From: Lineus longissimus
Lineage: Eukaryota > Nemertea > Pilidiophora > Heteronemertea > Lineidae
Reading direction: 5' to 3'
Length of the DNA: 64,000 bases
NCBI RefSeq assembly: GCF_910592395.1
Contig: NC_088320.1
Coordinates: 6,760,001-6,824,000 of the forward strand
The translations under genes were made by a program, and so were the position numbers. Numbering within the stretch: the first letter of the stretch is position 1; each line of letters starts with the position of its first letter. This document shows positions 1 to 64,000 of this stretch, one piece after another. The notes beneath the pieces are model-generated. The model made no database searches and was not told the DNA's origin. It saw only the letters and a program-made list of their open reading frames with translations.

Positions 1-501
1 GTAAAATATCGCCTGTTCAAAACATATGTCATGTGTTTATACGGCAGCGTACTGTGGGATTTTTCTTCTAGGCACATGGATAGACTGCTTACGACCTGGA
101 GGAAATGTATAAGGAAACTATTCAAATTACCGTATCGGACACACTCAAATTTGTTGCCTACTATATGCCGGGATATCAATCCGGAATTTCAGATGCACAG
201 CAGGTTTTTAAAATTTTTTAAGACTGCTCTGAGAAGTAATAATGAACTGGTTGAACTGTCTGCGAAATTAGTCATTTACGGAAGTAGTTCCTCCGTCGGG
301 GGAAACATCAATGTACTATGTGAGAAGATAGGGACCGATAGGGACAACCTTATTAGAAGGGGTAACAAAGTTGGTGATATCGAAACGAATGACATAGGCA
401 GTGTGATCAGGGATCTTATACTGATGAGAGACAGGGGTGACTATCACCTCTTTGATAGAGATGAGCTGTCAGATACTATTACGCATCTAGCATGCGAATG
501 A
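1..501 (+). CDS. Non-LTR retrotransposon ORF2 C-terminus (partial)
   Basis: This is the C-terminal tail of a LINE polyprotein, downstream of the reverse transcriptase. Seen in the sequence: an open frame from base 1, the motif MCLYGSVLWDF, then the block TTWRKCIRKLFKLPYRTH, then a PTICRDINPEFQ..RFLKFF stretch, ending at a TGA at 499. The pattern 'YGs.lw...WRK..RklfklPy.tH..LLp.i' is characteristic of LINE ORF2 C-termini in marine invertebrates. No frameshift is visible in this part, so the copy may be fairly young. The ATG at 31 is an internal Met, because the true start lies outside the window. It has no functional link to the neighbouring transporter gene. Confidence 0.7.
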   Translation, partial: VKYRLFKTYVMCLYGSVLWDFSSRHMDRLLTTWRKCIRKLFKLPYRTHSNLLPTICRDINPEFQMHSRFLKFFKTALRSNNELVELSAKLVIYGSSSSVGGNINVLCEKIGTDRDNLIRRGNKVGDIETNDIGSVIRDLILMRDRGDYHLFDRDELSDTITHLACE

Positions 502-690
502 TAAGTTGACCTTTGCCCCCCCCCCGCGGCAGAGGATCCATGAGAATTTTTCTTTCATAAATAGACTTTGATACATGTATTTTGTTTTTACGTTCTTGTC
601 TTGTTCAATGCACCTTTTCTTGTAAGCGCACAATGCACAATACTGTAAAATGTACAAGAGTACGATAAATAAACTATATATATATTAAAC
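1..690 (+). mobile_element. 3' end of a non-LTR (LINE) retrotransposon, truncated by the window edge
   Basis: The reading frame is open from the first base to the stop at 499-501. It is followed by about 190 bp of A/T-rich 3' UTR that holds a C-run near 515 and ends in an A/T-rich tail with AATAAA near 667. The coding part matches the C-terminal region that follows the reverse transcriptase in many invertebrate LINEs. The element lies directly upstream of the SLC45 coding exon, probably in its promoter or in a 5' UTR intron. The clade (CR1/L2-like or other) is not assigned. Confidence 0.75.
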
Positions 691-782
691 GGGATGGAAT
701 AGAAAATAATATAAAAAGCAACATCCGGCCTTTTCTATATGTGCAATTCACCTGCCGATTTAAGTACACTTCTCTATTGCAG

Positions 783-2393
783 GTAATACTAAAGGCACCA
801 TGGCCATATCGATATTCTCTACCCCGCGACAAGCCATGGCGACACTGGCGAAATATTCCCAGGAGCAGGTCGACAGGATGGTGAAGACCTCGGAGCGCAA
901 GTACGCCGAGACATTCTGTCCGCTGGGGGTGGGGGCAAGCCTGAAGCGGCCGAAGACAAGATGGGAGCTACTCCGGCTCTGCGCTGCGGTTGCTGGGATA
1001 GAGTTTGCGTATGCCGCGGAAACAGCTTTCGTCAGTCCGATCCTGCTCCGTCTTCATGTTCCTGTGATTCTCATGACTTTTGCCTGGGTCTTGAGCCCAC
1101 TCCTGGGGTTGGTTTTAAACCCACTGTTAGGGTCCATGAGCGACAGGTGCCGCGTGAAAATGGGTCGAAGGCGTCCGTTTATTCTTGGATTAACCCTTGG
1201 TGTGATTTTCGGACTGTTTCTAGTGCCAAATGGACAAGTCATCGGACAGAAATTCGGAGATGACTGTGATCCATTTGGAGGTGACATGAATTCATCACTG
1301 TCCAATCAATCATTCGATTTCATCTCGACCACGGGGCTATTTCCGAACATTAGTTTCCCCGCGCCCACCAATGAGACAATAATTTCAGAGGATCCTTTAT
1401 TTATTTCGAAAGAAAAGCTTTGTACAGCTGGAATACTGATCACAATAATCGGGGTCATGATCTTAGATTTCAGCTGTGACGCCTCCCAGTCGCCGTGTAG
1501 GACGTATCTACTTGACGTATGTATCCCGGAGGATCACAGTAAGGGCCTGTCTAGCTTCACAGTTATATCAGGCATCGGTGGGTTCTTTGGCTACATAATA
1601 GGTGGCATTCATTGGGGCAGTTACATTGGGCAGCCGAGTTTCATGGACCATGTCCGTATTGTGTTCGCAGTAGCAGTTTTGTTGCATCTGGTGTGCGTTT
1701 TTTTGACAGTTTCGAGTTTCTCCGAGGTTTCCTTGGACGAGATTACTGGAAGTGCACAGCGTCACCAAGCGGACGTAAAGAAAGCTGCGGACGGGAAATA
1801 CCATAAATTTACCAATGAGGAAGATTGTGAAGAGTTAGGCGATTCTACAGTGCAGGGTTCTTTCCAGCTTGAAAAGTACAATACTGAACCGGAAAATACT
1901 CAAAGACAAGAGAAAATTGAGAATTCTTCCGATTATGAGGAAGGCAAACAAGATGCAAATCACGTAGTCGATTATGGAACATCTCAATCAAATATAGATG
2001 AGACAGAAGGTAATGTGGGGAATGGTTATCAGTCCTTCGGTAATGAACTCGACGGAAATATAGAAATCGAAGGTCTAAGTCAAGTCGACCAAAGTCGACA
2101 GCAAGACATTTCACTGAAAACATACCTTTTGTCGATTCTGTATCTACCGAAGTCAATATTTTGGCTATGTTTGACTAACTTATTCTCATGGATGGCTATG
2201 CTGTGCTACTCGCTCTATTTCACAGATTACGTGGGCCAGGCTGTCTATGGCGGAGACCCGACGGAGCCGGAAGGTAGTGCCGCCCACGATGCGTACACCT
2301 CTGGTGTACGCTTAGGATCATTGGCGATGTCGCTGTATTCGCTATCGTGTTCAGCGTATTCATTGGTTATAGAGAAGCTGGTGAAGAAGTTAG
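783..2393 (+). other. SLC45 exon A (5' UTR end plus first 531 codons)
   Basis: The coding part starts at ATG 800, in a good context (caccATGG). A pyrimidine tract ending in ttgcag at 782 suggests that a 5' UTR intron ends just upstream, so the transcript probably begins further left, possibly beyond the retrotransposon. The exon ends in phase 1 at a strong donor, gtgagt, at 2394. Reading past the donor gives a tail without transporter character. Confidence 0.85.
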
Positions 2394-3639
2394 GTGAGTA
2401 TATTATATCGCAGGTCTTTTTCAAAATGTCTTTAAAAGCAGTACAAGTGACTCCTACAGTAAAAAGCTTAATGTTGAATGCGGATAACGGCCTGATTTAT
2501 CGCTTTCCTACATCTGGCTCAGAATGCCTTGCTTTGTTGAGATGCCAGTCAAACCGCTGTCATCTATTTCCTACTGATAAGCCCAGCAAATCTTGTTATG
2601 GTTATCAATCAGTAAGCAATATTGGCCGGTGAATCAGCTGGCTATCTTAAGGAGTGGCTTGAGGCGAGCGATCAGTGATAGCCCAGAAGCATAAGACGTG
2701 ATATGAATTGAACACGGCCCAATGCTAAAAGTAGAAATAACGTTATTGGACACAATCGAAGTGAAATGATGATACAACTTGTTGCCATTGCAATTCAAAG
2801 AAACTATGCAAGAAACTGTAATAGTAATTGGGAGCTTGTTGCTCCCCATCATTCAGTGTTGTCATGCAATATAAAGAAAGGAGAGACCATTACATTTCAA
2901 TAAAACAGAAACAAAACAATTCGTTCCCAGACAATGAGGGGAAACACTCAAAACCGAAGACCAGGTTCAAAAGCCAGAAATCACAGGTACAAATGATAAG
3001 ACACACAAGAAAAGATTTTCTGAACTTTTATGTAAGCTTATCAGGTCTATTCGCATTTGATCCATTTACCATTTTTCCAGGTGCACGCCCAGTGTACATC
3101 TGTGGCCACCTGATTGCCTCACTGGGGACGGCCGTCATGGCGTTTTCAAATCACCCCGTGGCTGTGATCATGTGTTCGCCGACCGTAGGGATAATCTACG
3201 CCACCCTCTTTACCATGCCGTACATTCTACTGGCCCATTACCATGACCAAAACGTGGTGAGTAAAGCTAAATCAGGCCCTGGCAGAAACTACTATTTTCA
3301 AACTCACACCAACGCCTTTCCGCCAGAATTCCTTACACTACAGAAAGTCAAGCCAGCGAAAGGAAATGTCATTCAGAACTTCCATATATATTTTCTTGTA
3401 CTTTTCAGTTTGATGAACTTCTACCAACGAAGACCAAGAAACCAGTTGAGATTAGAGGACTAGGCACCGACGTGGCAGTCGTCAGCAGCATGGTGTTTGT
3501 GGGTCAAGTGGTCCTCTCATGCGGCATGGGTAGTCTCGTGCACGTGACCGGAAGTACCGTCACAATCGTTTGGAGTTCAGCTGTTCTTAGCCTGATTGGC
3601 TCGCTGGTGGCGTGCAAAGTAATGTACTTGGACTTGTAG
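800..3639 (+). CDS. SLC45-family proton-coupled sugar transporter, complete, 3 coding exons
   Basis: Multi-pass MFS transporter of the SLC45 family (MATP/prostein-like, related to plant sucrose-proton symporters), expected in the plasma or an intracellular membrane. The joined exons 800-2393, 3081-3256 and 3409-3639 give about 666 residues with splice phases 1 and 0 that match exactly. Visible features are N-terminal helices from about residue 57, the family signature RVKMGRRRPF at about 118-126 between helices 2 and 3, the GYIIGGIHWG motif near 264, and a long acidic central loop (about 310-440). After that loop come SLYFTDYVGQAVYGGDP, an AHYHDQN motif at the second exon end, and a C-terminal RGLGTDVAVVSSMVF block. 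The loop after helix 3 carries several N-glycosylation sequons (NSS, NQS, NIS, NET). Specific paralogue and substrate cannot be decided from the sequence. Confidence 0.93.
3081..3256 (+). other. SLC45 exon B
   Basis: Acceptor catttttccag ends at 3080 and donor gtgagt starts at 3257. It enters in phase 1 and leaves in phase 0. It encodes two transmembrane helices (VYICGHLIASLGTAVMAF and the VGIIYATLF segment) and ends with the LLAHYHDQN motif typical of SLC45 proteins. Confidence 0.9.
3409..3639 (+). other. SLC45 exon C, last coding exon
   Basis: Acceptor cttttcag ends at 3408 and the frame runs in phase 0 to TAG at 3637-3639. It encodes the KPVEIRGLGTDVAVV motif and the last two helices, and ends KVMYLDL. 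A weak ATTAAA lies near 3945. No strong AATAAA is close to the stop. Confidence 0.9.
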
Positions 3640-5039
3640 GCTCGGTTATGTACGACGAATCGCGTGAATTCAACGGATGATTGCCAAGAGTCGTATGCCA
3701 GGCCAGGCTCTCCGCGAAAGCACATTGCCGTGGGTTCGGAATCGGACAGAGATTATGCGATATGACTCCAATTGCATACTTAAATGAAAACATGTTAACT
3801 ACAGTGAAGTAGTACGCGCCCGTCATACATATCCATCGACATGTAGGGTACTCTGTAGCAATGGACATTGCTTGTGACTGTAAACAAATATACATGTACT
3901 GCGTGACCAAGTGTCATTATGTTATTAGCCTCCAATCAAATCCTATTAAAATCTGGAAGCATACATGTATATACCTTAAAATGGCTGCAAGATCATGTGG
4001 CAAAAGTCTACTCCGAAGTCGAAAATCCAGATTACACTCTTATGGTATTCTTAGTTCATTTATTATAAGGTTTCGTATGCATGCCAATGTACAAGTTGTA
4101 CAGTAACATGCTTGCCAGATAGTTAGGATCTTGACTGAGAATCGTGTTGCGAATATAGTGTATATGTACATGCACGGAACCGAGAAGGAGAATAATCTTA
4201 TAAGAATCTAATCTGGATTCTTCGTTAAGGTCTTACTGAAAACCATACAAGAATCCTAATGGGATTTATGACTTGAGATTTTTCTCGGCTACCGTAACAA
4301 GTGTTTCCATCTGTTTACAATGTCAAGAATGACACAATTTATTGTCGAAAGCTCGTGTATTGGCCGATAATCGCGTCAACGAAACGAGCGAACCATTGAG
4401 GAACCGTTTACCGGATACTGTTCAGATGTCAGCACTGTTGGTCGCGAGCTTCACCTCGGGTTCCCAATTAAATTATGTGTCGGGGGGAGGGGGAGGGGGG
4501 TCTCCTGTACAAAGTGCCTTTCTTACATGTTATAGGGCTATTTGTTTAACAAACGGTCCTGAATTGGTTATACAGTATATCGCCGATGGGGTATTCGACG
4601 TTCTGGTATGCTGTAATATAGCCTAAGTTAGTTTGAAACAAGGAACAACACCACGATGGACTCACTGCGGCGAAACCGTTGGCCTGGCAGATGATCGAGC
4701 ATCACTCGGCGACGATCTCAAGAATAGCCTTGTTCAAAAAACTTTTAAGATTACAAGTTAAGTCGAACTGCGTACGAGCAATACAATGCCCTTACCGCAC
4801 CTCAGTCCATATCAAAAGCAACTGATGCATCATCAGTTCGTAGGCGAGTTTCTGAATGGAACCCTATTTCATGCGGGGCCTGTAGTTGCCCATCAGGCCG
4901 TATCTCGCTAAGTGGTCTGCGCCGGGCTTATCAATAGGAAATGAGAAGGTTCATGTCACCGACCGCAGAAAAAAACAGAAAGGAGACCGAAATGTTGGTC
5001 GTGCGAATCCCCTCGACGGTCTTATTCAGTGTTGTGTAC

Positions 5040-5165
5040 AAGCACATGTACATTAGCTACAAGAATTTTACAAGAATCTTGTAACGAATGTACATGAAAA
5101 TGTGTACAAAGCTGAAAAAGTTCTTAGCGAAGATTATTATAGAAATCTTATCTGAAATTGGGACC
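5040..5165 (+). repeat. Dispersed AAGAATCTTGT repeat, copy 1
   Basis: It carries the order ACAAGAATCTTGTAACGAA, GTACATG, then a TGTGTACAAA-CTGAA block about 40 bases later, then an ATCTTAT word. The same order recurs near 22846 on this strand and, reverse-complemented, near 56240-56345. Related fragments are near 18690-18760 and 34200-34320. It is short, non-coding and MITE-like, but no clear termini were found. Confidence 0.45.
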
Positions 5166-6371
5166 TGCTTTGGGATCGATGACCTGGCTAGCTACTTGTT
5201 GCGAAATCTGCCCAGCAGCGGATGTGATCTATGCTCCACTTTGACTTAAATCATGTCAGGTAGGGATATAAACGCTCAAATATTTGACATCAATAGCTTT
5301 AGCCTTCGTCAGTTCAGTATGTCCTCGGGTTTAGAAATCACGATGAAATTGTCCTGCGGCCGGTCATTTCTGCTTATTGAGGTCCTGTTAAGTTGTCAGC
5401 AGCTAGACGTTAAAATTACGATAGCTTTCAGAACATTTTACGAACCCTCTGCCTAATTTTACATGTCGCCTGATGATGAGGAGTTTGTTTTGAAGTCTAC
5501 CGCGTGTGATTGAAATTCAATTATATATATTTCATCATCAAAACACTGAGAGTAGTTGACTTCATACAGTCAATAGAGAGGATGACTGGTTGGCAGTTTG
5601 GGGTTCAACTTTAGGTATTTCCAAAAACTGGACAATGATTTGTAATGTTATCGGCGCGCCTCACATTTACGCCGGTCATCGCTGGTGCCTGCGACAAGTA
5701 TCAGTGAACGAAGCGACATTCGATAATATCAAACCTACATGTAGTGATTACCACTTTGGTCACGCAGTGCAGCGAGTATAATCACAGGTGACACGTTTCC
5801 TTCCTCTCCTGTTTGCCACACAATCTGTCCTTATTAAGGGAAACTCAAAGACATCTCGTCAAAGCTAGTAATCAACTCTTACTACCATTAGATCTTACAC
5901 CGTGTCCACATATCAAAAGTTGATTCATGTAATTCAAACTTTAATCAAGGCATTCTAACAGGATGTAAAAATTGGTCTCAGTGGGTATAAACGGCTTCGA
6001 CGACACATGATACTTCTGATAAGCCAGCCGCGTTCTATAGATTTTTTAAAAAGACAGCGCAGTTTTCTTTTCGATTGGGGGAAAATTCCATTCAATTAGA
6101 TTAAAAATGAGTAGAACCTTAATGTGCTTACGGAACGTGAACAGGTGTGTCTTCTCTTCGGGTCGTCGACAAAGTGTTCGTTCGTGCTAACGTTTTGCAC
6201 GACATTTCTTAATGTATAATGTTTATTGAGGTACCGCGGTGTCTGGTGGCTTCGAAGGGCATTCACAACCATCATTTTTTCCCTTCGTCTGACGAACTGG
6301 GATAATATTTTTTTTAAATATGGTCTTATCCCGGCACACTTTGATCTCAAAAGACTGATTTTGGATAATAC

Positions 6372-6527
6372 TAGGTGTTAAAAAACCACATTAACTCATT
6401 ACGCAACCAAAACTTTACCAGGAAATTTGATGGGTGTATGTTACATACTATTAAAATTTTGTCTTTATCACAGTAGTAGTTTAGAACTTATTATAAATCA
6501 AAAGTGACAAATGTTTTTTTAACACCA
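6372..6527. mobile_element. Possible small MITE with GGTGTTAAAAAA termini
   Basis: The left end aggtgttaaaaaacca and the right end tgtttttttaacacc are inverted copies about 155 bp apart, with A/T-rich DNA between. Only about 15 bases of terminal repeat are visible and no target duplication was recognised. Confidence 0.35.
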
Positions 6528-8575
6528 ACCATCAACAAGTCTGAGTATCTCCAGTGCAATGCAATCATTACAAGATTTGGTTATCGTTGGGTTCCATTTG
6601 AGCAGAATGATCTTCTTTTTAACACAATAGAACAGCTGAGGGGTTTGTATCAAACGATTTTAGGCCTAAAGAGGTTGGTAAACGTGATTTTCATTGTCTT
6701 TCGTCGGCAAGCCCGCTGATGTCATTAATCTGTGTCATATGGCGCAAACGTTGCTGAAGTCACTAACATGGCCAGCCTCACTAATAGGATCAGCAAAAAC
6801 TCCCCGCAAGATCAAACAATCTTTTGTCATTCCCTCCGATGTTCGATGTTGGTGGTTGAAAGAAGAACGCAAGATCGAATGTTTTGGGCAACCCCCCGGG
6901 AATACACATTAAATATCCATCATCGTAATTCCTAACCACAAGCAGCTGATCTAGAAAAATGATACGTCTTTAGAGTGTCATAGCCAGTTTTTCTCGGGTC
7001 AAGTCGCAAAAACGCCTCGCATTTATCAGAAGCGGATATTAATTGCTCACTTCAACGGGGCGAAACTAACTACTCTTCAGTCGTCTTGTTTGAGGCTATA
7101 TGTTTTCTACGAATGTCAGCGTCATGACCGCAGTGGCTATTTTCAGTACCATGTGGCCCAAAACAACAAAAAATACATGCGATTGTTAAGTAGGAGCCAG
7201 ACCACTAGACGAATTATCTACATTTTTGTCGACTTCACTCATAAGCGAAATCGACCAAATATTTCACGTTAATAGTCAATTTTGGTTGGGTCAATTCTGA
7301 AGATTGTGCCGGTGAAACAAGATTGAAGGCTCCTGATTGGCCAATAAAACAGGAAGTCGTTGGAGGAGCCATTGTTATGCAACTATTGGTTGTCGAACAC
7401 GCGTTTGTTTGCAAATGTTTCAGCGGAGAGACGTATAGTCACTCGGGACAGCATGCATTCATTGTTAATGTACGTTATCGAGTTGTTTGGGGAAGAAACA
7501 AATTTGTCATTCAAGTCTTTGGCTGATTCTTCTGTCAGCATGTCGGATATCTACCGATTTATATCATCCAACAATGATTAATGCCAATGAAAACACCACT
7601 TTCTTTTACCCTTACCCCCGGAGGAAAGTATAATAGACCAATTTTTATGGAAAATGCCTTTCACGACTCAACCGTCAAGAAGCAAGCTCGATGTATCACC
7701 CCGGCGCGTAAAAAGCAAGCCCCCACCGTGTTTAACATGATCGGTGGCAATTCTCTCTCGCATTTAAGACAAATCTATCACAATTCTTTTGTCGTTGACC
7801 AGGCGTTATCGTGCCATAACTGTTTCATTACTTTCGCATCATGCTGGGTGCCTCAGTGCGATTCGCTTCTTTCTGGCCAGCTGACGACAGTTTTGGCAGG
7901 CGCCGGAGAATGGGAGGCGCTATTGAAAGGATCCTGGGAAATGTATGTCGATGTTGATTGAATCCTTGTGGGTGGAAATTGGGACTAAGAATGCATGGTT
8001 ATGACGTACTTCCCCGATGAATAGATCGAGCACCCTATAGGTTATAAATCACGTGCAAATAACAACATAGTTCATCCAATTGTCTGAAAAGGTACCTTGC
8101 CGGTGAAGGCCTATAGATCGATCCTCCACGAAATGTATAATGTTGAGGTCGATGTAATTAAGATTTGCTCTGTCAACCATTTGACAAGACCGTAGAACAA
8201 TGGGAATTGAGGCCCAGGTGTGAGCGGGATTCGTTTAAAGACAATAGACCGTGTATTTGGCTTGGCCCGAATTCTATAAACTGCGAGGTAATGTGCAAAA
8301 CGTATAGTATCTTGAAAATGTCAAAACTTGTCAAGAAGACAAGTTAAATCGGCTTTTCTGGAGTAAAAATTCTCATATGACCTCGTTTGGAGGACTAACC
8401 GTGCCCAACGATCTGCTTTCGGGGACTATTTTTACCGTGCTGCATGACGTAGCTAACACTTCATCATCTTATACATTGATATGTATAGAGCGGCTCGTTA
8501 AAACAAGATTTAATTGGGTGCTTTAATTCACTGCTGTCGTAAAGCACCTGCGTCGCTTCTTAATTTTCTCCTTAG

Positions 8576-8658
8576 AGCAGCACATCAAAGATATCTTGAA
8601 TGAAATTCAAAAACGAACTTTGAGTCAAATTTTTAGAGCCATTTTAGAGTCGAAATGA
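8576..8658 (+). CDS. Candidate terminal exon of an unidentified gene (weak)
   Basis: A long pyrimidine tract ends in ctccttag at 8575. In phase 1 it is followed by 26 open codons (starting QHIKDILNEIQKR) and a TGA at 8656, with an AATAAA at 8715. No upstream exon was found and the family is unknown. The same atgaaataaag word recurs near 9094, so this could be part of a repeat. Confidence 0.18.
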
Positions 8659-8844
8659 AATTGTGCATGTACTTCTGTAGTTGGCACGGATATTTTTGGT
8701 CGGGATTACAATGAAATAAAGGCATTTTAGGGGGCATTTTAGGTTGTAAATGCGTGCGTACCCGGTTAGACGCCAGTATGGCCGGTGCGCTCCGTCTTCG
8801 GTCAGGTTTTATATCGGAGTTTCCGTCTCCTAGTCTGGTTGCCA

Positions 8845-9075
8845 TAACCCGGCTGAAGAGCCCAGACTACCCAGTTACTCCTAGGTGACCAGTCACATGT
8901 GTGTCTAGTTACCTGGGAGACATAGTTTCCGCTAGGCAATGCTAGGGGAAAGCTAGTCGGCCGTTGACCCTATGACGAGCTCATCCGCCCTGAGTGACTA
9001 GTAACCTTGATTTCTAGTCACCCACCTGAAACAGGTGGCACTGGATTACAGGGCTACCAGTGGCAGGTAGCCAGC
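8845..9075. repeat. Hairpin-rich repeat block
   Basis: Several nested inverted repeats use the word ctagtcac/gtgactag. One is actcctaggtgac near 8877, answered by gttacctgggag near 8910. Another is ggctacc at about 9050, answered by ggtagcc near 9067. It looks like a decayed foldback or short interspersed element, with no coding content. Confidence 0.35.
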
Positions 9076-12000
9076 CTGACCTGACCAGTACAATGAAATA
9101 AAGAACAAACTCTGATTGGGAGCTGCTTCTATCTTCACCAAAAGGTGTACTATCATTACACACCGACATTTTCTTGAAACGTGGAGGTGAACAAATTCCA
9201 TATTCGTGTACCAAGGTCACTTAACAGTAATAGAAGTCATCACGGCGTTCCTTGGTTCACTTTCGGGGCCTTTGCATAGGGATATTCCGTTGTTTATAGT
9301 CTGTGTACCTCATATACCCATGCAAAATGCCTAGACAAAGACTTCGACGAGTCCATTTCAAATATCAATGTATGACGTAATCACCAAATCTATTACCAGT
9401 ACTGATCATCCAACGGTTTGCCTTCGTAGAGTTGAGCAAAACGGTTTATTATAAACCGCGAGATGAGAAATCGCGATATCGCGAGATGAGTAATCATTAT
9501 TTTCGGCACAAGATTTTCTACTTCCCTGGACCATGACAATCACCATTTCTGATGCTGCTGTCCACTTCTCCATTCAGTGATAATAGGGCCGAAGACAATA
9601 CAATGCAACTGCATGTTCATCTTGAACACAAATGCAACTTATCAAGATATACTGTGAGTATAATACCACGAGGTTCAGGATGCTGCATGTATCAAGATTA
9701 TTTTCACGTTGCGCCTGGCGGCACAAGTCACCATACACTTGATTGACCGATAACACAGGGCATGCACCTGGTGAACGTCTGGTCAATCCTAAAAATAGCA
9801 CAGGGTAGTCTGACCATCAAAATTAGGTTAAATTCAACACATCGCACAGCAGAGTCTATTTCAATGGGCCAATCGAAACAAGGATAGCTTCCTGCTACAG
9901 CCTCGTTCGGTCTCATGATTGTTCGCTTTTTCAGGTTCCATATTTGGAATACATCCTGTGGGGCATGGTACTCTCCGAAGTTGGCATAAGCCGCGCAAAA
10001 CGATTTCTGACCTCACCCATCGCATCGTTTTTGCAGTCAATAATGTTCGAAAGACCAGTATGGAGAAATACGTACGTTGAAGGCCGACAGAAGTGCTGAA
10101 ATCGATAACCCAGTGGCGCCATGAGCAGCAGAAAGTCAAGTTAGTCTTGACAACATGTGCGAAATAGTTCAGTCGATAGTGAAGCCTTCGTGGTGACAGA
10201 TGTAGTTCGAAACTTTGCCGCAATACACGCTACGTTTCAGAGATGCAAAGCTAAGTGGGAATTCAGTAGTGTCAGTAACGATCTAAAACTGTTTTTACGA
10301 ATCTGCATCAGTTGCTGGTGTTTACTCATGGAATCTTGTCGGGTTGGATAGACACTGGATTTAGAAACTAACGCCACTGAAGGATTATATTTTGAGGAAC
10401 AAGGTAGGATTATAGTTTCCTTTTTGATGTTTCGTTCTTTTATATCGCTTCGAGTCGTCATGGATTAAATTATCATTAGAGAGCTTTCCAAATGATAAGA
10501 GGCCTTACAAAATCGGTTTTAATTGCATGCATTATGATTTTGTAGATACATGACTGTATAAAGGTGTGACAATTCTTTTAGTAGCTCACAGTTTTGAAAC
10601 CGTGAACAAATTGAATTAGACATCTACAGTCGAGAGTAAAAACCAAAATAAAAACGATCATTTTATTTGGAAGAAGTTTTATCGACCAAATACGCAAATT
10701 TATGTGATAAAAACACTCATAAATCAACAAAGGCTTATAACAGCTAAATATAATCATATTGTAACCAATGTTTAAAACAAACAATCATTCTACGGCATTT
10801 CACGACATTCCCAAAGCTTCTACAAAAAATAAATTCATCTTCAAACTCCCTTTGATCAGTGTGAAATCTTAACTTAGAAAAAAAACTAGCGGCGTATCAA
10901 AAAAGATCAATGCATGTTTATTGAAAATCTAAGAAACGTTACATGTTTCGGGTTACAAACTCATGAACTGAGGTATATCGGGAACTGTAGCGAATACCGA
11001 ATCTTTTTAAAGTATTTCTCCCTCCTGAAGCATTCATTACTTTGCGTGTGACTAAAGGTTATGGCCTTGATGTCGTTTGATAAAACCGTTGGCAAGTTTG
11101 TAAAAAGGAAATGTTTTCTTTGGTGACGATATCAGTAGAGATGTTTGTGATTTTGCGCAAAAGTAATCAACCTTTGATCAAAGATTCCGTCAGCATCATC
11201 AATCATAGCGTCACAGGGTGTCTCAGAATGAATACTATGACTTCATAAAGATGGAATTGAGTCGGTTAAGAATGAATTTCAGGACTATAATTATCCAAAG
11301 AACTTAGTTTTTCGTCTGTTAGTACTCTTTATATATGCATGCTCGCTATTGCCATGTTTACCCGTTTTCGTCCAAGGACATTTGAGAGTCATAGTATATA
11401 CATGTAGTCTTTGATTTCATGTTACTACGACCATGAAGTTTTTCAGATTTGTTATCATCTTTTAATTAATCATGATTTCATTTGACTCGAAATATCCGTC
11501 CGCATTGTTTGAATTGCGGTATGAAGTTCAGTTTGATCACGTCGGCGTGATGTACAATGTAAACACATGCTGAAAGCCACTGATGAAATAGCGGTATTCG
11601 TCAGGTAGTGATGAAACAAAAGCCTAACTAAATATCATAAGTAATCATCGCGACAGAGTAAAGGGGCGATCTCAACATATCCAGTAGCCGGTTTGATAAA
11701 CTCACTGACTTCTTTAGTACACTTGATGGCATCATCGGCTCCCAGCTATTGTTTTCGAGGCAGACGCGGAGATTTAGCATGACAAGTATAAACCTAACAA
11801 AGGTTGTAGATGCAGACGAAGTCCAAACATCAGTAAACATAAACTTTTCCCAGAATTTGCGGGTCTTTTGAAAGTTTTGTTACCTATTTTCCCACAAAAC
11901 GCACAAAACAATCCAAAGACAACACAAACTATATCGAAACAACTCAGGATGGATAGAATGATACTTATACCTATAAGTAGGCTACGGTGCGCTGATTTTG

Positions 12001-12292
12001 TCCCTTGAAGCAACACATCAACGTGACCTTGGCATGGCCAAATACCGTAGGCTGATCATGAATGCGTCTGCCTTCTGTTTCCAAGATTCTCTTCTGGGCT
12101 TTCAAAGGAGAGAAACCTGTAAACATCAGGCCGATTATTTTAGCGGACGATATACGGCCGGAGAATTTGTAACAAGAAGTCTTTGTACTCTTGCTTTCCG
12201 ATACACTCTGAATCAACCTTTCAGCCTTGGCCGAATTCCCGTCCAAGTGTAAGGTATTGCGTGATCAAATTACGAATGACAAAAATGCTAAA

Positions 12293-12731
12293 GCCCGCAG
12301 CACACTAGCCGCCAACTTTGGCGACAAGAAGTGTTCAGCTGACGCCTCTCGACGCCGAAGTTGGCGGCCAGTGGATCCCGGTCAGAGCACACCTGCCCAG
12401 AATTGGCGTCCAGTAGCGTCTTTTCTGCAACTTTAGGCTGCCATTTTGAAATCATGTGACATCAAGACGCATACTGATTGGCCATAGCCTCGCCGCCGAC
12501 GCCAATTCAGGCGGCAATCCGTAGCACACCTGGCTTCTTCTTGCGTTCAAACGCGGCGACACGCGTCAAAAAGCAAGCATGTTAGATATTTGGCGTTTAG
12601 TTGCGGCAAGTGGCGGCAAGTCGCGTTCGCCGACGCCGTTCGTAGCAGACTAGGGATTTTTCAGGCGTTCAGGGCTCTTGCGGCAAAAAACGCCAGTGAA
12701 CGCCGAAGTTGGCGGCTAGTGTGCTGCGGGC
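12293..12731. mobile_element. 439-bp non-autonomous DNA transposon with about 30-bp terminal inverted repeats
   Basis: It begins gcccgcagcacactagccgc and ends with the reverse complement gcggctagtgtgctgcgggc. The match continues inward through caactttggcg / cgccgaagttg. The interior is G+C-rich (gcggc, gacgcc words), unlike the A/T-rich flanks, and has no convincing transposase frame. Short internal echoes of the terminal word occur (gtagcacacctgg, gtagcagactagg). No target duplication was clear, so the superfamily is unassigned. Confidence 0.8.
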
Positions 12732-13189
12732 ATAACGCATTGTTGCCGCTCTATTAATTACCTTCATCATTTGGTTCAAAATAAAATACATGGGAGTCAT
12801 TATTTGTTCCTTCCCGTTTGTTTTATTCCTTAAAATTATACTCAAACCGGTCAAAAGGCATGCTCGCATTGTCTATCACGTCTGCTCCTGTTTGAAGTGA
12901 CATTCATTACCCACTACATATCAATATATGCACTCAAGAATTTGCATTTTTTTCGTATTGGTTTGCTTTGTCTTTGTCATATGTTGTGATTAAACCAGTA
13001 TTTTTTTCTAATAGCTTTGAGTTAAATACTAACAGGCTCTAGCCTTTACGATATTGGCGGATTATAATTCCCAGTTGCCTCGTCAGGCACGTAACGAGTG
13101 CAGAATTAATCCATGGGCGTTCCCTTTACAGTACCTTTTGCGCAGATCTGTGATAAAATCAGAAAGAAAAGGTTGTATGGTTTAGATGG

Positions 13190-13452
13190 CCGGGTGTAAA
13201 CGTATTTGAGTGGGAACACCCTCAACGATAGATTGATACATCTGTTCTTATAAAGCCCAAGCTCCCCCCGCCCGCTCCCCCCCCCATTGTTTGGGAACAC
13301 CCTCAACGATAGATTGATACATCTGTTCTTATGAAAGAGCCCCTCCCCCTTCCCCTCCGCTATTAAAAATCATTGCATTTCTCGCTCTCTGCTTTATGGA
13401 AACACTGGAATGTTGGGAATAAACACAGACAACATTTATAGTTACACCAGGT
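13190..13452 (+). mobile_element. MITE, ACCCGGTGTAA family, diverged copy with internal duplication
   Basis: It has ccgggtgtaa at the left and ttacaccaggt at the right. The interior words are shared with the copies at 32745 and 63555: cattgtttgggaacac, atagattgata, and tatggaaacactgg...gttgggaa..acaca. A 40-bp interior block beginning gggaacaccctcaacgatag is present twice (13212 and 13291), separated by a C-rich run, so this copy is longer than the others. Confidence 0.7.
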
Positions 13453-16400
13453 TTAGAACATTTCATCCTAAACTATTTGGATCTAATCTGTAAAGACAAT
13501 TATGCGATGCCGCAGCTACAATCGCTCGCAAAAGAAAACCAACAACCATCATAATCTCTAATATCTTATTGGTTTCGTTGATATGAAATAGCGCGGCATC
13601 TTAACGTGAATCGATGAGCGAAGCTGTGTTTATGTTTCGCGTTGCTGTATTTAGTAAATAGCATCTCACTCATGCAACGGCACTTCCCGAAAATAAACAT
13701 AAGTCATTTCGTTACCGTTATACTGCTCAATAAATGTACCGATATAAATGATGACATAAGACCATAGTCAATACAATGCTGAGAGTCAAGAGAGGGGCAT
13801 GCCACTTTTCCCGAAAAGAGTGAAATCAATGAATAGTCCACTTCATCAACAGATGGTACTGTACGGAAAGAAAGGCAAAGGGGCTTGAAAATCTGAGGGT
13901 GTTTTGCTTCATCAAATGGCTTGTTTTTGGTGTACTAGCATGTATTGTCCGATGCAGGGAGCAGGGCGAATTTTTTTCTTTCAGGTGCTCTGGACTCAGA
14001 AGTTATGATAACCGTCTTGTGCTGCGTGCTTCTTTTGAAATAGCAATTCCAAAACGATGAGGCCCGGGTAACGGAAAAACTTTCTCAACAACATAAGACC
14101 GGTTTGAAAGAAGTGCATTACAGGAAGCTGATGAGAGCCACACATAATTAAGACTATCCTACGTGTTTAAAACTCTTTTAATTGAATTTCCATTGCAAGG
14201 TGAAACAGCTTCTTTTGCACCGGGTGTACGCGTAATAGTCTTGGCGTCAAGTGCAACTTGATTAAGCACTACACTTCCCAAATAGAAGGGAAAAAAAATC
14301 CACCGTGACAATCACATCCCCCAGGTTGCGTAGGTCATTAAGTTGTATGCGGTACAAAATGGCCGGAAATTTGTCAGCTCTCATCACGGAGTGCTAATTA
14401 ACCGTCAGTACATTTCAATGATTAACGGCCCTGGACGCCAGTTAGTGCAATTAACTAGGAAGATGTACACCCTTCCCGCCTTCGAGGAAACTTCCTTGAT
14501 TTAATTAGCTGAATAGATTTAATATCGTTATGTGCTGGACTAGATTTCCGGTCGATTACTCTAAGGGCAGATTCGGTCAGAACGATTGCACTGTAGTTCG
14601 AATGTAAGGTAGTTCCTCACAACAGGTGGTAGGTGCAGAATCATTCCGAATCGTCATTCAATAGTAACATTAACGATGAAAAAATTAATTCAACGTTTTA
14701 CTTAGATGTCTCAATGACACTAAAGTCAAAAAAAGCTAGTCGTTTGTGAGATTTTTCTGTAATTGGAGAGATTTCGCAAATTGGTAAATTTTCAGTGAAA
14801 AGGCCGCTATATCAAGTGTTACGTATCATTCATTGATCTATTTTGTTTATTCAATTTTGACCATAATTTCTCTCTCAGTCACATTTGACCTTTGTAGGGT
14901 AGTATTGAGGGTATCCGTATTCATGTTCAAAGACAAAAAAAAACAACGGCCTTCCGCCCACAAGTCGAACACTCTTCCACCCTAACATCGCGCTTGAAGC
15001 AGAATTAAGAACTGAAGTATATTTGACAGACATCGTATTAATTATTCAATCTGTACATGGCGCCGAAGTTCACCACGTAGATACTTGCCCGTGACATTGT
15101 TTAATCAGAGAGACCTATCTGTCAACATTCATGTTGAAAAACAGTCATATACAATGAAAAATATTAAATCTACCATGTTTACTGCACATGTGTTCATCTG
15201 AAATCTGTTGTGTGCGAACTGTATAGAAACTTAAGGTATTCATGTTATGAATGACAGCAGCTGTCTCCCGTTGGATTTCTTATTATGATGAGCAAGTTCA
15301 TCAAGCAATCAAAACTGTCATGTCTATTGTGCAACCTTCCAGGCATTGATGATACATATTATGCGTGCCAATTTCAATAATCCCGACTCGTCCGAAGTAA
15401 GGCTTCTGCGTGGCGATCAAGTTTGTACGGATCGCTGCATTGACGATGAACTGCGCGGAGGTGAGAACCTGCATTATGACGTCGTTGAGTCGGTCTCGAT
15501 AACACCGATAGCACGACGGATCTTGCAATGAATTTAGCGCCGTGCAATGAGGTGACGACATGTCCAATCACGGTTGTACTCGGAAGGTGCGAAAAGTTTT
15601 CAGCGACAAAAGTTGAGCGTGCTGAACATAATAAAACACTATATACTGTGTGTTTCTCCTAGTATCTAGAGTTGATACAACATTTGCATAAAAGTACAAA
15701 CGGAAACTTCCAGGAGAAGAGTTTACTACTGATCGAAACAGGAAAAGAAGCATTTAAACTGTAATTAAGGAGAAATCCGCTCACCCCTTTAATCAGCAAA
15801 AGCAACTCATCATACAAAATTACAGGTCTCAACCCGAACAGTGTCTTTTATCACATAAATTATCATAGCTCTTAATGAAACCTTTTCCCTTCCCTTATCT
15901 TTTTCTTGAAATTTTAAGTAGATTAAATTGTAAGTGTAGATATGTCCCAAAGCCATGTCTTGCTACAATTACAAGACTGACAGCCAAATTCAATTACTCA
16001 CAAGGTCTCCGCAATTAATTCAATTTCGCTCCTGATGAGACGGCCAATAAGACAAGAATGCGAGCTTGATGATCTCATATGCGTATAGCATCGAGTGTCA
16101 CCACTCTTCGCTCGTTCTCATTAAAGAAAACCTTTAGCGAAACGGTTATAAAAATGAAGGAGTTGGGCAGGAATAAGCTTCCATAGATAAATGCTAGCAG
16201 TTCCCTTAAGGTAATAGATTATGTAGCCAATGAGCTGCATGAGATTTAATCTCCAATTTAGTTGTTTTTCCCACGTTCAGCTAGTCTAAATAAAGACTCG
16301 TGCTACGACTGGATCTCTTTAAGTGAAAGGGAATGGGAAAGATCTAGCTTAGTGCACTCGTCACATTATCATCGCTTCATGGCAGGCTACAAATGACTTG

Positions 16401-18518
16401 ACCCTTGCTCGTCAAAATGACACAGTTAAGTGCATGCGTGCTTGTACATGTACAAGTGTACAGTACAGCTAATACATACCAACAGAGCGATTGCACAGCA
16501 CGAATATGGAGTGAATGAACACTACACTCAGCTTGCAGTGTGATCGCACTACTAACCATGAATACATCTGAAGGACAAGAGCCTGACGAAAGGTTCCTTC
16601 GTTCCGCTTAAGGGCCAATGAGATTGTGGTACCTGTCGGTTTTCATTCAAAAGTTGCTTTATAAAGTAGGACAGTGACTTTTCATGATGTACAGTTTGTA
16701 CAAAAAAGTAAACCCGACAGTGTCTCGACAAACAATTATTTGGGGAAGAAACCGCATCACAAAGTCAGAATAGCTGAGGCAACCAAATCCGCAGCAGTGT
16801 TTGCGGCCTGTTGTATACAACCTCGCCATCACTGCCTCGACCACAGCAAAAAGCAACGCATCCTCACCTAAAAGAGCATAAACAGGAAAATCAATACGTT
16901 TACGGCGAAAGTGACAAGCTAGCGGATGTGCGCCTTCACGGCGGTTGGGACCTCATTAGCAGAGATCACACGTAACGCGAAAAAAAAGCAACCACGGAGA
17001 TCATATTTATAGTGATAATCATATTATCGATGTTTAGACTTATAGCAACTAGCTATAGAGGGTGGTTAGATCTGTAATGTTATCATTGCCACGGTGATGA
17101 TCTTAAATCAGATGTAAGTGCTCTTCGTCGTGTAGCAGAGTCTGAAAGAGTCTGGTCGTAGCGTGCATTTTTTGAATTCTTGCACGGCGCCCACACGTGT
17201 AGTTGGCTAACGGCAAATGACCTAACAACCTTTTGCGACTCGGCAACATTTCCCGTGATCGCATCAATAAACGTAGTATTCCGTTTTAAAGCGAACCTTT
17301 TTTAAAATTTAGTTGAAGAATATTTGTGTTTTTATTTGATTGGCTTTAGCACTGAGCCTCAGCAGCCTTCGAAATGGCCATTTTTTGTACCGACGGTAAT
17401 GCTGTACAGAACGGGTTTTGGTGTCATTAAACTCGAGAGGTTTCGATTTTGATCCGAGAACGGGATGCCTTTTTTCTCTGGTTGATGTCACCAAGCCAAG
17501 AACATTACCTTTGCGAACAGTTGATTTAAATGCATTTCATGTGGCAATATCTCGGCAAGAACTCGCAATTAAACTTATTTAGAAAAATTCTAAACGCGAT
17601 GTACTGACGCTTTAATACTGAAGGATTTAACACATTTCCCTAAAGGAATTACTCGACTTGTTCTTCAAAGGGCTCAGCCTATCAATTTGACGGAAAATTA
17701 AATTAGAGTTTATAGTAATGGTATTTGGATTAAGGAAGGGGCCAACTATCTCTATTCTATTAGAAATAGGGTTTCTCATTTAAAGTTATCTCATAAATCA
17801 ATCTGAACTAACTTAATCTAACCTAACAGAGTGAATACTGACTATGACTGTACTAATCTATTAAGCAAGCGCAGGCACCTTTAAAATTGAAGCAAAAAGG
17901 TAATTCAGCCTTTGATCAAATCTTAGACGAATTTGCTGAATTCTCTAATACCAGATCGAGCAAATATATAAATTCCATTTGAATATAAAATCATTAGATA
18001 ATGACTGATGGTACGTATAACCATTATGGTAACCAACTTACATTAAGAATGGTTGAATGTTGATTACAAACTGTAAACTGCGAATTTGTCGCGGGCCTTT
18101 TTGCGATTGCGATTTTTATCTTCGATGATTCGTACAAAATAAGGCTGTTTACACGGGGAAAAAACAAACCCGAAAAGACCAGACCATACCAGATCTAGAT
18201 AGGTTTGCTCCCGTGTCAGTGGGGTTGGGGTTGAAGTATCATGAAATAGCAGGCAAATATAGCATATTACGGCTCACGATATTCTCTTTGGTCCTAAGAA
18301 GGAAAGTAATGCGATCTGTCGTTGTTGAAGAATTCATTGAGAAAGTCGGTACAGGGAATTGAATTGGATTTTGTTAGTCATCACACATCCCTCGTTTCTA
18401 GTTAGCATCACTTTTATTATTCAGATTTCGTTGAGGGTCTGGCCTCTCGGCCAAGTGCACACTGGTGACTAAGCTTTTGCAGAGGAAGATCTGTAAACAT
18501 TTAATTCCTCTGTCACAA
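13453..18518. other. Gene-free stretch
   Basis: No supported gene. The part 14200-14620 is unusually rich in homeodomain-type ATTA/TAATTA words and NK2-type caagtg/cacttg words, which could mark a regulatory element. A perfect 16-bp palindrome, cttgtacatgtacaag, lies near 16441. Nothing else stands out. Confidence 0.5.
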
Positions 18519-18645
18519 GGGAGCTTTCGCAAAGCCCCCGAAACGTCCATGTGAACGCTTATCCCATTCTTCGACTTCATTATCGGGAGGTCGAACAATG
18601 AGATAGACGTTCACTTTGGGGTTACGGGGCGTTGCGAAAACTCCC
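18519..18645. mobile_element. 127-bp palindromic MITE, GGGAGTTTTCGCAA family, copy 1
   Basis: The termini gggagctttcgcaaag and gttgcgaaaactccc are inverted. The interior is largely self-complementary: aacgtccatgtgaacg against cgttcactttggggtt, with gttcgacct/aggtcgaac in the centre. A copy of exactly the same length lies at 51196-51322. Confidence 0.8.
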
Positions 18646-18789
18646 AACGCATATACCCGAAACGCCTACTGTAAGCCATCTACTGTTCAAATTCTTGTAA
18701 AATTCCTAGTTGATATCTTAGTTGAGAATCATACAAGAATCTTGCTGGAATGTGCCACACTTTTTAAAATTTGTTTGATTACGAATCTT

Positions 18790-18990
18790 CAGAGTCAAAA
18801 CCTCTATGGGTGGGACGGAAATAAAAAAAGAAAAATAATGTTTTTCTTCAGTCTCAAAATCTATATAGGGCGGGAATTTAAAAAAAAATCCATCAGACTC
18901 AAAATCTATGTTGGGCGAGGGAAATAAATTAAAAACATGCTTATTTGTATCAATTTTAGTCTCAGATCATACAAGGGGGACTTAAAAAAT
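18790..18990 (+). repeat. Degenerate 40-60 bp tandem repeat
   Basis: Four imperfect units share agtctcaaaatctatatagg, then ggcggga, then an A-run, starting near 18795, 18852, 18893 and 18957. A lone related unit is near 20131. Function unknown. Confidence 0.5.
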
Positions 18991-20279
18991 GAAAATTGGT
19001 TGAAATTGGTCGTCAGGAAAAATATTTTTCATTTCTCTCTATTTTATGGTCTGGGGAAGAAAAAAAAATGTGTCGAAGACAGTCGTCAGGGCTTTTATAT
19101 TTGTTCGACTGTCCCAAAAAATGAACCCCGGCGGATTCGTAATCCAACAAGTATAAAGATGAGACCTTTGATCGATATATTAGGGGTCTTATCTGGATTT
19201 TGACCCTGGAAGTGTCCTTTTTAAAGAAGTAACATAATCCACCTGAAACAATGAGACAGAAAGAAACGACAATGGTCCCTGGTGAGCATACATTGAAATT
19301 TATTAGATTTCTTAACAATAATACATGTACGTGTATTGCAAATGCGTGTCTGCTCTTTCACATATAATACGTCTTGTGCTAGAAATCCTCCAGTTTTATT
19401 CATCTCGAACAGTTAAGAAGCGTTCTTTGTCAGCAATATAGTGGCTCTAAGCAGGCTTTGCCTCGTATCAACATCAATACTATACTTTCAAGTCGCTATT
19501 TTTCAATATTTGGCAAATATCAATGAAGCATTTACAATGTCGTCAATAGGATGACTCTGATTCTACATGATCGTATGCCGGTTACAAAACAAATCGTAAA
19601 TAAAAGGAGTTCTATGACACACTTGCTGTGAGTAATTTATATGAAACCACTTGAAAACGATACCAGAAATGTCATGTATAACTCCTTATATTTAGTCTTC
19701 ATTCTTATCAGCATGGCATCATCGACACTTCTTCTAAACAAATAGCCAAGTTTATGAACAGAATGGGGCGAGTATGTCGAGATCATTTTTACCACGTGAA
19801 TTTTCAATTATTTGTGGGTAACTCATTTGTCTAAAGATGTCAAGGGAAATGAGCACGATGTACTCGGTGGTAACGCAGCAAGAATGCTTATCAGTCATAT
19901 TCAATGAGTAGCCTCACGTTTTGGGACAATCTCATTTCTTAGCAAAAGTACGGTCTGAATCACGATTGACATCGGTCCTGCTTTGCGTTAGTGACGCGCG
20001 CCAATGATGCACCAGTACTCGACCTACGTGCGACTTAGGCGCGACCTACGCGCTGGGTAGCGCGTCAATGACGCACCACTGACACGATGTCATTTGTGAT
20101 TTTGACTGGATACAAATGACAAAAAATATGCCAATCTTAAAATCTATACAGGGCGATATTGTAGGACAGTACTGCTACAATGTTTCGAATTATATATTTC
20201 TTTTCCATCAATTAAATGAAGTCACGCACGGACTGCTTGTAGCATAGCATCAAAATACATTTTCTTTGTAAGTTCAGCT
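18991..20279. other. Non-coding stretch 3' of the Ser/Asp-rich gene
   Basis: No gene seen. A G+C-richer block at 19985-20095 contains a near-repeat pair (gcgcgccaatgatgcaccag / gcgcgtcaatgacgcacca). The gene to the right, read leftwards, ends at 20280 with stop TAA inside tattaaag, which also supplies an ATTAAA. Its true poly(A) site is not obvious. Confidence 0.45.
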
Positions 20280-22229
20280 TTAATATGGGACTATTGGTTG
20301 CTTTGCATTACGCCTTTTGTCGTCGTCGTCGTCGTCATCGCCATCATCATCATCATCACCATCACCATCATCATCATCGTCGTCACTCGCATCTTCCCTC
20401 TTGGTGTTGGCTCGTTTTTTGTCGTCATCATCATCGTCATCACTTTCACTTGAGCTCTCGTCACTGTCACTTTCACTTGAGCTCTCGCTACTGTCACTTT
20501 CACTTGAACTTTCGTCACTGCTCGCATCACTATCACCAACGCTATTGCTGATGGCTCTTTTTTTGTCGTCATCATCACTGTCACTTTCACTTGAACTCAC
20601 GTCACTGTCACTTTCACTTGAGCTCTCGCTACTCTCACTTGAGCTTGAGCTTTCGTCACTGCTCGTATCACTATCGTCAACACTATTGCTGGTGGCTCTT
20701 TTTTTGTCGTCATCATCACTGTCACTTTCACTTGAGCTTTCGTCGCTGCTGGTATCACTATCGTCAACGCTATTGCTGGTGGCTCGTTTTTTATTGTCAT
20801 CATCATCACTGTCACTTTCACTTGAACTCACGTCACTGTCACTTTCACTTGAGCTCTCGCTACTCTCACTTTCACTTGAGCTCTCGCTACTGTCACTTTC
20901 ACTTGAGCTGTCGTCACTGTCACTTTCACTTGAGCTTTCGTCACTGCTCGTATCACTATCGTCAACACTATTGCTGGTGGCTCTTTTTTTGTCGTCATCA
21001 TCACTGTCACTTTCACTTGAGCTTTCGTCGCTGCTGGTATCACTATCGTCAACGCTATTGCTGGTGGCTCGTTTTTTATTGTCATCATCATCACTGTCAC
21101 TTTCACTTGAACTCACGTCACTGTCACTTTCACTTGAGCTCTCGCTACTCTCACTTTCACTTGAGCTCTCGCTACTGTCACTTTCACTTGAGCTGTCGTC
21201 ACTGTCACTTTCACTTGAGCTTTCGTCACTGCTCGTATCACTATCGTCAACACTATTGCTGGTGGCTCTTTTTTTGTCGTCATCATCACTTTCACTTTCA
21301 CTTGAACTTACGTCACGGTCACTTTCATCATGTTTGCTGTCCATTTGCCTCTTGGTGTTGGCTCGTTTTTTGTCGTCATCATCACTGTCACTTTCACTTG
21401 AACTCACGTCACTGTCACTTTCACTTGAGCTCTCGCTACTCTCACTTGAGCTTGAGCTCTCGCTACTCTCACTTGAGCTTGAGCTTTCGTCACTGCTCGT
21501 ATCACTATCGTCAATGCTATTGCTGGTGGCTCTTTTTTTGTCGTCATCATCACTGTCACTTTCACTTGAACTCACGTCACTGTCACTTTCACTTGAGCTC
21601 TCGCTACTCTCACTTGAGCTTGAGCTTTCGTCACTGCTCGTATCACTATCGTCAATGCTATTGCTGGTGGCTCTTTTTTTGTCGTCATCATCACTGTCAC
21701 TTTCACTTGAACTCACGTCACTGTCACTTTCACTTGAGCTCTCGCTACTCTCACTTGAGCTTGAGCTTTCGTCACTGCTCGTATCACTATCGTCAACACT
21801 ATTGCTGGTGGCTCTTTTTTTGTCGTCATCATCACTGTCACTTTCACTTGAGCTCTCGCTACTGTCACTTTCACTTGAGCTCTCGCTACTGTCACTTTCA
21901 CTTGAGCTCTTGCTACTGTCACTGTCACTTTCACTTGAGCTCTCGCTACTGTCACTTTCACTTGAGCTCTTGTCACTGTCACTTTCACTTGAGCTCTCGC
22001 TACTGTCACTTTTACTTGAGCTCTTGTCACTGTCACTTTCACTTGAGCTCTCATCGCTGCTCTCATTACTTGTGGTCTTTTCACTAATCTGGTCACTATC
22101 AACCTCACCAAAGCCCTCGTCACTAGTGGACTGATTACTGTCCTCGTTACTCTGGACCTCCTGTGATTTGCCATTGGAGTCGGCCGCCGCATTTTGTCCC
22201 ATCATGACCAATTCTTCTGGTGTTGGTAT
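20280..22229 (-). other. Terminal exon 7: Ser/Asp/Glu repeat tail with KKR sites
   Basis: Acceptor cattttttttcag, phase 0, beginning IPTPEELVMMGQNAAADSN. The body is built from SSSESDSD/SSESS blocks and a recurring module, KKRATSNSVDDSDTSSDES, found eight times with V or I plus one variant (AISNSVGDSDASSDES). Two other KKRA sites are followed by NTKR. A 285-bp unit (95 residues) is present as near-identical direct copies starting at 20824 and 21109. S-x-E sites for secretory-pathway kinases are extremely dense. The exon ends in a poly-Asp stretch, KRRNAKQ and PIVPY. Confidence 0.88.
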
Positions 22230-25200
22230 CTGAAAAAAAATGTGCGTCTAATATAAATATAGCGTCTACAATATTCCATCCTCCCAAACTCAACAACCCC
22301 GAACCCGAACTAAGCATAGTAGAATCACCCCTTCCCTATTTTACTAATCTAAAAAAATAGAAAAAAAGACAGAAGCTGCACACTCTTGGTTGAGATAATG
22401 TGAATATTAGCGGTTGTGTGAGCATAGTATACAAAATGAATCATTCCGCTGTTGGACAACAACTAAGAGCACTTTGACTGTCGAGATTTTGCTTCGCTTC
22501 TAACTGACAGTCTTGCGTCATGTGAAGATGACGCCTGTACTACATACCACAATGCCATCTCCCTTTTCCACTTTAGTCAATTCACACGAAGTTTCAAAGG
22601 CTTCCTTGTCAATAGTCTTCGACGCATTGAGTTTGAGCTGTATTGCGATTCCAGGGCTGACATCTCCTGGAACGATGAAGTATGAAATCGAAATTTTTGC
22701 ACTTGGTTTTTTGAGTTGAAGTCACCCATTTTAAAGGCTGAATTTCCTTCCCTGTCGTCATTGAGCCAATCCTTCATTGTTGAACGACAATGAAATGTAT
22801 GTAATGTACAGTGATCACTTGATCAAGGCCTCCCAAACTCGACAACCAAGAATTGCTCAATAATCTTGTCACGAACGTACATGCACATTTATATACAAAC
22901 TAATTAGACCTTTGTTCTATAAGTATCTTATTTGGATGTTCTGATAGACTTGGCTTTTCAGAGAATTAAGGGTATTTCGTATGCTATTAACAGTGGGCTT
23001 GAGGTGTGGTACTATTCGTTCTTCATTATCCACTAAAACGGCAGATAGAAAACCATTGTTCATCCTTCCAATCAAGCTCAAGGCCTTTTTCAGTTAGGAT
23101 AGTTTTGAGCAAAATACCTGCTCATTTTGATGATAATGACACACTATGCAACGGCATTATAGCTGTTCGTTTAAAATGCTCAACCTGATCAGAGTCTTTC
23201 CATGAAGCCCAAGAGAGCTGCGGGATCACAGGAAACTTGCCGTGACCAGACTCATTTTATTGAAAGATTCTGACCTCACTTACCTTGGCCGTTCTTCAAC
23301 AATACGTCGGCCCCAATGGGAAGACATTCGTCCGTCTGCATAGTTATTGGTCCATCGAAGAGTTCGGGAACGTTCACCACGTAGTTTGGTCCACCACTTA
23401 TAGTCGTAAAATATTTACTATTGTCTGAAAAAAGAGATCTTCATTTAATCTAATGACGAGGCATTTTTGGTAAATTCACACCAACTCGCCATAGAAATTA
23501 AAACACACTATAACCTTACTCGTTCTAAAGAAAAACAATTCGTGGAAGCAAGACACTTTGAAAATGTTCGCGGGTTTTACGTCCATGAATGATATTGACA
23601 CTGAAATTAGCTATAGTTCTTTTTAAAAACATGTGCTTGGCGCATGGTAGCATTGGATCGAGAAGCAAACTACCGTTTGTGACGTGATCGGACCTGCCCT
23701 CTTTGCTATAAAAAACTCATCGTGTGGTCAATGTGGAAGTCGTCCGAAAACCTACCTAGTAAGCACTGCCATGCACTTCCTACAGTTCCGTTGACAGTAC
23801 TTTGGAAGCAGCTTACAGTATCCTTGCCATTAGCACCAGCAATTCTTACTTCGCTTATTTGGAAGCCTGGTTGCTGTAAACAAGAATATGGCTTTTGTTT
23901 ATCATGTTTATGGTGACAAAAAGAAGTTAAAAAGAGAAGGAATACCACACGTTCATGGTGAGATTTGGATGTGTTAGTACAGTGTATAATAATTCCAATA
24001 AATAGTTAACATTATTGGCGAACGCGTTAAACGATATAGTTAACCCTGATTGGCGAACACGTAACGGTACGATTACAAATGCCCGTCTCAAACCAATTAG
24101 TACATGCACCTGCTAGTTCGTGATTAACAAAAATTATCGGGCATGTCGGGCGGCGAGATTCTATTGGCTGCACAGTTGACCTGCAACGGTTAGCTTAAGT
24201 ATAGAACGCTCTCTGTGAAATACACATACCATGTCACAAACATACATACCCATTCAAGACCCATGGTCTGTGAATGGTGAGGGCATGTACACGTACTGTA
24301 GATTAGTGCATTACATAGCCTAGCTAATAATTATAGCATAATATGACTCTAACAACAAATTTGTGAATAAGAAATATGAACGGCCGCTGTGTATATGTTG
24401 TCATGGTTTGTTCCACTTTCATATTCAAGATCCTCCTATCATTAAAGAGATTCTAAGGGCAGGAGCTAAGAAGGCAAGATAAAGATACACAAGTCGCCAG
24501 TAGGGGTCTCTCCCATCCTCCCATCTCGTGGTACGTCTGTCAAAACTATTTACGCTTGTACGAGGGAGGAATATATTTAGTCGTGAATCAGACAAGACCC
24601 AGGCGCCGTCCTTTGCATATTAGTCACCCGAAGATGTCCATTTACCCCCCCCCCCGCTCCTGCCTAAAGTCCCCTTTAAAGGGTGTAATAACGTTTCGCT
24701 CTCGAAATAACAGTACCTTGCTCAGGTCTACCACAATTCTCTTAGCGAATAGAGGAATGAAGACAGCTAGGCGCTGATTCACGAAGTCGATCGCTCCGCT
24801 GAAAAAATTAATGTGATATATTTTACGAGCTTCCAGGAGCCAAAACGGTGTGCATACATTTTGTAAACGATTTTTCCTGAGGAAAAGCATTCATAATGCA
24901 AACTAGATAATATGTCACGTTTTTGCCTGTGAAATTGAAGTGGTTCAGTTTGCTTAATCCCAAGTTCTCTTCACATTACCCACTCACTGATTTAGACATG
25001 AGCGGTTTTTCCTCTCAGACTTGCTTTAATATATTTTTGTCTCAGTGATGATGGGATTCAAAGACATTCGACACTGCTTGTTTTTTTTCTTTTCAATGGG
25101 GAATCGACGGGTAGAAAAATATGTTCTCTCAAAATATGAACTAATTCGACACATAATTAGTGGTCGCCCATCGTACGTGTACGTGAGTCGGGGCTTACAT

Positions 25201-26375
25201 CGGACAGCTTCATCATCTGTCCTCAAAAATACCTTTGATCAAGTACAACCAGCAAAGCTAAACATGTTATTTCGACCTAATTAGGGGGTTATTACCAACA
25301 GTTTCAGCCAGACTGATGTATCATTATGAGTCGCCATTCATGCAGCGACATTTTATCTTTTTGAATAGACCTATGTTTCAGGACAAATAATTGTTATGTC
25401 TTCTGAATAGGAAAATGTGTCGATTATGACTGAATGCTGATGTTCAGTCAATAATTATATCATTATATCATTTGTCATCATAAGAGTTTAATTATCTCTC
25501 TTTCAAAATGATCTCATCGTCATATCAAGGTAAATGCAGCAATTAGCTTTTTCAAAACATTTGGCATGTTCAACACGATTGATTTCAGTATATTCTCCGG
25601 GGTAGAATTCTGCACGTAGCTAAACGCAAGCAGTTGTTTTATAATGACAAAATTTAACCCGGCAGGATACATGTAGGAACACCGCACAGTGGCATTCTGC
25701 GTATTCATCAAAAAAAGAACAGACTAAGTTTAGTACATCGTTTTCAACATCCACTAAAAACGTCATTTTAGGTTGTGCTCTGTGCTGATTGAAAAAAGGA
25801 GTGCGCCCTGCCATATTCAACATTGACGAAATACCACCTTGACAAAGCATGCCCACTTTCTATTTATATCTGGTACAAATGATGTATTCAGAAAACACGT
25901 GCACATTCACTTTCCATTTACATGTATATCATGTACACATGATATATTCAATAACACGTGTTTGCTCACTTTCCTTTTATATCTACTACAAATGATGCAT
26001 TTAGGAAACACATGTATACCCACTTTTCTATTATGTTCGGTACAAATGACGTACAAGCATTCAGAAAACGCGTGTTTGCTCACTTTCCATATACATCTGG
26101 TACAAATAATGTATTCAAAAACACGTGTATACTCACTGCCATTTATTTCAGGTACAAATGATGTATTCAAAAACCCGAGGATGATCACTTTCCATTTATA
26201 TCAGGTACAAAAGATGTATTCGAAAACCCGTGTATGCTCACCTTCCAGTCACATCTTTCACAAATGATGTATTCATGCTTATGGAGAAATTGAAAGACAT
26301 CTGGTCTGGGAAGCAGCAAGGCTCTACCGTGGCCGAGAAGGCCAGGAGGCTTAGGAGACCTAGGATGTACTTCAT
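20280..26375 (-). CDS. Secreted ependymin-related-like protein with a long Ser/Asp/Glu repeat tail
   Basis: Six coding exons join in phase to about 847 residues: 26375-26242, 24798-24717, 23873-23756, 23424-23284, 22666-22548 and 22229-20280. Residues 1-17 form a signal peptide (MKYILGLLSLLAFSATVE). The next 180 residues follow the ependymin-related (LolA-like fold) pattern: EPCCFPDQ at 18-25, DFVNQRLAVF near 50, Cys94, Cys109, DECLPIG at 143-149, and TIDKEAFETSC ending at Cys186. Family members are secreted calcium-binding proteins. From about residue 245 the chain is almost only S, D and E, broken by 11 KKRA sites and a final KRR, each preceded by an Asp run. The PDQWEG tryptophan of typical members is missing. 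The ependymin assignment comes from motif order only. The gene structure itself is strongly supported by matching phases. Confidence 0.85.
20824..21300 (-). repeat. 285-bp direct repeat inside the Ser/Asp tail
   Basis: The word gaactcacgtcactgtcact starts a unit at 20824 and again at 21109, with almost no differences across the shared part. The period is 285 bp and keeps the reading frame. This is the most recent expansion within a hierarchy of 18-bp SSSESD-type units. Confidence 0.75.
22548..22666 (-). other. Exon 6 of the Ser/Asp-tail gene
   Basis: Acceptor catcgttccag, 119 nt, phase 1 to phase 0, donor gtatgt. It encodes DVSPGIAIQLKLNASKTIDK and then EAFETSCELTK. The I-D-x-x-x-F-x-x-x-C ending corresponds to the I-x-D-P-x-x-F-x-x-P-x-x-C end of ependymin domains. 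The frame is intact. Confidence 0.8.
22846..22945 (+). repeat. Dispersed AAGAATCTTGT repeat, copy 2 (intron)
   Basis: The order aataatcttgtcacgaacgt, acatg, atatacaaactaa, tatcttat matches the copy at 5040. It lies in intron 5 of the Ser/Asp-tail gene and is diverged. Confidence 0.4.
23284..23424 (-). other. Exon 5 of the Ser/Asp-tail gene
   Basis: Acceptor cttttttcag, 141 nt, phase 1 to phase 1, donor gtaagt. It encodes KYFTTISGGPNYVV and TDECLPIGADVLL. The C-x-P motif matches the position of the third conserved cysteine region of the family. Confidence 0.85.
23756..23873 (-). other. Exon 4 of the Ser/Asp-tail gene
   Basis: Acceptor attcttgtttacag, 118 nt, phase 0 to phase 1, donor gtaggt. 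It encodes QPGFQISEVRIAGANG and ends WQCLL, with cysteines 94 and 109 and a sequon (NGT). Confidence 0.8.
24003..24075 (+). repeat. Short tandem duplication in intron 3
   Basis: The segment tagttaacattattggcgaa recurs as tagttaaccctgattggcga about 37 bp later, each followed by an acgcg/acacg-ttaa type ending. Non-coding. Confidence 0.45.
24717..24798 (-). other. Exon 3 of the Ser/Asp-tail gene
   Basis: Acceptor ttaattttttcag, 82 nt, entering in phase 2 and leaving in phase 0 at donor gtactg. It encodes SGAIDFVNQRLAVFIPLF and ends VVDLSK. The D-x-x-N-Q-R-(V/L) element is characteristic of ependymin-related proteins. Confidence 0.8.
25840..26280 (-). repeat. Minisatellite of about 53 bp, 8 units, derived from an exon end plus its 5' splice site
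   Basis: The word acaaatgatgtattc (plus strand) recurs at 25874, 25934, 25987, 26041, 26101, 26153, 26206 and 26259, with spacings of 52-60 bp. Read on the minus strand, each unit is gaatacatcatttgtacc, then about 12 bases, then ggaaagtgagcatacac. The last unit (26259) is coding: it is the end of exon 2 and its donor. The other seven lie at the start of intron 2 and most keep a GTGAG-like word. Confidence 0.85.
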
Positions 26376-26379
26376 TGCG
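26242..26379 (-). other. Exon 2 of the Ser/Asp-tail gene: start codon and signal peptide
   Basis: Read on the minus strand, the acceptor tataatttcag precedes cgcaATG. The ATG (26375-26373) opens 44 codons, with a classic hydrophobic signal sequence and a Cys-Cys pair just after it. The exon leaves in phase 2 at donor gtgagc. Its last 38 bases and the donor are the founder-like unit of the minisatellite that follows. Confidence 0.85.
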
Positions 26380-26575
26380 CTGAAATTATATAAAGCTTCT
26401 GTCACTGGAGGCACGATATATCATGTAAGGCCCGGTCAGCCTCAAAGTTCCTCTTCAAACAGCCACGATTACACTGGCTGACCCAATGTAACCCTGAAAA
26501 TGTTTGCGGTCTCTTCAATGTGTGGTTAGGGGGGAGGGGCAATTGATGTACTCAGGTTTTACGGGCATATTTCCC

Positions 26576-27059
26576 TTAGCGAGTTTCCGCATCGCTTACG
26601 ATTACGATTACGATTACGATTTGTGTTTGACGTCATCGATTTTTGGTGCTACGTCATCCGCAGCGAAATCGTCGATGGTACTTTCGTCTCGTTCTTACGA
26701 GGATTCCGGCTGATCTTCGTAAGTCGAAAAACGATTACATGGATTAGCGAAAAACCTATTTTCCACGCTACATATCAAGTTCAAGGTGGAATATTCATTG
26801 AAGAATACTTTAGAACATATATGTCAAACATAGGAACTGCATTTAATGTGATCAACGGCGATTTTGATCATGTTTTAGCGCCGAGAAAAGTGCACTCAGA
26901 GCATGAGAGCAGAATATAGGGCCTATACTACAGTACACCAAGTCGTTGGTGTGAATGCGGAAACAAAATTTCTGGTTCATGCCGGTTTTGAGAGTATTAC
27001 GATTACGACTTTGAAATCGTAATCGTAATCGTAATCATAAGGATACGGAAACTCCCTAA
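26576..27059. mobile_element. 484-bp inverted-repeat element with GATTAC-repeat arms
   Basis: The left end is ttagcgagtttccgcatcgc followed by about four gattac units. The right end is the inverse: gtaatc units, then ataaggatacggaaactccc and taa. The arms are about 45 bp. The interior has no recognised transposase. It sits in intron 1 of the Ser/Asp-tail gene. The tip GGGAGTTTCCG resembles the tip of the 127-bp MITE family (GGGAGTTTTCG). Confidence 0.75.
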
Positions 27060-27336
27060 TATACTATGGTTCGAACGAGAATCAATTATCAATTTTCAAA
27101 TTTTACCAGGACTAATGCAAATTAAACTAAGATTATAGTCACGGGTTTCTCTGACCATTCAACTTAGGGAGTCATTAGGTATTGCAGTGTGACTGGTTCT
27201 TCAAGGGGCTACATTTACCTTAACACCAGGGGTAGCAGACTTTGCTTCGCTGTAAGATATTCACGACTGCAAGATGAGGCAGCTCCGAAGACTTTTGAAA
27301 ATCGGAGAAGGAACAAAAAATGAGAATTTCACTTAC

Positions 27337-27406
27337 CCAATGTCAGCTGGAATGGGTGTCTCCGAATGAAATGGTGGGCCAGTTTAGGTTACCAAGGCAT
27401 ATATAG
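27337..27406 (-). promoter_or_regulatory. Putative core promoter and 5' UTR exon 1 of the Ser/Asp-tail gene
   Basis: On the minus strand, a TATA box (TATATATG, 27406-27399) lies about 33 bp before an initiator-like CCATTTC (A at 27372). About 36 nt later comes a strong donor, gtaagt (27336-27331). That would give a short non-coding first exon spliced to the exon holding the ATG. Inferred from spacing and signals only. Confidence 0.45.
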
Positions 27407-30400
27407 ATTTTCGACAAAGGGGAACAATTTCTAACCCGTCCACAATTACCTCAGAATAAATCATAAGTCTTGATATTTCTCTTGTATGTTTATCTAAATT
27501 ACAATAATGTGAGCAATCTGAGCCGACTACCAATCATTCGTTGAATGTACGCATGTTTATGACTAAATTGTCAATAATTGGTTACACATTGTTTTCCTGA
27601 TCTAGGAGGGTATGCGCGCTTGTACCAATGCATCGATTTTGCCTGGTTCTGTTGACTGTTAATTCAGCTGTCTGTTAGGTCTGATTTCTGAAGCCAATAA
27701 TTTTGGGAGAATTTGTCGGGAATCTTGGACGACCTTATTAATCTACAGGGTGGCCCAGAATTACTTTCCCTCGCACAATAGAATATCTTTGTGTATCCAT
27801 TGTGTGAGGGAAAATAATTCTCGGACACCCTTTAGATCGGGGACCAGTTAGAGCTGGTACTCTGTAACTGGTACCCAGTCCTAGTATGTTGATAACGCTT
27901 GAACATATAGTGTGTATACGGGCCAGTCGCATTGCATCGCTGCACATACATGTCACATTGGCAGTAACCGCTGACGGAAGGCAAAACTGTGTTTGTTATA
28001 AAAACGTTCAAAACATGGTTTTCAAAGAAAGTGTATGGCTTCTCCTAGAAGCACAATCTAAGATTCAGATTCACAGATGTTTGGTTATGCACCGCCAGCC
28101 ATACAAATGTCAGCGATGACATTACCTGGACGTGGTGAAGAAGATGTAAATATTTTTCGGTCATGTTAGTCTCAACTCGCTCATTCATCTACGCCTGTTA
28201 TACAGGCGTAGATACTATTAAATAGTACATCGGCTAGCTAAATTGTTCTACAGTGATTGTACAGAACTATTTGGCATATTGGCATCCTACTACCTGAACG
28301 TAAATTGAAATTACTAAGATCCTGCAGTTGTTGGTAGTTGGTACACCATCGGAATTCTATAATTTCTTTACTGAGTATGTATAAGCATCTACTACTTTTC
28401 AAACGAGTAGTACCAGGTTTTCTAAATGTGCCATTGAGTGAGAAAAAGTGTTAACACATCTGCACTAGTCTCGCACATCGACCATTTCCCCCGACACGTA
28501 CACAGTTATGCAGTCATAATTTCACACGTTTTGCCCAAAATGGGCTCCCTTAACGTTCAAGCATTGCTGATCTCAACCTGTACGCTCACTTACATTCTCA
28601 AAACAAAGGAAAAGTCACTCATCGGGTGATGACGAGCCTACAATTACAAAAGCTTGTGTTGAAAATTGAGCCAAGTCGAACTGATAGCGTGCCAGTTAAC
28701 GATACTTGCCTATACTTGTATTGCGCCGCGGTTGTCCGAAACGCCAATATGATCGAAAGTTCAATTCGCTTAACCCAGATTTCATTACTTGTCCATCAGG
28801 TAAATTACACCACCGGGGCTCATTGCGGAGTCATGGGTGGACGTGGATTGCATTATTTAGTCTTCGTAAATGTATCAGGTAATTCGATAATTGTTCTTTA
28901 CCGGGCGGATTGCTCTCCTGTCGAGCTGTACGTATGCATAAACATTGTTTATGAGGCGATGCAGCACAACAATAGGCAAACGTGACAAGACAAAAGGGTG
29001 ATATTATTGACCAGAATGTTTCTATCCCCCTTCAGCTCCCATTCCGAGGTGATTCCTTTTGCGTGTATCCCGTCATCAGTTGACGTGGGATTTTCCAGTT
29101 CTTCTCATCAGCAAACTCCATTTTTACCCGAAAAAAAGTCAAAAACACTGACTACAACAGTTAGGATTGTTCATCTATTCACTACTGTCTCTTTGGCCCA
29201 TGTGAGCACACTATCCCTAAGATATGATTATTCTTAATCATTCCTAATCTTGAAATCGCAGTACCGCATAATAAAAGAAGCAATCATAAACTGTGGCCCT
29301 CCCTGTGCTTCTGAACAATTATGTCTTTAGCAAAATATGCCCGAGGGTGTTTCGAATTGATATGTTTCGACCAGGTACATAAAATATGCATTACCGTTTT
29401 GATTACAGCCCGATTTAATCTGTATTCCTTCTTTGCATTTGGCTCTTCTGTTCTCTCTTCGGGCTTTACACCCACTTTATTATCTATAGAGGATGGGGTT
29501 TTTTCTTCTATTTTTGTGCCACATCAAATGAATTATTCCGATTGCTGTACCGAGCAGGGAATTATGTGTTCTGAGGCAAGCCATTACAGTCCTTTCAACC
29601 GCACGGCTTGAGAAGGATCTTCATGACCTCTGCTCCCTCGGTGATATTTTGAATACTAGTAATCGATGTAACTGCATCTTAGCAATGAGCTTCTGATATG
29701 ATACAATCAACGCACATTACCCTTAAACATGTAAACACGAGTTATCTCGACTGTAGAATAAAAAACAACAACATTCCTCTATCCAGTGCCCCTCTTGTTT
29801 TGTTATATTCCGGAAGACCCTTCCACTAATTTTCGTTGTATAACCTTTGCCTCACGGCCACTTGCTCATCGCCATTAAGCTTATAACTATCATTATCATC
29901 AAATGCCGGATGTCGAAGACATGTTAGCGGCAATATAGAATTTTACCGTCGTTTGCCAAGGAAGTGCTCGAAGCTTGTTGGCATAACTATCGTGGGTGAC
30001 ACACCTCATGTTTGCATAGGCTAGGAAATGCATCTTTCTTGGAAAGGCATAGCAAATCACAAGTTGCCAGACAGAAGCTGTTAGTGATGGACCTGTCCCA
30101 GTCAAAAAGCAAGAACGTGCTTCTATTCTATTTGGGAAGTGCTATTTACACGTCGTTTGGTTTGGCTCGGATATTTCCGATGATTGCCGAGGCCACTGAC
30201 CAATGAGAGAGTTAGTTAACTTTTCACGCCCAAAAAACCTAGACATAAACTATCGAGATGATTATTTGTAACGCCATTGTAACATGATGATCGTCTGACT
30301 TGAGAAAAACCTAATCTATTGTAATATAACCTCGTTTCATGTAGTTAACCTTTCACGATCAGAAAACCTATTATACAGGCATGTAACAAATTAAAGCAGC

Positions 30401-32420
30401 GATGATCATCGGTATCATGATTTCGATATTTCGGGATATTCGAATAGAGTTTTTACATCTCCCTGATGGTTATTGGAAAACAGGCGTGATCAGGTTTCGA
30501 TCACATTGGGAATTGTTCAGATAAATTCAGTCGATCTCTTCACTGAGTTTTACTTTTTTGGCCCATTTAGGTACGGACGTCTTTTTCCCCATGGATAGTT
30601 CGACCTTTTATTTGCGTCCTTTTCAGACCAATCTTTTTAAAATGTATCATGATAATACCTCATATTTCAGCATTACAAGTGCAACGAATTATACCTAGAC
30701 TGATCAAAGCAGTCATTGACATTTAAACCATGAATTACACCAACTATTGGACTTATGGAGTTCGTGGTGAACTTATTTAATGTCAGTGACTGCTCACGCA
30801 AAATATCAGAGAGCAACTTTTCAGTGTCCTAACTTTCTGCGTAAATACAGTTGGATGTTGCTTTCAAGGCTATTGTCCGAAAGAACGAAAACGTGAAGTC
30901 GCGGAGTCAAAGCTCGTTACTTTTCATATATTCGCGAGACAAATGCCTGAGGGGAATGAAAGTCAACGTTTGCTTTTGTGCTGTTAACAATAAAAGGGTT
31001 CTATGAAAAGTATATCATTTTTAAGAGCGAAGTTCGCGAAAAAGCCACCGTTACAAAAGTTCATTCTTCTTTGTCTGCTATTTTTAAGTAAAAGAAGTGG
31101 ATTCTCTTTACTTTTTCCTGATGTAATGTAAGCTCCCCTGACAATGGGTCCCTCGATATCATCAGCCCCGTTCCCGGGAGACGCAATGTTATCACAAAGG
31201 ACACTGCCGACAAAACGACCCTGCTAACAATTCCACTGCTCGCTGAGCCATAACTTTAAATTTCATAATGAAATGCCACCCTTTACCATTATATATCAAG
31301 GGTTAACCACATCTCCTAATTAAAATGACATCGTTTGATGTTTTATGTTCAAAATGATATTTATTACCATATCCCCGGGCCCCTGTCTGAGCGAGACACT
31401 GACACTGTTATACAACGTTGCACATTAAGGACCGCGAAAGAAAAAGGTAACGGAATGTTAGGCTAGGGTATCTACGTCTGAAAAAGGTTGATTGATATTC
31501 AAGCATGTTACGTGTATATCATTGAAATTTCCCTCAACTGATACCCAACGAAAGTCCTTTGCAAGATAACAGTGCCAGGCGTCCAAACACACCCGTATTT
31601 ACATCGACAAAGTAAATCACGATTGCGCATATTCCGTCAACCGTGTACAATATCTAGGTGGAAGATGTTATACAAATGCCAAGTTCATGATTACGGTCAA
31701 CGAATCTAACTATACGATTCCCAGATCCAAGACGATGCTGCTGACGTAATGATCGATGCGACTTTACGGCAACGTACTGAACAGCCAATAACCTTCTTCT
31801 TTTATGCTATAGTGCCTAGTAGGATCAAATAAAACATCCACTTTCTAAAAAAGATCGCAGCCTTTTTGCAGCCGAACTCTAAATTATTGGTACATTGTAT
31901 GCTCATCAATGCGCCACTTACCGGCTTTGAGGTAGTAAAAGAATAAAATGGTAAATTACGAGTCTATATTGCTTGAAAGCCCACCAGGCAATATCGCTCT
32001 CTCTTGCGATTAGGAGCCACTTAGGCGGCTATAACCCGGCTGGATCAAATACCGGATACATATTTTCATTATAATAGGAATGACTTGGACGTGATACGGG
32101 TTTTGATCGGTATGTTAGTGGCCAAAACCAAGTTCAAGTAGTCTGAACTTCCAACTGCTTCTAGAACGACCCCAGTCTAAGGCGCAGATAAAAAAATTGG
32201 CACACGTGGCTAAATTTTCTCTCACACTCTGGACAAACCTTAAATTTTAATCTCGTGCATTTTGATTGTAAGTGTTTTGCGGTAAGTGCGAATTTGCGGC
32301 AAACGTAAAATCAGCATGCAAATGACATCACTCGGGAGCTTTTTTTCAGATTTACCGAAACATCACAATCATAATCTCCGCCGATTGTCGAGCGAACATG
32401 CTAGTAAATAACGCCAAATA
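27407..32420. other. Gene-free stretch upstream of the Ser/Asp-tail gene
   Basis: No supported gene. Contents: a mariner-type MITE at 27746-27832, a 26-bp perfect palindrome (atctacgcctgt..acaggcgtagat) at 28187-28212, and a diverged direct duplication around 30222-30420 starting tagttaac.ttcacg. The rest is A/T-rich. Confidence 0.55.
27746..27832. mobile_element. 87-bp near-perfect hairpin MITE, Tc1/mariner-like
   Basis: The left arm cagggtggcccagaattact plus ttccctcgcacaat is answered by attgtgtgagggaaa plus ataattctcggacaccct. TA dinucleotides flank both ends (27744-27745 and 27833-27834), as expected for a TA target site. Almost the whole element is arm, with no coding capacity. Confidence 0.75.
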
Positions 32421-33040
32421 ATGGTGAGATTTTTAGTGGTCTCAGTGTTCTTGTATTTGGCAGAATCCTGGACCACGTACGCCGAGTTGGAGAAACGGAT
32501 GAACGCTTTTGCGATCAGCTGCTGGAGACCACTTGGCATCGAATACAAAACTCCCACCAGCTACATCCGTACAAGCCTTCTAACCATTGCCAAGAAGACA
32601 AACTAAGGTTGTTTGACCATGCTACGAGATCCAAGAGAACGCTAACAAATGCCATCTTGTAGGGCACCGTAGAGGGTAAACCATGCCGATGTGGCCAACC
32701 AAAGCAAATTCAGATGGGTGACGTGAAGGACTGGACTAGACTAGACCCGGTGTAATGTTTTTGAGTGTTTCTGTTTTTGAGTGTTTCCCCTCATTGTTTG
32801 GGAACGCTCAAAAATAGATTGACAAGTTTTTCTGTGTATCCCCCCTATTGAAAAGTCGTGGTCTCTCTAGCTGCCTATTGTTTGGAAACACTGACACATG
32901 GGTAACAACCACAGATGTTACACCGGGTATTGATCCACCATGTTAAGGATAGAACCGTACATGGTGCCTTTGGTCAACAGACCAGGTTCGACCCAATGGC
33001 TGGGTGGCTGTGGAACGTGATGATGATGATAATGATGAAT
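32421..33040 (+). mobile_element. Degraded LINE 3' end, split by a MITE
   Basis: Frames from 32421 give SVFLYLAESWTTYAELEKR, CWRPLGIEYK, LLTIAKK, then after a stop/frameshift GTVEGKPCRCGQPKQ and DVKDWTRLD. These follow the known C-terminal order of an invertebrate endonuclease/reverse-transcriptase LINE (LYGAESWT..AELEKR..CWRRLLGI..LLT..KKR..GTVEGKR..GRQ..KRW..EWTGLD). The sequence resumes after the MITE at 32745-32928 and ends in a GATGAT microsatellite near 33018-33038. Deletions and stops show that it is dead. Confidence 0.75.
32745..32928 (+). mobile_element. 184-bp MITE, ACCCGGTGTAA family, copy 2
   Basis: It begins acccggtgtaatg and ends gatgttacaccgggt. It is nearly identical to the inverse of 63555-63738. 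It has inserted in the tail of a LINE fragment. The interior holds tttgagtgtttc repeated near the left end and tgtttgggaacgctcaaaaa. No coding capacity. Confidence 0.85.
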
Positions 33041-36000
33041 AACGCCAAGTAACCGCGTAATGATCGGAGTTTAGGATCTTGATTCTCCGGGGTGGTGAAG
33101 GGTTAGAATAAATTCTGCTGTTCCACACAAAATTAACTGTGCAGTTTCAGAAAAGCCGACGCTGCATTATCCATTTACTTAACAACACTGCACCAGCATG
33201 CAACAAATTCGAGTCTTACTTCATTACACTATTACGCTATGTTTCCTTCGATATAAAGATATTGCACATTCACCGCAAGAGGCATTGTCCTACAGATCAG
33301 AGTCTTCCAATATAAATATTTATTGAAATACTCTGTTGAAGACGATCAGGACTGGACTGTTGGCAGAGCTTAATTGCCTCCAATTAAAATGCACAATTGC
33401 TCCCAATCAAAACGATGCCGAAGACTCTTATAATGAGGCGGAGAATTGTCATGATCATGCGGAGGACAACCACTTACGTCTAGTCGGTGTGTCTCATCAC
33501 GTACTGATCGGAGTTAATTCAATAGTCGTGCACACCCAGACGTCTTTAAATGCCAATACATCCATTTACACTAGGACAAGTAAATATGGTGAGTGATACT
33601 GCTTTATTCGTTCACACAAGTGATATCAACGCTGGCGCCCTTTAAGAGTACTCATCCCCTTGGAATATTCCACAATGCATTCACTTCTTGTATTTCATGG
33701 GCTCTAGAAATGTGCAAACTATACTTGAATATAATTGTCCTCCTCTAGGATTAGTGAGTTTTGTGGTTATCTTGAAGAAATTGAAATGTTGATCCAACAC
33801 TAATGGGTGCAGACCTCATCGGTCTCTCTTCGTTTGACCTTCAGAAGTAGGTTATACATTCAAGGAGACTGGCTGAGATAATGGTATCCGCCTCTGGGAG
33901 TGCGCATGTGGGAAAAATGAATTCCATCCCAAACTTCTACAACGTTTTAAATATCTTGTCGTGGACTTGTCAATTTGAGGAATTCCCCGGAGAAAAGGTA
34001 CTGAGACGACAAACTCTCGTCAAGGCCGAATATATATCAATTGTTACTAGAGTTAAAGGCAATTTGAAATGGGCAGTCTTCACCCACAACAAAAGAAACA
34101 CTTGTGTACAAAACTCCGAGCTATGATTGACCCAGTGGTTATTTCCCCGTTAAATATTAGAAGCCGGTAAGGACACCCTGCATTCAGGTCAAAAATACCG
34201 ATTAAAATTATTAGAATATTCTCAGTTGAGATCCTATTCAATTACCGATACATGTAAATGTACAAGCTTACAAGATTCTTGTATTAGATTCGTAGGTAAG
34301 ATCTTGATTTAAAATTTAACAATATCCTTAACCTGGCTTTCGGACATTTAAAACTGCTACGCCAGCAGTAATGTCCCACATAACTAACATAAGTGCACAT
34401 GTTAATTCCGACGGGGTATAGCCCATTAAAAAAGCCGATTCGCATTGAAATACCCTATCGTAACAAAAGAATGTGATCAATGGACTCTACTTCCGGGAGA
34501 TACAGCTTGCTCGTTTGTACACTGTCAGCCTCGTCCCAAGTCATTGCGCCTCCGCTAATTCCTAACGCAAGGTTGGAATGTAGCTACGTGTTGACCGGAG
34601 CGATCGATCACCCAAATATCACGAGATCTCGCAGGGGAGGCGCGTGGTTTTACCAGGCTGGTACACTGCGATATTAGAGTGAAATCGATGGTGTCTTCAA
34701 TTTTTGGTGAATCATATCGACTTTCCAAGAACATTCCTCTAGCAGAGATCGAATCGATTTCCGCGCGATATTCAACCATCACCTGATCGATGTCCTAAAC
34801 CAGGCAAGGATACAATAGATAAGATAATAAGCTGTCACTTACATTCAGACAGCGATAGCCAGCACGCGATCTTGTCTTCAGACCATTAACGGCTGGGACC
34901 AGAAGCTGTATTCTAAGCCGTTATAGCTAACAATCATGTCCTTGTAGTTTGCTGGGGCGTGGTTTCTTAACTAGTGTTTTGTATATATGACGTTTAGCGA
35001 ATGCCATTCTATCGAATTGAACGCGTCCTCGAACTTTGCGCAATATCCTCTCGTCGCGCGTGCTTTTACCATGTGACGCCATTCCATTTCAAGGTCACTG
35101 AAGAGGCTTGGCGAGGTTTCTCCCATTGAAAACTGAAGACACCGATATGACAATTGCGCAGTCTGTCTGGTAATTGATTGTATATCCATTGAGAGTCAAT
35201 ACTAATGGTCATGGTGGTCAATAGTCAATCAGTCCTCATTGACTAAACTAATAGGATTTCGCAAATGGCGTTCACACCTAGCTCTTTAGGCGTCTTCTTG
35301 GTCATGAAGATTGAAACGATTTTCCAGCTGGCTTCTTCAGATCAAACGATGCATGTCAGTTGACATGCCGCGCGCTGCAAAGTGCATCGATGTGCTTTGG
35401 CAAGGCAGGGCTTACTCATCGACAAATAAAATGCTTACCATCTCATCTAGACAATAGGCTGGCACACGTCGTGTAAATAAAATAGCCTCCACGAAACACT
35501 TATCATCCCATTAGTTTATTCCCGCCTGACTTCGGATATCTCATAAGTCATAATTCGATATTGCTTTGCATTGTATGTATGTATTGTCTGTGTTATAGTT
35601 GCTAATGTGCTCTTTATGGAAGACGAATGTCCTCTTTAGTGTGTATTCTGTCGGTATCAGGCAAAATACGAAGTAGTTGTTGTTCGTTGCCAGAGTGACC
35701 GCTTGTACAAAATTGATCTAGACGGGTTTTTGTCGATGCCAGCAGTGATAACGTGATTGCTGGTAGCATTTTAATTGGAATAGGTTCATAAAAAAACAAT
35801 TTGTATTGGATCATATCAGTGTACCCAAATTGAACACGAAGCCAACAATAAACAAAAACAAAAAAATTAAAAAGGATGATCGACAATACCTTTTAAGTTG
35901 CCTTATGACACTGTGCAATTAATGGTAATAAAGTGCCAATGTGAGGCAGGTTTCGTAACTGACGGAAGAGTGGCATGTACACCTATTAACTGTTGCTAAT

Positions 36001-37511
36001 AATCTTCAAAGACGCTCTACTTGTGAATTGTTTTTCTCACTGTCCTAGATCGAGGAAACTGGAAACATCCCGCCAAGTGCTGTCAGTCAATACAGGCATA
36101 TATACTCTTGTGCGTACCATGCGTACAATTCGCCCCCTGGTAGCAGATGTAACAGATCGTATTACTCAGACACATTCCACCCTTAGTCTCGCATTATTCG
36201 AATTCTATACGACCACCTTGCCTATAGCGCATCCATCAATATATAGATTACCTCATATCATATGGCCAGAAAGGTACAAACACCATCGTCTTGCAGTGAC
36301 GGAATGATAGGGAGGACTGCATGAATGATGAGAGCATCCATCATAATAACAGCTCAAGACGAAGGCTCCCATTCTCCAAACAATACAGAAGTACCGTAAT
36401 CAGATCCGTCCTCGACACACGTCCTAGAGTGCGCGTCGAGATCAATGCCAGCTGCCTGATCCATTGTTCTTTCCATAGTTCTGATTCGTGCAAATAGGCC
36501 ATTATTAGTTCATCGACGCAGCCACTCTTCGTTTTCGAGTCTGCACTTTCAACTTGTAGGTCCATCACCACAGCATCAGCAAACTGGGATTCATTTTGTA
36601 GCAATTTCCTTATTTTGTAATTTCAACTCCTGAATAAATTAGTACCGTCTTGGCATCTTTGACAACGAAACTCATCATTCCTTGGTATGAGGCAGTGTTT
36701 CAACACTGAATGTTTAAATTAGTCGAAGTGACAACGATATATAGTTCGGCGGCAGCTATGCGGGGAGGCTATGGACGGAGTACCTCTGATAGTTCAGAAT
36801 GAACTGACAACAGAATGAAGATCAATGGCATGAATTAATTCATGTACCTCAGATAGCTCGGAATGAATACGAATCTGCAGGCACGAAATCAGTTTGACGA
36901 TGCAAGTCCTCGGAACCCTCTCCTGGTAGCGTGATAAGTGAAGTGTCATGCACCACACCAGTTGAACCAGATCCCGAACATTATTGGATTAGTGATCTCT
37001 TTGATGCACGATCAGGTCAATTTGCCTGATTACAATGACGCATCCCCTGTCATAAATATTGCGAATGCTAGTTTTTGTTGCCTATCCAGCAGCAATAATT
37101 ACAGATAAGATCTTGTTCACTGGAGCTGTCATTGTGAATTGCGGATGTTTCTTTTTGGCACTTCTTCTACATGTAACAGCAATAAAACACATCATTGCTA
37201 ATGAATGACATGAGAATTGCATTAGCCCTTGATATCTTGTTATTAACTAGTTGTCCTTTGCTTATATGTGCGACCTTTACACAGCTCCCCTCGTTGGTAA
37301 TTGTTTTTCAGACATTTGCAATAGAATGAAACTTGTTCGATTATGCTAAGCGTTTCCTTCCAATGCCATTCGATTAATTTTCTTAAGATACATATTTCAT
37401 ATTCTTCTCGTTTGGCTATGAAAACTGTTTCTACTACATAACATGGAACCTTTAACGAGCGAGATCTCTCTTACATGTCTCGCTTTTATGTTCTCGCTTC
37501 CTCTAGATCTA
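33041..37511. other. Mostly non-coding stretch
   Basis: No supported gene. There is one weak exon candidate at 34843-34892, an A/T-rich repeat fragment at 34200-34320, and a pyrimidine-rich acceptor-like site near 36048 followed by frames open in more than one phase, with no donor that decides between them. Nothing else can be named. Confidence 0.5.
34843..34892 (-). CDS. Candidate internal exon, unidentified (weak)
   Basis: On the minus strand, acceptor cagcttctggtcccag precedes 50 nt that read in phase 1 as VNGLKTRSRAGYRCLN and stop at donor gtaagt. Both splice sites are reasonable, but the exon is very short, no neighbour exon was identified and no family is recognised. Confidence 0.22.
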
Positions 37512-38044
37512 CCAGACTCGGACTCTGGTAATCGAAAAAGCTCGATCGCTCGACACCTGGATTCACTGGATTGTGACTCATGGATCACCCCCCCCCCCCC
37601 CCCGCCCGGATTGGGGGTCGCTGCCGTAGCTGTACGCTGTACTGAAGTGTAGCCTACAGCTTGGCCTACCGTTCATGTTGCAAAACTCAGCCATGTTGTT
37701 ATTATCACAACAGTTTCTTTCTAATCGAATGCGCGACTGAAGTACATAATCATTCAATGACATTGACTTGGGAAGTTCTTCAACTACAATACAAACGTTC
37801 TGTCAGCTTTGTAACTGTTGTTCATTTAGAACCGCCCGTAACACCTCGGCTGTTTCTCCGATGAAGAGTCTGAGACCGAGGAATCCTTGTTGGCAGAGCC
37901 AGTGTATGCACTTGAAGCAAATGGTGGGAAACGTTAGGGATTTGGGAAGTGTGCAATCCATCCAGGCGGTAGTGATCCATGAGTCACAATTCAGTAAATC
38001 CATCAGTCCAGTGATCCAGCTTTTCGAATACCCGTCAGAGTCTG
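37512..38044. repeat. Inverted repeat pair of about 75 bp arms
   Basis: The left arm 37512-37588 contains tcactggattgtgactcatg and gatcac. The right arm 37970-38044 contains gtgatccatgagtcacaatt, cagtaaatcca, and ends cgtcagagtctg, matching the inverse of cagactcggactctgg. A run of about 16 C follows the left arm (37588-37603). It could be a decayed foldback transposon. Confidence 0.5.
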
Positions 38045-39834
38045 TCCTCTTATTGATTGTTAATCACTTTGATGTAACGGATTACCAAAAGGGATCCAGG
38101 TCGTCTGACGACGGTGAGGGTATTGGCGGCTATGAGTATCGTTAGGCGTATGATCGATGCTTGAAGGATCTTCAGACAGAAATTATTAGTCGCGGCTTGC
38201 TGACTTTGAACACCGCCGGGTGCGATATGAAAGTAAAGTCAGTCCCGCCGGGTGCGGTAGGAAGAGTATTTTACAATATGACACAACTCGGGATCATAAA
38301 CTTGTACGCCATGTTTTCTGACCGCTTAGTTCTGGACCTGTCAAGCAGATAACCACCCGATAAACACTGCCACTATCTCGAAAACACATTGGTGCCATTT
38401 GTCACCATGATGCAACAGACCCCTTGTTAAAAACCGACATTGCATACGAATGACTCGTTAGATGCAATGTATAACCATTAGGATAACCGCAACAGAACGT
38501 CTTAATTGGTGTAACTGTCTCATCAACGTATTTGATGTCTTATTAAGTGCTGTTTGGGCGAAGTTCGTTTCCGTTAGCTCCTTTGCCTGCGGGAAAAAAT
38601 ATCGAAAACCAATGCGTCGTGGAGAATGAAGTGCTCAACTGTCAAGGTATACCGGGTAGTCCTACTTCTTATCATGAGTGTATTTGTTGAATTCAAATTG
38701 CTTGGTTTTTCCCCTTTTTTATACGCTTGTTATTCGTTTATAAGCTTGCCACTGAAAAAAGCTGATCATCTTAAGAAACGAGCTAGAGGCCCCAAGGCAT
38801 CGATGACGAGGCTGCCTGTTATCAAGGTAGGGATCGAACTAATACTGATACTTTGGTACGCTTGTTCACAATATCAAGCTGTTTCTATATAATTGCCGAA
38901 CTATTCAGCCCGTGTCTTCTTGTTTTTGACTTTTTTGAAAGAAACTTCGCGTAAAATTGTGTTGCCCCGTGTAGAATGAATATTAAAAGATTGCTTAATC
39001 ATGTTCGTTATTTATTTTGTAGGTATGTTGACGGCAATTATTAGGACAAAGGTAAAGTAATTTTCATTTCCTCAAGTCTGCTGTAGAATAAAGTACAAAA
39101 TGTCATATCTGAGTGAGTGGCAGTTTTCATGTTTGATAGAGGAAATCTTCCTCGAAATCAACCTTGCGGGCTGTAAAATAAAGTGATGCCTTGTGTTTCT
39201 CAAAGCCAAGAATGGCTGCCAAAACACTGCTTGGCCAAAGTACACAGCTGATGCGAATAGGTTTATTCAGGCTATATGTTGAATGGAAGATGATATTTTG
39301 TAACATGGTGGGAAATTTATACACCTCAACGCCAAGGATGGCTGTAAATTAACCAAAACATCGCAGGAATGTCATGCAACACTGCTTATGCGATACTAGA
39401 CGGTGAACAGCCTCGAAATGGTTAACTTGAAGATGAGTTTGACAGCGGCCGGAATAGCTTCACTTTAAGTCAAGTCATTTTGTGTGAACAATTTGCCAAT
39501 AATCTTTGAAGGCTCTCCTATTGGGGAAATCTAAATGAGCTGTTGCCTTGACCCCTGCCTGGGGGATATAGCTCCGTCTCCTCAACAGATTACTGATTCG
39601 GAATATGATAGGCTAGCGTAATTGGGCAGGGGATCAGAGTGGCTAAAAGATAAACATAGCAAACGACAAGAATTAAGGAGGTATGACGGAACACACCACC
39701 CACGGGAACAGCCGTGGTGCTTTCCCGTTTCCATTCTGCCCGTGAGGGACACACAAGACATGGAGATAAGGACTGGGAAAATCACTTTAATCTAGTAAAT
39801 CATATGAGGGGGACTACCATAAATCACTGCTGCC

Positions 39835-40422
39835 CTAGAAAATGGAACATGATCCTCTAGAGAATGGGTGATACGAATAAAGACTAGCGAATGCTTTTAC
39901 CTCAGTTTTGTACAGAAAGCCCTCGGCTAGTGTAAATGTACATGGAGATTTTGATAACAGCATTTGCTGGTCTTTATTCATATCACCCAATGTCTGTAGT
40001 GAACTGAACTGACCAGGGCAACATGATCCTCTAGAGAATGGGTGATACGAATAAAGACTAGCGAATGCTTTTACTTCAGTTTTGTACAGAAAGCCCCCGG
40101 CTAGTGTAAATGTACATGGAGATTTTGATAACAGCATTTGCTGGTCTTTATTCATATCACCCAATGTCTGTAGTGAACTGAACTGACAAGGGCAACATGA
40201 TCCTCTAGAGAATGGGTGATACGAATAAAGTCTAGCGAATGTTTTTACTTCAGTTTTGTACAGAAAGCCCTCGGCTAGTGTAAATGTGCATGGAGATTTT
40301 GATAATAGCATTTGCTGGTCTTTATTCATATCACCCAATGTCTGTGGTGAACTGAACTGAGAAGGACAATTTTTACTAGATGGGAGGCATTCCGCGTTTA
40401 AATCACTCTGTGCTTCATACAA
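39835..40422 (-). CDS. ORF of 195 codons made of three 58-residue repeats, unknown
   Basis: The frame from ATG 40422 to the stop near 39837 contains three head-to-tail copies of a 58-residue unit. Each includes QFSSLQTLGDMNKDQQMLL, SKSPCTFTLAEGFLYKTEV and YSYHPFSRGSC. Unit boundaries at DNA level are 39847, 40021 and 40195 (174 bp each). The units differ at only a few positions, and some changes alter the protein (A/G, T/A, R/S). No signal peptide, acceptor or known domain was recognised. A tandem repeat whose period is a multiple of three stays open easily, so this may not be translated. Confidence 0.3.
   Translation of the reverse strand: MYEAQSDLNAECLPSSKNCPSQFSSPQTLGDMNKDQQMLLSKSPCTFTLAEGFLYKTEVKTFARLYSYHPFSRGSCCPCQFSSLQTLGDMNKDQQMLLSKSPCTFTLAGGFLYKTEVKAFASLYSYHPFSRGSCCPGQFSSLQTLGDMNKDQQMLLSKSPCTFTLAEGFLYKTEVKAFASLYSYHPFSRGSCSIF
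39847..40370. repeat. 174-bp tandem repeat, three copies
   Basis: Units start with acatgatcctctagagaatg at 39847, 40021 and 40195, and end with a gaactgaactgacnagggca segment. They are nearly identical, which implies a recent tandem expansion. Each unit carries AATAAAG words on both strands. Confidence 0.9.
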
Positions 40423-42039
40423 GGGTAATACTTCAATATACGTGTAGTTAAGTTATGAGTACACTGTTAAAAATACTTGTAAATCAACAGGCAATGAAGG
40501 TAAAATAGTTACCAATTTCTTCTGTATATATATTTGTTTATTTAAAAAGTGTCACCTTTAAAAGAAAAGCCAGCCTCATTAGGCTTATGAGACACATAAA
40601 AATAACAAAATTAAATAATTCAGGCGGTATATCGTGAATTTAACAGACAAAAAGGGTTAAAAATGGGAAGTGAGGTTTAAGGATAAATGTTTAACAAGAT
40701 ATTGGTTAGATAGACTAGCATTCCGTTCTGATTACGAGCATATGGTGCTTTCTGTGATTACATGTAGATTAGTTCTAATTCATTTACCGTTGAACATGTC
40801 CGATTGCTTCAGCCTGCATTTTTAACACCCCATATTCAATCTTCCCCGCAAAAAAGTGCCCTGCTGATAAAAAATGTATTTCCTAAAAATTAAAACGGAG
40901 TCCCTCTGTGACCATTTAAGATGATAAAGAAATCATAGATAAGACAAGCTAGATAAGATATTCCTTTTTTTCTTCTTAATATCTTCGCAATGTCTGTTTG
41001 TTTTTTGTCGTGCACTTCTTTATACCATTAGCATAAGCCAGACATGGTCGTTTATTCAGAATTTATGGATAGACTTGTCTCCTGGGTATCTCAAAGTGAA
41101 AAATAAATCAACAATTATAGACGGCTTAATTGTGTAGTTACTTTGACTGGTGACTATCTTCAGGGGGAGTTTTTGTACGCTGCGCCAGAAATAAAAGTTC
41201 GTGCGGTTAATGTTGATGAGAAAAACACACCAAAAAACGACTTAATTGGTGAGCAGTCGCATTAGAATGATGGATGGTATAGCAAGTAGTGTTTGGAGAC
41301 GGAAGCTATCTCCTGGGTGCAATGAACACACGTCGAACTTTGCGAACTACAGGTTATGGCGGTATTTGGCTGATGCTATTTATAGTCATGTAGTTGATTG
41401 GACTTCACCTGTATGTACACGAGTACACGGTTTATTTAGTATTCACACCTCGGCTGTGTGGATTATGTAGTCTTAACAGGCAATAATGGCGATATCTCAG
41501 GTAATTGCCTACAATGGCCAATAGCAGATTGATAACTAAAACACGAATGCAATGGTCCGAGTTGCCGATAGTTTTGAAATCTGCCGTCTTTCGGGATGAC
41601 ACTACTGTCGACCTTTATATCTTGGTAGTTCACGAGAGTTGCTACCTGTCAAAAAACAGATAGCAACAACGGTAGCGGCCAATTGGCAAGGGTTGCGCGT
41701 AATTTATTGAAAATTGGTGGTGACATTACCACGCTCGGACTGAAAAATTCGTAATTTGTCAATCTCAATGCGCCATTATTCAGAAACATACCTACCAAGC
41801 ACTGGTTGATTAAAATTGATAACGAAATTGTGGATAGGATGTTTTTTCCTTTAATTGGCTTTGTAAATTTCACTTTTTATTCGAATTTGTGTTAGTACAA
41901 ACCCAACCTTATCATTTACATAATTATCGGTACAACTAATATGAATGACAAATTTTGGTTAAAGCGACCAAATATATCAATATATCTGAGTTTGGCCAAA
42001 TATATTTGATTTCAGAAGCGACGTGTACATGTACATGTT

Positions 42040-42566
42040 TATATATCTCTTATATCGATAGCAGCACAAAGTAAAGCGTTGTTTTGGTGTAGATAGGACG
42101 TCTATTGTTGGCCAAAGTCAAACAATAATAACCATGACCAAGAGCCTGCAATCAGAAAACTTAACAACTCAAAGCAGTGTCAATAAAACGCAGTCTTTAT
42201 ACACAGTAGAACCTCTCTTAGCGGACACCTACCTATTAAGGACGACCTCTCTATTAAGGACACTAGTTTTGGTCCCAAATTGGTTGTTTCCATTCAAATT
42301 CACCTCTCAAGTCAGGACACCTCTCTATTAAGGACAGCACTTGTCAGTCCCTTGGGTGTCCTTAATAGAGAGGTTCTACTATATATATATCACTTATATC
42401 GATAGCAACACAAGTTAAAGAGTTGTTTTGGTGTAGCTGGGACGTCTATAGTTGGCCAAAGTCGGACAACAATAACAATGACAAATTCATCTGTTGGCGA
42501 CCAAGAGCCTGCAATCAGAAAACTTAACAAATCAAAGCAGTGTCAATAAAACGCAGTCTTTATATA
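42040..42566 (+). repeat. Direct duplication of about 165 bp flanking a MITE
   Basis: Left copy 42040-42200 and right copy 42383-42566 share tatcgatagca-cacaa, gttgttttggtgtag, gttggccaaagtc, aagagcctgcaatcagaaaa and cgcagtctttata. The right copy has an extra segment (acaaattcatctgttggc). The MITE lies exactly between them, so the duplication may predate the insertion or reflect a local rearrangement around it. Confidence 0.75.
42204..42381. mobile_element. 178-bp MITE with CAGTAGAACCTCT termini, pogo/Tigger-like
   Basis: The left end cagtagaacctctcttagcg and the right end aatagagaggttctacta are inverted. The interior repeats cctctctattaaggaca several times. A TA-rich flank fits a TA target site. 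The CAGTAGAACCTC start is typical of pogo/Tigger-type elements in marine animals. No transposase. Confidence 0.75.
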
Positions 42567-42866
42567 TGTAATGGACGATGTATCATGTTATATCTTTACA
42601 TGATTGCGAAAACAAGCCAGAAGTTCCTGGAGGCCGGCGGGGCCGATTGCCGCAGACATTGTTAGCTAGAAACTGGTCGTTATGGCGCTATCATGGGCTA
42701 TCTACTCGTTGTCCTTGAAAGAAAAAGTGACGTAACTCCAATTGGAGAAATTGTTGTTGGCTAAGAAAATGCAAAAAAGTCCCTATCTACCCATTGCCGC
42801 AAATATGATAAACACAAAGTGCTCGTTATTCGCGGTCGGGCTCGGTTGTTTAATGTTGGCCAAATT

Positions 42867-42932
42867 CAGTGGAATCTCCCTTAGCGGACACCTCTTTGTC
42901 AAGGAAAACCTCTGTATCAACGACACTAGCAG
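42867..42932 (+). mobile_element. 5' fragment of the same pogo-like MITE
   Basis: cagtggaatctcccttagcg, gacacctctttgtcaaggaa and aacgacactagc follow the left half of the element at 42204 with several substitutions. The right terminus is absent. Confidence 0.55.
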
Positions 42933-43689
42933 TGGATGTAGTCAGCATTCGACTACCAGTAGAATTCAGCAACTTGCTGTGTTTTTTTCTCGTTGTTTAT
43001 TTACTGCATGCTATTGGTCTACATTACACCACCAGTTGAATTCCGAACAAACACAAGAAGTGACTGAGCTCCACACCGTAGTCATGGCAGTCGAATTCTG
43101 ATGTTTCTTGAACAGATCTATAATTTAAAAAAATACGAATTAAGGTTAATGTGTTGGACCTTATCCTCAATCAGTTCTCAGAGATTGCCCATTGATTCCA
43201 GGAGATATTTTTTTCCTGACTATAAAGAACGAACACGTGGGTATCGGAAATTTGAGACCTGTTTATGCTGCGATTTTTACATAGCCCAGCCATTGGTATA
43301 CTTACCAGTTGACTTTGCTATTTATAGGCTGTCTTCAATGTCCTGCCAGCAATTGTTTGTGTAAGAATGATGGCGTTCTGCTTTGAAATGTTTAACAGAA
43401 TGCAACGGTTCCTGTGTGACCGGAAAGATAACTAGAAAAACGACGATCCTCGGCCAGGAGATTTAAGTCTTCCTAGCCCATTTGTATAGACAGATATCAT
43501 TGATCCATGATATGACGTACACGTAAAGAAGCGTCAGTATCTGTCTTCACGGTTATAGCTTCAAATGATAGAAAAGGGTTTCCAACGGAACCTTCTCATT
43601 CATAGGCAGGTTTGCATTGGGAGGTGTAACCAGACGCGTTTACACGTCTTGCTGAAGATACCAGTGTTACCACGACCATTTGATCAATT

Positions 43690-44128
43690 GAATACTATGA
43701 CTATGATCATTACTATCTTATCATTTCCCAAGAGGGAGAAGAATTTGTTTCAATGAAGCGCAGATCTTTTACCTACATTCACAAGGACGAGGGCGATATG
43801 GGCTCAAACAAAATCCAAGTTGTCACAGAAGACGAATGTTCATTGAAGAATTTAGAGGTTTAGTTGAGTTTTGGAAACTTTATCTCCCTCGTCTTTATAT
43901 GATAATCAATACCATTTTAGCATTTCCCAAGAGGGAGAGGAATTCTTTTCAATAAAGCACACCCCTTTCAGCTTCATTTTCAAGGACGAAGGCGATACGG
44001 TCTCAAACAAAATCCTATTTGACACAGAATACCACTGTATCAATGAAGCATTTGTGAGTAAGGTCTTGTACAATTGGAAACTGTATCTTCCTCGTCTTTA
44101 TATGACGCAGGTGGATGTCGGACATTAA
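43690..44128 (+). repeat. About 200-bp tandem duplication with similar open frames
   Basis: catttcccaagagggagaag at 43722 recurs as catttcccaagagggagagg at 43921. The units end with ttggaaactttatctccctc (43871) and ttggaaactgtatcttcctc (44074). In unit 1 the frame reads ISQEGEEFVSMKRRSFTYIH then KDEGDMGSNKI. In unit 2 it reads ISQEGEEFFSIKHTPFSFIF then KDEGDTVSNKI. The two frames are separated by a stop and a one-base phase change. Product unknown, and there is no splice context. Confidence 0.6.
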
Positions 44129-47100
44129 GTACCAGTTCACCATCCCTGTTGCTCGACACCAGATATATCCAATGTCCTTGTTCTTCTGTATATTGTCTGA
44201 TCAAAGGCCTCGACAAATTACTGTTGTATTGAAAATCGGGAAAGGGCCTTTTTCAAGTACTTCTACCAGGAGATGTGGAGGATAAACATCAAAATGCAAC
44301 CCGGTGACACATGGTAAGCGGCCTGTTGAAAGGGATTTTATCTACAGAAGCCGGATGCCCTAGACGCGTTTACTATACCCCTTATATACAGAACATCGCT
44401 GGTGTCCAAAGTAGTTGGGTCTCCTCTCAATTGTCTTGTCAAGGTCCTCTAGACAATTGACCATCACAATGAATATAATGAGAATGTTACCTTTGTGACT
44501 GCTAAGACACATGGGAACTGACATCGAAGAGCAACCTAGTAATACGTTAAAGGCAGATTGGTAAAAATGTGGGCATTCGTAGAGGTAAACAATGGATTAT
44601 ATTGGACAAAATGCACCACATACACATAATCAGATGCACAACTACGGCTAATAATACTTCAATATATCATCGTCCTCACAAATGATCAGAATCAACTTTT
44701 GCAACCTTCGTCTCTGCAAGTTCACTACTCCTTATAACGTACTTAACGTATTGAGGCAGAATCTAATATTGTTTATAGAAAGCTATATTACAATCTTCCA
44801 AACTACGTAAATGGTGGCTGGAAGATCTTCACATGTGATACCTCGGTTAGCAGGTGGTCGTGTGTTCACGCTGGTGATAATAAGGCACCGACGGTTCATT
44901 ACCCCAGCCTTATTGGCCCATAGTATGAATCGCATTCTGGCGTACACAGATCAGTCTAGGATCAGGGATGAAAGTAATAATAACGATATTGAGCCAAGTT
45001 GGTCGTCTCTATAGCTGCCAATGGTGTTAAGGAGCAATCGCCTGGGTGAGGTGGTGTAGTTACCTGCTTATTGATTGATAATAAGGGGACATGTATGAAT
45101 ATTCTTGCCAGGTCAAAAATCAGCAATCTCATATATGTCTTCCGCTTTCCTTCCCAAGAAGGCGATGCCAACACAACAAATTACCTAATCTCGCTCTGCA
45201 ATTCTTTTTCTTTAGTTGATATATCAAAGAGAATCTACTAATAACCAAAATTATAATGATCATGCTTATTATTTAGTTGCAACAGAAAACAACCTTGATA
45301 TTTTAGGGTGAACAAAATCACCTGATTTGAAGGACATTGATCTGCTACGATATATTTTTTTGAAGTTGGGTAATAAACATGGCACATGTCACTAAAAGAA
45401 GAGTCCATAACATTAAATAAGGCTTATCCATCGACGTGATCAATTATGCTGCAAAAATTAAAAGCGAAGTTTATAGCACGTCATTTTATGAATTCCTAAA
45501 ATGAATATTTTGTCAAATGAAAATTGCTTTCTCGCCTAATCGGGTTTTAATCAGAGCGAAGACGTAATCATTCGGATGGAACTAATACATGCCGTATGTT
45601 GGGCGTTTGATGTCAGTGCAAAAATCAAATATCACATTCTTCAAGTATTTGACTTAGTCTTTATTGGTTTCTGAAATTGATACCCAGTGTTAAGTAGCAA
45701 AACTGTTGCGCCTTAGGAAAAACAGGACGACCTCTTTTGACCGAGTTGGAAACATTGGCGTGCGACAGCAAAAAATCCAATAATGTTCTCCATGAAACTC
45801 GCGCACGAAGCCATGTATAGACGAATCAAAACAAATTAAGATGTCGGTCAAGACAAATGAAGGTGTCGTAAGACAATTGCACTATGGAAAGTGATGGATG
45901 GAAAATCTCCGTAACCTGGTCATCCTGTGGGGTAAGCGGCTCTAAAAGTCGCAACCGCTAGTTCCTCAATTAGAAAATGGTATCCATTAGGAGAATGATC
46001 AGCCAAATATTTGTTTAATAATCGAATCGACGCTTTCGAGATTAGGGCCCCATTTCTAGAAAGCCGTGATATTACAAAATGTATTTGTGTTATGTTATGT
46101 TACTGAACAACATAACATAAGACGAGTTGAGTCTCCAACGGTTCACGAAGGCAATATTTGTATTTGTCTACCATCAAAGTTACAATATTTGCTATCATTC
46201 ATGTCTAGACTAGCGAATAATGTTGCATTATAGGCTAATAGCTTTAGACGGCTTTCCGACATGTATCTACGCTGACACCAAATTCCGAATTTCAGATGAA
46301 CACGAAACCGCTCGCAGTGTAAGAATAGTGCCATCCTGATGGGAACAAGAACATTGAAATAGGAAGTAAGTGATTGATATATGTTTCGTAGAGGAGTGGA
46401 GTATTAACATTTCTCCGTGGATTTATGTTAAAACCGTTGCCATCACTCTACCGACTGAGCTAAAGGTAATTTCCCTCTAGCCTGGGCAAGTAGGAATGAT
46501 GCCACCACTACACAAAGAGTAGCACTTAGGTAGTTTTAAGGCAACTGTTATTCAGTAATGATGTGTTCTTGATTCTGATTACGGGCGAAATTAACGAATA
46601 ACGCAGTTTTCTATCATCTAAGAGTTTGTACAAAAAAATGTGAAAAACATCTATCCCTTTCAGAATAATAGTTTACTGGAGCAGGACCAGCACACTATAT
46701 ATATAAAGGATAACTCTCCTTGTCTTTTACCATCAGTCAAATGCGACCCGTCAGTCACAGCAAATCCAGGCACATGTCGCTCTGAGCTTGGCAGGTTGAG
46801 GCGAGCTGGTTGTGCTTTCCACTGTTGTCTGCCTCTTATGAAATCTGAGTCCATCAATTCCTGTTGTCATTTAGGCTCATCTTCTTTGCGACATCCGCCT
46901 CCTCGTTCTGCTGAGACGGGTCGCAAATGTCATTTGCACACTCAGTTGTGTTCTCAATCTGGTATGGTGAACTTGGAGTGAGGGACTCCAGGAGTGAAAT
47001 GTCATCGTCACAATCCTGATCATAACAAGCTGCTTGGCGGGATGCCGTCCTGAAGCACGTGGGTGTGAACAAGAACCGATCTAGCCGTGAAAGGATATCT

Positions 47101-50080
47101 TTGATGCCACTATATTTTCTATTTTCCATATCATCGCTAGCGAAGCTGTCATTGAGAAATGCATTAGCTTTTACCGGCTTCCCAGTTTATTCCTGCGCTG
47201 ACACCAGACACATTTGTTCGAGTACAACAACACGAAGATTTATTCAGAATAGTTTACTTTAAAAGCGTAGAAACTAGATAAGAACGAGATAATACTGCAT
47301 TTAGGAAAATAGTGGTCTATTTACATTTCTCCATCGTCTGTTAAAAGCAAGTATAGACGTTAAAACATTTAAAAAGGAAGTTTTGTGCGGTAATATCTTC
47401 TTCAATAAAATGTTGTATTACTGGAGTATTTTTATGTAATTGTATTGTGCATGTACTTTTATCGCGCACGAAGTCTGAAATCATATCATATAGACAAATT
47501 GCGATCAAATGCGAAGAGTCGGCCCACAAGAAAGAGGTCAGGTTTTATAAAGTTTTGACTCAGTTGATTTATCATCGTTTATGGGATGATGTGCCAACAA
47601 CAATTTCCTGACTGAAATCACTACCGTCTTTTTCGTCAGCACTTCAATAAAATCATGTTCAAATGAACAAGATGTACAACTGGTGTCTTTCTGAACGACT
47701 TAAAGGCCATAACTCCAGGTATTTTGCCATTTTCTGCTGTAAGACGATTTCAAAAGTGTACCTAACACTTTATACAATACAGAAAACCCAATGCAATTAG
47801 CTCCATCCATTTGAAGATATTGCCATTTATGTGTTTGACAACTTGATTACCGAATCAGGCTAGCAACTGGCTTGTTAGAGCCAGGCGGCGGGTTCAGCAA
47901 AAGTTGTGATGTAGATCAGGCTCTAGCCCTACTTGGGAGGACAAATATCAATGAATGCTCTTAAAATTGATATATGAAGTCTGTTTTTTATTGACATTCG
48001 ATATACCCTATAATAAGGTAAGGTAATACAGACAAATTTATACCATTATAGTAAGAAATCAAACATCAGTCTGATCTATGTCAGTAAACTTGCCGCCTGA
48101 CTTCACTTAGAAACCTAACCAAGGCTGTTACATAACATGTAAACAAAACAGTTAATCTTGCTTTATCTCTGGACTGGGTGCTTCAATTTTGATCAAACTT
48201 GATTTAATGCGGAGCTTTAAGTCTACTCTTTGAGGATCTGTACATGTCATGCAATCATAAAAGCAGGAGTCGTGGTCTTAACATGTTAAAGGTGAGGCCG
48301 ACTTAAAAAATTGCTTATTCAGGAAAATATTCTTTTTTGGCTTCAATTTGTACTTTAAAAGTCAGATGAACGTGTATTCGTGGTAGTGTGACATTTTCGT
48401 CATTACTGTGGCTCCACTGTGACCCCGTCAAATGACATTTCAGAAAACTTGCGAAACCTTATAATGGCCAGTACAGTCACCCCGTGAATACAAACCAGAG
48501 CCTATGTATAAAACAGTGCCGTGCATTGTATGATATGTTACACTGTTATCCAAAGACAGACTAGAGACGTTTAGACATGTTGGAAGTTCGAGGATATGTG
48601 ATGCATTGGCCCAGATGCCGATGGCGCGTTTGCTTCCCGATGTGCAAGTTCAGTAACACGGCGTCACTTCAATACTCACCTTGAGTTAGATAAAAGCATG
48701 ATGGAATATTCCTAATAACAGCATAGAGGAATATTTCTTAGCCGTTTGAGCGTTCGAACAAGAGAAAACTATTTCAAGAAATTTCATTTTTCTAGTTCGT
48801 GTCATCAAATCAGGATGACGTCATTTTTGCCAATATGGCCGAAGTTCATGGTCATGATCAGTTGGGATTAATTTTTCTGGTGTAGTTTACAAGTATACTG
48901 TATTTCTAACGAAAGTACATGCAAACTTTCTCGAAATCTACCAATGTTCACAGAAACCTTAAATCGCCTAAGCACCAGCCACCAGCCATACAGTATACCA
49001 GTTGTGGGTCAACAGACCTTTTGATTACAATACGCACAGGCTAGATACAATACATATTGTTAGATCCTATATTCACTCGTTGGACTCAACGATCACCGCG
49101 GAAATAGGGTTGGGGGATACTGATTTCCCTCGAGGAGCTGCCCATCGTCTGGCCAGTGTTCTCCGCAATGTTTTGTAGACCACATCCAAGCACACGTAGC
49201 ATAATCAATTAATCCTTTGTCTCTCCGTCTTTAGACAAAATGTTAGAGGCAATGTACGTTTCGACCATATCGGCTTAGAAACCATCTGGGGAGCACCTTC
49301 ACAAGTGCTGATAAAATAGCAATTAACAGTTACTGTAGACCGCTATATTTTCGCGGGTGTTTAATTTGCAAATACGAAGTAACTGACGAGGGTCCCAAAA
49401 TTAAGCTTTGCGAGAAAAAAAATGAATTGAAAATTACAACAGAAACTTCGCACACGTTATCCATTATTCAAATAAAAATCTCGAACACCTCTTTCTGTTT
49501 TTTTGCGAATCGCAGAAATAACAAGGCGAGATATTGCGGTTTCCAGATGTTTTCTCTGTTCCGTGGCATAAACACCAAGTGACACATGTACCTCTATTGT
49601 ATTTCCCACGGAGCGGTATAGATTTCTTATATATAATGATGAGATTAGAGTGAAGCTGCATGAATGTATGATATGATCTTGTCGTATTAAGAACATTATA
49701 AGAGAGCTCACATACAAAAGCCGATAAATCCATTTCTCGGGTCAGTCTTTTCGAGTAAACGTAAATTTTCTGCTGTGACTTTATTTCATTAAAGGTGACT
49801 TCATTGAAAAGTTTGACTTGAAGTGGGTATGGTATTCAGATCCGGGATAAAGCACGAACGAAGTTTACTTGAAAAACCCTTATACCTTTACCTGACGCAA
49901 ATAGCTGCGATTGCGAGATTAGCCTGCAAACGAGAGCTCTTTTTGTCGCACATAGCAGGGATCATAGCTGTAGGTCGCAGCGATTAAAATCACTCGTTTG
50001 CGTCATTTCCAGCTCAGTGCCAACTGGGTAGCCGACAGCATGCGATGCTAATCATCCCCTTAATAACACCGTCTGTCTTT
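44129..50080. other. Mostly non-coding stretch
   Basis: No supported gene except a possible coding remnant at 46660-47190 on the minus strand. A hairpin (tgttatgttatgtt / aacaacataacata) lies near 46088. A tRNA A-box-like word lies near 46446. The rest shows nothing I can name. Confidence 0.5.
46660..47190 (-). pseudogene. Possible coding remnant, two frames offset by one base
   Basis: On the minus strand the frame reads DSFASDDMENRKYSGIKDIL, SRLDRFLFTPTCFR, then an acidic stretch (YDQDCDDDISLLESLTP) and KKMSLNDNRN, ending at TGA (46854-46856). The next frame opens across the same bases as MDSDFIRGRQQWKAQPARLN. Composition looks protein-like in both parts, and one extra base would join them. 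No family, signal or good splice site was recognised, so this may be a decayed gene piece or chance. Confidence 0.25.
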
Positions 50081-50365
50081 TAATGCAGCTATGAATTGAC
50101 TGGTTTATTAGAACGAGTGGTTTTCCATTACCTTGCTGCCACAGACAATGAGATTGTTAATTGCAATGGTTAGGCTTGTCAGATTGCTTGAGCGTCTGCG
50201 ATGACCATGATGTAAATAGCATATGCCGTGCGAGGCACAATTATTAAATGTCTCCGTAGTTCACCTCTTGGTTTGACCTTTAATGCAGCTGAAAATACTT
50301 GTTTATCGGAGTGAGTAGTTTTCTATGATCGTGCTGCCTGAGACAATACGAGATTGTTGATTCAG
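50065..50365 (+). repeat. Duplicated block of about 85 bp, 198 bp apart
   Basis: Copy 1 (50081-50170) is cttttaatgcagctatgaat to gagattgttaattgcaatgg. Copy 2 (50279-50365) is ctttaatgcagctgaaaata to gagattgttgattcag. Copy 1 follows a pyrimidine tract ending in gcag and stays open for 27 codons in one frame (YELTGLLERVVFHYLAATDN). Copy 2 has stops in that frame. It may be a duplicated exon or a repeat. Confidence 0.4.
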
Positions 50366-51195
50366 TAAGAACTCAAATGTAGTCAATAAGATTTTTAGTC
50401 CAGATGTCATTCACTTAAATATTCAATGATGCACTCGAGTATATAGATTTATGCTTTACAGCTGTACAGGTTTCTTGAAATATTCCGGTTTTAGATCTTA
50501 ATTAAGAATTTCATAGTCGTCTTTTCAAATTTCTTTCGATCTTTGGTGGCAATCAAACCCACGACCACGAAATGCAGCCAAATCATGAGTCAGTTATGAA
50601 AATGTCCTAAACATTAGTTTATTAAATATCCCAGCGTAACGGCAATGGCCACTATAGACCGTGACGCCATAAAACATTGTGTAGCCGTGGTATTTATTAA
50701 ACAGACGTTTTTGCATTATGCAGCCCGACTATACGGAGTGATGAGTAAACCGTTACTAAATCAATGCCTTGCAACGTACGTTATTCCCGATAAAGCCTTT
50801 CTCGGGCTTCTCCAGATCCTTTTAAGATACGCAGAATCTACTTCGCCCAAAATAGCAATTTCTCCATGCAACTTAACAATTTTTATCAGAATTTTTTTCT
50901 GTTTCATCACGATTTTCCCGAGACGCTGCATTTTCTCACTGCAGTACTACTGATAAAATTACAGATAGCATGTTATCCTATTGCGTGATATTCGAATTAG
51001 TAGAAAAATTGTACTGTTGATAAGGTAGGCAGCCGATATTCCTGTAGAAAGTGTGGATATGCTTCCATATTACATCAATTGTATATAGCCGTGCCGATTT
51101 CTCAGGTCATGGAGCAAGCATTTTGAGGTATCAAAGGAAGCCTATCAAGAAACGCTTAAGGAAATTTGGAGATTTACACGGTCAACCGTTGGGTC

Positions 51196-51322
51196 GGGAG
51201 TTTTCGCAAATCCCCGACACGCAAACGTGAACGTCTCTACCATTGTTCGACCTCCCGATGACAATGTCGAACAATGTCATAGGCGTTCGCGCTGACGTTT
51301 CGGAGCGTTTGCGAAAACTCCC
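51196..51322. mobile_element. 127-bp palindromic MITE, GGGAGTTTTCGCAA family, copy 2
   Basis: The perfect 15-bp termini gggagttttcgcaaa and tttgcgaaaactccc are the ends of a largely self-complementary element, with cattgttcgacctcccga in the middle. It is exactly as long as the copy at 18519-18645 and has the same arm order. Confidence 0.85.
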
Positions 51323-54300
51323 TATTCTGTGCAGTTTGCGTCAACCCTAACGTCTACAACTCATCGCCGATTCTATTTAGCGGGATATCCGTCTGACGCA
51401 CATTGGTTCATAAATGGATTATTAATAAAACTGTCACCGTGATGCTGTTCTGATATAAGCTATTGATGCCGATTGTTTGACAAACGTATGCTAAATGACT
51501 CACGGGAACAATTATAAAACACGAGATGGCCGAGAGAAGATTTTGGTTTAACTTCGACCGAATCTATATCTCTAGTAGCATGATGATTCAATCACAATTT
51601 TCATTAGCGAATATACTTGAGATAGCCCGAAATTAACCTCGGTGGGCAAAAAACTACTTGAGTGCGTCCTCGAGGTTTTTCTATAATAAATTGACTGGCG
51701 ATGTTTGTTTTTCGTTGTATCGTGTATGGAATCTACACTATTTGGTCGTACGTAGTACCACTTCATTCCGGTTGCTCCCAGCAAGGTAATAGATAAACCA
51801 TGGTCTCTATAAATCCGTTGATAACAACGCTTGGACTAGGTCTTTTGTAAGCCCGGGTTACGTTGGGTTTCAAAAGACAGCAGTTAGCCTCTTCCTACAC
51901 ACAGGCAAGCGTGTAGCGTCAACCTTTAATGTAGTCCATGGCTGCAATGAGCCGGAAAGTCGGGGACGAAACATTGACATTCTAATATATGCATTTGATA
52001 GTTTTTCTGTACCTACTATTATTTCAAATGCGAAAACGCCAACAGGTGATTTCTATGCTTTAATCCCGCACTGCCAAAACAAATGTTATGCAGTAAAACT
52101 ATAATGAACATATGGAACAACCTGACTGCCATGCGAACAACTTCATTATTCTACGCAATCGTGCAGCTCATATATTGCGGTCCAGAGCTATTCAATCAGA
52201 ATTTCTCATTACCGAAGAGAAATGGCCTCCAATTAACCTTTTCCGTAGATACCGGGAAATAAATGGCTAAATGCGTCCACCCTGGGCAGTCCCGATATGA
52301 GCTTGGTCTACAGGCATTTCCATCATACGCAATTTATGCTTTTTCCGGGGGCATCTTGATTGTTGTAGATATATCAGTAATTCAGGGCTAATGTGATTCG
52401 ACTGGGTCTGCCGTGAAAATGCGCACGAATGCAATCTTGTCAGGTCAGGTCCATACCGGTAAAAAAACTAGCCCCTCTCTACTTTTAGTCTACTTAGTTG
52501 TGTCATGTAAATGCAGTACATAACTTTGAGATTACCTCACAAATGACGTTTTGAGCGATTTGATATGGTCTGGTCCCTGGTCTGATTTTGTTCATCGTTT
52601 GGTTTGGTTCGGAGTGAACTCCCTTATTATATCCCGGCAAGCAATACCATCACGAACCATATTCAAGACAGTGTTGCTTCATCGAACTGGTATGTCGCTA
52701 TCACTAGCTCCTGTGTGCAAATAACAGACTGTCTGGCCATATGCCCAGTTCGTAAAGGGCAATAAGTCTCCTTTACGCGCCATAGCATTCTAATCTAGCA
52801 CGCGATAACACAAGCTAAAAAAACATGTAAGTGTGGCAGGCGCAGGTTGCGGATGAAAAAACCTGAGCACGTCAGTTACTTGACAGAAGGGAATCTCCTG
52901 TTTTTGTAAATCAATATAGACGTATGGGAACAAACGAATGGCTATGACGTGTTTTTTTCACCATGATCCCCATGTACCATTTGTGACGTCTCATGCCAGA
53001 TGTTACTGATGGAAAAGCAGATTGTAGTTTGGCCCGGAGGAATATTTTGCTTTTCGGTCAGTCGATGTGAAATTGCTGTAAAATCCTGATAGGAGACGTC
53101 GCTCTAGTTGAGCCAATAAATTATTGAGTCTCGCGTCGCTATCCCTCGAGTTCTGCCTGCGAAAGAAAACACATCTCGAAGAATGTGTAGATACGAGTGA
53201 TGATCCCGATGGGGATCTAACACTGTAAGACATTTTCCAGCCAAACATATGAACGAACTGTCTAGTTTCCAAAAGCATCGCAGCAAAATCTTGTACCCTT
53301 GTTTTTCTTTAGTGACTGAACGATCAGACGAGTGATTCGCTTATCTTAGGATTATAAGACAACATCTTGATAATTCGTACCGCTCAAAAAGGCGTTTTCT
53401 TTAGTGCTGTACGAATGGTTTTATCTTTAAGAGACTGTAAACATAATGTTGTCAAGGTTTGAATTCCGTAATGTGTTCATAATCCAATTTGTTGCAATCA
53501 GACAAGACAAGACGAGGAAAAGACAGTCGTGACATGCCTTCGTGATCAGGAAATCATAAGGACGTTCAACCTTCGCCTGTTAAAGGATGCAATTATCATC
53601 GTATTTTTTGAATTCGTAGTGCGGGCGCAATTTAAAAAAGGTCGACAATCTGATGCAAATTATGCTAATGGAATCTACATCAATAAATATTTCATCAAAC
53701 AGGTTCCCGTTCACCGTCTGCAAAAATGAAACAAAATTACTGTGCTACAATCTCGTCACTGTTTAAAAAGTCTTTTGGTCTAATTTGCCGTTACAGAGTT
53801 AAATTGACTTGATCTAGTTTGCGCTGATACAGCATTGCTTCTTCACTGAAATCGTTGCGCTGCCTGGGTCAGTGCAATGTACTTTATGTCTCCCCTCGTG
53901 CCTGTTTTGACATGAGTTAACTTAATAGCGGGATCAGCCTATCTTGGTAGATTTTTGTTACGAAGAGATAAATTTAAGAAAACGACACCGATCCAAATCT
54001 TAGGCGCCACGCAGACGAGCGATTGGCTGCTACCTGCGATTATAATTGCTACCGTGTGCGTCAAAAAGTTCTCTCGTCTGCTGGTAAAACATGCAACCGC
54101 TGGGTTCGATACTGATGGCAGGGAGCTACGATCGCCGATTACGGTTACTGTTTATGACATTGAACCGTTAAAGACGGCTTAATTGATACATGCCTGATTA
54201 CAGTTGATTATGTCATTGGTACTAAAAGATCGTTGATGAATATAATCAAAATGTCGATATATCTAATACTAATTCACCTCGGGATTTATCAACTTATGCT

Positions 54301-54414
54301 CCAAATCATTTTGCAAAATAAAACAATTATGATGTACGTTTTCTTCTCTCTTTAGGAAAACATCGAGTTTGGATAGCAGTGTTTGATTTGTTGTCGCTCG
54401 GCATCTTCGAATAA

Positions 54415-54595
54415 CGGTAGGCTAGTTTCGGTTGCAGTCTGCCATTATACAAATGCTCGAATTAGATACTTTCAATTTAGCACTTGACTAGAGAGGTCTT
54501 AGAATCACGGTAGGTTAGTTTCGGTTGCAGTCTGCCATTAAATAAAAGCTCGAATGAGATACTTTCAATTCAGCACTTATTGACTGAAGAGGTCG
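54415..54595 (+). repeat. 93-bp tandem duplication
   Basis: cggtaggctagtttcggttg at 54415 recurs as cggtaggttagtttcggttg at 54508. The units share gcagtctgccatta, gctcgaat-agatactttcaa and cagcactt words. Non-coding. Confidence 0.8.
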
Positions 54596-56235
54596 TTTTT
54601 GAAATGTCACTTAGATCGTGATAACTGAGGGCGCAACACAGCGTAATCGCAGAACCAAACCCACGGTTTTGGTGTTTGGATCCTGTGGGAATAAAGAAAA
54701 ACAATGCAATATAAACACATAATTTACAACACAACCCTAGGGCTGGGGTAGTGCCCTCCAAGCCCGGGGCAGAAACAAATATGATGCCCACTACACTTTT
54801 TTTTCCATCTGACTGAACTTAATACCGTTGATGAACTCGACTTAAAAATCACAGCAACATCACGCCCGCCAGTCATTTGGCCATTTGAGCAATGCGCTGT
54901 TGATGATGCGGCAGCCAGCGGTGCTGTCCTCAGCTGTCAGGTGGATCAGGTCACCACTTTTTTTCTACCAGTCAAGCCAATTACATCGCCTACCCGACGG
55001 ACTACGAAATGAAGAAAACAGCTGTGTGGGAGAATAATTCATTAATAAAAGCAATGAAGGCGTGTCGAGGCATTGATAACTTTGCTAGACTGGCAAAATT
55101 ATTGAAGATATACTCAATAACCATAGTTTTTAAATGTTAATTACATGTACTTGTACCTAGAAATTAATACGAAGTATACAAACTAAAGATAACCTAGTTC
55201 CATCTTATCGGCTTATCATAATAACATGTGAAGGTAATGGGTTAAACTCGCCAACGTTATTCCCCTTACCAAACCACTTCGCAATATTGCTAAACGTGTT
55301 TCAGAAAAATGCACAAGGCTATTCGCTTTATATTCGACGTCGTATAAATGCGCGCGTGATTAAATCGCCGTTGGACTGTTTAAAAACTGCGAGGAGTTGA
55401 TTTGCTTTGAAAATTGCATTAGAAAGACGTCGAGTAAATTTGAAAATTCGATTCCGCTAGTTGGTTGTTTGCAGTCGTGGTTGTTTTAAGTAATGATTTA
55501 TGTAAACATGGTTTGCAATTTCAAAAACTTGCGGGACATGCATACAATAGAAACTACTCATTCGAAACGATCATCCTTTTGTTTAGTCTAGATCTGCTCT
55601 GATCATTTGTAAGGGCCAAAGAAATCAATGGTTGTAACAGACTCGTAGAGAGCAAGCACATATTTTGCGGGAAAAATACTAGTAGGGGGTGATACTACAC
55701 TTTATTTATGAGTCACAAAGAGAGCATGCCACATGTTGAATGCGTTCTGGGGCACACCGCATAGACACATTTCATCGCTATTCCACCCCAGCGTTCATGC
55801 AGGGGATTACTCCGTGCATTAGGACGTTAACAACATCTGATATCTCATTTCAAATGGATTGGCCTAGAACCAATCCTTCATTATTCGCTTTTTCAGTAAA
55901 AGATATTCCCAATAAAAAAACTCCATTTCGTTTACTGCAAACCAGGATCTTCCGCCAAATACAGCCTCTCGCAAGGTTGCAGGCGAATGCAATTCAGTAA
56001 TTGGAAATAAAGAAACTGTCAGTTTATTAGGCCGTCGTGTCGAAATTAATGGAATTTCATTATTATAGAAATCTCATAATCTTGCTAATAACCTAAAGAG
56101 TTACCTGAAAAAAACATTGGCATTTACTCTGTTATCGTCTTGAACATTTTAAAGGCAACATCGGTATTTTAAAACTCATTTGTCTCATCTCAACATAACG
56201 ACCGGCCGCTTCGGACGCTGGTCGAAAATTCAGAT

Positions 56236-56345
56236 AATATTCTATTGCAAGATTCTTAGTTTATATCTTATTCAGTTTGTACACATCTAACTTTAAATGC
56301 ACATTCTTCAACAGATTCTTGCAAGATCCTCAGTTAATATACGGG
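56236..56345 (-). repeat. Dispersed AAGAATCTTGT repeat, copy 3
   Basis: Reverse-complemented, it reads ggatcttgcaagaatctgtt, gaagaatgtgcat, then gatgtgtacaaactgaat and ctaagaatctt. That is the same order as the copies at 5040 and 22846. Confidence 0.4.
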
Positions 56346-57706
56346 ATGTCCTCATGAATATCAGTAACCTTTCCTTTCTGTACTATAAAAGCAGGACCAT
56401 ACATTTCGGAGGTCCACACAAGGGTACCAGTAGGACTAAGTAGGCCCTGGTCCCACCTTTATTGTGACGTGTCATGCACAATCTGCAAAAGAGCCGCTTC
56501 CCATACCCCCCTGGAAAATTGACAAACAAAACATTAGAAATACCCGCTGGTGTGGCTTACAGATATTTAATCATCCCAGCGCTGCAACTTACTGTAATCG
56601 TATCTGCATACGTAACTCTGTTTAATTCAAAGTCTCTGCAAAAACTCGTCTTGAATTCCTTGCTCAAGCTCTCGTTGTTCGCTGTTAAAGGGGATCTCAC
56701 ACGACCAACGTTTTGACCTACTTTTTACATTTTCTCCTGCGGTGAAAATAAACCTTTTCATTTTCTGTTTATAAATATAGCACATATCGGTCAGCTAGAC
56801 TCGGCCAGATGAACATGTGGACAATAGGGCCTGCAGCCGGATTCCAATCAGAAACTCGCGCATGACTTGATGATGCATCAAGTTCTTTGATACCGACTGA
56901 GGTGTGGTAAGAGCATTGTATTACTCGTACGAAGTTTGCTTTATTAGAAGTAGCTTATTAGGATATTTTTATGATATCACTTGTACCATTATGATATTAA
57001 GTTCTTATTAGCTGTATCGGTTTTTCAAAGCATTATTGCTTTGATAGAATAAGCTAATTTCAAATTCTCTAGCTCCGCATATTGGATTATCCTCAAACTT
57101 AAAATGATGGAAGTTTTAAGCCTTTTACATACGTTTTTTGATTGGGCGCTTTTCCTTAAAAATACCTTTCAAGTCGCTATAGTAGAGATGTTACTTACGT
57201 ATGTTAGTTTCAGAGATCAGTACTTAATCGCACTATAGCGAGAACAGCGCGAAGAAATCATGATGTATTTAATCTTTTATCAAACAGTCGATCTCGTAAC
57301 GTTTCTTTCCCCCGTAAGTTTTTCCTTTAGGACGTCGATACCACATGGACACATCTTGTCAAAAATTAAACTTTGGACATCTTGATCAACTCATTAGCTT
57401 TTGCTAAAATGGCCAAGACTCTCAAAACAGGAAAACGGATTGAGAAATAAAAACGACTGAAAAACTCCCTCAGCAATTCCTCAACATGACGGGTAGAAAA
57501 AATCCATATGAAAAAGTATAAACGTTTCTGAGATTAATGTTTTCGTAGCCCACCCGGTATTTCAATATTGCTCTAGGATGTGCCATACCATTAGCGCTGG
57601 CTAACATGACTGGCACATTAAAACTTTGCGTTTTTTAGAGGATGTCTTTGACAGTTGACGTTTCTACAGTTGCCTCGGGGGCGTTGGAATTCTATATCGT
57701 ACTTAC

Positions 57707-57794
57707 CTCAAACACGTTGGCTGAGGTAAAGTGACACTCATTGGTCGTTTGGGGAAATTCTTTGCATACCAGAAAGTAGCCCTCTCTGATAACC
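57707..57794 (-). CDS. Isolated internal exon of an unidentified gene
   Basis: On the minus strand, acceptor cgaacttgtttgcag precedes 88 nt that are open in phase 2 (LSERGYFLVCKEFPQTTNEC then HFTSANVFE) and stop exactly at a consensus donor, gtaagt (57706-57701). Composition is convincingly protein-like. I do not recognise the family. A possible downstream acceptor (ggctcttttgcag) near 56481 would add IVHDTSQ and a stop that overlaps AATAAA, but this is speculative. No upstream exon was identified. Confidence 0.45.
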
Positions 57795-57989
57795 TGCAAA
57801 CAAGTTCGAGTTCTTTTTAAATTTTCGTTAGGAATATCGGATTGGCCAAGTGGACAAATCTAGCTTGAACATATTCCCTCCGACACTTCCATCAACAAAA
57901 ACACCATTCCCAGTACATGACTGATTCATATCAGAATACTTAGGCTGACACTGAGAGCCATTTAGAGATTATTCAAAAACAAGAAGTCT

Positions 57990-58378
57990 CCAATGAGGAA
58001 CCGGCGTTAAGATAAATGCCAGTGGCGGCACCACAATCGATCGTATCTTCTGACGCCATGACGTCATTTTCTGGTCTGTTGACGTCGCATGAGGTCAATC
58101 ACGGGAAACCATTGCGTACATGTTTGCACAGGATTTCAACAACAGAAAACGTGCCCAATAACTGGCATCGCGCATATTTTCCGCAAAATTATCTTAAGAT
58201 ACTGACAGCTCAATAGATTTAAAACAGGAAGATGCAAACGTCGCCGAAATCGGTCGAAAATAAGCGATCGTTTTCGGGCTCAGAAATAACATGATAATGC
58301 ATTGGAAATGGAGAGTTTTGGTATGATCGATTGCAGCGCCACGCGGCGGATAAATCGCGCCGGTTCCTCATTGCATAT
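57990..58378. repeat. About 390-bp inverted-repeat element
   Basis: The left arm caatgaggaaccggcgttaa, gataaatg, ccacaatcgatc (57990-58045) is answered by gatcgattgcagcgccacgc, ggcggataaat, cgccggttcctcattg (58325-58374). The interior holds tgacgtcat-type words. It may be a decayed foldback element or a conserved hairpin. Confidence 0.55.
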
Positions 58379-59182
58379 TGGAATGAAATCAAACATCAAT
58401 ATCAAAGAGAGAAAATTAAACACGACGGGGAGATTGATGTTTTGGTAACTTGGTGTTCGCGAATCGGCACGATTCTTTCATGCATGTCATCTGCAAGTTC
58501 ATATATCACTAAAGCAAAGGAATATGGTGACCACACCCTTATCGAATCCCAAACAACACCTACGTTTTATTGACATGTAAAAACGTCTCAAAGGTCGGCT
58601 GAAAACGTTGTTGGGGGTCAACGGACAACCTAGTCACAACTGACTGGAGACATCGAATGATTTAAAAGCAGCCATGAATGATTTAGAAGAGGCACACTGA
58701 ATAAGCTTCCCTGTATGTGCGGCTGTCACAACATACGGCTGGCCTGTCATGTCACTTCTCAATAGACACGTAACTAATACTGGGAGCTGATTACGTGGCC
58801 ATGTACGATTGAAGGCTGGAAGAAAAAAATACCTTGACCCGGTTTGACATGGCAACATTGCGGTGCATGCCTTTGATAAGAAGTGTAAATCATATTGCCT
58901 GACTGGGTTGTCTCATGTTGCACGGGAAGACTTCTGGACGGGGTTGATCCTTATTGGTGAGGTGAAGCTCCTGACTTTTTGCAGTGCTTCAATGAACGAG
59001 TCATTCCTACGGAGTGCGGTCTTGAAGGAAAATTGTTGTCCTTGGTTTTTGCCATTAACCCGAAGCCGTCGTCCATCATTCAATAAGTTATCTTGTTGCC
59101 ATCATGTCCAAGACATAATTCAAACGTATGTGGTAAATATTTTATCAAGGTCAGCGGCATAGATGCCAACAGTAAATAAATA

Positions 59183-59410
59183 TCATATTGCAGGAAGAGC
59201 CATCAGCAATCTGTCACTGCTTGATGAATAAATGTTTCCTCATTATAAGTGTCAAGGAAAATCCGAAGGGGTGTTTAATTGTTTTCGACCGTAATTCGAA
59301 GTGATATTGCCGGAAGAGTCATTTTCTGAGGAACTGCCCGATAAGTAAGAGTAAACATCCACACTAAGTGTCAAGGAGGCTCCGAAGGGATATTTAGTTG
59401 TTCAACCAGA
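59183..59410 (+). repeat. About 119-bp diverged tandem duplication
   Basis: Unit 1 (59183) and unit 2 (59302) share atattgc-ggaagag-cat, taagtgtcaaggaaa/ggc and tccgaaggg-t-tttaattgtt. A third, shorter echo (ctcaagggctgtttatttgt followed by gttgaccg) is near 60042. Non-coding. Confidence 0.55.
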
Positions 59411-61364
59411 CCCGCTAAAAGCCCATGGCGCTCGAGAGCTCATGTGAGATCGTGCTAACGGCATGAGCGATGTTTTGTTGGATAAGACGTGTCGCTATGG
59501 CCTTGTAATATTTTTAAAGCAGCAGCCCTGAGTGGACTGATTTTGAGCATATTGTCATTTGTGCCGTTCATTTAGTTATTTCGCCTCCAACTACGAATAT
59601 TGCTTAGCCCGAACTCTGAGTCCGAGTTAAAAACAGGAATAAATCTTGAGATGTTCCTCGCATGACTTGTGTGCATTAAGCGCAAGCGATGCATTGATCA
59701 AAAGTGAAAACAGCTCAAGGCAGCAAATTATATGGGTTTTTTTGCGTTTATTGACATCGCCTTGAGCAATATCAATTTCACTTTTATTTTTAGTGCATGG
59801 CTTGTTGCACACTCTAAGTCACACGGACAAGAGCGCGTATCCGCGGGCTTTATCCTGGCCCGGTGGCAACTGTAGGGCTTGAATCAGCAAACAAAACACG
59901 CTCAAGGCCATACGCTCCTAAAACTAAAGTTTCTTCTCGATTTAATAAAAAAATTGTCGGCTAGCACAAATATGCAATCCTCAACGTTATTGGGAATAGA
60001 AAACCTTTTGGAGGTAGAGATTTTTTATTTTTTCCTAAAAACCTCAAGGGCTGTTTATTTGTGTTGACCGCAATGCCTTAATCGTTTTTTCTATGGACCG
60101 TTCCAACAGCGCTCCGCGATATTGCGTCTGAGCTAATTGGGACACTAAAATCTGAGTTGATAAAAGTTGGGTCGACATGATAAACAGATCAAATTTTGCA
60201 TGCAAATTTCCAGTACTATCTTGGCACATGCCATGTCGAGGATGTGTGGTCCTCCAGCAATTTTCCATTGGCGAGGACACTGAAGGCGCCTGGATGCCAA
60301 TCGCTGACATCCATCACATATCGGCATGTGAATAACTGCGCAAAATGTGCAGACATATCATCGCGAGGATCACTTTTTCTGGCGCCAGACAGACTCTGCA
60401 CCTCAAACAGTGATGCTATATCACAGAATCGCTGTCACGTTTGAATAAAGACGTCTTCCGTGATAAATACGGCGGCAGATTAGACGAGGTTTGTTGTTAA
60501 TTTTATCGCTTCGAAGCCGCGATAGCGCGTGTCAGTTGCCGGACATTTCGCCTCGAGATATCGGCTTGGCGGCTTTGCAAATATTTTCCCAAAGCAAACA
60601 ATCACTTGCCCTGGAAATTGATGCCGAGTAGGGTAAATTTACTTTGTTAGGTGAGTCTGTATTGCTTTGGTCTGGCGGTGGTGGTGTGACTTTATTCCCC
60701 TTTGAGAAAAAGTCATAATCCTATTGTTTATTAATGGGCTTATGGCTACGTTGAGGCTTATGGTTACGTTGAGTGTGCTTTCAGATGTTAGGTCGAGAGT
60801 GGCGTGTTTTAAGACTGTAATCGAATGTGTCGCTATTTTGCGATATTTCTCTTATGTTGATTTGTTACTTAACTATTTCTTTACTCTCTCGTAGACCAGC
60901 ATGATGCATTATTTCTTACGGTGTACTCTGTTCAAAGAACATGTCACTTGATCGAAAATCAATCAGGGGCTTCACCGACGACGCGAGACACTCGGAAATT
61001 GGTAGTGGTTCAATATTAAAGGATATCAGACATGTTTAATGTAGATGCTCTTTCATATCTAGATAACGCTTCGGCGGTTATTGGAACATGTTGTTTTTAT
61101 CAGCTTGTATGAAGGCCACTGGGCACGAAACGGGACTTACAACAGGATACCATCTTAATTTCCTAGTTCAGCGGTTGGTTGGCAGTCACATCAAATAATA
61201 ACAACAACCTCGTAATACATGCAATGAATACCGATTCGTGAGACACTAGAAACAAGATGTCTATTTGATCTCATTATTGGCATCTTTTTCGTTCCAATGA
61301 ATTCGTTTGGCGTGGTTGGCGTCAAGATGTTGTACCTCCTATTTAGGCCAGGTTGATTTTTTAA
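59411..61364. other. Gene-free stretch
   Basis: No supported gene. There is a small tandem repeat (ggcttatggctacgttga / ggcttatggttacgttga) near 60737. Nothing else is recognised. Confidence 0.5.
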
Positions 61365-61930
61365 TTAATTAATACTGTATAAGTTTATTGAGCACCAATA
61401 TACAAGAGTACAGAACATAAACAATAAAAATACAAACTAACGAAGGAACACAATGATGGCACTCAATAGGGACACCCAGAGTGATCATAGACCCATAATA
61501 GGGGTCCCCTAAAAATTAATACATAAAATGATAAAAATCAATCAATATTGGACTTTAAAAAAAAAAAACAGGCACAGAGAGATTTAAAATCTACAGTTAG
61601 CACATCTGCAACGCCCAACCCATGTGCACGCATTGTCCGGGTCAAAGCGCCCCGTCAACAGCTCATTGTAGTAAACACCGACAGAGCGCCTGAACACATT
61701 AAGACTCGCCGCACAACGCGCGCGCATGGGCAGGGCGTTCCAGCTGTAAGTGACACGATTAAAAAAAGACCGGCAAAAAGTTTCCGTCCTAAATGAACTG
61801 CGGCTGCGAATAAAAAGAGGGTCCCCTCTCCTTTCTCTAAAAAGTAAATAATTGATGTAAATTTACTCAAGTCTCCTATCCCAAACGGGCATCTGTACTT
61901 GAAGTATCTCAGTCTTTCTTTCACATTTGA
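61365..61930 (-). mobile_element. Degraded LINE 3' end (second family)
   Basis: On the minus strand the frames give ERLRYFKYRCPFGIGDLSK, then after a frameshift SFRTETFCRSFFNRVTYSWN, ALPMRARCAASLNVFRRSV, YYNELLTG and a stop near 61573. They are followed by about 200 bp of 3' UTR ending in an A/T-rich tail at 61365-61385. The R-V-x-x-x-W-N-x-L-P block is the standard LINE ORF2 C-terminus. Stops and frame changes show that the copy is dead. Confidence 0.75.
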
Positions 61931-62490
61931 ACTTACCCATATGGATTAAGTGCGCACCTCACCATGAATAGTAAAATAGCATCTCACTGGACACAAACTA
62001 TTAAATATCCATCCGTTGCTTTAGCAAATAACCTCTCGAGATAGCATGATAAGCCATTCAGTCGCCGTGGCAATAATTTATTTAAAGAATATTCTATTTA
62101 CCGATTTCCATTTTGAAGAGCGTTTCTAGATATCGGTTCGTCCTCAATTTTCATGTTTGAAATTTAGATAATGGACATGTGCGATGTTTGTTGTTGGTTG
62201 GACGTTTGCTATAACTGCAGGTATATACTTTTGGTTAGCAATAAAGACGTGCGTAACACCTAATAGGTCATGCATTGCTACTTTATCGAACATGTTAATA
62301 GTGTACCACGGCCTCAGAGGTACACGACTGGCGCTTATCTTCTTTCCTGATATGTTTGGCGCTAGTTAAAAAAAAAAAATGATTTGGCCTTCGTTAACGA
62401 AAAAATATGGTCTGACAATAAAAAATCAGAAAGATTTATGAACAACGATGAACAACGATGAACTTGTTACCGTTCCACACACATTTTTAG

Positions 62491-63226
62491 GAGATGGGAG
62501 AGTTGGCAGGTATGGTGCTTTTCTCGCGAACTGGAATGAAAAGGTTAAATGGATTTTATTTTTTTCGCTATCCAGGAGTTACAGCTGTGCCGTTTGTAGA
62601 TGCGGCGACAGGTGCTTCTCGTCACACGATCGTCAAGCGATCTCTTGATTTGATTCTTAAGGTATGAATGCGGGTAAATTAGACATATATAAATTAGACA
62701 ACGGTATTTTCTCTCAATCCATTGTCGGTAATAACGAGGAAAACAATACTAAGAATCAAATTTATGAATTCTCGACCCGATCGTATTTTTTCCCTCCACC
62801 GGCCGCGTTGATACATACAATGCTATAATGTAAATAGACGCGTTGACATCTTAACACGTCTACTTATCCTCGCTCGTATTATTCGCATTAGTTTACAATT
62901 TACCATCAACATGATACATCGATATTGACTTAAGCTAACGATACGGGTGAGAAATGTCGCCAACGCATTGATCGATTTGACGGAAACCACTCGGCTTCAG
63001 TTACATGTTATACGTTCATTGTTTCATTCAGAAATTTTCTGATGAAATAGCTTGTGTTTTTTCTGACTTTTTGATATGATTGACAAGTGGATTTTGCGTT
63101 TTGCGTTCACTCTCTCATGCCGGTTGTTTCACGGCTATTTTTGATTCTTTTCAGGTAATACGTGATTACGCCAAGCGGCATTCTTCCTTTCAAAGAACAA
63201 TGAGCATTATATCAAGTTTTGATTAG
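62491..63226 (+). CDS. 3' end of an unidentified plus-strand gene, last two or three exons
   Basis: Exon 62576-62661 follows a long pyrimidine tract (ttttatttttttcgctatccag) and reads in phase 1 as VTAVPFVDAATGASRHTIVK then RSLDLILK, ending at donor gtatga. The last exon, 63155-63226, follows ttttgattcttttcag and continues in phase 0 as VIRDYAKRHSSFQRTMSIIS then SFD and TAG. The phases agree and both pieces look strongly protein-like. A 19-nt microexon, 62491-62509 (EMGELA plus one base), would also fit in phase with a 66-bp intron, but is less certain. AATAAA occurs near 63376. Upstream exons were not found and the family is not recognised. Confidence 0.5.
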
Positions 63227-63554
63227 AGATTCATGCTTGATAATATAAAATATTGAATGGAACATCGAGAACGGGTCTTAGAAACTAGAGTATAGGCATA
63301 TTCAAGCTTAACAAGATATTGTCAATAATGTACACCTGCATGCCAGCGAAACAGAACAATATTTTACTAAGTCTCAAATAAAATGATTTTATCTGGATCC
63401 GTTTTAATTTATCTTGTTTCGTACTGATGACCTCACGCTGGTCGAGACCACTACATTGTAAAACAACTGTGCCTATTGTCACTGTCATATCCGGCCGTCC
63501 GGTTAATCGATTTGATTAGACGCCAACATTGTGCAACTACAGAAATAAATATTG

Positions 63555-63738
63555 ACCCGGTGTAACATCTGTGGTTGTTTCCCATGTGTCAGTGTTTCCA
63601 AACAATAGGCAGCTAGAGAGACCACGACTTTTCAATAGAGGGGATACACAGAAAAACTTGTCAATCTATTTTTGAGCGTTCCCAAACAATGAGGGGAAAC
63701 ACTCAAAAACAGAAACACTCAAAAACATTACACCGGGG
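63555..63738 (-). mobile_element. 184-bp MITE, ACCCGGTGTAA family, copy 3 (inverted)
   Basis: It begins acccggtgtaacatctgtgg and ends aaacattacaccggggt. Apart from a few bases it is the reverse complement of 32745-32928. It lies in the presumed 3' flank of the unidentified plus-strand gene. Confidence 0.85.
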
Positions 63739-64000
63739 TTAGATTCAATAAACTTACAGCCGCTCTCCTGGATAGATTGACGATTAATATCAAACAGGGG
63801 AAAATCATCGTCATAAGTAATATAATTGTTACAAAAATCGGAAATGTTTACTGGTCATTTTAAAGAAATTTAAAACAAAATGCAACGTGGATAAGCAGTG
63901 ATTTTATCATTCCGTGCATTGCATCGATTGATTTTATCATTCCGTGTTGACGGCACCAGCTGAAATCCCAGGTATTCACTGGAATTGTTTATGTTTCATC

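Follow-up and report, generated by a model that had tools for sequence, protein, structure and literature searches.

A putative secreted precursor of Lineus longissimus joining a likely ependymin-related domain to a KKR-punctuated acidic tail

Published accounts place ependymin-related proteins in shell matrices, in the brain fluid of fish, in lysosomes and among the water-borne signals of starfish, and give them no single accepted role (PMC6280359, PMC6363788). Shell matrix of abalone is among the places where they occur (PMC2989941, PMC6003135). Profile 2 of the family has cysteines at columns 23, 24, 94, 107, 148 and 186, and divergent members are reported to share very little outside a few residues (PMC6280359). 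The cysteine pair specific to clade 2 corresponds to EPDR1 positions 43 and 126, the first adjoining C42 and the second standing 13 residues after C113 (PMC6363788).

The locus described here lies in a stretch of 64,000 nucleotides (the window), to which all coordinates refer. Six coding exons on the minus strand, running from 26375 to 20280, were joined through GT/AG splice sites with matching phases (entry phases 0, 2, 0, 1, 1 and 0 for exons 1–6; all five introns GT...AG). The translated join is a frame of 2544 nt, or 847 codons followed by TAA, and contains no internal stops. The features are as follows.

27400..27406, minus strand: TATATA box, a putative core promoter read from the sequence, with the putative start, 27372, ~30 nt downstream
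27337..27372, minus strand: putative non-coding exon 1 (5' UTR), start placed from the TATA box, donor TGG/GTAAGT
26242..26375, minus strand: coding exon 1, encoding the leader peptide and the CC motif (the exon begins at 26379, directly after its acceptor)
24717..24798, minus strand: coding exon 2, D49 to NQR (from the translation)
23756..23873, minus strand: coding exon 3, C94 and C109 (translation and cysteine layout)
23284..23424, minus strand: coding exon 4, C145-x-P147 (translation and cysteine layout)
22548..22666, minus strand: coding exon 5, F182 to C186 and the end of the domain at residue 198 (translation)
20280..22229, minus strand: coding exon 6, the entire acidic tail (residues 199–847) and the stop (translation)
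20412..21821, minus strand: KKR-punctuated part of the tail, first to last of 11 KKR (residues 335–804; translation)
20319..20396, minus strand: Asp-rich C-terminal block (residues 810–835, of which 20 of 26 are Asp); KRR and nine further residues close the protein (translation)

An earlier note had given this gene its coordinates, strand and exon phases, and the rejoined, stop-free frame of 847 codons confirms them. Its upper limit, 27372, coincides with the position at which the non-coding exon putatively starts. All four of the motifs it named (PCCFPDQ, DFVNQR, ECLPIG and IDKEAF..SC) are present in the translation. Scored with a textbook matrix, the five donors rank 1, 2, 5, 27 and 56 among 515 minus-strand GTs between 20000 and 27500. 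Ordered by pyrimidine content, the six acceptors fall between ranks 5 and 48 of 236; the acceptor that precedes coding exon 1 is counted among them. Within the tail repeat an open frame alone is little proof, because the opposite strand is also open there for 616 and 511 codons, and another minus-strand frame for 162. Third-position changes make up 5 of 9 variable sites in nine aligned unit heads and 2 of 3 in eight unit ends. Support for the named frame comes from its phased join to the domain exons together with this modest third-position excess.

The leader, MKYILGLLSLLAFSATVEPCC, looks hydrophobic on inspection, and the 12-residue stretch that ranks first of 835 for hydropathy in the protein lies within the first 20 residues. 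Both observations bear out a hydrophobic leader where the earlier note proposed a signal peptide, here taken as putative. The cysteines of the domain that follows, at residues 20, 21, 94, 109, 145 and 186, are in the order of profile 2, and their intervals are 1, 73, 15, 36 and 41, compared with 1, 70, 13, 41 and 38 in that profile (PMC6280359). Random placement of cysteines fits profile 2 within 5 residues in 11 of 2,000,000 trials. The three cysteines common to all ependymin-related profiles (columns 23, 94 and 186) are present as C20, C94 and C186, and the extra ones of profile 2 (columns 24, 107 and 148) as C21, C109 and C145. The equivalent of the clade-2-specific pair is found as well, with C21 adjoining C20 and C109 standing 15 residues after C94. 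In C145-L-P147 the proline matches the conserved, but not absolute, Pro 150 that lies two residues after the column-148 cysteine, and D49 and F182 are positioned as D70 (the pocket Asp) and F204 (the C-terminal Phe) of EPDR1. Three of the six conserved EPDR1 sites (D70, P174 and F204) thus have equivalents; counterparts of R77, W151 and F191 are absent in pairwise alignments with EPDR1. The domain has a length that fits ependymin-related proteins (~200 residues) and carries four N-x-S/T sites.

Similarity at the level of the whole domain is another matter. The earlier note had called for a search of the domain against the ependymin family; once run, it gave no match to PF00811 (Pfam Ependymin) at E up to 10, whereas frog EPDR1, the positive control, scored 6.8e-42. 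The domain is likewise unrecognised by searches of Pfam and PDB and by a home-made EPDR1 profile. Global alignment scores to three EPDR1 sequences were equalled by 6, 121 and 10 of 1000 shuffles, and local scores by 111, 69 and 193 of 1000, so that pairwise similarity to EPDR1 is weak to nil. Because divergent members share little sequence, the missing PF00811 match does not bar such a member (PMC6280359). An AlphaFold model made from the single sequence, with no alignment, had a mean pLDDT of 35, too poor for judging a LolA-like fold. The ependymin-like head claimed earlier therefore stands on the six-cysteine layout of profile 2 and a few pocket residues, and falls short on overall similarity and the Pfam match. 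With the family assignment drawn from the published cysteine profile and these residues, and not from overall similarity, the N-terminal domain is likely, though not proven, to be a divergent ependymin-related domain of clade 2, profile 2.

Counted from where exon 6 begins, the tail comprises 649 residues, of which 264 are Ser (41%), 154 Asp (24%) and 74 Glu (11%); composition and length both bear out the giant Ser/Asp/Glu tail described earlier. Its computed pI is 4.05, the lowest value the method returns, and its charge is approximately -179 at pH 7.4. There are 65 S-x-E sites, and 122 of the 264 Ser qualify once primed chains are allowed. Most of the basic residues (40 of 49) are held in 14 multibasic runs consisting of 11 KKR, two KR and one KRR. 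The KKR runs sit in a DDDD(N)KKRA context, with Ala next in 11 of 11 and Asp upstream at P4–P7 in nine runs and at P5–P8 in two. This regular punctuation and the Asp-rich end had been overlooked. Since the KKR runs recur regularly, the tail may be a multiply cut precursor, beyond a plain dentin-like run. However, cleavage at KKR may be poor, given these upstream Asp residues and the absence of any furin site (R-x-K/R-R) within the tail. Gly does not directly precede any of the tail's multibasic runs, and amidated peptides are accordingly not expected.

The reading proposed here is that the protein is a secreted precursor, phosphorylated and cut by convertases, that serves calcium or mineral control and combines an ependymin-related head with a polyanionic tail. 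The head would keep the ependymin disulfides C20–C145 and C94–C186, by analogy with EPDR1, and C21–C109 would form the clade-2-specific pair. If the hydrophobic pocket is kept, the head could dimerise, attach to lipid or matrix, or both. Fam20C-like and CK2-like kinases of the secretory pathway could phosphorylate many of the tail serines, giving a Ca2+-binding polyanion. Proprotein convertases might then cut some of the KKR runs, releasing phospho-acidic blocks of ~26 to 63 residues and leaving the first acidic stretch on the head. Once released, the products would bind calcium or raise its local concentration, a mineral or secreted matrix being the likeliest place. The predicted fused and secreted architecture is probably correct, a mineral or calcium function has somewhat less than an even chance, and the reading as a whole is evenly balanced. 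The matrix or calcium-buffering role suggested earlier has a general precedent in abalone shell, and for this protein it is still a proposal.

An origin of the domain outside the ependymin-related proteins is unlikely; the layout of its cysteines would then be coincidence or convergence in another family of small, secreted, disulfide-rich proteins. Such an origin could hold together with one of the functional readings. The failure of the HMM search beside a control at 6.8e-42, the loss of three of six highly conserved EPDR sites and alignment scores close to those of shuffles all favour it. However, the layout is rare under random cysteine placement, and C-x-P, D49, F182 and the length are all in register. 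A different objection concerns the join itself. The domain gene could end by read-through of exon 5, leaving the acidic frame separate or minor and perhaps nuclear (KKR can be a nuclear signal). Read-through would add 9 residues and stop at 207 in total, near the median of 213 given for the family (PMC6280359). This division into two genes, or an alternative end, is nevertheless distinctly unlikely. The tail-exon acceptor, TTTTTTTTCAG, is good (rank 17 of 236), the exon 5 donor GTG/GTATGT is in frame (rank 27 of 515) with matching phase, intron 5, read on the minus strand, lacks AATAAA and ATTAAA, and read-through would bring in a seventh cysteine outside the profile.

Two further explanations accept the fused protein and give it other work. 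As granin-like, acidic and dibasic-rich cargo of secretory granules it would bind calcium and be condensed and cut in the granules, serving packaging or peptide release and not mineral. Chromogranins are acidic and have many dibasic sites, and the leader, the acidity and the 14 multibasic runs of the tail are all in keeping with this role. The 41% Ser and the Asp-rich end are nearer to mineral-matrix phosphoproteins, however, and no run has the Gly that an amidated peptide would need, which makes a granin-like function improbable. Very unlikely is an uncut wet adhesive or coacervate in which cationic KKR stickers pair with phosphoserine blocks under Ca2+/Mg2+, as in marine cements. Polyphosphoserine cements provide a precedent, and long anionic blocks do alternate with short cationic runs. 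The Ala that follows KKR in 11 of 11 cases suggests a protease site over a loosely cationic patch, although recent repeat expansion could account for the same uniformity. No protein of this kind appeared among the 10 of 64 matching papers listed, judged by title and the start of the abstract.

A point against the preferred reading comes from four echinoderm skeletal proteome papers: the term 'ependymin' has 0 occurrences in PMC4336488 and PMC2527298, and 'ependymin-related' 0 in PMC4336488, PMC2909932 and PMC5460417. A fusion of ependymin and acidic tail was not found among the matches listed in open-licence literature, a weak test of absence. More tentatively than for calcium function in general, the preferred precursor reading could be extended to an ependymin-type head with a lipid pocket, ferrying or anchoring a phosphorylated polyanionic polyprotein whose peptides are released block by block at KKR. 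Such an architecture would be previously undescribed, a Pif-like and dentin-like precursor for handling mineral or calcium that evolved independently on the ependymin fold.

Dentin phosphophoryn (DSPP) has the same tandem Ser/Asp composition as the tail and is described as nearly all Asp, Asn and phosphoserine. DSPP is not known to have the regular KKR punctuation or the Glu-rich SSSESDSD blocks seen here. Phosphodontin of sea urchin tooth resembles the present protein in its signal sequence (here a putative leader), its Ser/acidic repeats that mostly end in Lys, and its Asp-rich C-terminal block. However, its 35 repeats of 11–12 residues follow the signal directly with no folded head described, and the repeat consensus given has a single Lys and no KKR, unlike the tail here (PMC2830187). 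Pif (Pif97/Pif80) of pearl oyster nacre likewise unites a folded N-terminus and an acidic low-complexity C-terminus in one precursor with dibasic cleavage, for which the present protein has candidate multibasic sites. Pif differs in having VWA and chitin-binding domains and no ependymin-type one, a single described cut site (RMKR), and an abundance of Asp, Lys and Arg in its low-complexity part (PMC11291548). Proteins joining EPDR to cathepsin (Wei et al. 2019, PMC6363788) share an N-terminal ependymin-type domain with a C-terminal addition, but that addition is a folded protease and here it is a low-complexity polyanion. Clade 2, profile 2 ependymin-related proteins share the leader, the CC near the mature N-terminus, C-x-P, N-glycosylation sites, the order and spacing of six cysteines and a domain of about 200 residues; they differ in median length (213, against 847 here) and show no detectable profile similarity to the domain (McDougall et al. 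2018, PMC6280359). If the proposed precursor is real, a member with its own phospho-acidic, processable tail would link the ependymin fold directly to calcium or mineral chemistry. It would also be a further independent precursor uniting organising and mineral-binding parts, beside DSPP and Pif.

The 64,000-nt window reads as animal DNA, and long open frames are few across it. The features considered here are as follows.

27372-20280, minus strand: gene under study; six coding exons, preceded by a TATATA box and a short, putative non-coding exon
26576-27059: inverted-repeat element (about 480 bases) that lies between the non-coding exon and coding exon 1
26273 to 25849, in the minus-strand gene: array of a 53-base unit (original included) that spans the end of coding exon 1 and its splice donor
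764-2629, plus strand: open frame of an MFS transporter exon at the left window end (PF07690, E 2.2e-14)
39846-40369: tandem repeat of three 174-base copies, 96% matches
54404-54578: tandem repeat of a 93-base unit, 1.9 copies, 90% matches

The six coding exons with agreeing phases proposed in the earlier note are borne out. Joined, they form a frame of 2544 nt encoding 847 residues, and the five coding introns are all GT-AG, with entry phases 2, 0, 1, 1 and 0. The donors rank 1, 2, 5, 27 and 56 among 515 GTs under a simple textbook matrix. The start of the predicted protein is leader-like. The MFS transporter gene appears SLC45-like by eye only, and may have additional exons up to about 3640.

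The intron after coding exon 1 opens with seven extra, diverged copies of the 53-base unit. In three of them GTGAGC or GTGAGT is retained, so these copies could serve as decoy donors. The array probably arose from the end of coding exon 1 rather than giving rise to it, since the spacing between the first cysteine and D49 (29 residues) is close to that in EPDR1, the ependymin-related protein used for comparison (28 residues). The inverted-repeat element has outer arms of 18 nt (89% complementary) and inner TTACGA-repeat arms of 28 nt (96%), and is perhaps the remnant of a small DNA transposon. The 174-base array is open in one minus-strand frame (39838-40452), whose Pfam matches all fall below the curated cut-off.

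The N-terminal domain (residues up to 198) contains six cysteines, at positions 20, 21, 94, 109, 145 and 186. Divergent ependymin-related members are described as having very little in common beyond the cysteines and a few residues, and McDougall et al. define three cysteine profiles by alignment column, the second comprising columns 23, 24, 94, 107, 148 and 186 (PMC6280359). Six cysteines scattered randomly over the mature domain fitted the profile 2 intervals within 5 residues in 11 of 2,000,000 placements (63 within 8 residues, 338 within 12). C21 and C109 lie at the place of the clade-2-specific pair of Wei et al. (EPDR1 positions 43 and 126, disulfide predicted; PMC6363788), a pair given independently of McDougall et al. 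The conserved proline two residues past the column-148 cysteine is also present, as are counterparts of EPDR1 sites D70, P174 and F204, whereas alignments to EPDR1 give none for R77, W151 and F191.

The HMM check suggested earlier returned no Pfam match for this domain, Ependymin included, at E up to 10, while the positive control, frog EPDR1, scored 6.8e-42 in the same search. A PDB search with the domain found no relatives, and it scores -1.0 bits against a profile built on three EPDR1 sequences. Global alignment scores to these three were matched by 6, 121 and 10 of 1000 shuffles, and local scores by 111, 69 and 193, making the pairwise alignments suggestive at most. The AlphaFold model, run without an alignment, has a mean pLDDT of 35, too low to judge the fold. 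The published cysteine profile is a better family test than profile or alignment searches. The claim of an ependymin-like head is supported by the cysteine layout and the C-x-P proline, but not by Pfam, PDB or the EPDR1 profile, and the six named conserved sites split evenly; membership among the ependymin-related proteins is likely, not proven.

The giant Ser/Asp/Glu tail is present as described. Exon 6 by itself encodes all of it (residues 199-847), with 41% Ser, 24% Asp and 11% Glu and a computed charge near -179 at pH 7.4, phosphate not counted. Cutting behind every KKR, a candidate convertase site, gives a first stretch of 139 residues, less regular than what follows, then ten blocks (29 to 66 residues each), one of 34 residues closing in KRR, and nine final residues. 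All 11 KKR runs are preceded by DDDD or DDDDN and followed by Ala, and the 14 multibasic runs (11 KKR, two KR and the KRR) account for 40 of the 49 basic residues. Of the 26 residues in the Asp-rich stretch ahead of KRR, 20 are Asp. The tail contains 65 S-x-E and 137 S/T-x-x-D/E kinase motifs, and 122 of its 264 Ser fall in kinase motifs if priming is allowed. Part of the repeat array is young, with a 285-base unit in 3.2 copies (92% matches), so the uniformity of the KKR runs is not in itself proof of selection. Variable sites among the repeats favour third codon positions, on a small sample of sites.

The sequence itself shows the leader-like start, the domain layout, the tail and its multibasic punctuation. 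The protein would be secreted. Its head would form a pocket held by disulfides, the tail would be phosphorylated within the secretory pathway, the KKR sites may be cut in part, and the protein may bind calcium. The frog EPDR1 structure includes a Ca2+ site, and fatty acids are ligands of the human protein (PMC6608618). The shell of abalone contains ependymin-related proteins (PMC2989941, PMC6003135). Against this reading, the ependymin term searched has no occurrences in four echinoderm skeletal proteome papers among the matches listed; proteins with dense phosphorylation and repeats may, however, escape detection and are said to require special techniques (PMC4094399).

An ependymin-type domain with a Ser/Asp tail was not found in the open-licence literature, among the matches listed. 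Additions described for the domain include a cathepsin at the C-terminus and, for six genes of zebrafish, a cathepsin propeptide inhibitor domain; the census of 229 domains in 196 proteins implies that some proteins carry more than one (PMC6363788). Extensions are reported absent from the vast majority of three ependymin groups and from most members of other groups, and clade 2 is placed in the Basal-1 group, the section on which is silent on extensions (PMC6363788). By analogy, the logic proposed for this protein is shared by two experimentally supported systems. Phosphodontin, from sea urchin teeth, carries a signal sequence and phosphorylated Ser repeats, most of which end in Lys, and is rich in Asp at its C-terminus (PMC2830187). 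Pif of the pearl oyster is made as one precursor, in which a folded region and an acidic region of low complexity are separated at a dibasic site; the acidic region binds aragonite (PMC11291548).
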